Shown here: positions 1 to 64,000 of the stretch, one piece after another | Position numbering within the stretch: the stretch's first letter is position 1 | Layout of the letters: every line of letters starts with the position of its first letter | Assembly (NCBI RefSeq): GCF_008830185.1 | Contig: NZ_WAGX01000007.1 | Location: 310,001 to 374,000 of the forward strand | DNA length: 64,000 bases | Direction of reading: 5' to 3' | Source of the DNA: Candidatus Galacturonatibacter soehngenii | Lineage (GTDB): Bacteria > Bacillota > Clostridia > Lachnospirales > Lachnospiraceae | Translations under genes and position numbers: made by a program | Notes under the pieces: model-generated | What the model was told of the DNA's origin: nothing | Database searches by the model: none | The model's input: the letters and a program-made list of their open reading frames with translations, nothing else

Positions 1-1
1 T

Positions 2-286
2 GTAGTAGCAGTAATACAAAATAGTATAATTTTTAGAAATATTAAAGTTCGTGCAGATAGATATAATGATATTGAAAAAGTATTAAAGATATTAGAAATC
101 TTAATAGGTGGAGTATTAATTATATTACCCCATATCAACATTTTAAGTAGGTATTTTTTAGTACAGTCTAATACTATAATATGTGTATTGTGTTACAGCA
201 TATATGCATTTTGGGGAGTAGAAAAAATATTATTTAGTAGTTTTAATTTATACTTTAATAAAAAGAAGTCCAAGAAGATGAAATGA
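2..286 (+). CDS. C-terminal part of a membrane protein, cut by the window edge
   Basis: An open frame enters from the left edge and ends at TGA 284-286, giving about 94 residues. It holds two strongly hydrophobic stretches (around IGGVLIILPHINIL and TIICVLCYSIYAFWG) and a lysine-rich end (NKKKSKKMK), as in a membrane protein with its C terminus in the cytoplasm. Its stop overlaps the start of the next frame (ATG 283), suggesting translational coupling. That neighbour is a transport adaptor fragment, so this could belong to a peptide-export locus, but I do not recognise the family. Without the N terminus no function is claimed. Confidence 0.45.
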   Translation, partial: VVAVIQNSIIFRNIKVRADRYNDIEKVLKILEILIGGVLIILPHINILSRYFLVQSNTIICVLCYSIYAFWGVEKILFSSFNLYFNKKKSKKMK

Positions 287-717
287 AAAATTATGAGTTA
301 AGAGTAGAGAAAATGAAAGACTACTTAGTGCAAGCCACACAAGCACTAGCAAGTATTTCAACTGAAAATGACACCTATATGATTCAAGCAAATGTATCAG
401 CCGATGATGCCGCAAGAATCAAGATAGGAGATAAGACAGATATTGCAATCGCTGGATTAACACAAAGTGTATATGGGACAATCTCTGGAAAAGTAACACA
501 GATGGATAGTGATTTGTCCACAGCAGAAAATAGTGAATCAGGGGAAACAAGTGCTTATTTTAAGATAAAAATTGAACCAGATTATACCTACTTAGTTAGC
601 AAATCAGGAGAGAAAGTAAATCTTAGCAATGGTTTAACAGCAGAAGCTAGAATACAATATGATAAAGTAACCTATTTTAATTATGTATTGGAAGGCTTGG
701 GAGTATTGACAAGATAA
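283..717 (+). pseudogene. HlyD-type secretion adaptor, C-terminal fragment
   Basis: The 144 residues match the C-terminal beta-barrel half of HlyD/MFP adaptor proteins that accompany bacteriocin and peptide ABC exporters. Seen: a barrel-like segment (IQANVSADDAARIKIGD), a typical G-x-V-x-x-M-D turn (GKVTQMDSD) and a late LSNGLTAEARI strand. Full family members are 350-450 residues with an N-terminal membrane helix, a biotinyl-lipoyl domain and a coiled coil; all of these are missing. The first 15 residues look like the tail of the coiled coil. It is therefore best read as a 5'-truncated gene. A short adaptor expressed by reinitiation after the upstream frame is possible but unlikely to work. 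Confidence 0.6.
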
Positions 718-799
718 CGATTTGTATTTAGGTAATTAAATGTTAAATTAAATCAGATACTTTATAGAGTGAAGGTAAAAATATAATGGGTGATGGAGT

Positions 800-1180
800 A
801 TGAAAAAAATAAAGTGTAAGGCAATTGTTTTGTGTTTGCTTATTATTATGTTTATCAACGGTACAACGGGGTATGCCGCACAAAGTGAAACACAAGCAAA
901 AGCACAAGACAATCAAAATACAGTAAAAGAAGAAATTATCAATCCGACAGAAATTGATTTGGGGGATTATCAAAGTGAAATGCTTGTAGGAGAGAAGCAA
1001 CTTTTATCTGTTACGGTATTACCAACAAATGTGACAGACCAAACAGTTATATACCAATCAAGTGACCAAGGAGTAGCAACCATAAATGGTATGGGGAGAA
1101 TTACTGCTATTTCAAAAGGTACAACACAAATTACAGCAACATGCGGTTCCATTCAAAATGAATTTTCCTTAACAGTATAA
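800..1180 (+). pseudogene. Secreted Ig-like (Big_2) domain protein, truncated
   Basis: The 126 residues begin with a clear signal peptide (MKKIKCKAIVLCLLIIMFINGTTGYAA), a linker, then one bacterial Ig-like group 2 repeat (MLVGEKQLLSVTVLPTNVTD ... VATINGMGRITAISKGTTQI) ending SLTV. The frame stops at TAA 1178-1180, but the same frame continues after it as QTEVTDIEISIS, which looks like the start of a second Big_2 repeat before it degenerates. I infer a nonsense mutation in a longer multi-repeat exoprotein. It lies next to the adaptor fragment, so both may be remains of one peptide-export locus. A strong GGTGATGGAGTATG ribosome site precedes it. Confidence 0.5.
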
Positions 1181-1341
1181 CAAACAGAAGTAACGGACAT
1201 AGAAATAAGCATTAGTATTCAAATCGATACTTTTCGTTTTCGATATCATTTTAATCTTCAACCATAAACAGATATTGGGCGTCATGGATAGGATTTATTT
1301 GATAAACATTGTTGTGATATCTTATATCCAAATATTGATAT

Positions 1342-1572
1342 ATGGTAAAGAATTTAAACAAACTTAGAAACGAGAAAAGCAGAAGAAAGAAGGAAAATAT
1401 GAATAGAGCCGGTAAAAAATACTATGTAATATTGTGTTTGATAACATTTTTATGTTGCTTTACAATTGCTATTGTAAATATGAATCCTATTGTAGATTTT
1501 TTAATTGTACTAATTCCTAATTTATTATTTCATATTATTTGGGATAAATATAGTAAAAACATTAAAATTTGA
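1342..1572 (+). CDS. Small hypothetical membrane protein
   Basis: A 76-residue frame with two predicted membrane helices (YYVILCLITFLCCFTIAIV and IVDFLIVLIPNLLFHIIW) after a very basic start. The ATG at 1399 is the more likely start (57 residues), because an AAGAAGGAAA ribosome site sits just before it, whereas the first ATG has none. It lies just upstream of a Bce-type two-component system. I do not recognise a family; a small accessory or immunity membrane protein is possible but not shown. Confidence 0.45.
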   Translation: MVKNLNKLRNEKSRRKKENMNRAGKKYYVILCLITFLCCFTIAIVNMNPIVDFLIVLIPNLLFHIIWDKYSKNIKI

Positions 1573-1626
1573 CACAACCTCTATGCAATGATATCCTAAA
1601 GAAAATACATTTTTGGGGAGAGTCAT

Positions 1627-2301
1627 ATGTATCAAATCTTAATCGTAGAAGATGATAAAATTATAGAAAGCGCATTGATAGAAAGCCTCACCAGATGGGG
1701 ATTTAGTGCGGTAGGAGTTAAGGATTTATCCAATGTAATGAAGCAGTTTCACCAAGTAAAACCGCAAATTGTTTTAATGGATATTTCTTTGCCTTTTTAC
1801 AATGGCTACTATTGGTGTAGTGAAATTAGAAAAATATCTAAGATTCCAATCATATTTTTGTCTTCTCATTCTGAAAATATGGATATTGTTATGGCGATTA
1901 ACATGGGAGGCGATGATTACATTACAAAGCCTTTTCCTATGGAAGTATTGGTTGCAAAGGTACAAGCCCTTTTAAGACGAACATATGATTACAGACCACA
2001 AACGAATCAATTAGAACATAAAGGCGCGGTACTTGACTTAAACGATGCGTCTTTGTACTATCAGGATGAAAAAATAGAACTTACTAAAAATGAATTTCGT
2101 ATACTAGAGATTTTAATGAAGAATAAAAATGAAGTAGTTTCAAGAGAACGTATTATGAAAAAACTATGGGATAATGATAGCTTCATTGACGATAATACCT
2201 TAACGGTGAATATGAATCGTCTAAGGCGAAAGCTAGAAGGCAAGGGTCTTAATGGATTTATAGAAACAAAAAAAGGTCTGGGATATATTGTGCATAATTA
2301 A
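1627..2301 (+). CDS. OmpR-family response regulator, BceR-like
   Basis: 224 residues. Receiver domain (about 1-115) with acidic pocket E8-D9-D10, phospho-acceptor Asp52 in VLMDISLP and the conserved Lys in ITKPFP. A winged-helix DNA-binding domain (about 130-224) has the usual ELTKNEFRILEILM helix and an RRKLEGKGL...GLGYI end. It is followed by a two-helix sensor kinase and an ABC transporter with an unusually large permease, which is the standard Bce/Psd/Cpr arrangement in Firmicutes for detecting and resisting cell-wall-active peptides such as bacitracin or lantibiotics. It probably activates the downstream ABC genes. A GGGGAG ribosome site precedes the ATG. Confidence 0.85.
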   Translation: MYQILIVEDDKIIESALIESLTRWGFSAVGVKDLSNVMKQFHQVKPQIVLMDISLPFYNGYYWCSEIRKISKIPIIFLSSHSENMDIVMAINMGGDDYITKPFPMEVLVAKVQALLRRTYDYRPQTNQLEHKGAVLDLNDASLYYQDEKIELTKNEFRILEILMKNKNEVVSRERIMKKLWDNDSFIDDNTLTVNMNRLRRKLEGKGLNGFIETKKGLGYIVHN

Positions 2302-2430
2302 ATTGTATTTTCCGTGTGATTTTTGTACATTTGGCAGTCGTTTCATAAAACAACTCATACTGATTTATTTGGAAAAAAGTCATTGGAGTATTTGCGTTGT
2401 TTAGTAAAAATAGAATAGGATTTATAGTTT

Positions 2431-3414
2431 ATGATAAAAGCTTATGTAAAATATCAAAGAAAACTATTTTTGTGTGTCATAGTTGCAGTAATTGTATTTT
2501 CATTATGTGAGTATTTATTTAATATCAAAACCATAGATATAGCTTACAGTGTGTTGCTATATCTCTTTGTTATATTTACTTTCCTTATTTTTGATTATAT
2601 TCATTTTATAAAAAAGTATAAGGGACTGATGAATCATCAGCATAATTTAAGTATAGACAGAAAAAGTATGCCCAAGGCAGATAATCCAATTGAAGAAAAT
2701 TATACGAAGATTATTCATGAATTATATCAAGAAATTGGTGATACCATATATGAAATTGATAAGCAGACAAAAGAAAACGTTGAATATTATACTCTTTGGA
2801 TTCATCAGATTAAGACGCCTATATCAGCGATGCATTTTGTTTTGCAAAATATGGAGGAGATACCGCAAAAGGCAACTCTTGAGTTGGAATTGTTTAAGAT
2901 TGAACAATATGTCGAGTTGGCTTTGCAATTTATAAAGATTGGAAACATCGAATCGGATCTTGTCATACATCAGTATTCGCTCAAAGAGATGATTCACCAA
3001 AGTGTACGAAAATATTCTGATTTTTTTATTCATAAAGGACTAGGAGTAAATGTATCAGATTGCGATGCTATAGTTACTACAGATAGTAAATGGTTTGCAT
3101 TTATATTGGAACAAGTACTTTCCAATGCAATCAAATATACACAAAAGGGTATCATACAAATCTATGCAAGACAAGAGCCAGAGGGAACCTATCTTACAAT
3201 CGAGGACACAGGGATTGGAATTAAGAAAGAGGATATCAAACGTGTATTTGAAAAAGGATACACTGGCTTTAACGGCAGATTGGATAAAAAAGCCAGTGGA
3301 ATTGGACTTTACTTGGTAAAGAAAGTATCTTTGGCATTAAACCATCAGATTACAATTGAATCATTGATGGGGAAAGGCACAAAGGTACACATTTTTATTA
3401 AAAATTATCAATAG
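2431..3414 (+). CDS. Intramembrane-sensing histidine kinase, BceS-like
   Basis: 327 residues. Two N-terminal helices (about 12-30 and 37-55) are separated by only a few residues, with no extracellular sensor, the hallmark of BceS-type kinases that take their signal from the partner ABC permease. The H-box is at His125 in IHQIKTPISA. ATP-binding boxes follow: N-box EQVLSNAIKYT, G1 DTGIGI and G2 GIGLYLVKKV. It sits 129 bp after the response regulator and 152 bp before the ABC operon. The ligand cannot be told from sequence. Confidence 0.85.
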   Translation: MIKAYVKYQRKLFLCVIVAVIVFSLCEYLFNIKTIDIAYSVLLYLFVIFTFLIFDYIHFIKKYKGLMNHQHNLSIDRKSMPKADNPIEENYTKIIHELYQEIGDTIYEIDKQTKENVEYYTLWIHQIKTPISAMHFVLQNMEEIPQKATLELELFKIEQYVELALQFIKIGNIESDLVIHQYSLKEMIHQSVRKYSDFFIHKGLGVNVSDCDAIVTTDSKWFAFILEQVLSNAIKYTQKGIIQIYARQEPEGTYLTIEDTGIGIKKEDIKRVFEKGYTGFNGRLDKKASGIGLYLVKKVSLALNHQITIESLMGKGTKVHIFIKNYQ

Positions 3415-3434
3415 GTGACAAAAATGTAAGATTG

Positions 3435-3480
3435 AAAAAAGAAATGTAAGCTAAGATTATGGTAGCACATTTCTTTTTTT
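3435..3480 (+). terminator. Rho-independent terminator after the Bce-like kinase gene
   Basis: AAAAAAGAAATGT pairs with ACATTTCTTTTTT around an inner GCTA/TAGC stem, and the right arm runs straight into a T-rich tail. It separates the regulator operon from the ABC operon. Confidence 0.6.
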
Positions 3481-3492
3481 GTTATTATTTGT

Positions 3493-3507
3493 TTACAGAT
3501 TCTTACA
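3493..3507 (+). promoter_or_regulatory. Candidate BceR-type operator upstream of the ABC operon
   Basis: Two direct TTACA repeats (3493-3497 and 3503-3507) lie exactly 10 bp apart, one helical turn, as is usual for OmpR-family sites. Two further copies on the other strand (TGTAAG at 3425-3430 and 3444-3449) lie just upstream. The position about 60 bp before the ABC ATPase start fits activation by the response regulator at 1627. Inferred from spacing and context only. Confidence 0.4.
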
Positions 3508-3566
3508 ATAGATTTGGGATTAACTAATAGAAATTGAAGTATTAATCATAACATGGAGGAAAACAA

Positions 3567-4334
3567 ATGGAATTATTAGAGGTTAAAAACATAAAAAAAG
3601 TATATCACACACGCTTAGGAGCGCAGCAATGCGTAGCATTAACAAATGTAAACTTTACAATAGAAGAAGGAGAATATGTTGCTATTATGGGGCCATCTGG
3701 TTCAGGTAAAACCACCTTACTTAATATATTGGCATCCCTTGATAAACCAACAAGTGGCGAAATCTTACTACAGGGAAAAAGCATGATTAAAATCAAAGAC
3801 ACAGAGCTAGCAAGCTTTCGAAGACATAATTTAGGATTTGTTTTTCAGGATTTTAATTTGCTTGATACCTTTTCGTTAAAAGACAATATTTTTCTACCAC
3901 TGGTGTTATCGAGAACCCATCATAAAGAGATGGAGGAAAGGTTAAAAGGCATTGCATCCTCACTTGGCATTGACGATATCTTGGAAAAATACCCATATGA
4001 GGTTTCAGGAGGTCAAAAGCAACGCTGCGCAGTGGCAAGAGCCATTATTACCAATCCCAAAATACTACTAGCAGATGAGCCAACAGGAGCGCTTGATACG
4101 AAGTCATCAAGTAATCTACTCCATATTTTTAATCAGATCAATGAAAGTGGGCAAACCATATTAATGGTTACGCATAGTGCACAGGCGGCTAGCCATGCAA
4201 AAAGAGTGCTGTTTATTAGGGATGGAGAATTATTTAGCCAGATTTATCGTGGAGAAGAGAGTCGAAATGAGTTCTTCCAGAGAATCGTTTCAAATTTGTC
4301 GGTTCTGTCAGATGGAGGTGTTGACATTGGATAA
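3567..4334 (+). CDS. ABC transporter ATPase, BceA-like
   Basis: 255 residues with a full ATPase set: Walker A GPSGSGKTT, Q-loop FVFQDFN, signature VSGGQKQRCAVARAI, Walker B ILLADEPTGALD and an H-loop MVTHS. This is the MacB/BceA group that drives peptide-detoxifying transporters. A GGAGG ribosome site precedes the ATG. Its last codons overlap the permease start, so the two are translationally coupled. Together with the upstream regulator pair it forms a four-gene sensing and resistance module for antimicrobial peptides. Confidence 0.88.
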   Translation: MELLEVKNIKKVYHTRLGAQQCVALTNVNFTIEEGEYVAIMGPSGSGKTTLLNILASLDKPTSGEILLQGKSMIKIKDTELASFRRHNLGFVFQDFNLLDTFSLKDNIFLPLVLSRTHHKEMEERLKGIASSLGIDDILEKYPYEVSGGQKQRCAVARAIITNPKILLADEPTGALDTKSSSNLLHIFNQINESGQTILMVTHSAQAASHAKRVLFIRDGELFSQIYRGEESRNEFFQRIVSNLSVLSDGGVDIG

Positions 4335-6300
4335 AAATTTATATGCAAAATTAGCAATCACCAATATAAAGAAAAACAAAGAGATTAATCTTCCCTATGT
4401 GATTGCAATTATAGTAATAACAATTATGTATTATTTAGTGATAGCCATGCTTTATAATGATGGACTAAAAGATATTCCCTCTAGCGCTTGGCTAAAAATG
4501 TGTTTTACCATAGCAAATCGATTGATTACCATAATCACCTTTATTTTTGTGATATATATCAACAGCTTTTTAATTAAAAAAAGATTAAAAGAATTTGGTG
4601 TATATAATATATTGGGCTTAGAAAAAAAACATATCATTTATGTTATGTTAATTGAAAATAGTATTATTTTCTTTGGTGCTGTATTGATTGGATTGGTGCT
4701 TGGAACCATTTTAGGAAAACTCTCCTTTCTAATTCTTTTAAAAATTTGCCATACCACAACGGATTCCAGTTTTATTATAAGTCTAAAACCTTATTGGATG
4801 ACAATGATTCTTTATGGTATTTTATTTTTTATTTGTTTTATTCTAAATAGTATTATTATTTTAAGGAATAAAACCATTGATTTATTGCACCGCGAAAAAT
4901 ATGGAGAAAAGAAATTAAAGGGAACGATTTTATTTACTATAATTGGATTGCTTCTTCTTGGCTGGGCTTACTATAAAGCCAATACCTTAGATAACTATAT
5001 GCAAGCCATTGGAGTTTTCTTTCCAGCTGTTTTAGCAGTTATAGTAGCAACCTATTTTTTGTTTATGTCTGGCAGTATTGTGCTATTAAAGATTTTAAAG
5101 AAAAATAAAAGCTTTTATTATAAGACTAAAAATTTTATTTCTACTTCTAGTCTGATTTATCGTATGAAGCAAAATGCTGTGGGACTTGCAAATATTTGTA
5201 TCCTTAGCACAATGGCAATTGTGACTGCTTCTGGCTGTGCCTCCCTTTATGCAGGACAGGAAACGATTATGAGAGAACTTCACCCATTTGATATGACGAT
5301 TGAGGCGCAAGCAGATTTGTTTTCCAAAGAAGTGCTAAGTGAAATGGCGAAGCAGTATCGTATCACCTTGCAAGATTACTTTGAATTTGAGGCAATTCAA
5401 GGTGCTTTTCTTAAAATAGATAACACAATAACGAAAATAGATCGTAACAAGGAGGCAATCTTAAGCTTAGATAATAAGAACATATATAATCTTATCGCAA
5501 TGAGTCAAGATGAGTACAATCGAGTTTGTAATACATCACTTTCACTTGAAAATGGTCAAGTAGCTCTGGCATCATTGGATGACATTTCAGTTTATCAAAA
5601 TGGTTTATATGCAGAGGGAAAATTTTATGAAGTAGCTTCGATTATGGAAGAATCTCCTTTGCTAACTGGAAAATATAGAAATTTAAAACAAACAATATAT
5701 GTAGTTTTTAATACAAGTCAAGAAGCAGTGGATTTTACGAATTTAGTCTATGAAAATCCATATGATGAGACAAAACTGGTGGATTTGCAGTATATAAATT
5801 ATGAGGGGGAGGAAAATGACAGAGTATTGTTTAGCTCTGAAATTCTTAATAAAGCTGATTCAAGCACACTGGTATCTAATATTGATACCGATCGGGTGGA
5901 GGCCTATGCTACGTATGGTGGTATCATATTTATTGGAGTATTTTTCATCATCATCTTTCTTACAATAACTATACTAATCATTTATTTTAAGCAGGTAACG
6001 GAAGGCTATGATGACAGAGAACGGTTTGTTATTTTGCAAAAGGTAGGAATGGATGCTTCTATGGTAAAGCAGGCAATTAACAGGCAGATTATTATTGTCT
6101 TTTTTATGCCACTGATTATGGCACTGGTTCATCTTAGTGCAGCTTCCAATATAATTAAATCTATGATGACAGCCTTTTATCTGGTAGATATTAGTTTGAT
6201 TTTTAAATGTATTGGTGCAACTTCAGCTGTTTTTGCTGTCATTTACATTATAGTGTATAAGCTGACAGCAAAAACCTATTTCAAAATAGTTAAGTTCTAG
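4327..6300 (+). CDS. ABC transporter permease, BceB-like (FtsX family)
   Basis: About 657 residues, the usual BceB length. I chose TTG 4327 (then DKNLYAKLAITNIKKNKEI, a typical BceB start) because GGAGG at 4314-4318 sits 8 nt upstream; TTG 4321 is an alternative. There are about seven membrane helices in the N-terminal half, a large extracellular domain of roughly 200 residues (about 320-520, after GQETIMRELHPFD), and three C-terminal helices. This layout is known for transporters that act as the true sensor for BceS kinases. The gene overlaps the ATPase by 8 bp, and its stop overlaps the stop of the convergent phosphatase gene in a shared CTAG. Confidence 0.85.
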   Translation: MDKNLYAKLAITNIKKNKEINLPYVIAIIVITIMYYLVIAMLYNDGLKDIPSSAWLKMCFTIANRLITIITFIFVIYINSFLIKKRLKEFGVYNILGLEKKHIIYVMLIENSIIFFGAVLIGLVLGTILGKLSFLILLKICHTTTDSSFIISLKPYWMTMILYGILFFICFILNSIIILRNKTIDLLHREKYGEKKLKGTILFTIIGLLLLGWAYYKANTLDNYMQAIGVFFPAVLAVIVATYFLFMSGSIVLLKILKKNKSFYYKTKNFISTSSLIYRMKQNAVGLANICILSTMAIVTASGCASLYAGQETIMRELHPFDMTIEAQADLFSKEVLSEMAKQYRITLQDYFEFEAIQGAFLKIDNTITKIDRNKEAILSLDNKNIYNLIAMSQDEYNRVCNTSLSLENGQVALASLDDISVYQNGLYAEGKFYEVASIMEESPLLTGKYRNLKQTIYVVFNTSQEAVDFTNLVYENPYDETKLVDLQYINYEGEENDRVLFSSEILNKADSSTLVSNIDTDRVEAYATYGGIIFIGVFFIIIFLTITILIIYFKQVTEGYDDRERFVILQKVGMDASMVKQAINRQIIIVFFMPLIMALVHLSAASNIIKSMMTAFYLVDISLIFKCIGATSAVFAVIYIIVYKLTAKTYFKIVKF

Positions 6301-6929
6301 TTCGTATGTGAGAAATCAAAATTTAATAAATCGCTAAACTTTGAAATCACATAATCAGGTTCTTTTACTGACCCAAAGCCGTAGCTTGCATGTATCATTG
6401 GCACTTGTGCTATCTTGCAAGCATCGGCATCTCCTTGGGTATCTCCAACATAGATTGCCGAATCCAAATGATTTCGTTTCATAATAAGCTTGATGTTATC
6501 TCCCTTTAAAAGACCTGTTTCACCAGGGCAGGTAAAGTCTGTAATATAGTCACCTAAGCCAGTCTTTTCAAGGAAAAGTTCAATATAACCAGCCTGGCAG
6601 TTACTTACGATAAATAACGGATGTTGTTTTGATAAGGCGGACAAGACGTTAGGCACACCTTCATAAAGGGGACAGTCATATTGGCTTAAAAATTCATGTT
6701 CGTAATGATATAAATTTTGCTCTATTTTGTCTTTTTCTTCTTGATTAAACATAGGAAAAATTGCATCTACAATGTCTTTAAGCGGCTTTCCAAATAGCCC
6801 TTTTAGCTGCGTGGGACTTACTGTCATGGAAAGGTTGGTGGTTTCTTTTATTGCCTGATTCCATGCTTTGGCTACTGCTTCCGTGGAATCCCACAATGTG
6901 CCATCTAAATCAAAAATAATTGCTTTCAT
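6297..6929 (-). CDS. HAD-superfamily hydrolase, phosphoglycolate-phosphatase-like
   Basis: 210 residues. HAD motif I is FDLDGTLWDS near the N terminus (nucleophile Asp7 and Asp9), motif II is the VSN region, and motif III/IV is YVGDTQGDADACK. A four-helix cap sits between motifs I and II, the layout of Gph/PgmB-like small-molecule phosphatases. The substrate cannot be fixed from sequence. Its 3' end overlaps the convergent bceB-like gene by four bases with no terminator between, so antisense read-through is possible. Confidence 0.8.
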   Translation of the reverse strand: MKAIIFDLDGTLWDSTEAVAKAWNQAIKETTNLSMTVSPTQLKGLFGKPLKDIVDAIFPMFNQEEKDKIEQNLYHYEHEFLSQYDCPLYEGVPNVLSALSKQHPLFIVSNCQAGYIELFLEKTGLGDYITDFTCPGETGLLKGDNIKLIMKRNHLDSAIYVGDTQGDADACKIAQVPMIHASYGFGSVKEPDYVISKFSDLLNFDFSHTN

Positions 6930-7074
6930 ATAATCATACCATACCCAAAGGCATGTATCCTTTCTTTCAATTCTTAAAATTATAAAAAATTAATACATAG
7001 GTTTCGTAATGTAAACATTAGATACTACACATACTAACATAAAATCAAGGTTTTGCAAATGGTCAGTTATTTTC

Positions 7075-7104
7075 TTGTGTAATCTCAAAAAGTTATGATA
7101 TAAT
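7075..7104 (+). promoter_or_regulatory. Likely sigma-A promoter for pncB
   Basis: TTGTGT (7075-7080), 18 bp spacer, TATAAT (7099-7104), about 100 bp before the pncB start. Seen directly; not tested. Confidence 0.4.
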
Positions 7105-7203
7105 AAAAACGTTTATAAAATTTGGAGAAATTAGTCATATTAAGATGATACTTTTTAGAACCCTTTTCGATTAAGTAGCACGGGACTAACAAAGGAGAAT
7201 ATA

Positions 7204-8658
7204 ATGAGTACAATGAATTTGACGTTGTTGACAGATTTGTATGAGCTGACAATGATGCAGGGGTATTTTAAGAACAACAAGACAGAAACCGTTATTTTTG
7301 ATGCTTTTTACAGAACGAATCCATCGGATAATGGATATGCAATTGTAGCAGGATTAGAACAAGTAATTGATTATGTAAAAAACCTGCACTTTTCAATGGA
7401 AGACATTGATTATTTAAGAAGCCTTTCCATCTTTGATGAGGACTTTTTAGCATATTTAAAAGATTTCCGATTTACAGGAGATATATTTGCAGTACCAGAA
7501 GGAAGCGTGGTCTTTCCGAGAGAACCACTTGTTAAAGTGGTAGCGCCTATTATGGAAGCACAATTAATAGAAACAGCGATACTTAATATAATCAACCACC
7601 AAAGTCTGATTGCTACTAAGGCAGCTAGAGTTGTTTATGCAGCAAAGGGTGATGGTATTATGGAGTTTGGACTTCGACGTGCACAAGGTCCTGATGCGGG
7701 AATTTATGGTGCAAGAGCGGCAGTCATTGGAGGATGTATAGGGACTTCGAATGTGTTAGCTGGTCAGTTATTTGACGTACCTGTTCTTGGTACTCATGCA
7801 CATAGCTGGATTATGAGTTTTCCTGATGAATATAGCGCATTTAAAGCATATGCAAAGCTGTATCCAGAGAAATGTATGCTCTTAGTGGATACCTATGATA
7901 CGCTTAAATCAGGAGTTCCAAATGCAATCAAGATATTTGATGAAATGAGAGCGAATAATATTCCAATGCCTTACTTTGGTATTCGTATGGACAGTGGAGA
8001 TTTGGCGTATTTATCTAAAAAGGCAAGAAAGATGCTTGATGATGCTGGGTATTATGAGGCTATCATATCTGCTTCTAGTGATTTGGATGAGTACTTGATT
8101 GATAGTTTAAAAACCCAACGAGCTGCCATCTCTTCCTGGGGAGTTGGAACAAATCTTATTACATCCAAAGATTGCCCTGCATTTGGTGGCGTATATAAAT
8201 TAGCTGCAATTATGAATGAAAAAGGCGAGTTTATTCCTAAAATTAAGCTATCTGAGAATACAGAAAAGATTACAAATCCTGGTAATAAGACGATTTATCG
8301 TATTTACGATAAAGAAACGGGTAAAATCAAAGCAGACTTGATTTCATTAGTGGATGATACCTTTGATGAAGAAAAAGACTTAATGATATTTGATCCAATC
8401 GAAACCTGGAAAAAGACAAAACTTAAGGCTGGCACATACACGCTAAGAGAAATGTTAGTTCCTATCTTTCAAGCTGGTGAGTGTGTGTACGAATCTCCGA
8501 AGGTAATGGATATTCGTAGCTATTGTGCAAAAGAACTAGATACCTTGTGGGATGAAACCAAAAGACTAATTAATCCGCATAAGGTATATGTGGATTTGTC
8601 AGACCGACTCTATAAGATGAAGTCTGAACTGTTAGATCAAATGAGTCAGGCAGACTAA
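7204..8658 (+). CDS. pncB: Nicotinate phosphoribosyltransferase
   Basis: 484 residues, normal length. It makes nicotinate mononucleotide from nicotinate and PRPP, the entry step of NAD salvage, in the cytoplasm. The N terminus LLTDLYELTMMQGYF and the active-site region EFGLRRAQGPDAG, with GTHAHSWIMSF and the PRPP-binding IRMDSGDLAYLSKKAR, are diagnostic. A short Cys-containing C-terminal region is also usual in Firmicute enzymes. A strong AAAGGAG ribosome site precedes ATG 7204. It is a single-gene unit; the next gene (spoVT) has its own long leader. Confidence 0.93.
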   Translation: MSTMNLTLLTDLYELTMMQGYFKNNKTETVIFDAFYRTNPSDNGYAIVAGLEQVIDYVKNLHFSMEDIDYLRSLSIFDEDFLAYLKDFRFTGDIFAVPEGSVVFPREPLVKVVAPIMEAQLIETAILNIINHQSLIATKAARVVYAAKGDGIMEFGLRRAQGPDAGIYGARAAVIGGCIGTSNVLAGQLFDVPVLGTHAHSWIMSFPDEYSAFKAYAKLYPEKCMLLVDTYDTLKSGVPNAIKIFDEMRANNIPMPYFGIRMDSGDLAYLSKKARKMLDDAGYYEAIISASSDLDEYLIDSLKTQRAAISSWGVGTNLITSKDCPAFGGVYKLAAIMNEKGEFIPKIKLSENTEKITNPGNKTIYRIYDKETGKIKADLISLVDDTFDEEKDLMIFDPIETWKKTKLKAGTYTLREMLVPIFQAGECVYESPKVMDIRSYCAKELDTLWDETKRLINPHKVYVDLSDRLYKMKSELLDQMSQAD

Positions 8659-8804
8659 GGGTGAAGGAATTCGATTCCATTGTAGCTTATTTTTCTTAGA
8701 GAAATATGTAAAAATAATTACTATAATTATGTATTAAATCCTTCATTTAACAAATAATAGTATCAAAGTTAAAAGTTACTATTACATTAAATGGAGGAAT
8801 TATT

Positions 8805-9353
8805 ATGAAAGCAACTGGAATTGTAAGACGAATAGATGACTTAGGACGTGTAGTAATACCAAAAGAAATTAGACGAACGCTTCGTATTCGTGAAGGAGAT
8901 CCGTTGGAGATTTTCACTGACCGCGAAGGTGAAATTATATTAAAAAAATATTCGCCGATAGGAGAATTGAGTCTTTTTGCTAAACAATATGCAGAGGTTT
9001 TGGCTCAAACGTGTGGACATGTGGTTTGCATCTCTGATCGAGATCAAATCATAGCAGTATCAGGCGGAAGTAAAAAAGATTTTATGGGCAAGAATATCAG
9101 TAAAAAATTAGATGAAGTAATAAACGATAGAGAAACACTAGCAGTTGCAGTGGGAGACAAACAATATATTAATGTAATAGACGAAGAAATGGAAGAATTT
9201 GCTTCAGAGGTAATCGCTCCAATTCTATGCGAAGGAGATGCGATAGGAGCTGTTATTATTCTTTGTAAGGATAAGAGTGGAAAGACGGAAAAAGCAGAGC
9301 AAAAACTTGCGATTTCAGCTGCTGGTTTTCTAGGAAGACAGATGGAAAGTTAA
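8805..9353 (+). CDS. spoVT: Stage V sporulation protein T
   Basis: 182 residues. The N-terminal AbrB swapped-hairpin DNA-binding domain (1-52, MKATGIVRRIDDLGRVVIPK ... LRIREGDPLEIF) is nearly invariant in SpoVT. A C-terminal GAF-like domain follows (about 57-178, AEVLAQTCGHVVCISDRDQI). SpoVT tunes forespore gene expression under sigma-G in spore formers, so the gene supports an endospore-forming or recently asporogenous clostridial host. GGAGG ribosome site before the ATG. It ends at a clear terminator. Confidence 0.93.
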   Translation: MKATGIVRRIDDLGRVVIPKEIRRTLRIREGDPLEIFTDREGEIILKKYSPIGELSLFAKQYAEVLAQTCGHVVCISDRDQIIAVSGGSKKDFMGKNISKKLDEVINDRETLAVAVGDKQYINVIDEEMEEFASEVIAPILCEGDAIGAVIILCKDKSGKTEKAEQKLAISAAGFLGRQMES

Positions 9354-9365
9354 AGATTGAAACTA

Positions 9366-9405
9366 AAAATACAGGTAAAGTGTAGATGCTACTTACCTGT
9401 ATTTT
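9366..9405 (+). terminator. Terminator after spoVT
   Basis: AAAATACAGGTAA (9366-9378) pairs perfectly with TTACCTGTATTTT (9393-9405) around a 14-nt loop. The symmetric A/T ends mean it could also serve the convergent gene at 9454. Confidence 0.7.
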
Positions 9406-9453
9406 ACTTTGCAGATTATTATTATATAGTAATACTGTGTAATAGATTATCTA

Positions 9454-9738
9454 TCAACAGAGTTCCCATTCCCCAATCCATTTTTCTCTTGAATAATTAT
9501 ATTGGCGTCTATACATTTGTCCATCTACTGATTTATAGCGCCATCCAATAATTGCAGCGTGTGGATATATTTTATTATCCGTGTCTATGCCATCATTTGG
9601 AAAAATTAAAAAACCTTCTTTTATAGTACTATTCAAAGCTCTCTCGGGGGTTGACTGGGCTGATACATCAAAAGAGAAACTAAGTGTAATACATATAAAA
9701 CCTACTAAAAAAATATTACCTTTACTGCTTTTTTTCAT
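9454..9738 (-). CDS. Small secreted hypothetical protein
   Basis: 94 residues from ATG 9738, chosen because AGGAGGT lies 8 nt upstream. A signal peptide (KGNIFLVGFICITLSFSFDVSA, lengths approximate, cleavage after SAQ or nearby) is followed by a mature part of about 65 residues rich in aromatic and charged residues (IIGWRYKSVDGQMYRRQYNY). Its start lies inside the 3' end of the M56 peptidase gene (17-bp overlap), so it is translationally coupled to it. I do not recognise the family. The likely setting is an envelope-stress operon with the BlaI/BlaR1-like pair. Confidence 0.6.
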   Translation of the reverse strand: MKKSSKGNIFLVGFICITLSFSFDVSAQSTPERALNSTIKEGFLIFPNDGIDTDNKIYPHAAIIGWRYKSVDGQMYRRQYNYSREKWIGEWELC

Positions 9739-10882
9739 TGTACTGTACCTCCTGTAAGTTGTTATAGACTGATAAGTCCGAGTATGAATTTTTGATTTCT
9801 GTAACTGTAGCAAAATAATTATTGTTTATATATACATCGTACCCCCCCTTTAGATTTTTTACTAAATATGATGTTTCAGCTGTTAGTTCTATTGTTTCAT
9901 ACATATCATTTGGATTAATAGAATATGGTTCTAGTATAATTGAAGAGGATACCAATACTATAGTTATAATAAATGTTAGTAACAATGAAGTTACAATTTT
10001 TGAACGTTGTCGTATATTGCTATTGAGGATGATTAGAAAGCGTTGAGATAACTCAGAAACATTATTAGCCCCAAAGGTTGGCAAAAAGTGATAAGACTGA
10101 TCATTTGAACCATTTTTAGCGATTTTTAACAAGCATTCTAAATATTCAATTTTTTCTGTATCATTCAATATTTTAATTAATGATGAATCGACCCTAATCT
10201 CAAGTACTTTATCAATATCTTTTTTTAGAAGATAGATCATTGGATTCCACCAGTATATTATTGTTATTAACTCACTTAGTAGCTTTATCAATATATCATG
10301 GTTATAATAGTGTGTAATTTCATGCTTTAATATGTATGTTAATTCTGAATTAGATAGTTGGATTTCAGGTATAAGAATAATTGGATGAAATAACCCAAAA
10401 ACAATTGGTACAGAGATTAAATCTGTTTCAATTACTTTGAAATTAGCTGGTCTCAATCGGTTAGACTCTAAATTTTTTATTATAGCAAATATTTTTGGAC
10501 TAGATATAAAAGGTTTTTGGCAAATTAATTTATTAAAAATCCAATAATTAATAATCATTTTGGAAAACAACAAAAAGCTACCAATACCCCATACCACTAA
10601 AAAGATGTGTAAGACTGATAATTCCTTACCAATAACATTAAGTATTGGTAGGTACAGAAAGGAACAAAAAGTAGGAAATACTTGCTTTACTGCAATTGTT
10701 TGAGCAAATCTAAATTCTACGGGTATTAGCAATCTTAATATCACCAACATAATTAGGAATAGCAAAGTACTAATATGTATTTTAGTTATTCTTTTATAGC
10801 TCTTTAAAAAAAGATATAATACAAATATGATAAAATTGCATAGCACTATAATAGTAATTAATGATGATGGTGATATTATCAT
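9722..10882 (-). CDS. M56-family membrane metallopeptidase, BlaR1/MecR1-like
   Basis: 386 residues from ATG 10882. This start follows the repressor stop by one base and has a GGGGGAG ribosome site; a longer start would lie inside the repressor gene. It has an N-terminal helix (IITIIVLCNFIIFVLYLFL type), two more helices, and a cytoplasmic zinc protease loop with HExxH (LKHEITHYYNHD) and a downstream ENxxD-like VLEIRVDSSL. A late helix (about 305-325) and a short outer tail end the protein. BlaR1/MecR1 have a C-terminal penicillin-binding sensor; here that is absent, with only about 60 residues outside, so the signal is not necessarily a beta-lactam. It is expected to inactivate the adjacent BlaI-type repressor. 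Confidence 0.8.
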   Translation of the reverse strand: MIISPSSLITIIVLCNFIIFVLYLFLKSYKRITKIHISTLLFLIMLVILRLLIPVEFRFAQTIAVKQVFPTFCSFLYLPILNVIGKELSVLHIFLVVWGIGSFLLFSKMIINYWIFNKLICQKPFISSPKIFAIIKNLESNRLRPANFKVIETDLISVPIVFGLFHPIILIPEIQLSNSELTYILKHEITHYYNHDILIKLLSELITIIYWWNPMIYLLKKDIDKVLEIRVDSSLIKILNDTEKIEYLECLLKIAKNGSNDQSYHFLPTFGANNVSELSQRFLIILNSNIRQRSKIVTSLLLTFIITIVLVSSSIILEPYSINPNDMYETIELTAETSYLVKNLKGGYDVYINNNYFATVTEIKNSYSDLSVYNNLQEVQYNEKKQ

Positions 10883-10883
10883 T

Positions 10884-11297
10884 CTATTTCTCCCCCGTAT
10901 ACAATGATTTCTTTCTTTCTTCAAGTAATTGTTCTAATTGTACTATTGTATCTATTTCGTTTTTTTCATGTTTTAATAAAGTAGCTACTAAATTTGGAAG
11001 TGGAATGTTGCTGTTGTTATTAATATATTGATTGAGAAATTGCTCAATCAGCAAATCTTTTTTTGAAATAGTAGGTCTGTAACTACGTGTTAAAACAGTA
11101 CCGCTATAAACAATATCTGCTACTTCAATGAATTTTTTTTCTAAAAGTTTTCTGAGAACAGACTGAACGGTATTACTACTTAAAGATTTATCCATTTTAG
11201 TTATTTCTGATGCGACTAAAGGTTTCTCGCTTTCCCAAAGAATACGCATTATGTCCATTTCACGTCCTGTTAATAATAAGTTTGATTTAGACATCAT
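10884..11297 (-). CDS. BlaI/MecI-family transcriptional repressor
   Basis: 137 residues from ATG 11297 (GGAG 6 nt upstream). The winged helix is typical: LTGREMDIMRILWESEKPLVASEI and SSNTVQSVLRKLLEKKFIEV. A C-terminal dimerisation helix region follows (LLIEQFLNQYI...). In the known system the repressor is cleaved after the M56 partner senses a cell-wall signal. The gene is first in a three-gene minus-strand operon and is divergent from the lanthipeptide cluster, so it could control both directions through the 200-bp shared intergenic region. Confidence 0.85.
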   Translation of the reverse strand: MMSKSNLLLTGREMDIMRILWESEKPLVASEITKMDKSLSSNTVQSVLRKLLEKKFIEVADIVYSGTVLTRSYRPTISKKDLLIEQFLNQYINNNSNIPLPNLVATLLKHEKNEIDTIVQLEQLLEERKKSLYTGEK

Positions 11298-11507
11298 AAT
11301 TTGCTCCAATCTTATATAATTTTAAATATTTTAAGCAATAGTTTTTAAAAAAATAATAACGATACATCAATTCAATAAATATATAATTAAAATAATAACA
11401 CATTAACTTTGTATAATGATACGTTGAGTATCTTTTTGTAAACAATAAAGAGACTCTTATAAAATAATAAATAAATTACAAATAAAATTAGAAGAGAGGT
11501 GCGTATC
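11298..11507. promoter_or_regulatory. Shared divergent regulatory region, BlaI-type repressor / lanthipeptide cluster
   Basis: About 210 bp of very AT-rich DNA between two divergent operons. It contains a dyad GATAC-5-GTATC (11418-11432) overlapping GTATaatgATAC (11411-11422), with another GATAC near 11361. These could be operator half-sites for the BlaI-type repressor, though the classic TACA/TGTA box is not clear. TATAAT at 11412-11417 is a candidate -10 without a good -35. Inference only. Confidence 0.3.
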
Positions 11508-12203
11508 TTGGACACAGAAAATACAATCTATGACATGTGTTTGGTCCAAATTGAATTTGGTAATGGCATAGTTAATAGACAGAAAGCAACAGGGAGTATC
11601 ATAAAATTTGGTAACAATCTATTACTTGCTACTGCGGCACATTGTATTTTTGATACATACACAAAATCTTTTACAACTAATCTGAATATTTACATATATA
11701 TTGAAAAATTAAAAAAAAGATATACAATTTCAAAAGCATACATACATAAAAAATGGATAGAGCAAGGAGATCTCCAATATGATACAGCGTTTGCTTTATT
11801 TAATACAGACACTTTCGATCTGAATTGCTATAATCAATATGCAATTGAACCAAAATTTAATTTATCCCAAGATTTATATTATAGCATTAAAGGATTAACA
11901 CCAAGATATTTAAAAATTTTAACTAAATCCACAACGGTGTCTGGCAAGGCAACACAACATAAGGAATATCCAAATATTATTCAGGGAATAAAGTGTAATA
12001 ATAAAAATGGGATGTCTGGTGGACCATGGCTAACTATGTATGAAGGACAAGTTGTTCAAAATTCTGTATCTAGTTTTAGCTTTAAAAATAATAATGAAAT
12101 TTTGTGGAGTCCCTATTGGGGAAAAGAAATTGAAAGCGTACTGCATGTAGCGTGTGGTATACATATAGATTCAGAAAATATCATAGTAAAAAAATATATT
12201 TAA
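11508..12203 (+). CDS. Trypsin-like serine protease of the lanthipeptide cluster
   Basis: 231 residues from TTG 11508, preferred over GTG 11499 because GAGAGG lies about 8 nt upstream. The chymotrypsin-fold triad is visible: His45 in ATAAHC, Asp92 in QYDTAFALF and Ser170 in NGMSGGPW. There is no signal peptide or membrane helix, so it should act in the cytoplasm or leave with the product. It is the first gene of the cluster, 15 bp before the first precursor gene. The cluster exporter has no peptidase domain, so this enzyme is the best candidate for leader removal. Known class III systems more often use prolyl-oligopeptidase or other host proteases. Confidence 0.75.
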   Translation: MDTENTIYDMCLVQIEFGNGIVNRQKATGSIIKFGNNLLLATAAHCIFDTYTKSFTTNLNIYIYIEKLKKRYTISKAYIHKKWIEQGDLQYDTAFALFNTDTFDLNCYNQYAIEPKFNLSQDLYYSIKGLTPRYLKILTKSTTVSGKATQHKEYPNIIQGIKCNNKNGMSGGPWLTMYEGQVVQNSVSSFSFKNNNEILWSPYWGKEIESVLHVACGIHIDSENIIVKKYI

Positions 12204-12218
12204 AAAGGAGGAAGTATC

Positions 12219-12362
12219 ATGTCTAGTTATAATATCATGAATACTATTTTGCATTTGCAGTCATTAGAATTTGTAAATGAAATCAGTGAGCAATCTAATA
12301 TAAGTATTGGATGTAAAGAAGTAAGTACTCTTAGCTGGTTTGCCTGCGTTATTACTAAATAA
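12219..12362 (+). CDS. Class III lanthipeptide precursor 1
   Basis: 47 residues; AAAGGAGG 7 nt before ATG. The leader carries the class III recognition motif (ILHLQSL, residues 10-16) and an acidic region (EFVNEISEQ). The core has two labionin-type motifs: S26-NI-S29-IG-C32 (Ser-x2-Ser-x2-Cys) and S36-TL-S39-WFA-C43 (Ser-x2-Ser-x3-Cys), then the tail VITK. This layout recalls labyrinthopeptins, whose core also begins with an SNxS motif and repeats the pattern. It lies between the protease and LanKC genes. Ring type (labionin or lanthionine) cannot be told from sequence. Confidence 0.85.
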   Translation: MSSYNIMNTILHLQSLEFVNEISEQSNISIGCKEVSTLSWFACVITK

Positions 12363-12415
12363 TTAATACTTATACTACTAAAAACTTGTATATTAAGAAA
12401 GTAAGGTGGATTTAT

Positions 12416-14988
12416 ATGGATATGCGTTATTTAATGTACGCTTTTGCCAACAAATATTATTACGTTCCGCAAAGAAAAAACACAAGAAAAACTATGTTAG
12501 ATGTACCACAATTACCTGAGGGCTGGATAAATAAATTAGATGATAATCGTCATTGGATGTATTGTTTTAGAAAAGGTACAGTACTTCCAAAACAAGGTTG
12601 GAAGATACATTTAAGTTGTCTGGTAGAAGATGCTCAAAAAACGCTTGACACTTCAGTGCCTATTTTTTTGAAAATAATGTTATGTTTAAGTATGTTTGCT
12701 CTGGCTTTGAGTTAAGTATAAAAAACTCAAAATATGGTGATAGGGGTGCATCAGGTAAATTTATTACTGCTTATCCTCAAGATGAGAAACAATTTATTAA
12801 ACTATTGGATTTACTCAACGAAGCAACTGAGGATATTAAAAAAGGACCGTATATTTTGAGTGATAAACGTTGGAAAGATAATAATATTTATTTCCGATAT
12901 GGTGGCTTCATTGAAATGTACTCTTTTTTTGACGGTCGTAAAGAATTAGCCATAATAGATGATAAAGGTGAGTACGTAGCAGATAGAAGAGGCCCAGTTT
13001 ACATTGTACCTGATTTTGTACAAGAACCTGAGGCTATTAAGCAAATGGATAAAGAGCGTGAAATAATAGAAGAAAAAAGCTCACCTTTAGATAATTATAA
13101 AATTACAGAAGCACTACATTTTAGTAATGGTGGGGGAGTCTATTTAGCAATTGATAATAGAGATAATAAAAAAGTTGTAATCAAAGAGGGTAGACCTGGG
13201 GCAGGTATAGATGCGACGGGAAGAGATGCATTTCAAAGAGTTAAGCATGAAGTTGAAATTCTAAAAAAATTAATAAACAAACCTCACATTGTTCAAATTA
13301 TTAATTACTTTGATTCGTGGGAGCACACTTTTTTAGTAGAAGAATATGTAGAAGGAATGACTCTGAATAAATGGCTTGGTCTTAAATATCCATTTACAAT
13401 CGGTCTTACAGATACAAACGCATATTCTGAAAATGTTATAACCATATTGACTAATATCCAAAGTGGTTTATTAAGCATGCATTCTTCAGGAGTAGCATTA
13501 GGAGATTTATCACTTACTAATATTTTAGTAAACACAGATTTGGATATTAAATTTATTGACTTTGAGGCGGCAGATGATGTAGAAAGCACGAAAAGTTCAG
13601 GTCTTGCTACTATAGGATTTGTTAGTCCATTGACTAAAACTAGAGAAGAAACAGATTGGTTTGGGCTTCTTAGAATTGCGCGGCAATTATTTTTACCAAT
13701 TGGTGACGTAAACGATTTAAAATCTTCTATTGAATACAAACATGATAGATGGATTGAAGATACCTATGGTACAAAAGCTATTAATAAAGTTCGGGAAATT
13801 GAAAAGATTTGTATGAAAAAAATAGCTTTATTTTTCAAATATAAACCTAATGCTAAAATATCATATTCTTCAAAAAATTATTCGATTTCCAATATTATGA
13901 AGAAATTAAGAGAGGCTATGATAAGTGATATAAAGCTAACAAAATGCTTTCTTCATGGAGATATTAGGCAATATGAGTTTAAAGGTGGTAAGCTAAATGT
14001 TCTTACAGGTGGCTATGGTATGGTGATGGCTCTATTTAGAACAGGAGAGCTACCCAAAATGGCTTATACATGGGCTCAAAAATATTGTGAAAAAAAATAT
14101 ATAACAGGGCTAGATGATGGTCTTTTTACTGGAAAAGCAGGTATAGCTACTGTTTTATATGAAATAGGACTAAAACAAGAAGCAAAAGAAGTATTTGATT
14201 CTATTGATATAAACAAGGAATTAGGTGATGTATCAGTTATATCAGGTCTTGCAGGGATAGGTTTAGCACTTTTATCTGTTAGTAGTGATCCAATATTTGA
14301 GGATTTTTTGCCTAAATGTATAAAGATTGCGAATCAGTTGAAAGAAGCTCTGGTAAATAATATTAAAATTATCACACTGGATAGTGATTTTGTGACTATG
14401 GGATTGATTGATGGTTGGGCAGGAGTATCATTGTTTTTTACAGCACTTTATCGAGCAACTAATAATAAAGTGTGGATGGATCTATCAATTACAGCACTTA
14501 GTAAAGATATTGATAATTGCAAATTAGATGATATTGGTGTTATGCAGATTGATGATAAAACAAGGTACCTACCATATCTTGCTGGTGGCAGTATTGGCAT
14601 TGCTATTGCAATATATCAAATCAGGGATCTTGGAGATTCACAAAAGTGGAGTAAAGAGTTTGAGTCTATTTCAAAATTAATTAAGACTAGAATTTGTTAT
14701 AATCCGGGATTATTTAGAGGTATGTGCTCATTTTTAGAATTATATAATGTAAGACATTGCTATGATGGGTATGTTTCTAAACAAGATATAGACAGAATAT
14801 TAAATCAACTAATGTTATTTATGGTAGAAAACGGTGATAAAATCCGATGTCCAGGAGATTATGGATACAGGTACTCATATAATTTATTTTCAGGCTCAGC
14901 AGGTGTTTTATTAGCTCTTAAAGACACGGTTCAAAATACAACAATGTCTTGGATGCCTTTACCTTCGAACCCATTTTTACTTGACTAA
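12416..14988 (+). CDS. lanKC: Class III lanthipeptide synthetase LanKC, frameshifted in the lyase domain
   Basis: Read as one gene of about 857 residues if one T is restored in the T7 run at 12663-12669. As given, the first frame (ATG 12416, AAGGTGGA ribosome site) ends at 12715 and the second opens near 12682. With an eighth T the text reads PIFFENNVMFKYVCSGFEL, the expected lyase sequence, before RGASGKFITAYP. Domains: lyase (1-200); kinase (about 230-500) with VIKEGRP Lys257, GDLSLTNILV Asp364 and IDFE Asp382; and a LanC-like cyclase (about 530-857; GLIDGWAG, YLAGGSIGIA, LFSGSAGVLLAL) lacking the zinc Cys/His ligands of classes I, II and IV. It phosphorylates and eliminates Ser/Thr and forms thioether rings. 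The indel could be a sequencing error, a true mutation or phase variation. Confidence 0.87.
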
Positions 14989-15049
14989 TTATTAGGAATT
15001 ATGTTCCTAACTAGTTTCAGTTTAATATAAAAGAAAGGAAGCAGATGCT

Positions 15050-15169
15050 ATGAATAAAGTATTGCAATTACAGATTCTTGAGGCTTCTTCGGTTGCAACA
15101 AATATAGCTTCAAATTGGAGTTGGAATTGTGAACCGATTGCAAGTACCAAAAGTATTGCTTTCTGTTAA
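15050..15169 (+). CDS. Class III lanthipeptide precursor 2
   Basis: 39 residues; AAAGGAAG ribosome site. Leader motif VLQLQIL (4-10). Core with S21-NW-S24-WN-C27 and S32-TK-S35-IAF-C39, the same two-motif order and spacing as precursor 1, and a C-terminal Cys. A short 7-bp hairpin (TTAGGAA/TTCCTAA, 14992-15010) lies between it and LanKC. It is too short for ordinary gene callers, and is supported by the shared leader motif, ring pattern and ribosome site. Confidence 0.83.
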   Translation: MNKVLQLQILEASSVATNIASNWSWNCEPIASTKSIAFC

Positions 15170-15275
15170 TTAGGGAGAATGCATATAAATACTGAATCCC
15201 TTGCTGGCAGCAAAATTTTGTCAGTAAAAACTTATTAGAAATTACATATTAGTTATTAGAAAGGAGGTGGATATT

Positions 15276-15395
15276 ATGAAAAATATTCTTATGCTTCAGA
15301 CTCTTACAGCAAATGAAGATATTACAATGCATGCAGCATCTACAGGTAGTATAAACTGTAAAGGAAGTAGTAGTGCAAGCTTATTTGCATGCTAA
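15276..15395 (+). CDS. Class III lanthipeptide precursor 3
   Basis: 39 residues; AAGGAGGTGG ribosome site, the strongest of the three. Leader motif ILMLQTL (4-10), then ANEDITMHAA. Core with S22-TG-S25-IN-C28 and S32-SA-S35-LFA-C39, again Ser-x2-Ser-x2-Cys then Ser-x2-Ser-x3-Cys, ending in Cys. Cores of the three precursors differ in almost every other residue, suggesting three products from one synthetase. Confidence 0.83.
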   Translation: MKNILMLQTLTANEDITMHAASTGSINCKGSSSASLFAC

Positions 15396-15448
15396 AATAA
15401 TTTATCTATCATAAAGTATAATATCAAGTGAAAATGGGTTGCCTTAAT

Positions 15449-15504
15449 AAACATAGACGTTCTTAGTACTGCATAATAAAAAGTACTAAGAACGAAATAT
15501 GTTT
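15449..15504 (+). repeat. Long inverted repeat between precursor 3 and the exporter
   Basis: CGTTCTTAGTACT (15458-15470) pairs perfectly with AGTACTAAGAACG (15482-15494), and the stem extends outward by AAACATA (15449-15455) with TATGTTT (15498-15504). No T-run follows, so it is not a classic terminator. Likely a processing or partial-stop element that keeps precursor mRNA above exporter mRNA; this role is inferred. Confidence 0.6.
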
Positions 15505-15587
15505 GTAAAATTTAATAAAAATTATTTTAATAATAAATAGCAATAAGCGAGCTAAAAGCATTAGAAATTATAAGGAGGATACTTTAA

Positions 15588-17330
15588 GTGGAAAATAGTA
15601 ATGATTTATCTCTTAATCTTAGAAAAATATTTATAAATTATAAAAATTTGCTTCCCTCAAAATTAAAAGTTTTTCTCTCCATTCTTTTATTGCTTGTTAA
15701 TACTATAATATCTTTAACAATTCCCTATATTACAATGATTATTATTGACAGAATAGACCTAAATAATATAGATTTTTTATTACTAAGTATTCTTTTATTA
15801 TTTCTTGTACTTTCATTATTTATAAATGTAATTACTACATTATCCATTATTAATGTTGCAGAGATTATTTTAAAAAACATTAGAAAAGCTCTTTGTGAAA
15901 AAATATTATATTTGCCCATTACTTTTTTTGATGAAACAAATACTGGTGAAATCATGAGTAGAATTACAAATGATACAATGGTCCTAAAAGATTTTATTGC
16001 TTCACAAGCTACTTCTTTTATTGCGAGTATTATTACAGTTATAGGATCCATAATTCTCTTGATAATAATAGATTGGAAAATAGCAATTCTTCTTAGTGTG
16101 TCTATTCCTATTGCAGTTATAACAGTTATCCTAATTGGTAATCGAGAGTATAAAATATCAAGAAAATTACAAGATGCATATGCAGATTGGCAAAGTAATC
16201 TACACAGAATTATATCTGATATTAGACTTTTAAAGTCTGCTGCAGCTGAAAAAATAGAACAAAAAAGTGAGTTTTCAAAAATTGATGAATTAAAAAAATT
16301 AAGTATTCAAGAAGGCAAAATAATGGCTTTTATAGAGCCTATATCATCAACAATTATAATGCTTTTACTTATAATTATAGTTGGATATGGAGGGTTAAGA
16401 GTTAGTCAAGGAACTTTAACAACAGGAGGGTTTGTTGCAACACTAAGTTATTTATTCAGATTAACATCACCCTTTTCAGATATCATGAATTTTTTTACAC
16501 ACTATCAAAAGTTTTTAGGATCTTTTGAACATATATCTGCTATATTAAATTTCGAAAATGAAGTTATATCATATTCATGTAAGTGTGATAATTTAAATGA
16601 TAAGAATGCACTTTGCTTTTCAGATGTTAATTTCTATTACGATTCAAATATACCGATACTAAGATCTATAAATTTTGAAGCAAGAGAAGGTGAGGTTACT
16701 GCAATAGTAGGACCAAGTGGAGCCGGAAAAACAACAATTTTTTCATTGATTGAAAGATTTTACCAAGCAAGCAATGGCTACATTTATTATCAAAACATGA
16801 ACATATCAAATTATGATTTATATGAATGGAGAAAAAAAATAGCATATGTTTTTCAGGATTCACCAATGATGTATGGAACAATATTATCAAATCTTACATA
16901 TGGCTTAAATGAGTATACGCAGGAGATGATTGATGATGCCTTAGAAAAATCAAGTTTAACTTCTTTTGTTTCATTGTTACCACAAGGACTTAACACTGAA
17001 GTGGGAGAAAAAGGGATAAAGCTTTCTGGTGGAGAACGTCAGCGTTTAGCAATTGCACGAGCTATGATAAGAAATCCGCAAATTCTTTTGTTGGATGAGG
17101 CAACATCTCATTTAGATAGTGAATCAGAACGATTGGTACAAAATTCGTTAGAAAAACTAATGTACGGAAGAACTACTATTGTAATTGCACATCGTTTATC
17201 TACTGTCATAAATGCAGATAAAATTATTGTGCTTGAAAATGGTAGGATAACAGGAACTGGAACGCATTATGAGCTTATGAAAGAAAATCACCTTTATAAC
17301 AAGTTCGTTAAACAACAACTTACACCATGA
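15588..17330 (+). CDS. ABC exporter (membrane and ATPase domains fused), lanthipeptide export
   Basis: 580 residues from GTG 15588, with AAGGAGG 9 nt upstream. An N-terminal six-helix domain (about 20-310, including DETNTGEIMSRITNDT) is followed by an ATPase domain: Walker A GPSGAGKTT, signature LSGGERQRLAIARAM, Walker B ILLLDEATSHLDSES and H-loop IAHRLST. It is a half-transporter of the ABCB/MsbA type, so it acts as a dimer. It lacks the N-terminal C39 peptidase found in many peptide exporters, so the leader must be cut by another enzyme. It is the last gene clearly in the lanthipeptide cluster. Confidence 0.85.
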   Translation: MENSNDLSLNLRKIFINYKNLLPSKLKVFLSILLLLVNTIISLTIPYITMIIIDRIDLNNIDFLLLSILLLFLVLSLFINVITTLSIINVAEIILKNIRKALCEKILYLPITFFDETNTGEIMSRITNDTMVLKDFIASQATSFIASIITVIGSIILLIIIDWKIAILLSVSIPIAVITVILIGNREYKISRKLQDAYADWQSNLHRIISDIRLLKSAAAEKIEQKSEFSKIDELKKLSIQEGKIMAFIEPISSTIIMLLLIIIVGYGGLRVSQGTLTTGGFVATLSYLFRLTSPFSDIMNFFTHYQKFLGSFEHISAILNFENEVISYSCKCDNLNDKNALCFSDVNFYYDSNIPILRSINFEAREGEVTAIVGPSGAGKTTIFSLIERFYQASNGYIYYQNMNISNYDLYEWRKKIAYVFQDSPMMYGTILSNLTYGLNEYTQEMIDDALEKSSLTSFVSLLPQGLNTEVGEKGIKLSGGERQRLAIARAMIRNPQILLLDEATSHLDSESERLVQNSLEKLMYGRTTIVIAHRLSTVINADKIIVLENGRITGTGTHYELMKENHLYNKFVKQQLTP

Positions 17331-17555
17331 TAATTACATTCTTTCTATACTATTATAATAAGTCCATATTTATACTAAAATCTATGTCATTTTAAATAAT
17401 ACACCTTGGGGTTTTGTTATTAAATGTAAAATTTTATTCTAACTTGTCGATATATATAAATGCAACCTATGATATACAAAATGCAACGCAAATATGGTGG
17501 AAAAAATTTAAAGATTTATTATAATAAAAATAAAAATAAAAAGGAGGTAATTATA

Positions 17556-18458
17556 TTGTCATTTGCTCAAAAATTAAAAACACTTAGAAAAGAGCGTAAT
17601 TATTCTCAAGAGGAGCTTGCTCAATTGTTAGATGTTTCCCGCCAAGCTGTAAGTAAATGGGAAAGTGATCGTGGAACTCCAGAAACGGATAAATTGATAC
17701 AAATCAGTACAATGTTTGATGTTTCTCTAGACTATCTTCTTAAAAATGAACAGCATTTAGATAATCAGCAAGGAACTAGCTATTACGTTAGCCGTGAAAT
17801 GATGGAAGGTTTTTTATGTTATAAGCGACAGGCTACAAAGAGAATCGCTATTGGTATAAGTCTAATTGTATTATCTAATGCATTTACCATTGCATTTCAA
17901 GAATATGTTTTTGCTGTGATATTATATTGGATAACATTTTCGTGTGGAATTGCAACATTGGTATGGCAATTTTTTCAACCAAAACGCTATAAAGAAATTT
18001 ATACGAAACAATTGTTATTTGATGATATAATAATAAAAGATTTTAAACAAGAGTATGAAAAAAATCGTAAAAGATATATTTTTCTGTTAATTGTAGCGAT
18101 TATTATCTTTATAATTAGTCCACAAGTTATGTTATATACTATAGAATATATTGGTTATAACATTGGGTTTACATTAGATTGGTTTTTACATGCACTTTGG
18201 ATTTCTTTAGCAATAATGGCAGGGAGTGCTTTTTATTCAGAAAGTATTCTTGCACATAATAGAGAATATTTGCAAAAAAAAATTAGTAAAGGGAAGCATA
18301 TATGGGTATATTTAGCGATTCCCATAACTGTCGTTGCCGTTTTAGTTGGTATCTATATGAACACTTGGAATCCTGTGATACCGATAATCATTTTATTTAG
18401 TGTTCTGTTGGTAAATGTATGTAAAATATTGATGGAAGGTAGGAATAAAAATGAATAA
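17556..18458 (+). CDS. XRE-family regulator with a membrane domain
   Basis: 300 residues from TTG 17556, chosen for AAGGAGG 8 nt upstream. The HTH_3 domain (about 3-58, LKTLRKERNYSQEELAQLLD ... RQAVSKWESDRGTPE) is followed by four or five membrane helices in two blocks (ATKRIAIGISLIVLSNAFTI and the next, then YIFLLIVAIIIFIISPQ and later). Such fusions in Firmicutes are presumed membrane-tethered regulators. Its stop overlaps the lipoprotein gene start by 8 bp. It lies 225 bp after the lanthipeptide exporter, so a role in producer response is possible but not shown. Confidence 0.75.
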   Translation: MSFAQKLKTLRKERNYSQEELAQLLDVSRQAVSKWESDRGTPETDKLIQISTMFDVSLDYLLKNEQHLDNQQGTSYYVSREMMEGFLCYKRQATKRIAIGISLIVLSNAFTIAFQEYVFAVILYWITFSCGIATLVWQFFQPKRYKEIYTKQLLFDDIIIKDFKQEYEKNRKRYIFLLIVAIIIFIISPQVMLYTIEYIGYNIGFTLDWFLHALWISLAIMAGSAFYSESILAHNREYLQKKISKGKHIWVYLAIPITVVAVLVGIYMNTWNPVIPIIILFSVLLVNVCKILMEGRNKNE

Positions 18459-18927
18459 AAAAATAACCTTTGTAGTTTCTCTACTATTACTTTTTATTTT
18501 AGGTGGTTGTAATACAGAGAGTCAAAAGCTTAAGAAAGTTGAAGTGTTTTCATCAAATAACACATTGCTTAATACGATTGAGGATAAAGAGGAATTGAAA
18601 ACATTTAATGAAAATCTTTCTTTAGAAGAGAATTGGAATGAAATAGATGAAAATTATCTAAATCAGCAGGAGGAACTCAAAAAGACGATAGAAAATCATG
18701 AAGAACAATATATATTCATAACATATCAGGCTGCTGTAGCAAAGAATAGTAGCGAATCATTAGAAAAAGTAATGGAAATTATAGTATATGAAAAATCAAA
18801 TATTATAAAAGTTGAGATATCTCCTGATACAGTAAAAAATATTTCTATACCATCAGAATATTTAACTTTCTATTTTGAAACTTCTGATGAAATAATTGAG
18901 TATTTAAATTCGTTGTTGAAGCAATAA
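18451..18927 (+). CDS. Putative lipoprotein
   Basis: 158 residues. An N-terminal lipobox signal (LLLLFILGGC, Cys20) marks export and lipid attachment. The mature part is acidic and helical (NLSLEENWNEIDENYLNQQE). The family is not recognised. It overlaps the membrane-bound XRE regulator by 8 bp, so it is co-translated and may act as its outer-face partner or as a small immunity-type lipoprotein; both are inferences. Confidence 0.6.
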   Translation: MNKKITFVVSLLLLFILGGCNTESQKLKKVEVFSSNNTLLNTIEDKEELKTFNENLSLEENWNEIDENYLNQQEELKKTIENHEEQYIFITYQAAVAKNSSESLEKVMEIIVYEKSNIIKVEISPDTVKNISIPSEYLTFYFETSDEIIEYLNSLLKQ

Positions 18928-18956
18928 AAAGACTCTATGTCCGTTAGCGTAATAAA

Positions 18957-18989
18957 ATATATAGGGTGAAAATGAATCACCCTATATAT
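18957..18989. terminator. Bidirectional terminator between convergent genes
   Basis: ATATATAGGGTGA (18957-18969) pairs with TCACCCTATATAT (18977-18989) around a 7-nt loop, overlapping the stop of the minus-strand kinase gene. Confidence 0.55.
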
Positions 18990-20409
18990 CTCCTGATAAA
19001 GATTTTGAAAGTGGTAGTGTAAAGAGAAACTCAGAGCCAACACCCTCTGTACTTATCACATTTATATTTTCACCATGTGCTTGAACGATTTCTCTTACAA
19101 TCGAAAGTCCAAGACCTGTTCCTTTTTTGTCTTTTCCTCTTGAAAGATCTGTTTTATAAAAACGATCCCATATTTTCTTTAGACTGTCCTTTGGAATCCC
19201 GATTCCTGTATCTTTGACCGATACAAAAATCTTTCCGTTTTTTTCTGTTGTTTCCACATAGATAATGGAATTGTTATGGCTAAACTTAATGGCATTATCA
19301 ATTAAGTTATAAAGTACTTGCTGTATTTTACTCATGTCCGCTGCGACATATAGGTGATGACCAGTCAAGATTAATTCAATGGATATCTTTTTTGATGTAC
19401 AAGTGCCTTCAAAAGTTGAAGCGGTTTTCTTAATTACGCTGTTGATATCAAAATTAGATATTTCAAGCATTCCACCCTTGGTATTAAAGTCATTTAACGT
19501 CAAAAGACTGCTTGTTAATTTGGAAAGTCGTTCTGTTTCAAAAAGAATAATATTTAGATACTTCTCTTGCATTTCAGGTGGAATGGTTCCATCTATAATT
19601 GCCTCAATGTATCCTTTAATCGAAGTAAGTGGTGAACGAAAATCATGAGAAATATTGGCAATAAATTTCTTTTGATATTCTTCACTTTTGCTTAGTTCAC
19701 TTGACATATAATTTAATGTGTTTGCCAAATAGCCGATTTCATCTTCTTTTTGAATGTCTAATTCGTATTTTAGATTTCCATGAGCGTATTCATTTGCAGC
19801 AGTGGTTATTTTTCGTATTGGTACATATACCATAAAAGTAAATGCTATCATTATGATAGTGGACAATAAGAAGATGACTGCTAGCGTATAATAAGTAATA
19901 TTTAAAATTCTATCTTTTGAAGCAACAATTTCACTGACTGGAGTCAGTATTATTAGATAGCCTTTAATTTTATAATTTGAAGTAATTGGATTCATGACAC
20001 TAAGCATATTTTCGTGAAACATTCCATAAAAATTACCCGTTTGGTAATAACTGCTACCTGAAATGGTTGGATCAAAATTATGAATAACAGTGGGATTTTC
20101 TAAGTCAGTATGTTCCTCTGAACTAATAATAATCTTACCCTCAGAATCTACAATCCATATGGTAGAAGAAAGGTAGGCTCCCATTGCTTCCAAATGATTA
20201 TGAAAATTGTCGGTGGGAAGCTCACCCTTGTAAAAGCCAGCAGCATATTTTGATACAATAATATTGCCAACTTTATAAAGAGACTCCGCCTTTTTTTCTT
20301 TTAAGTGATTGAGTGTTAAATCAGAGGTCAAAGTGGCAACAGCGATGAAGCTTAAAACTCCAAATAACAAGTAAGCTAATATAAACTTCATGTAGATTCT
20401 GTTTTTCAT
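18982..20409 (-). CDS. HAMP-containing sensor histidine kinase
   Basis: 475 residues. Helix 1 (about 9-28), an extracellular sensor of about 130 residues, helix 2 (about 170-192), HAMP (VPIRKITTAANEYAHGNLKY), H-box ISHDFRSPLTSIKG, N-box LYNLIDNAIKFS, and G boxes DTGIGIP and GTGLGLSIV. It resembles PhoR/ResE-like kinases. It follows its response regulator by 3 nt, so they are one operon. The signal is unknown. Confidence 0.85.
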   Translation of the reverse strand: MKNRIYMKFILAYLLFGVLSFIAVATLTSDLTLNHLKEKKAESLYKVGNIIVSKYAAGFYKGELPTDNFHNHLEAMGAYLSSTIWIVDSEGKIIISSEEHTDLENPTVIHNFDPTISGSSYYQTGNFYGMFHENMLSVMNPITSNYKIKGYLIILTPVSEIVASKDRILNITYYTLAVIFLLSTIIMIAFTFMVYVPIRKITTAANEYAHGNLKYELDIQKEDEIGYLANTLNYMSSELSKSEEYQKKFIANISHDFRSPLTSIKGYIEAIIDGTIPPEMQEKYLNIILFETERLSKLTSSLLTLNDFNTKGGMLEISNFDINSVIKKTASTFEGTCTSKKISIELILTGHHLYVAADMSKIQQVLYNLIDNAIKFSHNNSIIYVETTEKNGKIFVSVKDTGIGIPKDSLKKIWDRFYKTDLSRGKDKKGTGLGLSIVREIVQAHGENINVISTEGVGSEFLFTLPLSKSLSGDI

Positions 20410-20412
20410 AAG

Positions 20413-21111
20413 TTACTTCACCTCAAATTTATATCCAATGCCCCACACCGTTGAAAGACTCCAGGAATCATGATCTTTTATTTTCTCTCTTAAGCGTTTG
20501 ATATGAACATCTACGGTTCTTGTATCTCCAATGTACTCATAGCCCCAAATGTGGTCAAGGAGCTGTTCTCTTGTAAAGACTTGGTTTGGTGAAGAAGCCA
20601 AGAAGTAAAGAAGCTCCAATTCCTTTGGTGGCATATCAATGGTTGCCCCGTTATAGACAACAGAATAATTGGTCTGATTAATGATAAGTCCTGGATATTC
20701 TACTAGCTTTATGTCGTGATTTTCTACAACTGGTTTTACAACTTGGTAGCGGCGTAAAACTGCTTTCACTCTAGCAACCAATTCCTTAGAATCAAAAGGC
20801 TTAATAACATAATCATCTGCACCAAGCTCAAGTCCAAGTACCTTGTCAAAAATCTCACCCTTTGCAGACAACATGATAATTGGGACACTTGATTTGGCAC
20901 GAATTTCTCTGCATACCTGATATCCGTCTATGCCAGGAAGCATTAAGTCTAGTAGAATTAAATTCGGCTGAAAGGTATCAAAAGCTGTAATGGCTTCTTC
21001 TCCGTCATGAACCATCATGGTATCAAAGCATTCTTTGGTTAAATATAAGGAAATTAACTCTGCGATATTTACATCATCATCTACAATTAATATTTTTTGT
21101 TTAGCAACCAT
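20413..21111 (-). CDS. OmpR-family response regulator
   Basis: 232 residues. Receiver domain with DDD11-13, phospho-acceptor Asp55 in ILLDLMLPG and the Lys of VIKPFD; winged-helix output domain (DMPPKELELLYFLASSPNQV ... RTVDVHIKRLR). Close to the Spo/PhoP-like clostridial type. A GGAGG ribosome site precedes it on the minus strand. It lies 57 bp after mutS2, possibly in one transcript. Confidence 0.88.
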   Translation of the reverse strand: MVAKQKILIVDDDVNIAELISLYLTKECFDTMMVHDGEEAITAFDTFQPNLILLDLMLPGIDGYQVCREIRAKSSVPIIMLSAKGEIFDKVLGLELGADDYVIKPFDSKELVARVKAVLRRYQVVKPVVENHDIKLVEYPGLIINQTNYSVVYNGATIDMPPKELELLYFLASSPNQVFTREQLLDHIWGYEYIGDTRTVDVHIKRLREKIKDHDSWSLSTVWGIGYKFEVK

Positions 21112-21168
21112 TTTATATCCTCCATTGATTTTATAAATTTTATATAAGGAGTGAACGATTCGTATCCA

Positions 21169-23541
21169 TTACTTAAATTCTACGATAGTTACACCTGTTT
21201 CCCCTTCACCAAAGATACCAAGACGAAAGCTTTTTACATGTTTTTGCTTTTTTAAATAGTTATGAACGGCATTTCTAAGAGCACCAGTGCCACGACCATG
21301 TACCACTCGTACCTGTGGAAGATGCGATAAATAGGCATCGTCTATATACTTATCAAGCAGTGAGATTGCTTCATCCGTTGTTTTTCCAATCAGATTAATT
21401 TCAGGTGAAATGGTATAAGATTTAGACATTTTAATCTTACCTCCACCTGTTTTGGTGATAGAAGGACCTGTAATAACTGGCTCGTCAATTAATTCCAAAT
21501 CACTAATATTTACTTGAGAACGAAGGATACCCATTTGAACGAACAAATCTCCCTTTTGATTGGGAAGTGTACTTATCGTTCCTGTTAAGTTCATACTAAG
21601 AACTTTTACGCTGTCTCCAATTCTAAAATCGGTAGGCTTATTCTTTTTTTTCTGTGTGGTTTTTTTCATGGATAGATTTTTCTCTACCTCTGATAATTTA
21701 CCGCGTAAATGATTTCTTTCTTGTTCCATATCCTTCATGGAAGGAACGGCTTTGCCATATTTGTTGAAGTTTTTAATGGTTTGATCGGCGTATTCTTTTG
21801 CTTCACGAAGAATGGAATGTGCTTTTTCATTGGCTTCACGAAGGATAGTCTCTCGTTGTTGGTCTAGCTTTTCCTCTTTTTTAGTAAGAGCAGCTTTTAA
21901 GGATTCAATTTCTGATTTATAGAGCTTGATTTCTGCACGCTCTTTTTCAATGATTTTACGGCTTGCCTCCAAATCCGTTATGACATCTTCAAAGTTTTGG
22001 TCCTGAACGGTAATGTGTTTTTTGGCTTCGTCAATGATATAATCTGGAAGACCAAGTTTACTAGAGATTGCAAAGGCATTACTTTTCCCAGGAATACCAA
22101 TTAACAATCGATAGGTTGGGCGAAGTGTCTCTACATCAAATTCACAACTGGCATTGATAACGCCAGCAGTGGAAAGTGCAAATACCTTTAACTCACTGTA
22201 ATGTGTGGTTGCCATGGTTCTAACCTGCATGTTATGCAAGAAAGAAAGAATGGCAATAGCAAGTGCAGCACCCTCTGTTGGATCTGTTCCTGCACCCAAT
22301 TCGTCAAATAATACCAAAGAATCTTTGTCTACCTTCTCCAAAATAGATACAATGTTAGTCATATGGGAGGAAAAAGTACTTAAGCTTTGCTCAATGCTTT
22401 GTTCATCACCAATATCTGCATATATTTCTTGAAATACAGATAGCTTAGAGCCTTCAAAGGCTGGAATATGAAGACCTGATTGCCCCATTAAGGTAAGAAG
22501 TCCAACGGTCTTTAAGGAAACGGTCTTACCACCAGTATTTGGTCCTGTTACAATCAATAGATCAAAATCACTTCCAAGTCTAACGTCTATTGGAACAACT
22601 TTGTTTTTATCAATGAGAGGATGGCGACTACTTTTTAATTCAATGATACCATCTGTGTTAAAAATTGGTTCACTTGCTTTGTGTGCAATGGAAAGTTGTC
22701 CTTTGGCAAAGATAAAATCTAACTTTGTTAGTAATTCAAAATCTTCTTGCATTACTTGCGTATATTGCGCAGCAAGATCACTAAGCTCAGCTAGAATTCT
22801 TTCAATTTCTTCTTGTTCTTTTAATTGAAGTTCCTTTATGTCATTGTTTAACTTTACAACCGACATAGGTTCTATAAAAAGTGTAGAACCAGTTTGCGAC
22901 TGGTCGTGTACCATACCTGGAACATGTCCCTTGTGCTCGGCCTTAACTGGAATACAATAACGACCGTTTCGCATTGTGATTACGGCGTCTTGTAAGTAAG
23001 TTCTTGCAGAACCATTCACCATAGAAGAAAGTTGAGAATGTATCTTATCGTTTGCATTCTTAATGCTTCTTCGAATGTGCTTTAGTGTAGGGCTTGCGTC
23101 ATCACTGATTTCTTCTTCTGATATAATACAGGTGCGAATCTTACTGTAGAGAGGATGAACAGGTTCCAAAGCGGCAAAAAGTACATCAAGAGAATCATCA
23201 GCAACATCAGGATTCTCCTTTTTGGAATAACTTTTAACCTTACTTGCAGTTTCTAGTGTGACACAGATGTTCAATAATTCGCTGGCGTTTAAGATACTTC
23301 CTATCTCTAATCGTTTTAGAGAAGCACGTATGTCCTTGACACCAGAAAAGGAGATACTTCCCTTTTTAAAGATTCGTTTCATGGCATCGCTTGTTTCTAC
23401 TTGCTCTTGCTTTATTTGAGACAAATTAGTAGAAGGCTTTAGATTACGGCATAGTTCCTTTCCAATAGAGGAGGTTGCCAAAGCTTCAAGCTGATCGATT
23501 ATTTTGTTATATTCTAAAGTTCTTAAGGCTCTTTCATTCAT
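21169..23541 (-). CDS. mutS2: Endonuclease MutS2
   Basis: 790 residues, normal length. It has a MutS-like core and clamp (1-300), an ATPase with Walker A GPNTGGKTVSLKTVGLL, Walker B LVLFDELGAGTDPTEGAAL, a coiled coil (about 510-600), then a linker KOW-like region and a C-terminal Smr nuclease domain (INLIGKTTDEAISLLDKYI ... VHGRGTGALR). It has no mismatch-binding domain I, which separates MutS2 from MutS. Known roles in Firmicutes are suppression of recombination and rescue of collided ribosomes. Confidence 0.95.
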   Translation of the reverse strand: MNERALRTLEYNKIIDQLEALATSSIGKELCRNLKPSTNLSQIKQEQVETSDAMKRIFKKGSISFSGVKDIRASLKRLEIGSILNASELLNICVTLETASKVKSYSKKENPDVADDSLDVLFAALEPVHPLYSKIRTCIISEEEISDDASPTLKHIRRSIKNANDKIHSQLSSMVNGSARTYLQDAVITMRNGRYCIPVKAEHKGHVPGMVHDQSQTGSTLFIEPMSVVKLNNDIKELQLKEQEEIERILAELSDLAAQYTQVMQEDFELLTKLDFIFAKGQLSIAHKASEPIFNTDGIIELKSSRHPLIDKNKVVPIDVRLGSDFDLLIVTGPNTGGKTVSLKTVGLLTLMGQSGLHIPAFEGSKLSVFQEIYADIGDEQSIEQSLSTFSSHMTNIVSILEKVDKDSLVLFDELGAGTDPTEGAALAIAILSFLHNMQVRTMATTHYSELKVFALSTAGVINASCEFDVETLRPTYRLLIGIPGKSNAFAISSKLGLPDYIIDEAKKHITVQDQNFEDVITDLEASRKIIEKERAEIKLYKSEIESLKAALTKKEEKLDQQRETILREANEKAHSILREAKEYADQTIKNFNKYGKAVPSMKDMEQERNHLRGKLSEVEKNLSMKKTTQKKKNKPTDFRIGDSVKVLSMNLTGTISTLPNQKGDLFVQMGILRSQVNISDLELIDEPVITGPSITKTGGGKIKMSKSYTISPEINLIGKTTDEAISLLDKYIDDAYLSHLPQVRVVHGRGTGALRNAVHNYLKKQKHVKSFRLGIFGEGETGVTIVEFK

Positions 23542-23841
23542 TGTTCTTTGCTTTCCTTTATTTTTATTTCATTATATTATTTACTATATCCCTATTTTAC
23601 ATTATAATGAACTAAATGAAAACAAGTGTAAATGAAAAACTTTACTTTATTGTGGCAAGGCTATACTAGAACCTCTTGCTGGCTTATCGTTATCGTTTAC
23701 ATTTGTGTAATAGATTGTTCACATATTTTTGTTATCATAATTAATAACTTGACTCTTGAGGTATGAAAACTTACAGAAATTTTCAATTTAACCTACCCTG
23801 CATGCAATCATAGTAAAATATAGGGATAAAAGGAGAGAATC

Positions 23842-25152
23842 ATGTCTGGCTTAAGTAATAATGAAGAAGAATTTTCATTTATAAAAGAAAAAATAAAAGA
23901 TAAGCCATTGAACAAGAAAAGGCTTGCATTATACGCTGCATTATGTGTTATGATGGCAATTATATTTGGAATGCTAGCAAGCGTTACGTTTGTACTTACA
24001 AGACCTTATTTTGAGGATCGATTTGCCAAGGATAAGGAGCCTGACAAGGTATCAATTCCTAAGGACGAGACATCCTTTCATGAGACTGAAAGTGCAATGG
24101 CACAGACCCCATCAGATACACAAATCCAGGAACAACCACAGACAGTAGAAAACCCTGTTGTGATACAAGAGATTGAGCTTGAATTGGAGGATGTTGAGCG
24201 TTTATATAAAAAGTTAAATGACGTTGCTAAAGAAGCGGACAAATATGTGGTTACCGTAACTGGTGTAACCAGTGATGTGGATTGGTTTAATGATACGTTA
24301 GAAAATAAAGGACAGGCGGCTGGTATCATTGTAGCAAATAATGGTCAAGAGCTTTTAATGATAACGAAGTTAGATGTTGTAGAAAATGTAGAGCAAATTA
24401 GAGTTACTTTTTGCGATGGCTGTACGCTAGAAGCTACAGCAGGAAAGTATGATAGTAATTCTAAACTTGCTGTAGTCAGTGTGCCACTGAATCAGGTTGA
24501 GGAATCTACCATGAATGCAATTAGTATTGCAAGTTTAGGAAATTCCTATGCATCTCATAATGGGGATGCTGTTATTGCACTTGGCAGTCCACTTGGATAT
24601 AGCAATTCAGTTACTTATGGTATGCTTACCTCTACTTCTAAGTCGGTTACTACGGTGGATGCAAACTATCGTATTTTAACCACAGATGCAGTTGGTAGTT
24701 TGAATGCAAGTGGAGTGATTATTAATTTAGATGGTGAAGTAATAGGAATTATTGCGCCTGAATATAATCAAGATAATAGCATGGGAGTCATTACGGCACT
24801 AGCTATTTCTGATTTAAAGGCAGGAATTGAAAAGCTTTCGAGTCATAAAGATGTCGTTAATTTTGGTATTAAGGGTAGCGATGTAACTTTAGATATAGCA
24901 GAACAACAAAACCTACCAGTGGGTGTATACGTGATAGAGACTGTTATGGATTCTCCTGCTATGGATGCAGGCATTCAAAACGGAGATGTTATTACAAAAC
25001 TAGGTGATACAGAAATAAAAACAGTGAGAGATTTGCAAAACGAGTTAAATAAATGCCAGCCAAATCAAGTGATATCTGTTGTAGCAAAGCGTCAAGGCAT
25101 GGATGAGTACAAAGATATTAATTTTGTCGTAACGTTAGGCATAATGAATTAG
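23842..25152 (+). CDS. Membrane-anchored HtrA/DegP-like protein with PDZ domain, triad apparently lost
   Basis: 436 residues. One membrane helix (about 29-53), an acidic low-complexity linker, a trypsin-like domain (about 125-335) and a PDZ domain (about 340-430, GVYVIETVMDSPAMDAGIQNGDVI). The fold is HtrA-like (VIALGSPLGYSNSVTYG; NLDGEVIGI), but catalytic positions differ. TNNHVV is replaced by TKLDVV (Asp178), DxDLAV by SNSKLAV (Lys208), and GNSGG by LNASG (Ala289). All are read by eye-alignment. It is probably a binding or regulatory pseudo-protease at the cell surface. It precedes yhaM by 20 bp. Confidence 0.75.
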   Translation: MSGLSNNEEEFSFIKEKIKDKPLNKKRLALYAALCVMMAIIFGMLASVTFVLTRPYFEDRFAKDKEPDKVSIPKDETSFHETESAMAQTPSDTQIQEQPQTVENPVVIQEIELELEDVERLYKKLNDVAKEADKYVVTVTGVTSDVDWFNDTLENKGQAAGIIVANNGQELLMITKLDVVENVEQIRVTFCDGCTLEATAGKYDSNSKLAVVSVPLNQVEESTMNAISIASLGNSYASHNGDAVIALGSPLGYSNSVTYGMLTSTSKSVTTVDANYRILTTDAVGSLNASGVIINLDGEVIGIIAPEYNQDNSMGVITALAISDLKAGIEKLSSHKDVVNFGIKGSDVTLDIAEQQNLPVGVYVIETVMDSPAMDAGIQNGDVITKLGDTEIKTVRDLQNELNKCQPNQVISVVAKRQGMDEYKDINFVVTLGIMN

Positions 25153-25172
25153 ACTTTCAATTGGAGGAAGAA

Positions 25173-26114
25173 ATGAAATATATTGAGACATTACATGAAG
25201 GTGACAGAATATCAGATATTTATCTGTGTAAATTTAAACAGGCTGCTACAACCAAGAATGGAAAAGCATATGATAATTTGATAATTCAAGATAAGACAGG
25301 TGTATTGGATGCAAAGATATGGGATCCGAATTCGTCTGGAATTGAAGATTTTGATATGCTTGATTACATAGAGGTGTATGGCGAGGTCACCAGCTTTCAA
25401 GGCGCTTTACAGGTGAATGTAAAGAGAATTAGAAAAGCAAGAGAAGGAGAATACGAAACAAAGGATTATTTCCCAGTTAGCTCAAAAGATATTGAGAAGA
25501 TGTATAAAGAAATCATGAACTATATTAATAGTATTGAGAATAAATATCTCAACGAGTTAGCCAAAAGCTTTTTTGAAGACCCTGTCTTTGCGAAACGATT
25601 TAAAGCACATTCTGCAGCAAAAAGTGTGCATCATGGCTTTATCGGAGGCTTGTTAGAGCATACATTGGGAGTTGTCAATTTGTGTGACTACTACAGTAAG
25701 GCTTATCCTGCCATTAACCGAGATCTTTTAATTACAGCAGCACTTTTTCACGATATTGGAAAGATGCAAGAGATTTCTGAATTTCCTAGCAATGATTACA
25801 CAGATGATGGTCAGTTATTAGGCCATATTATCATTGGAGTGGAGAAAGTAGGAGAAAGAATACGCTCGATTCAAGGATTTCCAAGTAAATTAGCATCTGA
25901 ATTAAAGCATTGTATCATTGCTCATCATGGAGAATTAGAATATGGATCTCCGAAAAAGCCAGCTTTGTTGGAAGCATTGGCACTAAACTTTGCTGATAAT
26001 ACGGATGCAAAAATCCAAACAGTAACCGAATTATTCAACGCAGCAGGTGATAATCAAGACTGGCTTGGTTATAACAGGTTATTTGAATCAAATATTAGAA
26101 AGACTTCAATATAA
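25173..26114 (+). CDS. yhaM: 3'-5' exoribonuclease, YhaM family
   Basis: 313 residues from ATG 25173 (GGAGG 6 nt upstream), the family length. An N-terminal OB-fold (about 1-90, NLIIQDKTGVLDAKIWD) is followed by an HD domain: His in KSVHHGFIGGLLEHT, ALFHDIGKM, then CIIAHHGELEYGSPKKP. YhaM trims RNA from the 3' end in Firmicutes and also acts on DNA. It ends at a strong terminator. Confidence 0.9.
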   Translation: MKYIETLHEGDRISDIYLCKFKQAATTKNGKAYDNLIIQDKTGVLDAKIWDPNSSGIEDFDMLDYIEVYGEVTSFQGALQVNVKRIRKAREGEYETKDYFPVSSKDIEKMYKEIMNYINSIENKYLNELAKSFFEDPVFAKRFKAHSAAKSVHHGFIGGLLEHTLGVVNLCDYYSKAYPAINRDLLITAALFHDIGKMQEISEFPSNDYTDDGQLLGHIIIGVEKVGERIRSIQGFPSKLASELKHCIIAHHGELEYGSPKKPALLEALALNFADNTDAKIQTVTELFNAAGDNQDWLGYNRLFESNIRKTSI

Positions 26115-26125
26115 TGAAATAAAAG

Positions 26126-26164
26126 AGAAAACCAGCGTTAAGAAGAATCTTGCGCTGGTTTTCT
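26126..26164 (+). terminator. Terminator after yhaM
   Basis: AGAAAACCAGCG (26126-26137) and CGCTGGTTTTCT (26153-26164) form a perfect 12-bp stem followed by TTATG. The left flank AAAAG gives weak symmetry. Confidence 0.7.
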
Positions 26165-26220
26165 TTATGTTATAACGTTTCTATTAAACAAAGTTCTACT
26201 TTGATTTATGCAGTTTAACT

Positions 26221-27174
26221 TTACATGTTTAGACGATAATTGGAGTTGGACGCATTTTGGTTTTTTAGTGTGTTTGTAATGGTTGGAACAGCTCCAAATA
26301 ATGTAAATACATATACCATCCCTAAGTTGGTATAGTAGGAAGTACTATCTATAATTGCTTCGGCTAATAGGTCTGGAATTGAATGAAAACTTGTAATTAC
26401 ATCTACATTAAAATAATTAGCGATGGTTATTGCATAATCAACCCTGTGACTTAAGTACACCATAGCGATAATCAGTACTGAACTAGCCACAATGCCTTTT
26501 TTCGTTAATTTACCACCCAATAGTTCATATCCCTTTAAAGCACAAACACTCATCACTAGACCTGATAAGGATGCGACATATCCAATTTGCCCTAAGAGTA
26601 TAATACAAACGCTACCAATTAGTGTTCCTATAAAAGCTCCTGTAACGCCACCTATTATATTTTCTCTTTTTTGCTTTTCTGCTTGCTTTTTCACTTCGTT
26701 GGATTGACAATAGTTATTATAACAAGTAGGGCACATTTGTGCTGGAGCAGCAGAATCTAGTATGTAGCTTTCTAAATCATGAGTAGTACCACAAGCCTGA
26801 CAAGTATTTTCAAAATCTTTGTGACGTAGTGAAGTAATGATTATATCCAGTGCATTCATTGCCTTATTGATTGCATTTTTATAGCCGAATCCAGCTCCTA
26901 GCTTTGTTTGAAACTTAACCATGTAACCTGTTACTTCGCAATGTTTTAGGTATTTTTTATTAGCTTCTACTATTTCATTCATTTCAGAGCTTTTTGGTAG
27001 CATCTCGTTGGATTTTATAAAAAAGGTAATATGGAATGCTTTCAATTGATTTACTTGGCTAATGTACACATCATAGCCTTGTTTTTTTCCATAAATTATT
27101 CCGCTTTTTTCATCAAGTGAAAGGTTGGCCTGGTCTGCAAATTTGCGAAAAGGCTTTAACAATGATCGATTCAT
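26221..27174 (-). CDS. Hypothetical membrane protein with zinc-ribbon-like motif
   Basis: 317 residues. An N-terminal alpha/beta part (1-125), then four Cys in CQACGTT and CPTCYNNYC (about 130-162), a zinc-knuckle pattern, then four membrane helices (about 175-200, 205-220, 228-243, 285-300). No family is recognised beyond resemblance to other clostridial membrane proteins with a single rubredoxin-like knuckle. It is a lone minus-strand gene. Confidence 0.55.
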   Translation of the reverse strand: MNRSLLKPFRKFADQANLSLDEKSGIIYGKKQGYDVYISQVNQLKAFHITFFIKSNEMLPKSSEMNEIVEANKKYLKHCEVTGYMVKFQTKLGAGFGYKNAINKAMNALDIIITSLRHKDFENTCQACGTTHDLESYILDSAAPAQMCPTCYNNYCQSNEVKKQAEKQKRENIIGGVTGAFIGTLIGSVCIILLGQIGYVASLSGLVMSVCALKGYELLGGKLTKKGIVASSVLIIAMVYLSHRVDYAITIANYFNVDVITSFHSIPDLLAEAIIDSTSYYTNLGMVYVFTLFGAVPTITNTLKNQNASNSNYRLNM

Positions 27175-27298
27175 GATTTATAATCCCCTTAATAAATATA
27201 ATTTACTAGTATGGAATAATATTCCAGCAAACTAGCAATAATTATAATAACATGGAAATAAATACGTGTAAAGATAAAAGGATTGTTCTGTATTTTTA

Positions 27299-27348
27299 GA
27301 AAAAAAGACAAACTACTTCGAAGCTTATGCTTCGTAAGCAGTTTGTCT
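27299..27348 (-). terminator. Terminator of the minus-strand pair 27405-28765
   Basis: AGACAAACT (27306-27314) pairs with AGTTTGTCT (27340-27348), with a nested GAAGC/GCTTC stem. On the minus strand the stem is followed by a run of seven T (27299-27305). Confidence 0.7.
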
Positions 27349-27404
27349 ACACTCTAATCAACATCAATTATCTTATGCTGGTTTTCTTAATTCAAAAATT
27401 TTTA

Positions 27405-27839
27405 CTATTGCTTTTTATTATTAGTAAGCATGAAGAATACTTGAAGTAAGATTAATGTGGTAGTTACATTAAAAGCAAATCCGTTTGGATTTATTAAATA
27501 TGCGCCAATAGCTTTCCTTGCATCGTTATAATTCATGGAATACATTTCAAAAGTTTTGTATATACGAATTGCAAGATATAATATCTGAAGAATAATATAA
27601 CCAACTGCTGTTATCCAAAATAATCTTTTTTGCATATACAATGCTTGTATCTTATTACCAATTAGGAAAATAAAACATGTAATTATATAAAGATTATAAA
27701 TTATAAAGATTATTTTTTCTAAATTTGGATTTGTAAACAAATCTTTGAAACTTACTTCGGCATTGATAATTCCAAATACAAAACTAATCATATATAAACT
27801 CATAGAGCATATTAATAAAGCTTTTAATTTTTTATCCAT
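27405..27839 (-). CDS. Small hypothetical membrane protein
   Basis: 144 residues with four predicted helices (about 7-27, 40-60, 73-95, 120-138). No known family or motif is recognised. It lies 23 bp after the secreted-protein gene at 27863 and shares its terminator, so they form a two-gene operon; the membrane protein may serve export, immunity or anchoring of its neighbour. Confidence 0.55.
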   Translation of the reverse strand: MDKKLKALLICSMSLYMISFVFGIINAEVSFKDLFTNPNLEKIIFIIYNLYIITCFIFLIGNKIQALYMQKRLFWITAVGYIILQILYLAIRIYKTFEMYSMNYNDARKAIGAYLINPNGFAFNVTTTLILLQVFFMLTNNKKQ

Positions 27840-27862
27840 TATAATTTGTCCTTTTTTAACTC

Positions 27863-28765
27863 TTAACGATGTAATTGAGCATGTGTATTAGGTGCGGTTG
27901 ATAATTTTTTTGTAGGTGAAATACTTAATGAAGCTCCACCTGAAGAAAAAGATAATGATGGGCTTACAGAAGTACTGTATTTTGAATAGTGACCAAATCC
28001 ATCTACAACAGTAGTGTTACTTACATTTGGTTTTATTCTAAGTGCCATAAACGCTTTGTTAGATATTTCAGTTTCAACGATATTAAAAGTATAAGCATAT
28101 CCGCTTGTTGATTTCTCATTTGCGTTCCAATCATAATCAGTTTGATCAGGTTTATATATACCTAACTCTTGTGAATATAGTGTATATGTTCTTTTTAAGT
28201 ATTCGCTATTTGCTATTACTGAAAAATTAGCATTAGTTCCCAGACCAATTATATGAGTATTTATTGGTTGTAAAAAACCATTTGATTTTATATAAGTAAC
28301 ATCATTTGATAAGATATACTCCTTGGAATTAATAGAACCTAGTTTAGTTGTCATCTCCACCCAGCTAGTTGAAGTACTATCTGTATCCTCACTTAATGAT
28401 CTTATAAAAGAACTATCTAAATTAGCAGTAGTTTCAAAATTAAATTGGTCTTTAGAAATTTCTTTCATAGTTGTTTCGTTAAAATTATCTTTAGTATCAG
28501 TAGTACCATAAAGTGCATTAACAGTATTGTTTTTTTCTGTGCATTTATAGTATTTGGTAGTAGAAGTTACATTACTAACTTTTACATCTTTATACATAGT
28601 TTGTTTATTTTGGGGCATATTTTGATAAGTCTCATAATCAATACCTACTAACTTTAGACTAGAGTCATACCCATTACTAGTTGTCCCAGCATTGGAAAAA
28701 TTACAAGGAATTAGTGTCAATGCACTAATAATACTTAGTGATAATACTACGCTTTTTAATTTCAT
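27863..28765 (-). CDS. Secreted hypothetical protein
   Basis: 300 residues. Signal peptide about 1-26 (LSLSIISALTLIPCNFSNAG), then a Ser/Thr/Asn-rich beta protein; only two Cys lie within the first part. The C-terminal 40 residues (GHYSKYSTSVSPSLSFSSGGA...) are glycine/serine-rich with a regular beta pattern. Related proteins of unknown role are common in Firmicutes. The start has AGGAGGGG about 6 nt upstream. It is co-transcribed with the four-helix membrane protein. Confidence 0.6.
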   Translation of the reverse strand: MKLKSVVLSLSIISALTLIPCNFSNAGTTSNGYDSSLKLVGIDYETYQNMPQNKQTMYKDVKVSNVTSTTKYYKCTEKNNTVNALYGTTDTKDNFNETTMKEISKDQFNFETTANLDSSFIRSLSEDTDSTSTSWVEMTTKLGSINSKEYILSNDVTYIKSNGFLQPINTHIIGLGTNANFSVIANSEYLKRTYTLYSQELGIYKPDQTDYDWNANEKSTSGYAYTFNIVETEISNKAFMALRIKPNVSNTTVVDGFGHYSKYSTSVSPSLSFSSGGASLSISPTKKLSTAPNTHAQLHR

Positions 28766-29093
28766 GGTTATCCCCTCCTAATAGGTGTAAAATAATTCTA
28801 GTTAACACCAACTTTTTGTAGATAGCTTTTAATAAGCTACAGTAATTATAAAAACTATCTATTCCATCTTGTTAACTTTATTAAAATATAACCATTACTC
28901 AGTTTTCCCCCCTTTCTAATAATTAATCTTCATTATTTAAAACATAAAATATAAAGTAATATGTTTATATTTATAGTATACATGTTTTATATATTTTTTT
29001 CAACATATATTCTATTAAAATAGACGAGAATTTTTAAATTTAACTTTGACCACTAATAACATTGATTATTACACCTTTTTTTACAATAAATTA
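28766..29093. other. AT-rich intergenic region, no gene seen
   Basis: About 330 bp between two minus-strand genes. It contains the promoter and leader of the secreted-protein gene and possible A/T-rich promoter elements (TATAGTATACATG near 28974). No RNA motif, repeat or short coding frame with a ribosome site was recognised. Confidence 0.3.
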
Positions 29094-30158
29094 TTATCCT
29101 AACGAATCATAAGAGGCCAACAGAGTCTGAAACTCCTTTGTGTTTTGTAAAAAAGCATATTCAAGATGATCTGGATCTTTAAGCTCCTCTAATATCTTAG
29201 GTAAAATAAGTGTACCTAGATTCTCTTTTTTTTCTTCTTTTTGTTCTAAGTGTTGATACAAAATAGATTTTGTATAATCCCATTTGACCAAAAGTGCAGG
29301 CAACAATTTCTTTAAGACCAAGACGCATGCTGATGCATCTTTCATCGTCATTGCCAGTTCAAATTCAGGAACGTAGGAATTATACTCCCATTGATCAAAT
29401 AGTTGAGAAAAACGTTTCGTAACCTCTGCAATATATTTTGCATCGTTGACTCGATTTTGTTTTAAAGCTATCTCCATTAATCGAATTAAATCCGAGTAAA
29501 TATCATTGGTTTCTACAAGAAGTCTTTGCTCGATGGATTTTGCAGCTTCCTCATAGTTTTCAAGACACATAAATAGTTTTGTTTCTAAACGCTTTTTGTC
29601 TGTAGAGATTGGATCAGGCAATGTATCAAGAAGCGTTTTTGCTTTGACATATTCTTTTTGATTCATGTATTTTGAGATTAGCATGGATTTGGCTGTTGAA
29701 CTAATCTTAGGTATTTCACTTTGTGCTGCTCGTTCATAAAATCCTTCAATTTCAGCAGGGAGTAAATCCGCCTCATTAGGAAGGGAAAACATACTTTGTA
29801 GTCCCTCTAAGGTAAGAGCAACGTTTAAAATTAACTCATGACAATTTGGATATTCCAGAATCTTTTTTTTCGCTCGCTCAAATGCCGTTCTAATTCCTTT
29901 TTCTTTTGCAAGAGATACTAATTCTTCTGTAAAAACATTGATTTCTTTTGTTGTAAGCTCGTCTTGAAAGGACAATAAAGTATTCAAATCTGTATCTAAT
30001 AGGCGTGCCAAAGAGGGAAGTATAGTAATATCTGGATAAGTGACACCTCTTTCCCATTTGTTTACAGCAGGAGCAGATACCCCAAGATAATTAGCCATCT
30101 GCTCTTGGGTAAGTCCTTGCTTGGTTCTTAGCTTATGAATCACTTCGTTGATTTGCAT
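29094..30158 (-). CDS. XRE-family regulator with TPR-like helical domain
   Basis: 354 residues from ATG 30158 (AAAGGAG upstream). The N-terminal HTH_3 (about 6-60, LRTKQGLTQEQMANYLGVSA) is followed by a long all-helical part (about 75-350) with repeated 30-40 residue helix pairs, as in Rgg/RNPP-like or other TPR-containing regulators. These often bind peptides, but the ligand is not known here. No dedicated peptide gene is visible next to it. Confidence 0.7.
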   Translation of the reverse strand: MQINEVIHKLRTKQGLTQEQMANYLGVSAPAVNKWERGVTYPDITILPSLARLLDTDLNTLLSFQDELTTKEINVFTEELVSLAKEKGIRTAFERAKKKILEYPNCHELILNVALTLEGLQSMFSLPNEADLLPAEIEGFYERAAQSEIPKISSTAKSMLISKYMNQKEYVKAKTLLDTLPDPISTDKKRLETKLFMCLENYEEAAKSIEQRLLVETNDIYSDLIRLMEIALKQNRVNDAKYIAEVTKRFSQLFDQWEYNSYVPEFELAMTMKDASACVLVLKKLLPALLVKWDYTKSILYQHLEQKEEKKENLGTLILPKILEELKDPDHLEYAFLQNTKEFQTLLASYDSLG

Positions 30159-30381
30159 AAAAACACTCCTTTTTTTATAGTTGCAAAGTACTTTACATAA
30201 AAATTGTAACACAGTATATCATGAGGGACAATTGCGCAAATGTTAATGATTCGTTAAAAAAATTAACCGTTGGTTATATAAAGTAGTAAAGTTTACCAAT
30301 CATTTAATACGTTTCTTTTATACATAGATTTTAAGAAACTGCGGATATTATTAGTAAATTATGTATGAAGGGAGATTTTTT

Positions 30382-30516
30382 ATGCCAAAGGATAGCCAGC
30401 CAGATAATAAGGAAGCAAGAATGGAAAAATGCAATGGACAAACACCTATCACAAGAGAAAATATGAATAAGAATAAGAATGCAAAGCGTAAATCCATAGA
30501 ACATAATGATGTGTAA
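30382..30516 (+). CDS. Short hydrophilic hypothetical protein
   Basis: 44 residues, GAAGGGAG 7 nt before ATG. Very polar and charged (PKDSQPDNKEARMEKCNGQT ...), no hydrophobic segment. It lies 24 bp before the flavin-type protein gene. It is supported mainly by the good ribosome site; function unknown. Confidence 0.45.
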   Translation: MPKDSQPDNKEARMEKCNGQTPITRENMNKNKNAKRKSIEHNDV

Positions 30517-30540
30517 TTTGAAAAGGAGGTAGAGTAAATT

Positions 30541-30942
30541 ATGAATGAGATAATCGAGTTCTTAAACAATAACAAATTCGGTAGTCTTGCAACAAATAGC
30601 TATGATAAGCCCGATTTAAGACCATTTGAGATGGTGTTTTACAGCGATCAGAAAATGTATTTCTACACAACAGTAGATTCGGATGTAGCAAATCAGCTAG
30701 GTGAAAACTCCAATATCTGCTTTTGTGCAACAGACCAATCCTACAACTATGTAAAAGTAAGCGGAAGCGTAATATTTAGTGATAAGCAAGAGGATAAGGA
30801 TAAAATATTGGAAAATAGTGAGTTTGCAAAAGAAATTTTTAAGAAATTAGATATAAATAAAATGAAGGTTTTTTATCTTGAACATGGAGAGTGTAAAAAA
30901 CATCTTCATAACAACAACCAGACCATTGTAGAAAAATTTTAG
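30541..30942 (+). CDS. Pyridoxamine 5'-phosphate oxidase-like flavin protein
   Basis: 133 residues. The split-barrel fold typical of the family is suggested by FGSLATNSYDKPDLRPF, MYFYTTVDSDVANQL and NICFCATDQSYNYVKVSG. Members bind FMN or F420/heme; the substrate is not known. AAAGGAGG ribosome site before ATG. It ends at a strong terminator. Confidence 0.75.
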   Translation: MNEIIEFLNNNKFGSLATNSYDKPDLRPFEMVFYSDQKMYFYTTVDSDVANQLGENSNICFCATDQSYNYVKVSGSVIFSDKQEDKDKILENSEFAKEIFKKLDINKMKVFYLEHGECKKHLHNNNQTIVEKF

Positions 30943-30952
30943 CATGCATAGT

Positions 30953-30999
30953 ATAATAGCCTTTAAAAGTTAAAAAACAAAACTTTTAAAGGCTATTAT
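30953..30999 (+). terminator. Terminator after the flavin-protein gene
   Basis: A 19-bp near-perfect stem: ATAATAGCCTTTAAAAGTT (30953-30971) with AACTTTTAAAGGCTATTAT (30981-30999), 9-nt loop. Confidence 0.7.
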
Positions 31000-31060
31000 T
31001 ATGAGAAAATAATGATATAATGGTAGATAGAAATTACAAAAAATTACAGGAGATAACAAC

Positions 31061-32251
31061 TTGAAAAAATTAACTTACAATCATACCATATATGCGTGTT
31101 TTATTGGCTACATAGTTCAGGCTATTATTAATAATTTTGCGCCCTTACTGTTTCTAACCTTTCAATCTGAATTTAAAATTTCACTTGATAAAATAGCACT
31201 GTTGACGACGATTAATTTTAGTATTCAAATCTTAGTTGATTTATTGGCAACCAAGTTTGTAGATAAAATTGGTTATCGAGCTTGTGTTATTCTAGCACAT
31301 ATTTGTTCAGTATTCGGAATTGCTGGGTTGGCATTCTTTACGTATATGCCTATTCATCCCTACATAGGAATTATAATTGCCATAATCTTTTGTGCAATTG
31401 GAGGTGGAATCATTGAAGTATTAATCAGTCCTATTGTAGAAGCTTGCCCAGGAGAGAGAAAAGATGCTGCTATGAGTTTATTGCATTCCTTTTATTGTTG
31501 GGGTCATGTTGGAGTAGTGGTTCTTTCCAGTATATTTTTTGCAATGGTAGGGATTGAAAAATGGAGGTACTTAGCTATATTATGGGCCGTTGTTCCCTTA
31601 GCAAACATTATTTTATTTATAAAAGTGCCAATTGCTACGTTATTATCTGAGGACGAAGAAGGATATCGTATTGGGCAATTATTTAAAATGAAGCAGTTTT
31701 GGATATTGATACTTCTTATGGCAAGTGCAGGAGCTTGCGAACAAGCAGTTTCTCAATGGGCAAGTGCATATGCAGAAAGTGTTATGCAGGTACCAAAACT
31801 AGTGGGAGACTTAGCAGGGCCGCTCTTGTTTGCAGTAACAATGGGATGTACGAGACTATATTATGGAAAGTTTAGTCAAAGATTAAAGCTAGAACAATTC
31901 ATGGTATTAGCGGGAGTTTTTTGTGCTATCAGTTATCTGCTAATCGCACTTCCAAAGCAAGTTGCAATTGGATTTATCGGATTTGCCCTTTGCGGTTTTG
32001 CGGTTGGAATCCTTTGGCCAGGAACCTTTAGCATAGCGGCAAAACAGATTCGTGGCGGTGGAACGGCTATGTTTGCATTTTTAGCGCTTGCGGGTGATCT
32101 TGGGTGCGCAGGTGGACCTACTTATGTTGGGATGGTATCAAAGTGGTTTGATAACAATATGAGATGGGGAATCTTATTTGCATTGATTTTCCCGATTTTA
32201 TTATTAACTGGACTTAGTTTGAATCATAAGGTGAGCCAGGAAACAGCATAA
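31061..32251 (+). CDS. MFS transporter
   Basis: 396 residues, TTG start with AGGAGA upstream. About 12 helices; the loop-2/3 motif is TKFVDKIGYR. It resembles sugar/fucose-permease-like or unclassified MFS carriers. Substrate not deducible. It is a single gene ending at a terminator. Confidence 0.75.
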   Translation: MKKLTYNHTIYACFIGYIVQAIINNFAPLLFLTFQSEFKISLDKIALLTTINFSIQILVDLLATKFVDKIGYRACVILAHICSVFGIAGLAFFTYMPIHPYIGIIIAIIFCAIGGGIIEVLISPIVEACPGERKDAAMSLLHSFYCWGHVGVVVLSSIFFAMVGIEKWRYLAILWAVVPLANIILFIKVPIATLLSEDEEGYRIGQLFKMKQFWILILLMASAGACEQAVSQWASAYAESVMQVPKLVGDLAGPLLFAVTMGCTRLYYGKFSQRLKLEQFMVLAGVFCAISYLLIALPKQVAIGFIGFALCGFAVGILWPGTFSIAAKQIRGGGTAMFAFLALAGDLGCAGGPTYVGMVSKWFDNNMRWGILFALIFPILLLTGLSLNHKVSQETA

Positions 32252-32313
32252 AAAGGTACGAGGAGATGAATATGAGGAAATAACATATCATCGCATTGAA
32301 ATAAAGTAATATT

Positions 32314-32347
32314 AAAAAAAAGACTCTGTTACCCAGAGTCTTTTTTT
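32314..32347 (+). terminator. Terminator after the MFS gene
   Basis: AAAAAAAGACTCTG (32314-32327) pairs with CAGAGTCTTTTTTT (32334-32347); a perfect 14-bp stem with a T-run. Symmetric, so it can work in both directions. Confidence 0.8.
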
Positions 32348-32450
32348 GATATAATGAAACCTATCCAAAGAAAGATTAGTGGTTTAAAGCCATTATATTT
32401 TCTTATAAAATAAAATATCATATCTACTTACAGTAAAAAGGGATGAAAAT

Positions 32451-32966
32451 ATGCAAATAAGAAAAAGTACAAAAAGTGATTTGGAACAAATTATAAAATT
32501 ATTTGAACAAGCAAGAATATTTATGAGAGAAAATGGAAATCCCAATCAATGGGGCAATGATTATCCACCGATTTCTCTGATTGAAGAAGATATAGAAGCA
32601 GGAATTAGCTATGTTTGTGAACACGAAAAACGAGTGGTAGGAACCTTTATGTTTTTTGAAGGTCAAGATGAAACCTACGCAACCATATACGATGGAGAGT
32701 GGCTCAATGATAAGCCTTATGGCGTAATTCACAGAATTACCACCGCTACAGACACCAAAGGTGTCGCAACCTTTTGTCTTACTTGGTGTTATGAGCAATG
32801 TCGCAATTTAAAGATTGATACCCATGAGGATAACATACCAATGCAGAATTTATTAAACAAGAATGGATTTCAAAGATGCGGTATCATACATCTAAAGAAT
32901 GGAAAAGAAAGGATTGCTTTTCAAAAATGGGAAGCCAATTCTAAGGAGTTTGGAAAACATGAATAA
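32451..32966 (+). CDS. GNAT-family N-acetyltransferase
   Basis: 171 residues. Start MQIRKSTKSDLEQI and the late strand-helix segment IDTHEDNIPMQNLLNKNGFQ are GNAT marks. The acetyl-CoA loop is weak (IHRITTATDTKGVATFCL). Acceptor unknown. It overlaps rlmD by 8 bp, so the pair is coupled. Confidence 0.75.
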   Translation: MQIRKSTKSDLEQIIKLFEQARIFMRENGNPNQWGNDYPPISLIEEDIEAGISYVCEHEKRVVGTFMFFEGQDETYATIYDGEWLNDKPYGVIHRITTATDTKGVATFCLTWCYEQCRNLKIDTHEDNIPMQNLLNKNGFQRCGIIHLKNGKERIAFQKWEANSKEFGKHE

Positions 32967-34314
32967 AAATGATATATTCACTGTTACAATAGAAGATATG
33001 GGTGCAGAAGGCGAAGGAATCGGAAAAGTGGATGGATTTACTTGGTTTGTAAAAGATGCAGTCATCGGTGATGTAGTAAACGTAAAAGCCATGAAGGTAA
33101 AAAAGAACTATGGGTATGCAAGGCTATTGGAAATACTAGAACCATCCACTTACCGTGTAGAGCCAAAATGCGAATTCCATAGACAATGCGGAGGTTGTCA
33201 GATACAGGCCCTTGATTATAAGCAGCAGTTATTATTTAAAGAAAATAAAGTGCGCAATAACTTAAAACGAATCGGTGGCTTTCATGACCTTACAATACGC
33301 CCCGTAATTGGTATGGAGAATCCTTATCATTACAGGAATAAAGCACAATTTCCGATTCGTCAAGATAAGGATGGAAATATTATAACAGGGTTTTATGCGG
33401 GAAGAAGCCATACGGTTATAGCCAATACCAAATGCTACCTTGGTGATGACATAAATGAGGAAATTCTAGATATCGTACTCTTCTTTATGAAGAAATATAA
33501 GATATCAGCGTATGATGAAGAAACTGGAAAAGGACTCGTTCGCCATGTATTGATACGTGTTGGATTTACGACCAGAGAAATTATGGTTTGTTTAATTATA
33601 AATGGGAAGGAATTGCCAAATAGTCAAAAACTAGTGGATTGCTTGCAAAAAATTAAAGGGATGACTAGTATTTCCATTAATATAAATAAGGAAATTACAA
33701 ATGTAATACTTGGGGAAACAGTAAAAACACTTTGGGGACAAGATTACATTACAGATTATATTGGAAACGTTAAATATCAGATTTCGCCATTATCTTTTTA
33801 TCAAGTAAATCCAGTACAAACCAAAAAGCTCTATGAAACAGCTCTTTCTTTTGCTAAACTTACAGGCGATGAAGTAGTATGGGATTTATACTGTGGTATT
33901 GGTACAATCTCATTATTTCTAGCACAAAAGGCGAAGAAGGTAATGGGAGTTGAAATTGTACCACAGGCCATCGAAGATGCAAAAAAGAATGCTCAAATCA
34001 ATGGAATAACAAATGCTTCTTTTTATGTAGGAAAAGCAGAGGAAGTACTTCCAAATAAATTTAAAAATGATGGAGAATACGCAGAAGTAATCGTGGTAGA
34101 CCCGCCTAGAAAGGGTTGTGACGAAACACTGTTAGATACAATCGCCCAGATGAATCCAAAACGAGTGGTGTATGTAAGCTGTGACTCGGCTACTTTAGCA
34201 AGGGATTTACGGTATTTGTGTGATAGAGGGTATGAGGTGAAGGAAGTACAGCCAGTTGATATGTTTGGGCATACGGTGCACTGTGAAGTAATCGTCAAGT
34301 TAGAAAAACATTAA
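32959..34314 (+). CDS. rlmD: 23S rRNA (uracil-5-)-methyltransferase, RlmD/RumA family
   Basis: 451 residues from ATG 32959 (AAGGAG about 10 nt upstream). TRAM domain (about 1-55, MGAEGEGIGKVDGFTWFV), iron-sulfur Cys cluster CEFHRQCGGC, SAM-binding DLYCGIGTISLFLA, DPPRKGCDE, and catalytic Cys in VYVSCDSATLARDL. It makes m5U in 23S rRNA (1939-type or the dual 747/1939 site in Firmicutes). Its tail DMFGHTVHCEVIVKL is the normal end of the family, and five detached copies of such tails occur in the following 28 kb, all on the same strand. Confidence 0.9.
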   Translation: MNKNDIFTVTIEDMGAEGEGIGKVDGFTWFVKDAVIGDVVNVKAMKVKKNYGYARLLEILEPSTYRVEPKCEFHRQCGGCQIQALDYKQQLLFKENKVRNNLKRIGGFHDLTIRPVIGMENPYHYRNKAQFPIRQDKDGNIITGFYAGRSHTVIANTKCYLGDDINEEILDIVLFFMKKYKISAYDEETGKGLVRHVLIRVGFTTREIMVCLIINGKELPNSQKLVDCLQKIKGMTSISININKEITNVILGETVKTLWGQDYITDYIGNVKYQISPLSFYQVNPVQTKKLYETALSFAKLTGDEVVWDLYCGIGTISLFLAQKAKKVMGVEIVPQAIEDAKKNAQINGITNASFYVGKAEEVLPNKFKNDGEYAEVIVVDPPRKGCDETLLDTIAQMNPKRVVYVSCDSATLARDLRYLCDRGYEVKEVQPVDMFGHTVHCEVIVKLEKH

Positions 34315-34336
34315 AACATTGTAATATCAATAGTTT

Positions 34337-34371
34337 AAGCCATTGAATGTGTAGATGACATTCAATGGCTT
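34337..34371 (+). terminator. Terminator after rlmD
   Basis: AAGCCATTGAATGT (34337-34350) pairs with ACATTCAATGGCTT (34358-34371), followed by TTG. Confidence 0.65.
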
Positions 34372-34675
34372 TTGTGTATGTGAGAACAAATCTACTTGAT
34401 TCCTGATCAAAATATAAACGGAAAAAATCTTTTATTTGTCAAATTATAGAATTATTAGTTGAGAAATGCTACAAGATGCTATAGAATTAATGTAATAATA
34501 TCAAAGAATTGGTGAAAAAGCGTTAGATAGATTTCTGTATTATCTAAGGATTAGATTCATTCTAGATTATGGTTGTTAGATAAGTGCTAGAATATCTGAA
34601 CTTAAGGAAAGTAAAAGTATAAGGAAATTTTCCAAATAGAAAAAAGATAGATGGAAATAATGAGGAGGAGATCAC
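34372..34675. other. Leader region of the STAND defence gene
   Basis: About 300 bp without a coding frame of note. It should hold the promoter of the large gene; TTGTCA at 34437-34442 is a candidate -35 with no convincing -10. A strong GAGGAGGAG ribosome site lies just before ATG 34676. No RNA motif recognised. Confidence 0.3.
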
Positions 34676-37600
34676 ATGGGATTATCAGATGCACATAAAG
34701 GATATGAATATCAAGACTTACTTACTTCATATTTTATTATTAACGACCTTCTTAAAGGAAATTCTTCAGAGTTCAAGGTTGACATTAAGGAATGCGATGA
34801 TGATAAATTCGATGATCTTACCGTGATTAATAATAATGAGGTAGTAAAACGACAGATTAAGTATAGTGATGATAAAATTGTAGCAAAAGGTGATTTCTCA
34901 TCTATAGATTATGATCTCGCTCTAGATGTGCTATACAATTCATGGGAAAAGTTAGATTACGAAAGAGATGTATCATTAAAAATACTTCTTGCATGGGACT
35001 ATAATGATAATCTTGATTTTTTAGAAGAGATAGGAACAAGCAATGATTTTACATATTCAAATGTGAAACAATATAGGATCAATATAGATAAAATTTGGTC
35101 TGTAAAAGAAGAAAGACCCATAAGTTCTTGGAGACGATTAAGAAATAATATGGAAGGGGTATCCAGGGAAAGTTTCAAGGAATTCCTCCAAGATTTAAAA
35201 GTAGAGCTATGCTTACCAAAAGCAAGTTTAGATATAGGAAATAAAGGTGAAATGGAAAGAATCACTGTCGATTGTCTAAAGGATTTTGGTGTAGGAACTT
35301 ATCCGAATCATGAAGTATCACCAGAAAACGTCCTCCTTAGGCTAATGAATATTGTAAAGAATGCAAGAGCTAACCAGAAAACACTAAAAACGCATCAGGT
35401 AGTTAGTGCTTTAGGTCTAGTTGTTGGCTATGGGAACATAGAACAACTATTTCCTGTTGATTTAAGCAATAATATATACGATATAAATACATTTGAAGAA
35501 TTCTATTCAAATATCTGTAAGAACAATAAAACTTTATTAATTGGTGAACCGGGATCTGGAAAATCGTGGTTTATTACTAACTTTATTGAGTACCTTAAAT
35601 CACAAAAGATTTTATTTGCTAGGCATTATTGTTATACAAGTTTGGATGATATATTTTATTCAGATAGAATCACATCGAATATATTCATGGCTAATCTTAT
35701 TAGAGATATTATGCTTGTCTGTCCAGAGTTAAAGGACATAAAGACATCAAAGTTTGGTGTTGATGAAAATGAACTTCAATCACTAATTGACCATATTGAT
35801 AAAGAGATTGTCTTAATAATAGACGGACTTGACCACATTGAGAGGATAAAGTCATCCAATGAATCTGCTGTAGGAGCAAATAAGACTGATATCATAGAGA
35901 TAATCAAGCGATTAAATGTGCCTGAAAACGTGAAAATCGTCGTTGTATCACAGCCAGTTTCAGAAGTATTAGAATTATGTGGACAAAATTATACACTCAC
36001 TGAAATTCAAAACTGGGATACAAGTAGGATTAATAGATACCTTGAAATTAGGTGTATTGGTATGTATGAAGAAATAGAAGAAGTGACATTAAGTAGCTAT
36101 TTATTTAATAAGAGCAATGGCAATCCTCTATATGTTACTTATTTAGTCAATGAACTTTCGAGAGCTAGTATTCTAGATTCATGGATGGATATCCTTGACT
36201 CAATTCCAGACTATAATGATGATTTAAAGGGGTACTACGATTATTTATTAGAACAGATTGATGAAGATCATAAAGTAGTATATGTATTATCTGGAGCATC
36301 TTTCTATTTAAGTATTGAAGAACTGAAAGATATAACAGGTTTAGGTAGCTATGTTGAAAAGAGGATAAAGATACTACGCAGCATACTTAAAGAAAGTGTT
36401 GTAAATGGTGGTTTTATAATTTACCATGAAAGTTTCCGGCGATATATACTAGAATTACTTGAAAGAAATGGGCTATCAATTTATGAGAATATATATAAAG
36501 ATCTTATCATGTGGCTTGAGAGTATAGGTGTATATAGCAATAATAAAGCATACAACAATTTGTTTCGCTTGTTATATGAATTAGGCCAATATGATAGACT
36601 ATTGGAATATGCTAATGTTGAGTTTGTTAGTGAAAGTTTATTTAAAGGATATGGATTTAATGCAATAAAGAAAAATTCAGATTATCTTGTGAAAGCTGTA
36701 ACTAAGAAAAAGTCATTCGATAAATTGGTAATACTTTCAGAATTGTCCAATATAGTATTAAATGCAGAATTTGACTATGAAATTTATGAAGGAAAGTACT
36801 CGATGTGCATTGGACAAATTCATGGGTTTCAATGGTTAAGTGAAATACTTATATATGAAGGAAAAGCGAACATGCCTTTGAAAGAAGGATTGAGAGTCTG
36901 CTACTCCTGCTCACGTAATTATATTACTCCACCGTGGGATCTATATATAAATGAGATGCTAGAGGAAAGTAAACATAATAGAAATATCAATTGGGAAGAA
37001 GAAAAAGAACAACTTAAATATTTGACAGCTGCTTCAGTTGATATTGACAAAAATCGAGATAGTGTTGTTCGCTATGCAACTGATAGTGGAAATATAGAAT
37101 ATATGAAAATTGTATTAAATGAGTATGTTCATAGAGACAGATTAGTTGAGCTCATCTCACTTATTACAGATATGGGATTAATAGAACAATGGCATGGCTT
37201 GATAGAGGGCACTGATCAAGACGAGTTAGATGTAGTATATGCAAAAGATATTCTCAATACAGTAAAAACTTCTGATAGTATTTATGGTGATGCGGAAAAT
37301 AAAATTAAATATCTGGTTGAAAATGCAATGAAAATTTATGAAACATATCCTCATCATGTAGATAGATTAATTGAAGACATTACTGATTTAAGTTGGTTTC
37401 ATAATTGGATTATCTTTGTTTTTCAAGCTAGTAAGATTGAGAAAAAAAGTGAAATTACCGGAGATGATTTAGTAGAAATTTATTCAAATCTAAATAGGGT
37501 AACAGAGGTAGCAAATCACAGTATACGCACTATGGACTTATATGGTTTAAGAGAAGAAATTTATGATACTATCCAAAAGCCACTGAGAGATGTAAGTTTA

Positions 37601-40468
37601 TGTGAGGCTGAATGGAAGGAAATTCTTGATATAATTGTTGAGTTATCAAGTGACACAATGGTAACTTTTCAAAATGCAATGATGGGTCCATTAACGACTG
37701 ATAGGTTATTTGACTTAGTTACAGAGATAACTAATGATGAAAACTATGACCTTGTTTTACAGCATTTTGGTGAGATTACAGAAGAACAAAAAACAAGAAG
37801 AATACATATGGATTTAGCTGATTACTATATGCAGAAGTGTATTTTCCTATGCAAGAATAGTAATACAGATCAAGGAATCAATGAATTCCGAAATGCTATA
37901 ATAATGATAATGTCATATGGACAACGTAGAGATAGAACACTTAGTAGATTAATGGATACAGTTGAAGATGTTTATAGCATAGATTCAGAAAAGGGCAGGG
38001 AGTGTATAAAGCGGTTAGGTTCAATGTCAGTTGCAGTAGTAAGACAAACTGATGGAAAAGAAACAAGCAATTATGAGAATGAGTGGTCTCAATTGTTGTG
38101 TAAATATGAGCCAGAATTAGCATTGAGGAAATTCATCGTAGATTCGGAAACATATAAAAGATCTTGGATATGTGAAAATACACTAGAAGCAATACTTACT
38201 AATTGGCTAACATCAAAATACTCAAGAATCGGAAATGCATTGTTTAAGACTATGCCTAATAAAAGCAGCAGTGATTTTATACAAGCTTACATCAATAATA
38301 TTGCCTTGTTAGACAATGAGGGAGAAGTACTTTTAGCAAGAACTTCTATCATTGATTTAATAAGCAAATTTAAATTTAATGATGATGCATATGAAGTAGA
38401 AAAGCAATTTATAGATCCTATAACCGGTTTTTGCGAAAAACATGGTATTGATTGCAATTTGATTGAATCAGAAGGGTATACAGTGACACCTACTACTAAT
38501 CAATATAATCACACTCAAATAACAGAAACTTTTAGTAATAAATATATGGATGAGAGCAATATATATGAGGTTTTAGACTTCATGAAATTATATGGATATT
38601 CTGAAGAGGTAAGTAGTGCTGTTAAGACATATTTGGTGAATAAAGAAGAATTATCTCAAGAAGTTGTGTTTGTTATTAATCAACTTGTTGATTTTGCTTT
38701 TGAAAATCCTGTTTCTAGTCAGTATTCTAATATTCAAGAGGAAGTAATCTATCTAGGTGGAATGGACGAAATAATAAATAGCATAAAGGCATATATTAAT
38801 CTACGGATTTATCTTACTCAGAAGGATAGTTGGTATCATAAATATAGTAGTTATGAGTTTTTCGAAAAGGCTTATAATCTAGATAAAAGATTGGTTATTG
38901 ATTCATACTTTGATTATTTTGGGAGCTTGAATAAGCCTTTTGAGGGTCTTAACGGGTTGTCAGGAAATATAATAAAAATGCTATCATGCGTTGACAACGG
39001 TCGAGAGGAAGTTCTAGATTTGTGGGACATAGTTTATGATGTTATTGATTTACGATTGAGTTGTAGATCAGAGATTGAATGGGAAAAAATTGAAAGAGAA
39101 TTTGAAGGATACTGCATTGAAGAGTTGCTGCATCAGGCATTATTAACGAGATTGCGTTATGGTACAGCGGATATACATAAATCGGTTTTTGCTTCTCTCG
39201 AATCAATACTTACGCAAGATACAGAGAGAGCCATGTTTATAAGACCATTTAAACGGGTTTTGACCAATCATTCTAAATATATTAACTTAAGTGTGACTAT
39301 GTTGATTCAGTTAGTTGAAGATATGTATTCTTATGAGGAAAGAGAGCAATATCAATTACTAGATCTTGATGACTATATTTGCACTAATGAATGTGGAGAT
39401 GAAGGATTCCTATTAAAGTTTCTGTTGGGGAAAGAGATGATTGAAACTGTCAAACCAAATGTTCAGACTACTGATCAAGGATTTAATGATTTCATTCTAC
39501 AAGAATTCAAAAGTATATACCCAAGATATAAGTTGCTAGAAGATAGGGGTATATCGGTAGATGATTATATTCTTGGTTTCTTCGGTGAGCTTCATAGTGA
39601 AATAAATAGGAAAATTTTATCTGAGACATACATGGACAGCAAATCTAGTTTATTGATGGATAATATCCAGATTCATAGTGATTATCTAAAGTCAATTGGA
39701 AATGCGGTTATAAATCATTTGAGTTGCGAAAACAAACCTGGAAATGTTTTTTCAATATTGAGAAGTCTTGAAGAAAGAGAATACTTTTACCATAGTATTA
39801 GAGAAGATATACTATTGTTAAATGCAATTAGTAATTCAACAATAACAAGACCTAATGGAATACCACACCCGAAGGATGTAAATGACAGTGTGTCTAGTGT
39901 AGATGAAGGAGACTGGATTAGGTTAGCATATATTGAACGAGAATATGTGTATACGGAAGATTTATGGAGAGCCAAGCATATTGGTGATAACTGCAAGATA
40001 TTTCAGACATGTTCTGCTGTGGGGTTTGGTAAAAGTAATAGATTGCCTTTATATCATGATTCCTATAGAGGTTCTGTTCTTGAACATATATATCCTAAAT
40101 ATATGTATCCGGCAGGTCTTAAGGGTAAAGAAATCGTAGTTTTTACTGATGCAAACATTGGTTATAATCCATTTATGACATACTTTCGATATGATTATTT
40201 AGCGCTTACCTTTGAAGTACTTAGTTTATTGGAAATAACAATGACAAGTAATGATAAAGGTTTGATTGGAATAGATTCAGAGGGAAAATGTGTACTTAAG
40301 TATCAAAATTGGTGTACGTATAAACACTTAACTGGCGAACATGAAAGAACTCCAGTATTAAGAGGAAGTCAGCTCCTTCTATCAAAAGAGATTTTTGATA
40401 AGCTAGTTAGTGAAATTGGTCATGAACCATATTGTCATACTACAAGTGAATTGATTTTTGGTAAATAA
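34676..40468 (+). CDS. Large nuclease-STAND ATPase, Avs-like anti-phage protein
   Basis: 1930 residues. N-terminal Cap4/DUF4297-type nuclease (about 1-190): KGYEYQDLL start, then FDDLTVI (Asp46/47) and RQIKYS (Gln60-x-Lys62), a PD-(D/E)xK core. A P-loop STAND/NACHT-type ATPase follows (about 260-620): Walker A GEPGSGKS (290-297), Walker B IVLIIDGLDH (Asp383) and a KSNGNPLYVTYL sensor region. The remaining 1300 residues are helical, repeat-like and unrelated to simple families by eye, the place where Avs proteins recognise phage terminase or portal. A single gene suffices in known Avs systems. Long, intact reading frame in the first module after rlmD. Which phage protein it senses cannot be told. 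Confidence 0.8.
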   Translation: MGLSDAHKGYEYQDLLTSYFIINDLLKGNSSEFKVDIKECDDDKFDDLTVINNNEVVKRQIKYSDDKIVAKGDFSSIDYDLALDVLYNSWEKLDYERDVSLKILLAWDYNDNLDFLEEIGTSNDFTYSNVKQYRINIDKIWSVKEERPISSWRRLRNNMEGVSRESFKEFLQDLKVELCLPKASLDIGNKGEMERITVDCLKDFGVGTYPNHEVSPENVLLRLMNIVKNARANQKTLKTHQVVSALGLVVGYGNIEQLFPVDLSNNIYDINTFEEFYSNICKNNKTLLIGEPGSGKSWFITNFIEYLKSQKILFARHYCYTSLDDIFYSDRITSNIFMANLIRDIMLVCPELKDIKTSKFGVDENELQSLIDHIDKEIVLIIDGLDHIERIKSSNESAVGANKTDIIEIIKRLNVPENVKIVVVSQPVSEVLELCGQNYTLTEIQNWDTSRINRYLEIRCIGMYEEIEEVTLSSYLFNKSNGNPLYVTYLVNELSRASILDSWMDILDSIPDYNDDLKGYYDYLLEQIDEDHKVVYVLSGASFYLSIEELKDITGLGSYVEKRIKILRSILKESVVNGGFIIYHESFRRYILELLERNGLSIYENIYKDLIMWLESIGVYSNNKAYNNLFRLLYELGQYDRLLEYANVEFVSESLFKGYGFNAIKKNSDYLVKAVTKKKSFDKLVILSELSNIVLNAEFDYEIYEGKYSMCIGQIHGFQWLSEILIYEGKANMPLKEGLRVCYSCSRNYITPPWDLYINEMLEESKHNRNINWEEEKEQLKYLTAASVDIDKNRDSVVRYATDSGNIEYMKIVLNEYVHRDRLVELISLITDMGLIEQWHGLIEGTDQDELDVVYAKDILNTVKTSDSIYGDAENKIKYLVENAMKIYETYPHHVDRLIEDITDLSWFHNWIIFVFQASKIEKKSEITGDDLVEIYSNLNRVTEVANHSIRTMDLYGLREEIYDTIQKPLRDVSLCEAEWKEILDIIVELSSDTMVTFQNAMMGPLTTDRLFDLVTEITNDENYDLVLQHFGEITEEQKTRRIHMDLADYYMQKCIFLCKNSNTDQGINEFRNAIIMIMSYGQRRDRTLSRLMDTVEDVYSIDSEKGRECIKRLGSMSVAVVRQTDGKETSNYENEWSQLLCKYEPELALRKFIVDSETYKRSWICENTLEAILTNWLTSKYSRIGNALFKTMPNKSSSDFIQAYINNIALLDNEGEVLLARTSIIDLISKFKFNDDAYEVEKQFIDPITGFCEKHGIDCNLIESEGYTVTPTTNQYNHTQITETFSNKYMDESNIYEVLDFMKLYGYSEEVSSAVKTYLVNKEELSQEVVFVINQLVDFAFENPVSSQYSNIQEEVIYLGGMDEIINSIKAYINLRIYLTQKDSWYHKYSSYEFFEKAYNLDKRLVIDSYFDYFGSLNKPFEGLNGLSGNIIKMLSCVDNGREEVLDLWDIVYDVIDLRLSCRSEIEWEKIEREFEGYCIEELLHQALLTRLRYGTADIHKSVFASLESILTQDTERAMFIRPFKRVLTNHSKYINLSVTMLIQLVEDMYSYEEREQYQLLDLDDYICTNECGDEGFLLKFLLGKEMIETVKPNVQTTDQGFNDFILQEFKSIYPRYKLLEDRGISVDDYILGFFGELHSEINRKILSETYMDSKSSLLMDNIQIHSDYLKSIGNAVINHLSCENKPGNVFSILRSLEEREYFYHSIREDILLLNAISNSTITRPNGIPHPKDVNDSVSSVDEGDWIRLAYIEREYVYTEDLWRAKHIGDNCKIFQTCSAVGFGKSNRLPLYHDSYRGSVLEHIYPKYMYPAGLKGKEIVVFTDANIGYNPFMTYFRYDYLALTFEVLSLLEITMTSNDKGLIGIDSEGKCVLKYQNWCTYKHLTGEHERTPVLRGSQLLLSKEIFDKLVSEIGHEPYCHTTSELIFGK

Positions 40469-40633
40469 GTTTACAGATAATGTAATGAATACTATTTCTA
40501 TTTCTCAATTGGTTCATTATTGTCACGTCTCTTCTTCGAACGGAGTTTAAGTAGGTTACACTTATTAGGATAGTTATTTTAAGATCATGTAAAATATAAT
40601 AACCCTTCCGCTAATGAACCAGTGGGTACCAAC

Positions 40634-40705
40634 GACATCATTATTGTCACCTCAAGTCATGTTGAGTGCGTAGCATTGATGTCAAGGGTGGAGGTATATT
40701 ATTAA
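40634..40705 (+). repeat. Scar A: detached RlmD-type C-terminal tail
   Basis: Reads DIIIVTSSHVECVALMSRVE then a short end and TAA. It is centred on the dyad CTCAAGTCATGTTGAG (40651-40666). Same strand as rlmD. One of five copies; interpreted as an attachment-site remnant. Confidence 0.6.
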
Positions 40706-40743
40706 TAACTTACATGTGATTGATTATTGTTTATGTTTATATT

Positions 40744-40777
40744 CCCTCAGACTATTTAAAATGTCTTGAGGGACTTT
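40744..40777 (+). terminator. Terminator-like hairpin after scar A
   Basis: CCCTCAGAC (40744-40752) pairs with GTCTTGAGGG (40763-40772) with one bulge, then TTTTT. The same TTCCCTCAGAC text recurs near 47980 in the fourth module. Confidence 0.45.
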
Positions 40778-40859
40778 TTCTATGAGGGGACGGTTCTCTA
40801 TATACTTTTCTATTATCTTCACTTTAGTCATAATTTCAAAAAATATATAAAAAAAACTA

Positions 40860-40890
40860 TTGCATATTACGTTACGTAATGTGATTTAAT
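40860..40890 (+). promoter_or_regulatory. MerR-type promoter and operator
   Basis: TTGCAT (40860-40865), 19-bp spacer, TTTAAT (40885-40890). The spacer holds a perfect dyad ATTACGT-T-ACGTAAT (40866-40880). An over-long 19-bp spacer with an internal dyad is the classic MerR-activated promoter, which the regulator twists into shape. It drives the merR-like gene itself and the ABC genes. Confidence 0.7.
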
Positions 40891-40911
40891 TTTTACTGAG
40901 GAGGAGCTGTG

Positions 40912-41691
40912 ATGAATAAAAAGAGGCATTTTTCTATAGGTGAGATTGCAAATTTAACAGGGGTGACTATAAGAACCTTGCAATATTACGATAATATTGG
41001 GTTAGTTCCATTGAATAAGGAATTGACTAATGGCCGTAGATACTATGAAGAAAGAGATCTTACAAAGTTACAGCAAGTTCTCTTTTACAAATCTTTAGGA
41101 CTTCCTATAAAGGAGATCAAAGAACTTGTGGTTGAAGCTGTTACCGTGGAGCAAGTAGCTGATGTGCTTCAAAAGCAGAAGCAGATTTTTTATCAAAAGT
41201 TAAATGATGTGAAAATGAGTATATCTTTAATTGATGCTAGTCTAAAAAGCTTAGGAAAAAACCAAGGACTGATTCCAGGAGAATTAGTGCAGTTAATGAG
41301 TACATTAAATAAGGATTTGATCTTTGAATATAAGGATGTTCATTATGATGAAAAAACCGAAAAAGTTTTTATAAATCATTATGAAAAAACAGAGGAAGTT
41401 ATTGAAACTTATTGGAAGTGGAAGGCTCTCGTAGTAGAAGCTGTTACACATATTATTAATGGTGTTGATCCAAAAGATAGCCAAGGACAGGATTTTGCTA
41501 AAAGGTGGGTGGAAATGGTAGCACAGGTGACAGGAGGAAGGCTTGAATTGCTCGAAGCCCATAAAGCAGCTTATGAAAATCGTAATCAATGGCCTGAAGA
41601 AGATAGAAGGCTAATGGAGTTTGCTGATGAGTTTATTGATAAGTCTGTGGAAAGCTATTTAACAGTGGAAAAGGAGAAAAAATATGATTGA
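40912..41691 (+). CDS. MerR-family regulator
   Basis: 259 residues from ATG 40912 (GAGGAG upstream). MerR winged helix (about 4-75, SIGEIANLTGVTIRTLQYYDNI), a dimerisation coiled coil (about 80-125), and a C-terminal helical ligand domain (about 130-259) with TipAS-like helical content. It overlaps the ABC ATPase gene by 8 bp. Probably senses a drug or peptide and activates the operon through the 19-bp-spacer promoter. Confidence 0.8.
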   Translation: MNKKRHFSIGEIANLTGVTIRTLQYYDNIGLVPLNKELTNGRRYYEERDLTKLQQVLFYKSLGLPIKEIKELVVEAVTVEQVADVLQKQKQIFYQKLNDVKMSISLIDASLKSLGKNQGLIPGELVQLMSTLNKDLIFEYKDVHYDEKTEKVFINHYEKTEEVIETYWKWKALVVEAVTHIINGVDPKDSQGQDFAKRWVEMVAQVTGGRLELLEAHKAAYENRNQWPEEDRRLMEFADEFIDKSVESYLTVEKEKKYD

Positions 41692-42586
41692 AATAAAAAG
41701 CTTAACAAAAGTTTATAAAGACAAAGTTGCAGTGGATAACTTGTCTTTTGATATTAAGCCTGGTATAGTTACAGGCTTTTTAGGACCTAATGGTGCAGGA
41801 AAATCAACTACCATGCGAATGATTCTAAATCTAGTTAAACCATCTAAAGGAGAGGTAATTATTGATGGAAAGCACTATATAGATTTGAATCAGCCAATTT
41901 CAAAAATAGGCGCATTAATTGATGCTGATGCTCTTAATCCAAAACTGACAGCACTGCAACATCTGCGATTGATGACTACAGCGAGTGGAATTCCAAGCAG
42001 CCGAATAATTGAAATGCTTGAAAAAACCGGGCTGGAAAAGGTAAAGGATAAGCAAATTGAAGAATATTCTTTGGGAATGAAACAACGTTTAGGTATTGCT
42101 GCAGCACTCTTAGGGAATCCCGAGACTGTTATATTAGATGAACCTTTTAATGGTTTAGATGTGGATGGTATCAAATGGTTAAGGAGCCTGGCTAAGAATT
42201 TGGCAGAAGAAGGGAAAGCTGTTTTAGTCTCTAGCCATCTAATGAGTGAAGTGCAAGCCATAGCAGAAAGAATTATAGTTTTAGCTCAGGGAAAGCTGCT
42301 GGCTGATATGTCAGTAGAAGAAATATCTAAAAAAAGCTACAGTGGATATTTAAAAATAAAAAGTGAAAATAATTCTAAGCTAGAAGATTTATTGAAGAAA
42401 AATGGAGCCTATATAAGCAAAGGGGAAGAAGGTTCATTGCAGGTTAGAAATGTAGAGAGTGAAAAAATAGGTATTATAGCTAAAGAAAATTATATTGCAA
42501 TCTTCGAGCTTACAAGGGTTCAACCTTCCTTAGAAGAGCTTTTTATAGAGCTTACAGAGGGTAAAGTTGATTATAAATCTAAGTAG
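41684..42586 (+). CDS. ABC-2 type transporter ATPase, BcrA-like
   Basis: 300 residues. Walker A GPNGAGKST, Q-loop near LIDADALNP, signature YSLGMKQRLGIAAAL, Walker B TVILDEPFNGLD, H-loop SSHLM. The C-terminal 80 residues are the usual BcrA/lantibiotic-immunity extension. Partner permease follows 29 bp later. The likely role is export of, or self-protection against, a hydrophobic peptide or drug. Confidence 0.85.
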   Translation: MIEIKSLTKVYKDKVAVDNLSFDIKPGIVTGFLGPNGAGKSTTMRMILNLVKPSKGEVIIDGKHYIDLNQPISKIGALIDADALNPKLTALQHLRLMTTASGIPSSRIIEMLEKTGLEKVKDKQIEEYSLGMKQRLGIAAALLGNPETVILDEPFNGLDVDGIKWLRSLAKNLAEEGKAVLVSSHLMSEVQAIAERIIVLAQGKLLADMSVEEISKKSYSGYLKIKSENNSKLEDLLKKNGAYISKGEEGSLQVRNVESEKIGIIAKENYIAIFELTRVQPSLEELFIELTEGKVDYKSK

Positions 42587-42615
42587 CAATCAATTATATG
42601 AAAGGAAGTTAGATA

Positions 42616-43413
42616 ATGACAATTAATAATAGAAAAAGTTCTTTAAGAAATTTGATTAAAGCAGAGTACCAAAAAATTGTGTTTCTTAAATCTTCAAGAA
42701 TATTTTTAATAACTCTAATTGCAGCAAGTTTAATGCTGGGGTTGATTTTTTCTCTGACAACCAGCGTAACACAAGGAAAGGCTATTACTGAATTATCACC
42801 TGTTGATGTGATTTCTGCATGCATGCTGGGAGTGGATGTAACAGCAATCATGTTAATTATTTTTGCAGCTATTTCAAACGCGAAGGAGTTTTCCACAAAA
42901 CTAATTCATGTTACGTTAGCTGTAACTCCAAATCGAAAAAAATTATTTTTAAGTAAATTAATCACCTACTTTTTGCTAGGTACAGTCATAAGCTTAATTG
43001 TAACTGTTTTAACGTGTCTCGCCGGACAGCTGATTCTTGTGGCAAACGGAAGACCAATGGTTTCTTTAGCGGATCCTTTCTTAAGACAGTTTATATTAGG
43101 GACTCTTTTTATGCCAGTGTTTTACTGTCTATTAACTGTTGCAGCAGTATTTGTTTTTAGAAGTAGTGGAGGGGCAATCACTTTTTCCTTAGGTATTATG
43201 TTTGTTCCAGCTCTAGTAAAAATGTTCTCCCAAAGTATTCAAAAAATAATATTACCACTGTTACCGCAGGCATCCTTGCATAGTTTATCGGGTACAGCAT
43301 CGAAAGGATCATACGAAATATTAGGTATTGGTGCAAGTATTCTTTTACTGCTTACGTGGATAGGTATTACTTCATTAATAGCTACTTTTCAATTTTTAAA
43401 GAAAGACGTATAG
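42616..43413 (+). CDS. ABC-2 type permease
   Basis: 265 residues with six predicted helices (about 26-48, 70-90, 105-130, 150-175, 185-205, 230-255). The N-terminal IKAEYQKIVFLKSSRIF and the cytoplasmic FSTKLIHVTLAVTPNRKKLF segments are usual for ABC-2 permeases paired with BcrA-type ATPases. Last intact gene of the second module. Confidence 0.8.
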   Translation: MTINNRKSSLRNLIKAEYQKIVFLKSSRIFLITLIAASLMLGLIFSLTTSVTQGKAITELSPVDVISACMLGVDVTAIMLIIFAAISNAKEFSTKLIHVTLAVTPNRKKLFLSKLITYFLLGTVISLIVTVLTCLAGQLILVANGRPMVSLADPFLRQFILGTLFMPVFYCLLTVAAVFVFRSSGGAITFSLGIMFVPALVKMFSQSIQKIILPLLPQASLHSLSGTASKGSYEILGIGASILLLLTWIGITSLIATFQFLKKDV

Positions 43414-43463
43414 GCAATCAACAAGCAAAACATATTATAGATAATTTACGAGGAGTGTTCAAA

Positions 43464-43865
43464 ATAGAAAAAGTAATACCGTTCTTAATGTAACAAAATG
43501 GTAAGGCGGAAGAAGCATGAATTTTTATACCTCACTGATTGAAGATTCAGAAATTACAAGCATAGTTTGATACGGTGCTAATGAAAATGGAGAATGAAGG
43601 GACAATTATGCAAGCCACTTTTACCTTAAAAGGACAAGAATTTATGTGTATTGATAGTAATGTAAAACATGAGTTCACCTTTACACCATCGTTCTCAATA
43701 TATGTTACTACTTGCAATACTGAAGATGAAATTCGGAACCTTTATCAAAGGCTTAATGAAGGCGGACAAGCACTTATGCCTTTAGGTGATCATGGTTTTT
43801 GCAAAAAGTTTGGCTGGTTAAATGATCGCTTCGGAGTTTCATGGCAACTAAATCTCCTGAAATAA
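43464..43865 (+). pseudogene. VOC/PhnB-like protein, decayed copy 1
   Basis: Reads as a full PhnB-like VOC protein in pieces. IEKVIPFLM (start codon mutated to ATA 43464), then a TAA, then QNGKAEEA; a lost base shifts to NFYTSLIEDSEITSIV with further stops (TGA, TGA). The rest is intact from about 43575: GTIMQATFTLKGQEFMCID ... DRFGVSWQLNLLK. Full-length relatives are about 130-150 residues, metal-binding and of varied function. A second decayed copy is at 50609. Confidence 0.7.
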
Positions 43866-43982
43866 ACACAAGAATTTCTTATTAAGTGAATAAAATACTC
43901 TCTAATGCGATTGATATGTTCCCGTCTACCGATAACTCCAAAAACGTAGTAGATATGTTTCCGAGAACGGGCAGTTTCAAAT

Positions 43983-44060
43983 GACATTCATTTTATCCTC
44001 TCAAGCCACGTTGAGAGTATAATTCTGATGACGTATTGTGGTAATGATGAGAAAAAATAG
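43983..44060 (+). repeat. Scar B: detached RlmD-type C-terminal tail
   Basis: Reads DIHFILSSHVESIILMTYCG plus NDEKK and TAG. Dyad CTCTCAA-6-TTGAGAG (43998-44017), the most perfect of the five. Located 118 bp after the decayed VOC gene. Confidence 0.55.
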
Positions 44061-44269
44061 GGTTTGACCACAACATATAGTGGTTTGAGGGCGAAATTCG
44101 GGTCAAAAATTGGCTAAAAAACACCGATTTTTGACCCTTTTAAATAGGGCATTTGACAGATGACATTGGATAATTGGAATGATGACAACGGATATGTAAC
44201 ATTAGATACTTTAATTATTCTTTTATAAAAAGATTGAGTTAATGGATGATATTTATGTCATTGATCATC
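44061..44269. other. Intergenic region, convergent end of the WYL gene
   Basis: About 210 bp with a repeat of the text GGGTCAAAAATtGGC / TTTTTGACCC (inverted, 44099-44138), a likely terminator for the minus-strand WYL gene or a decayed end. No coding frame. Confidence 0.35.
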
Positions 44270-45214
44270 TCATTTAGATTTAATATCATATAGATTATAC
44301 ATACACATAATTTCTCTTTTTAAACTATCGATTAACTCCGAAGGTTGAATTACCTTTGCATTTGTTCCAAGCTTTAAGAGGAGTTTTGTATAAAAAGGAA
44401 TTTCATTTGAATCAATTGTCTTTTTAAGTGTGTAGTAATTATTATCAATATACTCTAGATCATTTTGCAAAAAATAGATGTCTTTACATTCTAAATAGGC
44501 AATTCTATTTAATTTCACATGTAAATCAATTGGATTGTTAATTGGATAGTTTGATAACCATTCTTTTAAAGACATGAGATTTTCAAAAGTATCCATACTT
44601 TTTTCAAAGTCTATTATTCTATCTACACGATATAATCTGTATTCCATTAAGTCTATATCAAGAGCAGGAGAATACCATTTGCCATCATATGCATAAATTC
44701 CTAGTGGAACAATCTTCTTATGTGTCTTTGATTTGGGGGAGTTATATTGCATCAATACTATATTCTTATTTATAGCAGCAGCTATTATCTCTTTTAAAAA
44801 AGGTGTATCATGTTTAAATCTATATTCATTAATTTGAAGTGTATTATCTAATTCTTTAAATTCATTTAAAGTATCTTTAGGCAAAAGTGAGTATATTTTT
44901 TCTTTAACTGAGCTAATGCTTAAATTAAAAGGTAAATTATTATAATTGCCAAGATAGTTAAAAGAGAAAAGAATTGCAAATATCTCATCTTTTGAAAAAA
45001 GTATAGGGGGATATACTTGATTATCTAGTACTTTATAACCTCCATTTCTGCCTTGCTTTGAGTATATAGGTATGCCCATATCTGAAAGATCAGTTATATA
45101 TCTGTGAGCAGTTCTTACGGATATATTAAACTCATTTGCAACTTCTCTTGCTGTAAATTCTTTTTTTGAATTCACAAACCAAATTAAATCGAACAATATT
45201 GTAGTTTTATTCAT
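44270..45214 (-). CDS. WYL-domain transcriptional regulator
   Basis: 314 residues. N-terminal HTH_11 (about 5-60, FTAREVANEFNISVRTAHRY), a central WYL domain (about 140-230, GIYAYDGKWYSPALDIDL ... YRLYRVDRI), and a WCX-like C-terminus. These regulators often control defence or DNA-damage genes and may sense nucleic-acid ligands. Divergent from the UvrA-like gene with a 76-bp gap holding a dyad. Confidence 0.8.
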   Translation of the reverse strand: MNKTTILFDLIWFVNSKKEFTAREVANEFNISVRTAHRYITDLSDMGIPIYSKQGRNGGYKVLDNQVYPPILFSKDEIFAILFSFNYLGNYNNLPFNLSISSVKEKIYSLLPKDTLNEFKELDNTLQINEYRFKHDTPFLKEIIAAAINKNIVLMQYNSPKSKTHKKIVPLGIYAYDGKWYSPALDIDLMEYRLYRVDRIIDFEKSMDTFENLMSLKEWLSNYPINNPIDLHVKLNRIAYLECKDIYFLQNDLEYIDNNYYTLKKTIDSNEIPFYTKLLLKLGTNAKVIQPSELIDSLKREIMCMYNLYDIKSK

Positions 45215-45229
45215 ATTTCCTCCCTAAAG

Positions 45230-45244
45230 TGACAATTAGTGTCA
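45230..45244. promoter_or_regulatory. Candidate operator between WYL regulator and UvrA-like gene
   Basis: Dyad TGACA-5-TGTCA in the 76-bp divergent gap, overlapping the likely promoter region. Probable WYL-protein binding site; inferred from position. Confidence 0.4.
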
Positions 45245-45290
45245 TGTTTACATTATATACTAATTTTATTAAAAGTTTAAGGGGGATGTT

Positions 45291-47537
45291 ATGAAAGATA
45301 AAATTATAGTAAAAGGAGCAAGAGAAAAGAATTTAAAGAATATTGATGTATGTATTCCAAAGAAAGAAATCACAGCAGTAGTTGGGCCATCTGGTTCAGG
45401 AAAATCTGCCTTAGTATTTAATACCATTGCTGCAGAATCACAAAGGCAGATGAATGAGAGCTATTCCAGTTTTATTAGAACAAGATTAGGGAAGTTCCCA
45501 CAGCCAAAATGTGATGAGATTAAAAGACTATCACCATCAATTATTATAGATCAAAAAAAGATTGGAGATAATAGCAGGTCTACAGTAGGAACAGTAACTG
45601 ATATATATTCAAAACTTAGACTCTTATTTTCTAGGTTTGGAAAGCCCTTTGTAGGATATTCAGATAGCTTTTCTTTTAATAATCTAAAAGGTATGTGTGA
45701 AGTTTGTGAGGGAATTGGAAAAATAAGGGATATTGATACAGAAAAGATTATAGATAAAAATAAATCGCTAAATGAAGGAGCAATTCTATTTCCTACATTT
45801 CAAGTAGGAGGATTTAGATGGAGTAGGTATGTAGAGTCTGGTTTGTTTGATAATGACAAAAAAATCAGTGATTATAATGAGAAGGAACTTCATCTGTTAT
45901 TATATGCAGATGAAATAAAATTAGAAAATCCAAGTGATAAATATCCAAAATCAGCAATTTATGATGGATTAATACCAAGAATAGAAAAAGCTTTCTTTAA
46001 AAAGGATATTAGGGAAGGTAGAGTTTATAAACATGAAATAGATAAATATGCAAGAGAAATTATCTGCCCAAAATGTAATGGAGCAAGGTTAAACGAAAAT
46101 ATCTTAAAATGTAAAATAAATGATAAAAACATCTATGATTATTGTAGACTAAGTATAGAGAATTTAATAATTGAGCTAGAGAGTTTAAGCATAAAGAATG
46201 CAAAAGAATTGATAGATTCAATTTTAAAAGATCTATATAATTTTAGATTAGTAGGGCTTGATTATTTAAGTTTAAGTAGAAATACTGGAACTCTTTCAGG
46301 AGGAGAATCCCAAAGAATAAAGATCATAAAGCAACTTGGAAGCAGTCTTGTAGATCTATTATATATCTTAGACGAACCAAGTGTAGGTTTGCATCCAGAA
46401 GATATATTGAGGATAAATAGATTATTGATAGATTTAAAGAAGAAAGGAAATACAGTATTAATTGTTGAACATGATATTGATATGATAAAGATTGCTGATA
46501 ATATAGTAGAATTAGGACCAAGATCAGGAGAAAAAGGTGGAGAGTTAATTTTTTCAGGAAGATATGAAGATTTTCTAACTGCAGAGACGCTGACATCAAG
46601 GGAATTTAAAAAGAAGAATGAATTAAACAATGAAATAAAGACTTTTAAAGAGTGGATAGAAGTTAATAAAGCAAAGGCAAACAATCTAAAGAATATAAAT
46701 ATTAAGATACCTAAAAATGCAATTACTGTAGTAACTGGAGTTGCAGGTTCAGGGAAATCATCACTTATGGATATCGAATTTAGAAAGAGATATCCTGAAG
46801 CTATTTTTATTGATCAAAAGAAGATATATACAAATGTCAGATCAACAGTTTCAAGCTATATAGGGATATTTGATAACATTAAAGATATCTTTGCCAAAAA
46901 AAATAACATATCTCCATCTTACTTTAGTTTTAATTCCAAGGGTGCTTGCCCAGAATGTGGAGGCAAAGGTTATATAAAACTAGACTTAGCATATATGGAT
47001 GACATAGTTAGCCAATGCGAAGCATGCAATGGAAAAAGATACAATGATAGATCACTTAAATATAAGGTAAATGGTTTGGATATAAGTCAGGTATTGGATT
47101 TATCAATTGAAAATGCTTTAAGCTATTTCAAATACTTTAAAATTAATAAAATTTTACAGCAATTAATAGATGTAGGGATTGGATATTTAACTTTAGGACA
47201 GAGCTTAGATACACTATCTGGAGGAGAACTACAAAGATTAAAGCTATCTATCAATTTAAATTTAAATGGAAATATTTATGTCTTTGATGAGCCAACAACA
47301 GGTCTACATGTAAAGGATATTGATAGATTGATAGGGATATTTAAGAGATTATCTAGAGATAACACAATAATAATTATTGAACATAATTTAGATATAATGC
47401 GTATGGCCGACTGGATTATAGATTTGGGACCATATGCTGGAGAGGAAGGTGGGTATTTATTATATCAAGGGAGAATTGAAGGGATATTGGAATCCCAAAA
47501 ATCAATTACAGGAAGACATTTAAGGAAATATCTTTAG
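45291..47537 (+). CDS. Short UvrA-like ABC protein
   Basis: 748 residues, about 190 shorter than canonical UvrA. Two ATPase modules: Walker A GPSGSGKSALV and GVAGSGKSSLM, signatures LSGGESQRIKI and LSGGELQRLKL, Walker B ILDEPSVGLH and VFDEPTTGLH. Zinc pairs CEVC, CPKC, CPEC and CEAC. The segment that in UvrA binds UvrB (after the first zinc-free insertion, normally about 130-250) is missing. Such short UvrA-like proteins (e.g. DrrC type) occur in antibiotic self-resistance and in defence-like loci, and probably work without UvrB. Paired divergently with the WYL regulator. Confidence 0.82.
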   Translation: MKDKIIVKGAREKNLKNIDVCIPKKEITAVVGPSGSGKSALVFNTIAAESQRQMNESYSSFIRTRLGKFPQPKCDEIKRLSPSIIIDQKKIGDNSRSTVGTVTDIYSKLRLLFSRFGKPFVGYSDSFSFNNLKGMCEVCEGIGKIRDIDTEKIIDKNKSLNEGAILFPTFQVGGFRWSRYVESGLFDNDKKISDYNEKELHLLLYADEIKLENPSDKYPKSAIYDGLIPRIEKAFFKKDIREGRVYKHEIDKYAREIICPKCNGARLNENILKCKINDKNIYDYCRLSIENLIIELESLSIKNAKELIDSILKDLYNFRLVGLDYLSLSRNTGTLSGGESQRIKIIKQLGSSLVDLLYILDEPSVGLHPEDILRINRLLIDLKKKGNTVLIVEHDIDMIKIADNIVELGPRSGEKGGELIFSGRYEDFLTAETLTSREFKKKNELNNEIKTFKEWIEVNKAKANNLKNINIKIPKNAITVVTGVAGSGKSSLMDIEFRKRYPEAIFIDQKKIYTNVRSTVSSYIGIFDNIKDIFAKKNNISPSYFSFNSKGACPECGGKGYIKLDLAYMDDIVSQCEACNGKRYNDRSLKYKVNGLDISQVLDLSIENALSYFKYFKINKILQQLIDVGIGYLTLGQSLDTLSGGELQRLKLSINLNLNGNIYVFDEPTTGLHVKDIDRLIGIFKRLSRDNTIIIIEHNLDIMRMADWIIDLGPYAGEEGGYLLYQGRIEGILESQKSITGRHLRKYL

Positions 47538-47747
47538 GAATAATCATTTTAGATAATGAAGGATACAGAGTGGATTTAATTGCTTGTTAATCTATCCTTG
47601 CCAAGTAGTAAGGGTATGATAGGTTGATGGATAGAAAACTTATTCATTTACTTTCAAAATACATTGTACTGGTGTTGCTGGACGGCTATAAATTTTTACT
47701 AACTTTACCATTGCATAGTAACCACTAAGGGTATAATATCAATCTAC

Positions 47748-47807
47748 GACATCTTTATTGTCACCTCAAGGCATGTTGAAGCCGTAACACTGCTTGTGAA
47801 GGAGTAA
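47748..47807 (+). repeat. Scar C: detached RlmD-type C-terminal tail
   Basis: Reads DIFIVTSRHVEAVTLLVKE then TAA. Dyad part CTCAAGGCATGTTGA (47765-47779). The region 47538-48017 around it is otherwise without genes, apart from the further tail-like frame at 47884. Confidence 0.6.
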
Positions 47808-47883
47808 AACGATTGAAGAAGCAGATGTACGTCTCATGTCAGGAATGTCCAAGAGCACGAGTGAAGCGAATTGGGATTGGAAA

Positions 47884-47925
47884 CATTCTACGGCGGAGTG
47901 TGTTGTGTTGATAGAAAGGAAATAG
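47884..47925 (+). repeat. Possible sixth RlmD-type tail
   Basis: A short frame ending HSTAECVVLIERK then TAG resembles another methyltransferase tail (x-ECVVL-I-ERK). It lacks the CTCAA dyad, so it may be an older, decayed scar or chance. Confidence 0.3.
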
Positions 47926-48017
47926 GCTGATATAAAAGACCTTGAAGGTTTTTAAGTGAAAATTAAAGTGTATATTATGTTCCCTCAGACTTTGGTTTGG
48001 GATAATCAATTATCTTG

Positions 48018-48048
48018 TTGACATTGACGTAACGTCATAGCCTATAAT
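48018..48048 (+). promoter_or_regulatory. MerR-type promoter and operator
   Basis: TTGACA (48018-48023), 19-bp spacer, TATAAT (48043-48048), with dyad TGACGTAACGTCA in the spacer. Near-consensus boxes with an over-long spacer, the MerR activation signature. Drives the DUF2268 gene. Confidence 0.7.
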
Positions 48049-48104
48049 TGAAATTGCTCTAAGTGATATCACGATTTCAATTGAATAATAAGGAGATGAT
48101 TTAA

Positions 48105-48968
48105 ATGGAAATAATTATACAAGACACTTTAAATTTATATAAAGAAATGCTTAATTTGCCTGAAGGGGAAAGAATTGAATTCTTTAGCAGCGAATTACTG
48201 AAGCCTTTTAATACGATGTTTGAAATAATGCATATGCCTAAGACACCTGAAGCCATGGGGTGTATACAGCTATCCGGCCGTGACTCCAAGATGGTAGAGA
48301 TGCTAGAAAAGCTTGAAAAGGCTGATGCATGGAATAATGCCAAAAGAACCATGGAAGCTGCAGCAGCTCGCTTTGAAGAAGCCTGCATTCCAGTACCGGA
48401 AAAAGTTGTAGTAGGAATCTTCTTAGGAAACCCAGAATGCTTAGCAATGGTAGAAGGATACACTGGTATGGGGTCTATACCTGGCTATATACAAATAGTG
48501 ATAGATCCTAATGAAAAAAACCTGCCAAAGCTGAATGCATGTATAGTTCATGAGTTTCATCACAATGTGCTTTTCCATAATGTAAAATGGAACTTTATGA
48601 CTGATGTAACAGTTGGGAAGTACGTTGCTATTGAAGGCTTGGCTGAAAGCTTTGCAGCGAGCATGTTTGGAGAAGAGTACGTTGGCCCATGGGTAACAGG
48701 TATACAAGGAGCAGATTTAGAAACTTCAAGAAGAATAATTTCAAAATCGCTTAACGTAAAAGGATTTATGGAGGTTCGTAAATATATATATGGAAAGCAC
48801 CCAATGATGCCAGAGACTCAAGACTTTGGAATGCCTTTTTGTGGAGGCTATGCCGTAGGATATCATGTTATACAGGCATATCTAAGAAAGACCGGTATTT
48901 CAATAGAAAAGGCTACGATTATTGATGGCGATGAAATCATGAGGGCATCTGGCTATTTTGAAAATTAA
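48105..48968 (+). CDS. DUF2268-type putative zinc metalloprotease
   Basis: 287 residues. The protease motif HEFHH (in IVHEFHHNVLF) with a downstream glutamate (IEGLAESFAASMFGE) is the DUF2268 signature. No signal peptide. The family is undefined in function. It is preceded by a MerR-type promoter and sits convergent to a MerR/TipAS regulator gene that probably controls it. AAGGAGATG ribosome site. Confidence 0.75.
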   Translation: MEIIIQDTLNLYKEMLNLPEGERIEFFSSELLKPFNTMFEIMHMPKTPEAMGCIQLSGRDSKMVEMLEKLEKADAWNNAKRTMEAAAARFEEACIPVPEKVVVGIFLGNPECLAMVEGYTGMGSIPGYIQIVIDPNEKNLPKLNACIVHEFHHNVLFHNVKWNFMTDVTVGKYVAIEGLAESFAASMFGEEYVGPWVTGIQGADLETSRRIISKSLNVKGFMEVRKYIYGKHPMMPETQDFGMPFCGGYAVGYHVIQAYLRKTGISIEKATIIDGDEIMRASGYFEN

Positions 48969-48976
48969 ATTAATGT

Positions 48977-49010
48977 AATAAAGCATGCTGATTGTGCAGC
49001 ATGCTTTATT
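48977..49010. terminator. Bidirectional terminator between convergent genes
   Basis: AATAAAGCATGCTG (48977-48990) and CAGCATGCTTTATT (48997-49010) form a perfect 14-bp stem with a 6-nt loop; A/T-rich on both sides. Confidence 0.8.
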
Positions 49011-49011
49011 G

Positions 49012-49776
49012 CTACCTGCTAGTTTTACAATAATACATAATTGCCAGATAAACGAATTCACTCAAATCTTCATCACTGAATTGGTTGAAATAGTTTTTCC
49101 ATCTTTTATCAGATTTATAGTCATTAGCAATACATTTCAAAATTTCTGTATCACAAGTCATATTTTGTTCCAGGTAACTTTTCCATTCTGAAATTAATTT
49201 CTGTACCTCCTTGGAAGAAGGCGGGGTATGAATTTGTTTTGCTAATTTTTTAAATACTTTTTCCATATTGTTTGCAAATTCATAAGATAAGTTTTCTTTT
49301 TCCTTATCAGATAGTTTTTCTAGGTTTTTCTCATATTCTTTGTATTTTTCTGTTTCACCATATACTATTTTAGCTTCACGACTATATTGTTGTTGTAATG
49401 GCAAAATTGGCGAGTTATTAAAGATATTCAAATTAAATATTTCTTTTCCTGATACATACTCCTCTAAGGCACTAATAATTGTACCTAAGCGCTGCTGTTT
49501 TGCTAGTAAGGTTTGATGATGCATCTTTAAAATTTGTAGTTGTTCCACTTTTGATAGCTGCATAATATCTGATATTTCTTTTAAAGATAAATCCATTTCT
49601 TTTAAAAATAAAATAGTCTGCAGACTTGCCAAATCTTCTCTGCTATAAGCTCGGTAACCTTTATCCGATAATCGTGTCGGTTTTAATAAATTTATTTTAT
49701 CATAGAAATGTAATGTCCTGGCTGTGACACCAGTTATACGTACAATATCTTTAACTGCAAAAAATTGTGTTTTCAT
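49012..49776 (-). CDS. MerR-family regulator with TipAS antibiotic-binding domain
   Basis: 254 residues. MerR HTH (about 5-72, VKDIVRITGVTARTLHFYDKI), coiled coil (about 75-110) and a C-terminal TipAS-like domain (about 145-254, YGETEKYKEYEKNL ... NPSKS-like helices ending FVYLAIMYYC). TipAS domains bind thiopeptides and other drugs. It is flanked by two genes whose promoters have 19-bp spacers with closely related dyads, so it likely controls the DUF2268 gene and the flavodoxin gene. Confidence 0.82.
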   Translation of the reverse strand: MKTQFFAVKDIVRITGVTARTLHFYDKINLLKPTRLSDKGYRAYSREDLASLQTILFLKEMDLSLKEISDIMQLSKVEQLQILKMHHQTLLAKQQRLGTIISALEEYVSGKEIFNLNIFNNSPILPLQQQYSREAKIVYGETEKYKEYEKNLEKLSDKEKENLSYEFANNMEKVFKKLAKQIHTPPSSKEVQKLISEWKSYLEQNMTCDTEILKCIANDYKSDKRWKNYFNQFSDEDLSEFVYLAIMYYCKTSR

Positions 49777-49946
49777 TTCAAAAATCCTCTAATCCTTTAA
49801 GAATAATATAAAATAGGTCAAATTTTATCTCAAGCTCAGTAAATTAATTGCTCAATTATATCCATCTAATCTCCCCATTTTTGTATTATATAATACTCTA
49901 TAACCTTATGCCATAAGATTCTTTGGGAGATGAACAAAATTTACAC

Positions 49947-49977
49947 TTGACTATGACGTAAGGTCATAGTGTACTAT
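49947..49977 (+). promoter_or_regulatory. MerR-type promoter and operator
   Basis: TTGACT (49947-49952), 19-bp spacer, TACTAT (49972-49977), with perfect dyad CTATGAC-5-GTCATAG overlapping. Divergent to the MerR/TipAS gene; drives the flavodoxin gene. Confidence 0.7.
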
Positions 49978-50004
49978 ATACTCGTAATAATAAAGTAATA
50001 TGAC

Positions 50005-50053
50005 ATTCATATCGTATTAAATTATATACTTCATATTTTAATACGATATGAAT
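50005..50053 (+). repeat. Long inverted repeat in the flavodoxin leader
   Basis: ATTCATATCGTATTAAA (50005-50021) and TTTAATACGATATGAAT (50037-50053) are perfectly complementary (17 bp). No T-run follows. It would form a stable leader hairpin about 50 bp before the start codon. Confidence 0.6.
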
Positions 50054-50103
50054 CATTTTAAACAGACCGAGAAATCGAAATTTTACGAAAGGAAATGACA
50101 CAT

Positions 50104-50577
50104 ATGAACAATACACTGATTGTTTTTTATTCGCTTTTTGGAAATACAGAAAATTTAGCATTAGAAATAGCAATACAGACTGGTGGTGCATTAAGAGAAT
50201 TAATTCCTGATAAGAATTATTCTTTTGATTATAATACAGCCTGTAAAGAAGTAAGAAATCAAATTTCCCGAGGATTTTCCTCCAAGTTAATATCTGGAAA
50301 TGAGTCGATACAAGATTATCAAACAATATTTATAGGTTCACCAAACTGGCTTAAAACATTAGCTCCGCCAGTTTTGGGTTTCCTTAGAGCACATGATTTC
50401 ACGGGAAAAACAGTAATTCCATTTTGTACTCATGGAGGCGGCGGATTTGGCCAAATTGAAAATGATATAACTAGAGAGTGTTCAAAATCCATCATTCTAC
50501 CAGGTATTGCTGTAAATGGTACTGTTGCGCCGGAAGAGGTTGCAAATTGGCTTGAGAAAATTGGATACGAATTATAA
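50104..50577 (+). CDS. Flavodoxin-family protein
   Basis: 157 residues from ATG 50104 (AAAGGA 10 nt upstream; the ATG at 50095 is too close). FMN loop YSLFGNTENLA at the N terminus, then TIFIGSPNWLKTLAPPVLGF and FCTHGGGGFGQ, as in flavodoxin_4. Such proteins donate electrons or reduce quinones and drugs. Expression appears controlled by the MerR/TipAS regulator and by the leader hairpin. Confidence 0.85.
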   Translation: MNNTLIVFYSLFGNTENLALEIAIQTGGALRELIPDKNYSFDYNTACKEVRNQISRGFSSKLISGNESIQDYQTIFIGSPNWLKTLAPPVLGFLRAHDFTGKTVIPFCTHGGGGFGQIENDITRECSKSIILPGIAVNGTVAPEEVANWLEKIGYEL

Positions 50578-50608
50578 TAAACCCTAGATATGGAAAGGGG
50601 TATTCAAA

Positions 50609-50865
50609 ATGGAAAAAGTAATGCCATTCTTAATGTTTCAAGATGGTAAGGCAGAAGAAGCAATAAGAAACATGAGTTCTCCTTTATACCATCGTTTTCA
50701 ATTTATGTTACTTGCAATACTGAAGATGAAATTAGCAACCTTTATCAGAGACTTAATGAAGGAGGACAAGAACTTATGCCTTTAGATGATTATGGTTTTA
50801 GCAAAAAGTTCGGTTGGGTAAATGATCGCTTTGGAGTTTCGTGGCAACTAAATCTTCTAAAATAA
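50609..50865 (+). pseudogene. VOC/PhnB-like protein, decayed copy 2
   Basis: Starts MEKVMPFLMFQDGKAEEA (ATG 50609), then an internal deletion removes the middle and shifts the frame. The remainder matches copy 1: the C-terminal text NDRFGVSWQLNLLK is retained. The leader (TTCAAAATGGAAAAAGTAAT) also matches copy 1. Both copies are dead, 7 kb apart, each just before a scar. Confidence 0.7.
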
Positions 50866-51139
50866 AAGCAAGAAAGATTACACAATAAAAATAACACTTT
50901 AAATTGTGATGAACAAAGCCTTCAAATAAATAAATATTTGGGGGTTTTGTTGCTTACAATTTTAATACAAAGAGTATTAGAATGTAATAGCAAATATCAA
51001 GTATCAAATTACCAAGATAATACTTGCCTAAATGTAAAGAGTAATATTATGGTTGAAATCAGAAATTCAAAAAAAATGTAGGAGAATTGCTAGAACTTCA
51101 GAAATATACTATTCCACCAAGGGGGTACTAGATACTTAC

Positions 51140-51205
51140 GACATCATTATTGTACTCTCAAGGCATGTGGAGACCGTCTGTTGTCTACAAAGGGTGAATA
51201 TGTAG
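51140..51205 (+). repeat. Scar D: detached RlmD-type C-terminal tail
   Basis: Reads DIIIVLSRHVETVCCLQRVN then M and TAG. Imperfect dyad CTCTCAAGGCATGTGGAGAC (51155-51174). Marks the left edge of the ICE-remnant module. Confidence 0.6.
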
Positions 51206-51404
51206 AAATCCTTGAATTTACGCACTTTGCGAGGGTTTTTAAGTTCACTGGGAAATCGAATTTTGGAAGAAAAAAAGAGATTTCCAATGAGATTAAAGTC
51301 TCAGTAGTTATAGAACTGGTATGAGTGGACACAAAAATATATCGTTCATAAATCGGATGCTTTCAGTAAAATAAACCATCAACAATTTCATAAGAAAAAG
51401 TCGA
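51206..51404. other. Left end of the ICE remnant, non-coding
   Basis: About 200 bp with no supported gene. It includes a small hairpin (GGAAATCG / GATTTCC around 51250-51295). In relatives this interval holds the element end and regulatory DNA. Confidence 0.3.
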
Positions 51405-51458
51405 AAGACCGCTTGTTTTCAACATCTTTGATGTGAAAGCAGGCGGTCTTCTTTTTTT
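51405..51458 (+). terminator. Strong terminator-like hairpin at the ICE left end
   Basis: AGACCGCTTG (51406-51415) pairs with the AGGCGGTCT arm (51441-51449), stem extended by TTTTCAACATC/GATGTGAAA, followed by TTCTTTTTTT. It blocks read-through from outside into parB or acts as an attenuator. Confidence 0.65.
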
Positions 51459-51502
51459 GCCAGTTTTCACATGACACCTAGAATAACAGGAGGAATGAGA
51501 AG

Positions 51503-52519
51503 ATGAAGAAATCAAAGGAATTGTGTTCATTATGGAACAACGAACAGGAATTACAGACGGGAAACGTCAAAATCAGTGAATTGCATGAGTTTAAAGGACA
51601 TCCTTTTCGAGTGGAGCATGATATGCAGTTGTTTGAATTATCCAAAAGCATTGATGAAAAAGGAATATTGGTTCCGCTGATTGTTAGACCTAATCCTGAT
51701 GGAGAAGGGTATGAGATTATTGCAGGTCATAGAAGAAAAGCTGCCTGTGAATGGGCTGGTGTTGATATAGTTCCTGTCATGGTTATGCAGATGGATGATG
51801 CAGAAGCCACAATAGCCATGATCGACAGCAATCTCCAACGAGAGCATATCAGACCTAGTGAAAAGGCATTTGCTTATAAAATGAAGTTGGAGGCAATGAA
51901 GCAGCAAGGAAAACGAAATGATTTGTTTCAAGATGGAACTTTGTCCCCAGTGGGGACGAAGTTAGAAAATTCTACTTTGGAATTGAATCAGCTGGTCTGT
52001 TCTTATGATGATTCGGGAAAATGGCAATTAGAAAGTCAGCCATTAGAAAAAGAAAGAGTACGGACAGATGAATTGTTGGCAAGACAAATAGGAGAAAGCA
52101 GGAATCAGATCGCAAGATATATTCGTCTTACGAATCTGATACCTAAGATTTTGGATATGGTAGATGAAGATAAACTGGCATTTCGCTCCGCAGTAGAACT
52201 GTCTTATCTGTCAGAAGAAGAACAGTATGAGCTTCATGCAGTTATGGAATTGGAGCAGGTGATTCCGTCTTTATCTCAAGCAAATCGGATGAAACGGATG
52301 AGCCAGTCAGGAAAGTTAGATATGGATATGATTTATGAAATTCTTGGGGAAGAGAAACCAAATCAGAGGGAAAAGCTAAAGATCTACGCTGATTCATTAG
52401 AAGGGTATTTTCCATCCGATTTTACACCAAAACAGAAAGTGGAACTGATTGAAAAGCTTGTGAAAGAATGGAGCCTAAATCAAGCCAAGACTAAGACAAT
52501 GGAGAAGAAGGGAAGGTAA
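51503..52519 (+). CDS. parB: ParB/RepB/Spo0J-family partition protein of an ICE
   Basis: 338 residues. ParB nuclease-like N domain (about 20-110, IVRPNPDGEGYEIIAGHRRK, then DSNLQREHIRPSEKAFAYKM), HTH (about 185-235, RTDELLARQIGESRNQIARY), C-terminal helical part. This type, without a partner ParA next to it, is common in Tn1549/CTn-like ICEs. GGAGGA ribosome site. Directly followed by tnpV (6-nt gap). Confidence 0.85.
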   Translation: MKKSKELCSLWNNEQELQTGNVKISELHEFKGHPFRVEHDMQLFELSKSIDEKGILVPLIVRPNPDGEGYEIIAGHRRKAACEWAGVDIVPVMVMQMDDAEATIAMIDSNLQREHIRPSEKAFAYKMKLEAMKQQGKRNDLFQDGTLSPVGTKLENSTLELNQLVCSYDDSGKWQLESQPLEKERVRTDELLARQIGESRNQIARYIRLTNLIPKILDMVDEDKLAFRSAVELSYLSEEEQYELHAVMELEQVIPSLSQANRMKRMSQSGKLDMDMIYEILGEEKPNQREKLKIYADSLEGYFPSDFTPKQKVELIEKLVKEWSLNQAKTKTMEKKGR

Positions 52520-52524
52520 TTATT

Positions 52525-52905
52525 ATGAATGAAGAGAAATCATTATTTGATTCCATGGGAGTTCGTTATGAAGAAAGAGAAGGATTATTTTATCCAGTAA
52601 TTACAGAGACGGAAATACAAGAACCAATTCATGCAGGAAAGTATGGACATCTTTGGATGAATTTTATGAAAGAGAACCATACGGATCGTTATCGTCATTT
52701 ATATCGATTTGGGAAAATAATGGAAAAAGCAGCAGAGGTTGATGAGGAAGCTTATCAGATGCTGGATTCCATGACTGAGAAATATTTAATGAGTCATTCC
52801 CTTAAAGATTCCAGTTCTACCATGGAAATGTGGAGACTTCGGGAAGAAGCCAAACGAATAGCGGAAGAAGTTATATTTCAAGATATTGTTAATCAGTTTC
52901 ACTAA
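52525..52905 (+). CDS. tnpV: Transposon-encoded protein TnpV
   Basis: 126 residues. Start EEKSLFDSMGVRYEEREGL, central GKYGHLWMNFMKENHTDRYR and the acidic C-terminal helix are the TnpV pattern known from Tn4451-like elements. Role unclear; an accessory of mobile elements. Tight operon with parB and parM. Confidence 0.8.
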   Translation: MNEEKSLFDSMGVRYEEREGLFYPVITETEIQEPIHAGKYGHLWMNFMKENHTDRYRHLYRFGKIMEKAAEVDEEAYQMLDSMTEKYLMSHSLKDSSSTMEMWRLREEAKRIAEEVIFQDIVNQFH

Positions 52906-52922
52906 AGGGAGGGATTTTATTT

Positions 52923-53960
52923 ATGAATGAGAACTTAAGGATAGCAGGAAGTCAGAATAATTTTATGGGAAGAACAAAGCAAACAGAAATTACAACAGCA
53001 CCTAAGGGTAAAGGAGAAGAACGAATGAGAGATTATACTATGAATGGAACTTTAATTATTGGCTGTGACCACGGTTACGGCAACATTAAGACAGCGAATT
53101 TTTGTTTCAGAGCATCCGCCGAAGCAAGTGAAACAGCACCGATTTTTAGCAAAGATTATGTGAAATTTGAGGATAAATATTATGTAATATCAGAAGGGCA
53201 CAAGAGTTTTCTGGCAGACAAGATTGCAGATGATGATTATTATATACTGACGCTGGCGGCAATTGCAAAAGAACTGGAACTTCGAGAATTGCATGAGGCA
53301 AAAATTCATCTAGCGGTAGGATTACCGCTGAAATGGGTAAAGGCACAAAGAGAATCGTTTAAGTCGTATCTGCTTCGCAATCGCTACGTGAATTTTGAAT
53401 ATCGTGAGAAGAAATATCTAGTAGAGATTGTAGATTGTACTGTAATGCCACAGTGCTATTCTGCGGTGGCAGAGACTTTAAAAGAATTTACTGGAATTAA
53501 TATGCTTGTGGATATTGGAAATGGAACCATGAATATCATGTATCTTAATGACAGAAGAGCGATGGAAAATAAATCCTGGACTGAGAAATTCGGAGTCAAT
53601 CAGTGTGCAATTCGAATTCACAACAAAGTTCTGGATGAAACAGGAACCAATCTTATGGATGATGTGATTGAGCGTTTTCTAAGAACAGGAGTAACGAAAG
53701 TAGATGAACCTTATAATTCCTTAATCATAAATGCAGCAGCAGAGTATGTGGCTGAAATATTTGCGAAACTGAAAGATTATGAATATAACGATAAGCTCAT
53801 GAATCTGCATATTATGGGTGGTGGTCATAAACTGGTGGAAACTGTTGGAGAGTATAATCCAGATAAGACCTTTTTTATCACAGATATCTGTGCAACGGCA
53901 AAAGGATACGAGTATTACTGTTATATGGGACTTCGCAGACAAAACCAGAATCGTAATTAG
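52923..53960 (+). CDS. parM: ParM/StbA-like actin-fold ATPase
   Basis: 345 residues. Actin-like phosphate loops: CDHGYGNIKTANF (phosphate 1) and LVDIGNGTMNIM (phosphate 2), then adenosine motif LHIMGGGHKL. It segregates low-copy plasmids or circularised ICEs by forming filaments. GGGAGG ribosome site 10 nt before ATG 52923; an in-frame ATG at 53025 is possible. Confidence 0.82.
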   Translation: MNENLRIAGSQNNFMGRTKQTEITTAPKGKGEERMRDYTMNGTLIIGCDHGYGNIKTANFCFRASAEASETAPIFSKDYVKFEDKYYVISEGHKSFLADKIADDDYYILTLAAIAKELELRELHEAKIHLAVGLPLKWVKAQRESFKSYLLRNRYVNFEYREKKYLVEIVDCTVMPQCYSAVAETLKEFTGINMLVDIGNGTMNIMYLNDRRAMENKSWTEKFGVNQCAIRIHNKVLDETGTNLMDDVIERFLRTGVTKVDEPYNSLIINAAAEYVAEIFAKLKDYEYNDKLMNLHIMGGGHKLVETVGEYNPDKTFFITDICATAKGYEYYCYMGLRRQNQNRN

Positions 53961-54013
53961 AAATATTTCTGATAAATTGATATGGTTAAAATCTTATGAG
54001 AAAGGAGTTTTCA

Positions 54014-54241
54014 ATGATTAGGAATACGAATATCCGATTCTATGAGGAAGAAGAGGAAGACAAAAGGGCATGGGAAATCTTACATGCCCTTGATAAGAAA
54101 CAATTTAAGTCCCAGAGTAAATTCGTTGTGTTTGCCATACTGGATTATTATGAAAAATGCATGAAGCAAGAGCAAGATCCGTACTTTGAGATAGTCAAGC
54201 AAAATTGTAACACCAATACTGATATTTTTATCGGTAACTAA
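54014..54241 (+). pseudogene. ParR-like partner protein, 3' end replaced by IS3 insertion
   Basis: From ATG 54014 (AAAGGAG upstream): MIRNTNIRFYEEEEEDKRAW ... QFKSQSKFVVFAILDYYEK, a ParR/RHH-like short DNA-binding protein typical after parM in ICEs. Native sequence ends near 54205, where the IS inverted repeat begins (then NTNTDIFIGN comes from the IS). The downstream flank does not continue this gene, so DNA was also lost. Confidence 0.6.
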
Positions 54242-55123
54242 ATCTCTTTTCAAATGGTGTTAAATACCCATTTGATGAATGTGGTCTCACATGATTGTAA
54301 TATACAAAAATATAATCATAAGTTGCTTCATTTAATGCCTCATCTGTTTCAAAGCTATGGTGATTTGCAAAATCTGCTTTAAATGTTCCGTAAAAGCTTT
54401 CCATGGGAGCATTATCATAAGGGCATCCTGCCTTACTCATACTTTGAGTAATATTTTGCAAAGAACAAAATTCTGTAAAAGCTCTCGATGTAAACTGCGA
54501 CCCTTGATCACTATGAAGGATAAGCCCCTTCTTAACGGTATTATGATTCAGTGCATAGGTCAGAGTTTCAATTGCTAATTCTGCATTAATACGATTACTA
54601 TTTAAAGTTGCCACTGGTGAACGATCATATAAATCAATAATAGTACAATTATATCTTTTCGCTCCATCCTCTCTCCACATATACGTAAAATCCGTACACC
54701 AAATCTTATTGGGTTCATCTACTTTAAAGTTTTGATTCAATAGGTTATCAAATTTTTTATAGCAATCGCCCTTTTTGTACTTTGGTTTTTTGGGTACCAC
54801 AATTGACCTAAGTCCAAGCTCATTCATATATTTATGAACGGTTGGATTACTTAAGCTTATAGATTTTCTATTAAGAAAGATACGCATCATTCGATATCCT
54901 GGTCGCCCCGCATACTCATGATAAATCTCTTCAATGGTTGCTTTGATTTCTTCCTTTTTCTTATAATAGTCAGCTTTTCTATGTTTTTTGTAATTATAAT
55001 AGGCATTTGGCTTTATATTAAATCTCGATAAGAGCCAACGTACACCATAATTTTCATGGTAGAAATCAATGAAATGGTATTGTTCTAATCTAGTTCCTTT
55101 GCGAAGAATGCGGCCGCTTTTTT
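54228..55123 (-). CDS. IS3-family transposase OrfB (by -1 frameshift from OrfA)
   Basis: An intact integrase-type frame. Start region RLEQYHFIDFYHENYG... after a slippery run (seven A then G on the minus strand, 55118-55124), then HTH_21 and the DDE core: Asp in WCTDFTYMW, Asp in LHSDQGSQFTS, Glu in APMESFYGTFK. Ends FEKRFSYR. As an OrfAB fusion this makes the active transposase. Apparently intact. Confidence 0.8.
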
Positions 55124-55378
55124 TAAGAAATCATTTTCCTTTTTGGATTCAGCAAGTTCCTTACGAAGTCTTAAATTTTCTGCCATTAAATCTTTCTCAT
55201 TATTTAACTCTGGATTTGATTCGCATTCTTCACTGTACTCGCGTATCCACTTGCGCAAGCTACCTTCTCCTAAATTGTATTCCTGATTTACGCTTTTCAT
55301 TTGGCGTCCTTCTTCAAGGACTAATCTCACTACTTTTTTCTTAAACTCTGGGGTATAAGTTTTTTTGATTCCTGCCAT
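55085..55378 (-). CDS. IS3-family transposase OrfA
   Basis: 97 residues: HTH (TYTPEFKKKVVRLVLEEGRQ) and a leucine-zipper-like end (ENLRLRKELAESKKENDFLK). Ends just past the A7G slippery site, which allows -1 shifting into OrfB. Confidence 0.8.
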   Translation of the reverse strand: MAGIKKTYTPEFKKKVVRLVLEEGRQMKSVNQEYNLGEGSLRKWIREYSEECESNPELNNEKDLMAENLRLRKELAESKKENDFLKKAAAFFAKELD

Positions 55379-55476
55379 TGTAATAGCCTCACTTTCATAT
55401 GAATTATTTTATCATAAATATCAGTGTTACTGTTACAACTTTAGTTTAGCATCTCAAAGAAAGGTTGGTGAATTAG

Positions 55477-55890
55477 ATGGGTCACACACCCTTTGGATAT
55501 AGAATTGAAGATGGAAAGGCTGTTGTAGATGATAAAGCAGCAGAACAAGTAAAAGAGTTATTTTCAGGTTACTTGTCAGGGTTATCCTTGAAGAATGCTG
55601 CAATAAAAGCTGGGATAGATTGCTACCATGCCACAGTAAGTAGGATGCTACAGAACAAGCAATACCTTGGAGACGAATTCTATCCTTCAATTATTGATGA
55701 GGAGATATTTGAAAAAGCAAGGTTAGAAAAACAAAAGCGAGCAGAAAAACTCGGAAGGATATGGGAGCCTAAAGATGTACCGAAAACGGATTATCCTGTA
55801 AAGTTCAAAGCAAAACCTCTGGTACAAAAATATGACGATCCATATAAGCAGGCAGAATATGCTTACAGTTTGATAGAAAGTGAGGTGTAA
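55477..55890 (+). CDS. Serine-recombinase accessory protein (recombinase domain only)
   Basis: 137 residues: GHTPFGYRIEDGKAVVDDKA start, then the 'recombinase' domain (AGIDCYHATVSRMLQNKQYL, FYPSIIDEEIFEKARLEKQK), no catalytic serine domain. Such short partners precede the large recombinase in clostridial ICEs and end LIESEV as here; not a truncation. Gap of 3 nt to the next gene. Confidence 0.75.
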   Translation: MGHTPFGYRIEDGKAVVDDKAAEQVKELFSGYLSGLSLKNAAIKAGIDCYHATVSRMLQNKQYLGDEFYPSIIDEEIFEKARLEKQKRAEKLGRIWEPKDVPKTDYPVKFKAKPLVQKYDDPYKQAEYAYSLIESEV

Positions 55891-55893
55891 CCA

Positions 55894-57471
55894 GTGGCAG
55901 TTAGCAGGAATGTAACAGTAATTCCAGCAATTAAACGAATCGGAAATAATAAAAATAGTGAGAGTAAACCCAAAATACGAGTAGCGGCATACTGCCGAGT
56001 TTCAACGGATAGTGAGGAGCAGGCCTCAAGTTACGAAATTCAGATTGAGCATTATACAAACTATATTAAGAGGAACAAGGGATGGGAATTGGCAGGTATT
56101 TTTGCGGATGACGGTATCACCGGTACCAGTACGAAAAAGCGTGATGAATTTAACCGCATGATTGAAGAATGTATGGCAGGAAATATTGATATGATCATCA
56201 CAAAATCCATCAGCCGATTTGCTAGAAATACGTTGGATTGTCTTAAATACATCCGGCAGTTAAAGGATAAAAACATTGCTGTGTTCTTCGAGAAAGAGAG
56301 TATCAACACCATGGATTCTAAGGGTGAAATATTACTGACTATCATGGCATCCCTTGCCCAGCAAGAAAGCCAATCCTTAAGCCAGAACGTTAAGCTGGGT
56401 ATTCAGTATCGATACCAGCAAGGTGAAGTTCAGGTCAACCACAAGCGTTTCCTTGGTTACACCAAGGATGAAAACAAGCAATTAGTGATTGATCCAGAGG
56501 GTGCTAAAGTTGTTAAACGGATTTACAGAGAATACCTTGAAGGAGCCAGTCTTTTACAGATAGCCAGAGGACTAGAAGCGGACGGCATTCTCACAGCGGC
56601 AGGCAAAGCAAAATGGAGACCTGAAACACTAAAAAAGATACTACAGAATGAAAAGTATATTGGTGATGCCCTTCTACAAAAAACATATACAGTTGATTTC
56701 CTTTCTAAAAAGCGAGTAAAGAATAATGGCATTGTTCCCCAGTATTACGTAGAAAACAGCCATGAGCCTATCATTCCACGTGAACTTTTTATGCAGGTTC
56801 AAGAAGAGATGGTTCGAAGAGCCAATCTTCGCGGCGGCAAGGGTGGTAAAAAGCGAGTTTATAGTAGTAAGTATGCCTTATCAAGTATTGTTTACTGCGG
56901 ACAATGCGGTAATATTTACCGACGAGTACATTGGAATAACCGAGGTTACAAGTCTATTGTTTGGAGATGTGTCAGTCGTTTAGAGGAAAAAGGCTCTGAA
57001 TGTACGGCCCCTACCATAAACGAGGAAACATTACAGGCAGCAGTGGTTAAGGCTATTAACGAACTTTTGGATAACAAAGAGCCCTTCCTCTCAACGTTAC
57101 AGAAAAACATAGCTACCGTCCTTAATGAAGAAAATGATAATACCACCGATGATATTGATAGAAAATTGGAAGAGTTACAACAACAGCTCCTTATACAAGC
57201 AAAATCAAAGAATGACTATGAAGATGTTGCTGATGAAATTCATCGACTTCGGGAATTAAAGCAAAATGCACTTGTAGAGAATGCAGAGCGAGAAGGAAAA
57301 AGGCAACGAATCAATGAGATGACAGACTTCTTAAATGAGCAGTCCCATGAGCTGGAGGAATATGATGAGCAGATTGTTAGAAGGCTTATTGAAAAAGTTA
57401 CGGTATTTGATGATAAACTCACCGTTGAATTCAAATCAGGTGTTGAAACTTATATAAAAGTTAAAGAATAA
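55894..57471 (+). CDS. Large serine recombinase (ICE integrase)
   Basis: 525 residues, GTG start. Catalytic domain (about 30-180): [20 protein letters not shown] with the serine nucleophile in CRVST, then [20 protein letters not shown] and RFARNT. Recombinase domain (about 200-310), zinc ribbon (YCGQCG ... [12 protein letters not shown]), coiled coil (about 420-490). It cuts and joins attachment sites. The tail scars A to E with an imperfect dyad are candidate targets. It is the only intact integrase in the island. Confidence 0.9.
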
Positions 57472-57519
57472 TTTGCAAGTGAATTGTTTTACTAGTCTCT
57501 GAACAACAAAAATATTATA

Positions 57520-57573
57520 TTGACATAGGCGTAAATGTTGTTTATAATTAAAAACGACATTAATGTCGTTTTT
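57520..57573 (+). promoter_or_regulatory. Promoter and 24-bp operator of the TetR-family gene
   Basis: Consensus TTGACA (57520-57525), 17-bp spacer, TATAAT (57543-57548), then a perfect palindrome AAAACGACATT/AATGTCGTTTT (57550-57573 with the outer A/T pair) covering the start of transcription. Fits auto-repression by the TetR-family protein. Confidence 0.75.
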
Positions 57574-57603
57574 GGTTATAAAGAAATTTTGGAGGAAACT
57601 ATC

Positions 57604-58221
57604 ATGTCTCCTAGGGTAAACGATAATTATAAGATAAATAAAAAACAAAAAATACTTGAAGCTGCCAAGAGGGTATTTATAAAAAAAGGTTATATTCAAG
57701 CGACCATGCAGGACATTATTGTTGAGGCGGGTATTTCAAGAGGCGCTTTGTATTCGTACTTCAATAATATTGAGCATGTATTTGAGGAACTTCTTAAGTT
57801 AGACGATGAAAAAGATATTACTTTTATTAATATTGATGATGACTACACTTCTTCTTGGAAGCAACTCGTAGATTGGATCAGATTTCAACAACATATTATA
57901 TCGTCTAACAATGAATTTTTACTCTGTAAAAGTGAGTTCTTTTTAATAAAACACCGAGAATCTAACAAGTCAAGTAGCTCTTATATTACAGAGAGATATA
58001 AGAAGTTGATAACCGCAATCAGGGATTTTATAGATAAAGGAATTAAGAAAAAGCAATTCCATCCTTGCAAGTCATCAGAATTGATAGCTCTATATATGGT
58101 TTCATTTTTTGATGGATTAATGATAGATACATTTAATTTAAGTTTGGAGTTGACAAGGGTAAATGATCAAATTGATATTTTAATTTTTACATTAGAAAAT
58201 ATGCTTAGGCCAATTAAATAA
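57604..58221 (+). CDS. TetR-family repressor
   Basis: 205 residues from ATG 57604 (GGAGGAAA upstream). HTH (about 14-60, ILEAAKRVFIKKGYIQATMQ, ISRGALYSYF), then a helical ligand domain. Likely represses itself and the GNAT gene 17 bp downstream through the palindrome. A cargo pair within the ICE remnant. Confidence 0.85.
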   Translation: MSPRVNDNYKINKKQKILEAAKRVFIKKGYIQATMQDIIVEAGISRGALYSYFNNIEHVFEELLKLDDEKDITFINIDDDYTSSWKQLVDWIRFQQHIISSNNEFLLCKSEFFLIKHRESNKSSSSYITERYKKLITAIRDFIDKGIKKKQFHPCKSSELIALYMVSFFDGLMIDTFNLSLELTRVNDQIDILIFTLENMLRPIK

Positions 58222-58238
58222 TATGAAGGAGTGTTTTT

Positions 58239-58787
58239 ATGTTATTTCAAACTAAGAGAATCATTTTACGAAAAATGACTGCCCAAGATACAGAGATTTA
58301 TCATAAATGGAGAAATGATATAGATGTTATGCAAACTACTGCTCCGTTGTTAGATGTTTACCGTATTGAAGAAACAGAAGAATTTGTTAATCAAATAATC
58401 TTAGGATCCTGCTCTTCAAAATGCTACATTATACTTGAGAAACAATCTAAAAAGCCAATTGGAATTACTTCGTTAATAAATATTGATCATAAAAATCGTA
58501 ATGCAGAATGCATTATTGATATTGGAGAAAAAGAAGTCTGGGGGAAAGGGTATGGATTAGAGGCAATGAAATTACTTCTTGATTTCGGATTTCTGGAGAT
58601 GAATTTACACAGAATATCGCTGAGAGTTTTTTCTTTTAATGGAGGGGCAATAAAATTATATGAGAAACTAGGCTTTCAGCAAGAAGGAAGAGCACGCGAA
58701 GCTATTTTCCGCGATGGAGTATGGCATGATATCATTCATATGGCAATTATACAAAGTGCATATATAGAACAAATGAGAGAAAAGTAA
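58239..58787 (+). CDS. GNAT acetyltransferase, RimJ/RimL-like
   Basis: 182 residues: TKRIILRKMTAQDTEIYHKW start, acetyl-CoA loop (EVWGKGYGLEAMKLLLDFGF), NLHRISLRVFSFNGGAIKLYEKLGF end. May modify a drug or peptide; the TetR control suggests induced resistance, not proven. Confidence 0.82.
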   Translation: MLFQTKRIILRKMTAQDTEIYHKWRNDIDVMQTTAPLLDVYRIEETEEFVNQIILGSCSSKCYIILEKQSKKPIGITSLINIDHKNRNAECIIDIGEKEVWGKGYGLEAMKLLLDFGFLEMNLHRISLRVFSFNGGAIKLYEKLGFQQEGRAREAIFRDGVWHDIIHMAIIQSAYIEQMREK

Positions 58788-58804
58788 AAAAATCATACAG
58801 AGGA

Positions 58805-58890
58805 ACAGATTTCTTGAGTGAACAGTCATGTGAGTTGTAGGAATATGATGGGTAGTTGGTAAGGCAAATTATTGTGAAAGTAATAGTCTT
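58805..58890 (+). pseudogene. Fragment of a second large serine recombinase
   Basis: Reads TDFLSEQSCEL-stop-EYDG-stop-LVRQIIVKVIV, matching the tail of the recombinase at 55894 ([20 protein letters not shown]). Two stop codons. The stretch to about 58990 looks like decayed downstream sequence. Evidence for a second integrase whose element decayed. Confidence 0.65.
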
Positions 58891-59019
58891 AATTGCAGGA
58901 ATAACAGGAAACGGAAAATTCCACTAGAATGAGTTACAGGAATATCGCAGAGGGGTTTATAGCAAGGGCATATACTCAAAATAGGCACGTCCCCACTGTC
59001 ATGCGGAGGAGGGTTGTTA

Positions 59020-60060
59020 ATGCTGAAAGATTATCAAAAACTTGCTATTGAAAAGGTAAGGGAAAATGCTAAAGGTAAAATTAAAGAAGATAGGGTTTAT
59101 TTGGAGCAAATTTGTAATCAGTTTAGTGTTGATGTTGAAAAACTGATTAATCAAGTAATGCAAAGTCCTATTACCATAAACTTTCATCCGGATAGATTAT
59201 CAAACAATAATAAAACAGTCATAGAGAATTTGTTGGAGCAAGGGCGGTATCATGGACAATTTCGTACCGGTACTACTAATGGTGGTAAAACAGCTTTTGT
59301 TGGCGGCGACCGCTTTATGTGGGAACAGTGCCTATTTCACAGCGCATATCCGAATAATTCGTTTGATCGCCCTAAATATGGCGCCTTGAATATTTTTAAA
59401 TATATTGATGGAGCTTCTGTTCGTTTTGGTTCATGTTACCTTGTTTTGAAAAAAGAAATAATTGATAGATGTACTTTTTCATATGGAGACAGTTCGACTA
59501 ATCCAACAACTTTATGCACAAATGACACTTTTGTTTGTGTTTTGGCAGATTTACTTAGAAATGTACAAAACAATGGAAAACTCCTAAATCAAGTAGTTTC
59601 ATCAGAACAAGAAGCATTAGCGATTTTATTAAATAAAAGAGATGTTAAAGTCATAGGAAGAAATCTTGATTATTGCATTGAAACGCACATTCATGGAGAT
59701 GTTTATCTTTTAGATGATGTAGATAGCTTTTATATGGATGAATCTTATCAGGAAACAACATTTGAAGAAAAAGCTAATGAGTTGTGTCATAGGTATGGGA
59801 TAAAACTTAAATGGATTCCAAAGAGACAGATTAAGCTTGAAGAAATAGGCGATCTATTTCGCGGTCCAATGATTCCGCTATTAGCCAAGAAGATTGATAC
59901 TATTTGGGGTAATAATCAAGGCGTTATGAACGCTGCCCTTCTGGGGAAAGCATCTCAAGATAGTGAACTTAACCCGGAAAAATGGAATGATATTGGAAGT
60001 CAATCAGAGGTTTTCCAATACATAAAGCAACTTTGGCATAAAATTGGATATTTTGGTTGA
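59020..60060 (+). CDS. DUF3626 protein
   Basis: 346 residues from ATG 59020 (GGAGGAGGG just upstream). Signature ITINFHPDR near residue 50 and YGALNIFKYIDGASVRFGSC with later HIHGDVYLLDDVD. The family is unknown in function; scattered in mobile regions. Intact. Confidence 0.65.
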   Translation: MLKDYQKLAIEKVRENAKGKIKEDRVYLEQICNQFSVDVEKLINQVMQSPITINFHPDRLSNNNKTVIENLLEQGRYHGQFRTGTTNGGKTAFVGGDRFMWEQCLFHSAYPNNSFDRPKYGALNIFKYIDGASVRFGSCYLVLKKEIIDRCTFSYGDSSTNPTTLCTNDTFVCVLADLLRNVQNNGKLLNQVVSSEQEALAILLNKRDVKVIGRNLDYCIETHIHGDVYLLDDVDSFYMDESYQETTFEEKANELCHRYGIKLKWIPKRQIKLEEIGDLFRGPMIPLLAKKIDTIWGNNQGVMNAALLGKASQDSELNPEKWNDIGSQSEVFQYIKQLWHKIGYFG

Positions 60061-60115
60061 TATAAATGGTTTTATAATAAATCAGATTGTGGTTCTACAA
60101 CCGCAGGAAAACATG

Positions 60116-60196
60116 ATGAATATTCCAGCGATGCAGGATGAAATGCGCCGTCCCATGATGCTGATTGTATCGGCGAACAAAAAAGTGGATAGATAG
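60116..60196 (+). other. Short tail-like fragment, higher GC
   Basis: Frame MNIPAMQDEMRRPMMLIVSA then NKKVDR and stop. Base composition differs from neighbours, so probably a gene fragment brought by transfer. Origin not recognised. Confidence 0.25.
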
Positions 60197-60233
60197 AACT
60201 AAAACACCTATAAGGTATAAATGGAGGTAATTT

Positions 60234-60728
60234 ATGTTTAAAGAAAAAATTATTATAGAGATGAAAGAAGTATTCAAAGAAATTCCTTTTGGCATAGAGC
60301 ATACTCTCAAAGTTTTGAAAAATGCAGAAGATATAATGAAAGGAGAAAATATCGGAGAGGAAGAAAAAGAATTCATCAGTATTATTGCTATACTACATGA
60401 TATTGGTGCGGTTGAAGCACAAAAAAAATACGGTTCTATTGATGGTGTCTATCAAGAAAAGGAAGGACCAGAAGTAGCGAAAGAAATATTAAAAAAGGTA
60501 GGCTATAACAAAAATATTGATAGAATATGCTTTATAATAGGCAACCATCATACTCCATCTAAAATTGATGGACTTGATTTTCAAATACAATGGGAAGCTG
60601 ATTTGCTTGAAAATTTAACGGTTATGGATAAAGAAAAAGAACAGGAAAAGATAAAAAAGTGTATAGATGAAAACTTTAAAACAAACACAGGAAAAAGGAT
60701 AGCTTATAATCGCTTTATTTTAGATTAG
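60234..60728 (+). CDS. HD-domain phosphohydrolase
   Basis: 164 residues: GIEHTLKVLKNAE, AILHDIGAVEAQ and IGNHHTPSK, ending in an Asp (QWEADLLENL). Small HD proteins hydrolyse phosphates of nucleotides or related compounds. Substrate unknown. GGAGG ribosome site. Confidence 0.8.
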   Translation: MFKEKIIIEMKEVFKEIPFGIEHTLKVLKNAEDIMKGENIGEEEKEFISIIAILHDIGAVEAQKKYGSIDGVYQEKEGPEVAKEILKKVGYNKNIDRICFIIGNHHTPSKIDGLDFQIQWEADLLENLTVMDKEKEQEKIKKCIDENFKTNTGKRIAYNRFILD

Positions 60729-60822
60729 TAGTAGATTATTACAGTTATGTATTTTATATCGCAAAGAAAAAATAGTAGTTAAGTTTAACCCTAGATAATA
60801 AGCAGCAAAGGAGTGCGATAAG

Positions 60823-61222
60823 ATGATATCTAATAATACCTCCATGCCTACAACGGATGATGAGTTGCAAAAGAATACGGTTGGTTGTTAAGGATTCTGC
60901 TGATGAGTCATCCTACGTTCCAGTGTTGGAAGCGGCCGGATATGTGCTACAGATTCGAGAACCTGACTGGTTTGAGCATCGTTTGTTTAAAGGACCGGAT
61001 ACCGATATTAATCTGCATGTGTTCAGTTTGGGCACATCAGAGATTGATAGAATGTTACGCTTCCGTGATTGGTTGCGGACTAATGATACTGATCGGGACA
61101 AATATGCACAAGTCAAACGAAGCTTGGCAAAGAATAAATGGAGGCATGTCCAGCACTATGCGAATGCTAAAACATCAATAGTACAGGAAATCATGAAAAG
61201 AGCGAATGGTAATAATGCTTAA
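60823..61222 (+). pseudogene. GrpB/UPF0157-family nucleotidyltransferase-like, decayed
   Basis: The true N terminus (MISNNTSMPTTDDELQKNTV, ATG 60823) is followed by a deletion of roughly 50 residues with a frameshift and a stop. The rest reads LVVKDSADESSYVPVLEAAG ... FEHRLFKGPDTDINLHVFSL and is intact to 61222. Full GrpB proteins are about 170-180 residues. Confidence 0.7.
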
Positions 61223-61266
61223 GGAGAGTGTCATGTTTTCTTGGTTTGTTATAGGAGGTTATATCA

Positions 61267-61761
61267 ATGAAAAATACAGTAGATAATTTGTCAAAAAGTA
61301 AAGTTATTTTAATGTGCGGCCCTGCGGGAGCAGGTAAATCAACACTAGCAAAAAAATTTGAAAGTACCGGGATGACAATACTATCTTATGATGAAGAATC
61401 ATTCAAACGAGGTTTGAATGAACATCCTTTACCTCAGGAGGTTTTAGAAGATATTAAAACCTATCTTGATGAAAAACTAATTTCACTTATCATGCAAAAC
61501 ATTGATATTGTTCTCGATTATTCATTTTGGTCTAGAGAAATGAGAAATGAATATATTTCATTATTAAAGAAATACGACATAGAACCCAAAATCTATTATA
61601 TAAAGACACCTAAGGAAGTTGTTATGGAACGTATTCGAAAAAGAAACGGAAATCATCAAAATGATATCATATTGACGGAGCAAACAGCTTCCACTTATTA
61701 TGATCATTTTCAACCCCCAACTGCTGAAGAAGGTGAAGTTATAGTAGTCGAGGGATATTAA
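61267..61761 (+). CDS. P-loop kinase-like protein (AAA_33/zeta-like)
   Basis: 164 residues: Walker A CGPAGAGKSTLA, then ILSYDEESFKRG, DYSFWSREMRNEYI and a lid RIRKRNG. Similar to small kinases/phosphotransferases that modify drugs or other small molecules. No partner antitoxin is seen next to it. Confidence 0.7.
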   Translation: MKNTVDNLSKSKVILMCGPAGAGKSTLAKKFESTGMTILSYDEESFKRGLNEHPLPQEVLEDIKTYLDEKLISLIMQNIDIVLDYSFWSREMRNEYISLLKKYDIEPKIYYIKTPKEVVMERIRKRNGNHQNDIILTEQTASTYYDHFQPPTAEEGEVIVVEGY

Positions 61762-61856
61762 TATTGTGGTTTTAGGCATGGAAATTGTACTAGATGATAA
61801 GTTTTGTCAAATTTTTTGAAAGATATACTTCCAACAAGGGGATACCAGCTTCAGGT

Positions 61857-61922
61857 GATATCATTATTGTCATCTCAGAGCATGTGGAATGTGCGGTATT
61901 GATGTCAAGGGTGGATAAATAG
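61857..61922 (+). repeat. Scar E: detached RlmD-type C-terminal tail, right end of the island
   Basis: Reads DIIIVISEHVECAVLMSRVD then K and TAG. Dyad is weaker (CTCAGAGCATGTGGA, 61873 on). If insertions stack next to rlmD, this outermost scar is the oldest and could be the original tail of rlmD. Confidence 0.6.
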
Positions 61923-61943
61923 AAAGGCTGAAAAAAGCTTATA

Positions 61944-62020
61944 AATAAGGGTTTTCCAGACATTAGGTTTTTCTTCCGGCTATTTTGCCAGAGGAAGTCG
62001 TGTTAAGGAACCCTTATTTT
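61944..62020 (+). terminator. Long hairpin, terminator-like, after scar E
   Basis: AATAAGGGTT (61944-61953) pairs with AACCCTTATT (62009-62018), a 10-bp stem with a long loop and TTTT tail. May be the former terminator of rlmD or of the last element. Confidence 0.45.
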
Positions 62021-62186
62021 TATTGTTTGGGAGATGATGTCAGCTACTAAATAAGGATATGGATGAGTAATATTTCAAATAAAAAAATGAAGAATAATGT
62101 AAACTGAACATAACAGGATATGTTATGTTTAATTGATTGATTAATAGAAAGGTTATAATATAATAAGTATAAAGGATGTGAAAAGT

Positions 62187-62615
62187 ATGATAAATATGAA
62201 TCTGAAAGAATTGCGAAAAGCCCATAGATACACACAAGAAGAGGTTGCTGAAAAGATAAGTGTTTCAAGACAAGCGGTTGCAAAGTGGGAAAATGGTGAA
62301 ACTGTACCTGATATCAATAATTGTATTGCGTTGGCAGAATTGTATGGAGTTACCTTGGACGACTTAGTAAATCATTCGAAACAAAAAAACGGAATAGGTA
62401 TTCAGCCTGAAGGGAAACACGTATTTGGAACGGTAAAGGTTGGAGAAAGGGGACAAATTGTAATTCCTAAAAAAGCCAGAGAAATATTTAACATTTGTCC
62501 TCAAGACAGTTTGTTGGTTTTAGGCGATGAGGCACAGGGAATTGCCTTGGTGAAACAAGATAAATTTATGCATTTTGTAGAAGCTGCTTATAAAGCGAAA
62601 GAATGCAAGGAGTAG
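62187..62615 (+). CDS. XRE-AbrB fusion regulator
   Basis: 142 residues from ATG 62187 (AAAGGA 10 nt upstream). HTH_3 (about 1-60, LKELRKAHRYTQEEVAEKIS) then an AbrB/MazE-type swapped-hairpin (about 75-125, GTVKVGERGQIVIPKKAREI). Two DNA-binding modules in one small protein. Target unknown. TATAAT-like -10 upstream near 62153. Confidence 0.78.
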   Translation: MINMNLKELRKAHRYTQEEVAEKISVSRQAVAKWENGETVPDINNCIALAELYGVTLDDLVNHSKQKNGIGIQPEGKHVFGTVKVGERGQIVIPKKAREIFNICPQDSLLVLGDEAQGIALVKQDKFMHFVEAAYKAKECKE

Positions 62616-62693
62616 TAGATACCTTTAATGCAGAATGAATTTTAAGGGATCCATAAATGTAGTTATCTAATTAAGGAAGGACACGATATAAAG

Positions 62694-63755
62694 ATGAAAA
62701 AGAAAAAGAAAATAATATTAAGCGGAATTTTAGTATTTATACTATTTATGGTGGGAAGTTACTTCTATAATAATATTACTTATATTGAGAACCCCCTTAA
62801 AAAAATGTATAGAGCTGGATTTGTTGAAAAACAAATAGAGCTAAAGGATGGCACCATATTAAATTATGGAGAAGGTCCAAACAATGGAAAAACACCGCTT
62901 CTACTCATTCATGGTCAAGGTATGTCTTGGGAGGATTATGCAAAAGTATTGCCTGAATTATCAAAGCATTACCATGTATACGCTGTGGATTGCCACGGGC
63001 ATGGAGAATCTGATATGAATCCTGAGAAATATTCGGCTAAAGAAATGGCGGAAGATTTTATAGAATTTATTGATGTAGAAATAGGGCAAAAAACAGTAGT
63101 TTCCGGTCATTCCTCAGGTGGAATGATTGCTGCATGGTTGGCTGCATATGCACCAGATCGTATACTGGGTACAGTTATTGAAGATTCCCCCTTCTTTTCA
63201 ACGGAACCAGGTAGACGAGAAAAAACATATGTATGGGTATATGGTTTTCAATTATATGAAGACTTTAAAAATCAAGATGAAGAGAAGGATTACTTCAAGT
63301 ATAGTTTAGAAAGAAGTTATTGGAGAAATATGTTTGGGGATTTTCTTTGGAATAAATTTTCTAAAGATGCAGTAGCATATCATAAAAAGCACCCTAATGA
63401 GCCTGTACACATAAAGTATTTACCACCACAGATAAATAGGATATTTGAAACCGCGACTTATCCATATGATCGCAAGTTTGGAGAAACATTTTATGATAAT
63501 ACCTGGTTTGAGGACTATAATCAATCCGAAGTGTTATCAAAAATTAAAAGCCCTACAGTATTCATAAAAGCTGCAACAAGTTACGATGGAGATTTACTAG
63601 TAGCAGCCTTATCGGATGAAGATGCTGATCATGTGATTGAGTTGTTGGAAAATGGAAAACGGATTAATGTGGATTCCCCTGGACACGATATACACTACGA
63701 TAAACCCGAAGAATTTATTGAGATTATGATTGAGTTCTTAGATGAAGTTCAATAA
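62694..63755 (+). CDS. Membrane-anchored alpha/beta hydrolase
   Basis: 353 residues. N-terminal helix (about 6-25). Hydrolase fold: oxyanion HGQGMSWEDY, nucleophile Ser in GHSSGG, late Asp (KIKSPTVFIKAATSYDGD) and catalytic His (PGHDIHYDKP). Substrate unknown; many are esterases or lactonases. Follows the XRE-AbrB gene by 78 bp. Confidence 0.8.
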   Translation: MKKKKKIILSGILVFILFMVGSYFYNNITYIENPLKKMYRAGFVEKQIELKDGTILNYGEGPNNGKTPLLLIHGQGMSWEDYAKVLPELSKHYHVYAVDCHGHGESDMNPEKYSAKEMAEDFIEFIDVEIGQKTVVSGHSSGGMIAAWLAAYAPDRILGTVIEDSPFFSTEPGRREKTYVWVYGFQLYEDFKNQDEEKDYFKYSLERSYWRNMFGDFLWNKFSKDAVAYHKKHPNEPVHIKYLPPQINRIFETATYPYDRKFGETFYDNTWFEDYNQSEVLSKIKSPTVFIKAATSYDGDLLVAALSDEDADHVIELLENGKRINVDSPGHDIHYDKPEEFIEIMIEFLDEVQ

Positions 63756-63980
63756 TGATATAGAAAGAATACAAAGATTGGATAAAAGAGTAATGAAATC
63801 AACGATTAATGAATTTTTAAAGAAGGTTAGGAACTTATAATCAATTAGATATGGGGAACTATCAATTTATTTTCAAAATGTAAATTGATAGTGGCTTCTA
63901 TATTTTAAATATTGAATCCATCAAACTATTGTGTTAAAATATACGTTGATAAAAATAAGAATTTAGGAGGAATCGAAAGG
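63756..63980. other. Intergenic region with hairpin
   Basis: CTATCAATTTA (63859-63869) pairs with TAAATTGATAG (63881-63891), a likely terminator for the hydrolase gene without a strong T-run. A promoter for the next gene (TTGTGTTAAAATA region near 63930) is possible. Confidence 0.4.
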
Positions 63981-64000
63981 ATGACAGCCTCAATACGTTT
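63981..64000 (+). CDS. Start of a gene cut by the window edge
   Basis: ATG 63981 (MTASIR...) with AGGAGG 10 nt upstream; only six codons visible, no identification possible. Confidence 0.4.

What the first reader, a model, noticed from the sequence alone, without database searches (positions are those of the whole stretch)
34676..40468. 1930-residue Cap4-like nuclease STAND protein as sole cargo of the first module
Seen: FDD...QIKYS nuclease core, GEPGSGKS, IIDGLDH, and a 1300-residue helical sensor. Known: Avs proteins couple such parts and sense phage terminase or portal. The placement directly after a recombination hot spot, framed by a scar, suggests a mobile single-gene defence cassette. 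The sensor half seems unlike any family I can name.
Basis: partly seen in the sequence, partly recalled or inferred. Interest (0 to 1): 0.7.

Follow-up and report, generated by a model that had tools for sequence, protein, structure and literature searches.

The report
Giant phage-sensor gene on mobile cassette
A single, very large gene that looks like an immune receptor against bacterial viruses has been inserted, alone, into the end of a housekeeping gene where other DNA units landed before; its type was not named by the defence catalogues searched, and its last part is a separate gene in two distant bacteria.

Summary
It matches no Avs model over its length, and its sensor shows no detectable relation to the Avs2 and Avs4 proteins I fetched (a test of limited sensitivity). 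I found 11 intact members, the ten relatives 23-81% identical to the window protein, in Clostridium and other genomes of its phylum, two gammaproteobacterial plasmids and one cyanobacterial plasmid, plus two broken copies. Three lie directly beside BREX, CBASS or PD-Lambda-4/Avs4-like genes, one near type I R-M.

Two things are new here. First, the last ~310 residues are a distinct module, fused in 9 of 11 intact members but a separate, overlapping downstream gene in the two gammaproteobacterial ones (profile E 6e-18, 1e-16). Second, the 'scar' is a displaced 3' end of rlmD that still reads as an RlmD C-terminus and stop. Five lie in the window, a sixth just beyond. Removing 34282-40660 in silico restores a normal RlmD tail; a congener lacks 34.28-51.16 kb there. 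The gene is thus sole cargo of the newest of several serial insertions into rlmD. Defence activity, trigger and present mobility are inferred. Both structure predictions failed.

The parts
34282..40660 (+). Module 1: the unit inserted into the 3' end of rlmD (far end uncertain by one codon, 40657-40660); only cargo is the STAND gene
   Evidence: Congener G150 runs from rlmD (window 34281) straight into window 51163; removing 34282-40660 restores an RlmD tail HTVHVECVALMSRVEVYY
34676..40468 (+). 1930-aa nuclease-STAND-sensor protein
34676..35320 (+). N-terminal PD-(D/E)XK-type nuclease domain, Cap4-like (residues 1-215; GYxYQD, D46 D47, QxK62)
   Evidence: Invariant in 11 of 11; sub-threshold PF14130 matches at the N-terminus of relatives
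35492..36655 (+). STAND NTPase and following helical/winged part (about residues 273-660; Walker A 290-297, Walker B 381-387, YHESFRRY 583-590)
   Evidence: Pfam NPHP3_N above cut-off; invariant motifs; the outer limit 660 is my estimate
36656..39493 (+). Putative sensor (residues 661-1606), the most divergent part together with the C-terminal module
   Evidence: Mean pairwise identity among the eight diverged members 0.19-0.34 in 80-residue blocks; no match to Avs2/Avs4
37904..38233 (+). Conserved block inside the sensor (residues 1077-1186, YGxRxDxTL..TDGK) shared with two sister families
   Evidence: hhalign probability 95.1 and 91.4 with the Klebsiella-plasmid and 2034-aa sister families
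39494..40465 (+). C-terminal module (residues 1607-1930), a separate overlapping gene in Moraxella and Pseudoalteromonas plasmids
   Evidence: Profile from the nine fused members hits the two partner genes at 6e-18 and 1e-16 among 2012 ORFs, and nothing outside the family at E up to 1
32899..34314 (+). rlmD (rumA), 23S rRNA (uracil-1939-C5) methyltransferase; integration target; its own tail now HCEVIVKLEKH
   Evidence: NCBIfam rumA/RlmD 3.7e-146; tail
40598..40702 (+). Scar A after module 1; right half (from 40658) reads HVECVALMSRVEVYY-stop, a displaced RlmD tail
43949..44050 (+). Weaker scar after module 2 (tail from 44007 reads HVESIILMTYCGNDEKK-stop)
47704..47816 (+). Scar B after module 3 (tail HVEAVTLLVKE-stop)
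51102..51208 (+). Scar C after module 4 (tail HVETVCCLQRVNM-stop, the same tail as the RlmD of congener G150)
61820..61925 (+). Scar D after module 5 (tail HVECAVLMSRVDK-stop)
55894..57471 (+). Large serine recombinase in module 5, candidate enzyme for the rlmD insertions
   Evidence: Pfam Resolvase + Recombinase + zinc ribbon; a 325-aa stretch 90% identical lies upstream of a scar left half in genome G099

Best explanation
The gene encodes a STAND-type anti-phage receptor of a family outside the catalogued Avs1-5 models. Inferred working: in the resting cell the long C-terminal half and the end module hold the protein inactive; an infection signal, most likely a phage protein, binds that half; nucleotide exchange in the STAND domain lets the protein oligomerise, which pairs the N-terminal PD-(D/E)XK-type nucleases and leads to DNA cleavage and abortive infection. 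The end module (1607-1930) is a discrete part, probably a recognition or locking cap, because in two plasmid-borne relatives it is a separate overlapping gene. The gene reached this genome as the only cargo of a 6.4-kb unit inserted site-specifically into the 3' end of rlmD. The insertion supplied a new end for rlmD and pushed the old end to the far side of the unit, as did the earlier insertions behind it; a large serine recombinase such as the one in module 5 probably did this in trans. Shown by sequence: the gene, the motifs, the family, the split/fused module, the scars and the restorable rlmD. Inferred: defence, trigger, oligomerisation, nuclease activity, the enzyme and present mobility.
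For: Catalytic and NTP-binding residues invariant in 11 of 11 intact members down to 23% identity. STAND domain above the Pfam cut-off in the window protein and in 4 of 4 further diverged members scanned. Sub-threshold Cap4 matches at the N-terminus in 3 of 7 genomes with a family gene and 3 of 3 sister-family genomes. C-terminal module: forward profile hits both partner genes at 6e-18 and 1e-16 among 2012 ORFs; 8-bp gene overlap in both. Neighbours: PglX-PglZ-BrxL directly upstream (G586), CBASS cyclase and 4TM effector directly upstream (G297), PD-Lambda-4/Avs4-like gene directly upstream (Moraxella), type I R-M two genes away (Pseudoalteromonas). Four copies share 84-92% DNA identity over the gene and short flanks, in otherwise different surroundings. 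Scars: five in the window, all in the rlmD orientation, each reading as an RlmD tail and stop, a sixth at 67.28 kb; G150 lacks 34.28-51.16 kb at this site; joined flanks restore RlmD. A broken relative lies downstream of rlmD, one 107-aa ORF between, in another genus, G138.
Against: No experiment. The window protein has no PF14130 match even at E 10; G054, G586 and G563 gave none and the G000 hit is elsewhere, while a non-family ORF in G297 scored as well (0.0047); a direct hhalign against three PF14130 proteins failed (probability 0.2). No credible PDB match. Structure models are useless (pLDDT 30.8 and 35.0). The neighbours scanned with PADLOC in the window (nine ORFs, 30.5-47.5 kb) show no complete defence system, only generic domain matches. 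No random-locus control was made for neighbours. The reverse profile, built from the two partner genes, does not list any full-length family receptor at E up to 1; besides the partners it finds only two short window-derived fragments (E 9e-7 and 1e-6, domain E 0.01-0.02). Module 1 has no recombinase, and the link to the module 5 enzyme is by association only.
Confidence: 0.7

Rival explanations
1. It is a true but diverged Avs protein (AVAST), sensing terminase or portal, and only looks separate because current models and my alignments are narrow.
For: Same order of parts; local STAND similarity to the Avs1b model in 3 of 5 relatives scanned (E 4.6e-7, 1.2e-5, 0.0016) and PADLOC Avs1b 3e-8 in the cyanobacterial member. 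My hhalign test was insensitive: even the STAND domain scored only 8.2% (Avs2), 3.2% and 57.8% (two Avs4 sets), so a missed sensor relation is possible.
Against: The model similarity stops at the STAND domain, far below the 1500-bit NCBIfam cut-off. Sensor and C-terminal profiles show no match to three Avs2 and five Avs4 proteins (0.3% or less); blastp of all 11 members against them gives nothing below E 0.1 in the printed rows. A fetched Avs4 finds the solved Avs4 chain, our profile does not. Avs1, Avs3 and Avs5 proteins were not compared directly.
Confidence: 0.2
2. It is an anti-plasmid or anti-mobile-element guard, or an addiction-like stabiliser of the island, rather than an anti-phage system.
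For: It rides on mobile units and plasmids; STAND-nuclease proteins could in principle sense any intruder protein (inference).
Against: Neighbouring systems in four loci are anti-phage types (BREX, CBASS, R-M, PD-Lambda-4/Avs4-like). No antitoxin-like partner of 100 aa or more lies in module 1.
Confidence: 0.1
3. The gene was placed here by homologous recombination or a Tn7-like transposon, and the scars are unrelated regulatory repeats.
For: The Lachnospiraceae MAG copy sits beside TnsD/TniQ genes, and there only ~30 bp after the stop are shared with the window. In C. paridis and C. brassicae, and in one G099 copy, the right half of the repeat is not an RlmD tail (for C. paridis read by eye, since the script's anchor missed it).
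Against: All five window scars and the sixth beyond read as RlmD codons and a stop; the G150 junction lies at that point; joined flanks restore RlmD. A 1008-bp stretch 99.6% identical between the window and G099 ends at 61882, at the codon where the scar's right half begins. In G021 and G139 the repeat model's weak hit is the end of an intact rlmD.
Confidence: 0.06

Closest known systems
Avs1-Avs4 (AVAST): nuclease-STAND-repeat sensor proteins
   Same: N-terminal nuclease, central STAND NTPase, large C-terminal sensor; PMC12931631 (passages seen) says Avs1-4 use nucleases and recognise terminase, portal or Ksap1; PMC11291478 (passages seen) describes Avs3 tetramers pairing nuclease domains
   Different: No PADLOC or NCBIfam Avs assignment; no match found to the Avs2/Avs4 sensors tested; extra C-terminal module that can be a separate gene
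Cap4 / DUF4297 nuclease domain (PF14130)
   Same: GYxYQ, DD and QxK motifs (recalled as Cap4-typical); sub-threshold PF14130 matches at the N-terminus of relatives
   Different: Below the Pfam cut-off in the window protein and in the family and sister genes tested; fused to STAND
bNACHT25 / bNACHT32 (PMC12169576, passages seen)
   Same: PD-(D/E)XK DNase + NACHT module + sensing C-terminus; nuclease needed for defence there
   Different: No sequence comparison with them was made here; the window protein's NACHT match is below the Pfam cut-off (22.6 against 26.7 bits), while NPHP3_N passes
Serine-integrase ICEs inserted in rumA (= rlmD) of streptococci (PMC4701971, passages seen)
   Same: Same target gene; insertion exchanges the 3' end of rumA and so changes the C-terminus of the protein
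   Different: There the exchange is with the integrase gene of a conjugative element; here a serial array whose newest unit holds one gene and no recombinase
SCCmec-type cassettes in rlmH (recalled, from no call)
   Same: Large serine recombinases, insertion at the 3' end of a 23S rRNA methyltransferase gene, tandem units
   Different: Different target gene; unit 1 has no recombinase
Sister family of 2034-aa proteins (G205, G232, G410) and a 1473-aa Klebsiella-plasmid protein (L010)
   Same: STAND domain (hhalign probability 99.8 and 99.4) and the 1077-1186 block; the first also the nuclease (95.0; the second only 1.6 despite shared motifs)
   Different: The C-terminal module was not found in either

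Membership tests
STAND NTPase proteins | Walker A and B and a recognised STAND/NACHT-type profile match | tested here: met
   NPHP3_N 30.1 bits over cut-off 24.8; invariant P292 G293 G295 K296 S297 and D383 G384 D386 H387
Avs1-Avs5 (AVAST) | Match to a curated Avs model over the protein | tested here: not met
   No Avs hit for the window protein in PADLOC (E up to 0.01) or NCBIfam (E up to 0.1); in relatives only local Avs hits in the STAND region, at most 27.4 bits against the 1500-bit NCBIfam cut-off and 29.4 bits in PADLOC
Avs1-Avs5 (AVAST) | Sensor homologous to an Avs sensor | tested here: inconclusive
   Against 3 Avs2 and 5 Avs4 proteins hhalign probability is 0.3 or less, but the same test scored the STAND domains of these proteins only 3.2-57.8. 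Avs1, Avs3 and Avs5 not compared directly; profile A1 reaches no Avs chain in the PDB
Avs1-Avs5 (AVAST) | Activation by a phage protein such as terminase or portal | not testable with these tools
   -
Cap4 nuclease (PF14130) | Pfam match above cut-off | tested here: not met
   None for the window protein; best sister-family score 20.1, best family score 19.5 bits, cut-off 26.2
Cap4 nuclease (PF14130) | Catalytic DD...QxK signature near the N-terminus | tested here: met
   G9, Y12, Q13, D46, D47, Q60 and K62 identical in 12 of 12 N-termini, two sister families included (Y12, Q13 etc. by window numbering); PF14130 hits 6 of these 12 at E up to 10, best 4.7e-4. That this signature is Cap4's is recalled
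rlmD/rumA site-specific insertions | Target-gene 3' end displaced to the far end of the insert | tested here: met
   Five of five scars in the window read as RlmD tails; joined flanks restore RlmD; G150 comparison
rlmD/rumA serine-integrase elements | Recombinase inside the unit | tested here: not met
   Module 1 holds only the STAND gene among ORFs of 100 aa or more; a serine recombinase lies in module 5
bNACHT proteins | NACHT module of a bNACHT clade | not tested
   Only Pfam NACHT: below cut-off in the window protein, above it in 1 of 4 relatives (29.8 against 26.7 bits, Pseudoalteromonas)

The most novel reading that the evidence does not exclude
A new class of bacterial NLR-like receptor with a detachable recognition (or locking) cap, used either fused or as a two-gene receptor/cap pair, which spreads as a recombinase-free one-gene cassette that borrows a serine recombinase in trans and rewrites the end of rlmD at each landing, so that rlmD in Clostridia works as a general cassette-capture site for defence and drug-efflux genes.
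Probability: 0.3. Interest if true: 0.75.

Novelty: new variant of a known kind. Interest (0 to 1): 0.55.

Why it matters
It adds a coherent receptor family, present in three phyla, that the defence catalogues used here do not name. The fused/split C-terminal module gives a direct handle on how such giant receptors are triggered or kept off: the split versions let the cap be removed, swapped or titrated without cutting a protein. The rlmD scars give an ordered, readable record of how single defence genes are captured, one after another, at one chromosomal site.

Tried and rejected
AlphaFold2 on residues 1-1180 and 1101-1930: only four close sequences could be used in the alignment; pLDDT 35.0 and 30.8, so no fold search was run. 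PDB sequence searches with the protein, the family profile, the nuclease profile and two C-terminal profiles found nothing credible: the family profile gave a ribosomal mS29 P-loop at E 1.3, the first C-terminal profile designed proteins from E 0.034. Phage records: no match to the window protein among 50,697. Viral contigs: pattern-based scans with the window protein, the family alignment and two diverged members gave no relative; these scans see only sequences that keep a short peptide pattern. Direct hhalign of the nuclease domain against three PF14130 proteins: not significant, so Cap4 is kept as 'like', not as membership. Rfam on 34250-41000: nothing real (snoR113 at E 0.59). I first suspected an attC-like or terminator element for the repeat; rejected once its right half proved to be RlmD codons. 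Literature: Avs6/Avs7/new Avs: no relevant title among the 20 of 28 papers listed; searches joining STAND with Avs, Cap4, NACHT, BREX or AVAST listed no paper that I recognised as describing this family; most lists were capped at 20 and most papers seen only as listings, so a description may have been missed. Passages only were seen of PMC12931631, PMC12799240, PMC12169576, PMC11291478, PMC4701971, PMC12839542 and PMC9712102.
Full report
WHAT IS THERE. The ORF at 34676-40468 is intact, 1930 aa, and single-copy in its genome. Residues 1-215 form a PD-(D/E)XK-type domain with GYxYQD, D46-D47 and QxK62. Residues from 273 on are a STAND NTPase: Pfam NPHP3_N is above its cut-off, NACHT below it. 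About 1270 residues follow residue 660.

THE FAMILY. One genome-contig scan gave close relatives in Clostridium paridis, C. brassicae and a Lachnospiraceae MAG (3 loci confirmed of 21 pattern matches; 79-81% identity over the full length). Distant relatives: G054 (3 of 150 family genomes matched the window protein: own, G054, and a broken copy in G138); G586, G563 and G547 (12 of 398 phylum genomes matched profile A1 at E 1e-3; own and these three are family members, the other eight are partial STAND, sensor-block or P-loop matches); plasmids of Moraxella, Pseudoalteromonas and Pseudanabaena (the three long matches of 23 plasmid records; 20 of the 23 rows were shown). Of 391 class genomes 12 matched; besides our own only G297, a copy interrupted by IS66, is a member; three are a sister family and seven are short matches. 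Of 3 genus genomes only our own matched. In all: 11 intact and 2 broken genes, identity of the ten intact relatives to the window protein 23-81%. The family is rare and scattered. No relative turned up in phage records or in the pattern-based viral scans.

CATALYTIC PARTS. Across the 11 intact members the nuclease and STAND motifs are invariant, while 80-residue blocks of the sensor fall to 0.19-0.34 mean identity among the eight diverged members (L002-L004 left out of that mean; nuclease and STAND blocks 0.30-0.44, C-terminal blocks 0.20-0.29). PF14130 (Cap4_nuclease) is never above its cut-off in family or sister genes. 6 of 12 N-termini match at E up to 10, best 4.7e-4 (the 12 are eight members and four sister-family proteins; the window's own is not among the six). 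By place, matches in G138 (1.4e-3), G547 (3.3e-3) and G297 (0.2) lie at the N-terminus of family genes, and those in G205, G232 and G410 (7.8e-4 to 2.8e-3) at the N-terminus of the sister family; G054, G586 and G563 gave none, and the hits in G000 (0.2), G297 contig 14 (0.0047) and the second in G138 (0.32) lie in other ORFs. Controls in that search rang in 2 of 14 genomes at E up to 1, none above the cut-off. I therefore say Cap4-like.

AVS COMPARISON. PADLOC and NCBIfam give no Avs assignment to the window protein; some diverged members touch Avs1b in the STAND region only. Searches for Avs2 and Avs4 matched 6 of 245 and 5 of 249 genomes; I used the three long Avs2 and all five Avs4 proteins for hhalign. 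The sensor scores at most 0.3% probability and the C-terminal module 0.1%. The same method finds the sister families at 99.4-99.8% in STAND and 86-95% in the sensor block, but the Avs STAND domains at only 8.2, 3.2 and 57.8%, and the Klebsiella nuclease at 1.6%, so its sensitivity with these shallow alignments is limited. The fetched Avs4 finds the solved Avs4 chain 8dgf, whereas our profiles find no Avs chain. Result: not an Avs by model; sensor relation not detectable, but not excluded.

DETACHABLE C-TERMINAL MODULE. In the Moraxella and Pseudoalteromonas plasmids the receptor stops near residue 1580, and an overlapping downstream gene (8 bp overlap; 290 and 287 aa) follows. Blastp of the window protein hits the Pseudoalteromonas partner at 1e-6 over residues 1702-1910. 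A profile of the nine fused C-termini, with the two split members left out, finds among 2012 ORFs of 60 aa or more, from the loci held at that time, only family proteins (including the broken G297 copy) and those two partner genes (E 6e-18 and 1e-16, profile positions 40-296 and 15-295 of 315). The reverse profile from the two partners alone is much weaker: two short window-derived fragments at E about 1e-6, no full-length receptor at E up to 1. In the plasmid collection the Pseudoalteromonas partner finds only itself and the Moraxella one. The sister families lack it. No Pfam, PADLOC or PDB relative was found. It is a real, separable part of this family; my reading, inferred, is a recognition or locking cap.

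NEIGHBOURS. Of 13 loci, three have clear defence genes directly adjacent: PglX-PglZ-BrxL 23 bp upstream (G586), CBASS cyclase and 4TM effector (G297, broken copy), a PD-Lambda-4/Avs4-like gene with a NACHT gene before it (Moraxella). One has type I R-M genes two genes away (Pseudoalteromonas). One is probable: a GajA/OLD-like gene downstream (C. paridis). Weak or generic: a kinase (L003) and a PDC-S64-like gene (L097). None found among nine window ORFs, three L004 ORFs and one L096 ORF scanned; the one L098 ORF scanned is RlmD itself; L009 and L095 neighbours were not scanned with PADLOC. There is no random-locus control.

THE SCAR. A search of the genome with the DNA after the gene found further copies in the same window and orientation. 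A model from seven copies locates scars at 40.6, 44.0 (weak), 47.7, 51.1 and 61.8 kb and a weak one beyond the window. The left half is alike; the right half varies, and on translation it reads HVECVALMSRVEVYY*, HVESIILMTYCGNDEKK*, HVEAVTLLVKE*, HVETVCCLQRVNM*, HVECAVLMSRVDK* in the window and THVETVVLMSHRDK* at 67.28 kb: C-termini of RlmD. The congener G150 has rlmD ending HTVHVETVCCLQRVNM* and runs from the equivalent of 34281 directly into window 51163 onward; in G144 the genes after rlmD are unrelated to the island. Joining 34281 to 40661 in a script gives an RlmD of 475 aa ending HTVHVECVALMSRVEVYY. So each unit entered the 3' end of rlmD, gave it a new end and displaced the old one; the unit next to rlmD, ours, is the newest. 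Elsewhere the repeat model hits 18 of 150 family genomes, own included. Of ten copies read in six further genomes, nine have an RlmD-like tail (one with an early internal stop, two without a stop within the 24 codons shown, one drifted) and one, in G099, does not. Two weak hits, G021 and G139, are simply the ends of intact rlmD genes (HVETVVLMSKVKE*, HVESVCLIERVTE*). In C. paridis and C. brassicae the left half follows the STAND gene but the right half is not an RlmD tail; in the MAG L003 a scar with an RlmD tail lies 4.6 kb downstream of the gene. In G138 a broken relative of the gene lies downstream of rlmD, with one 107-aa ORF between, and no scar was found there.

WHO MOVES IT. Module 1 has no recombinase. 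Module 5 (51.16-61.88 kb) has a large serine recombinase; a 325-aa stretch 90% identical stands upstream of a scar left half in G099, and a 1008-bp stretch 99.6% identical between the two genomes ends at the codon where the right half begins, although in G099 the right side is not an RlmD tail. Serine-integrase ICEs in rumA with exchange of 3' ends are known from streptococci (PMC4701971, passages seen). What differs here is the array of small units, one with a single gene.

HOW IT LIKELY WORKS. By analogy with Avs, bNACHT and DUF4297 proteins (PMC12931631, PMC12169576, PMC11291478, PMC9712102; passages seen): a phage protein binds the C-terminal half, STAND-driven oligomerisation, nuclease pairing, DNA cleavage, abortive infection. 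All of this is inference from architecture. PMC12839542 discusses STAND-like BREX parts but, in the 12 of 29 places seen, no Cap4-STAND receptor next to BrxL; the counts there give no occurrence of 'Cap4', 'NACHT' or 'Avs' in its main text.

VERDICT. An ordinary kind of system by general plan (STAND nuclease receptor), an unnamed family by the catalogues searched, with one unusual feature (detachable end module) and a well-resolved mode of arrival. New variant of a known kind.

Noticed in passing
window 40661-61880: Modules 2-5 behind the STAND module, each closed by an rlmD-tail scar: MerR regulator with ABC transporter; WYL regulator with a short UvrA-like ABC protein; DUF2268 protease with a TipAS-type MerR; ParB/TnpV/actin-like/rve integrase core/large serine recombinase/DUF3626. 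Several look like drug-response or efflux cargo.
   Followed up: partly
window 34267-34314: The resident RlmD ends HCEVIVKLEKH instead of the HVETVxLMSR-like ends of relatives, because the insertion supplied its last codons; effect on the enzyme unknown.
   Followed up: partly
L003:731-5322: Two adjacent TnsD/TniQ genes and a TniB-like ATPase beside the STAND gene in a Lachnospiraceae MAG: a Tn7-like element perhaps with two target selectors.
   Followed up: no
L094:190-12630: A 2012-aa member sits 23 bp behind brxL in a BREX locus: possible BREX-embedded receptor.
   Followed up: partly
L117:652-6756, L118:484-6588, L122:459-6563: Sister family of 2034-aa nuclease-STAND proteins sharing the middle block 1077-1186 but no C-terminal module.
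   Followed up: partly
L010:5377-11240: Klebsiella plasmid 1473-aa nuclease-STAND protein with a downstream gene that abuts or overlaps it (481 aa, annotated as a DMT permease); perhaps another receptor/partner pair.
   Followed up: no
L041:5003-11428: A 2141-aa ORF behind rlmD in congener G150, function not examined.
   Followed up: no
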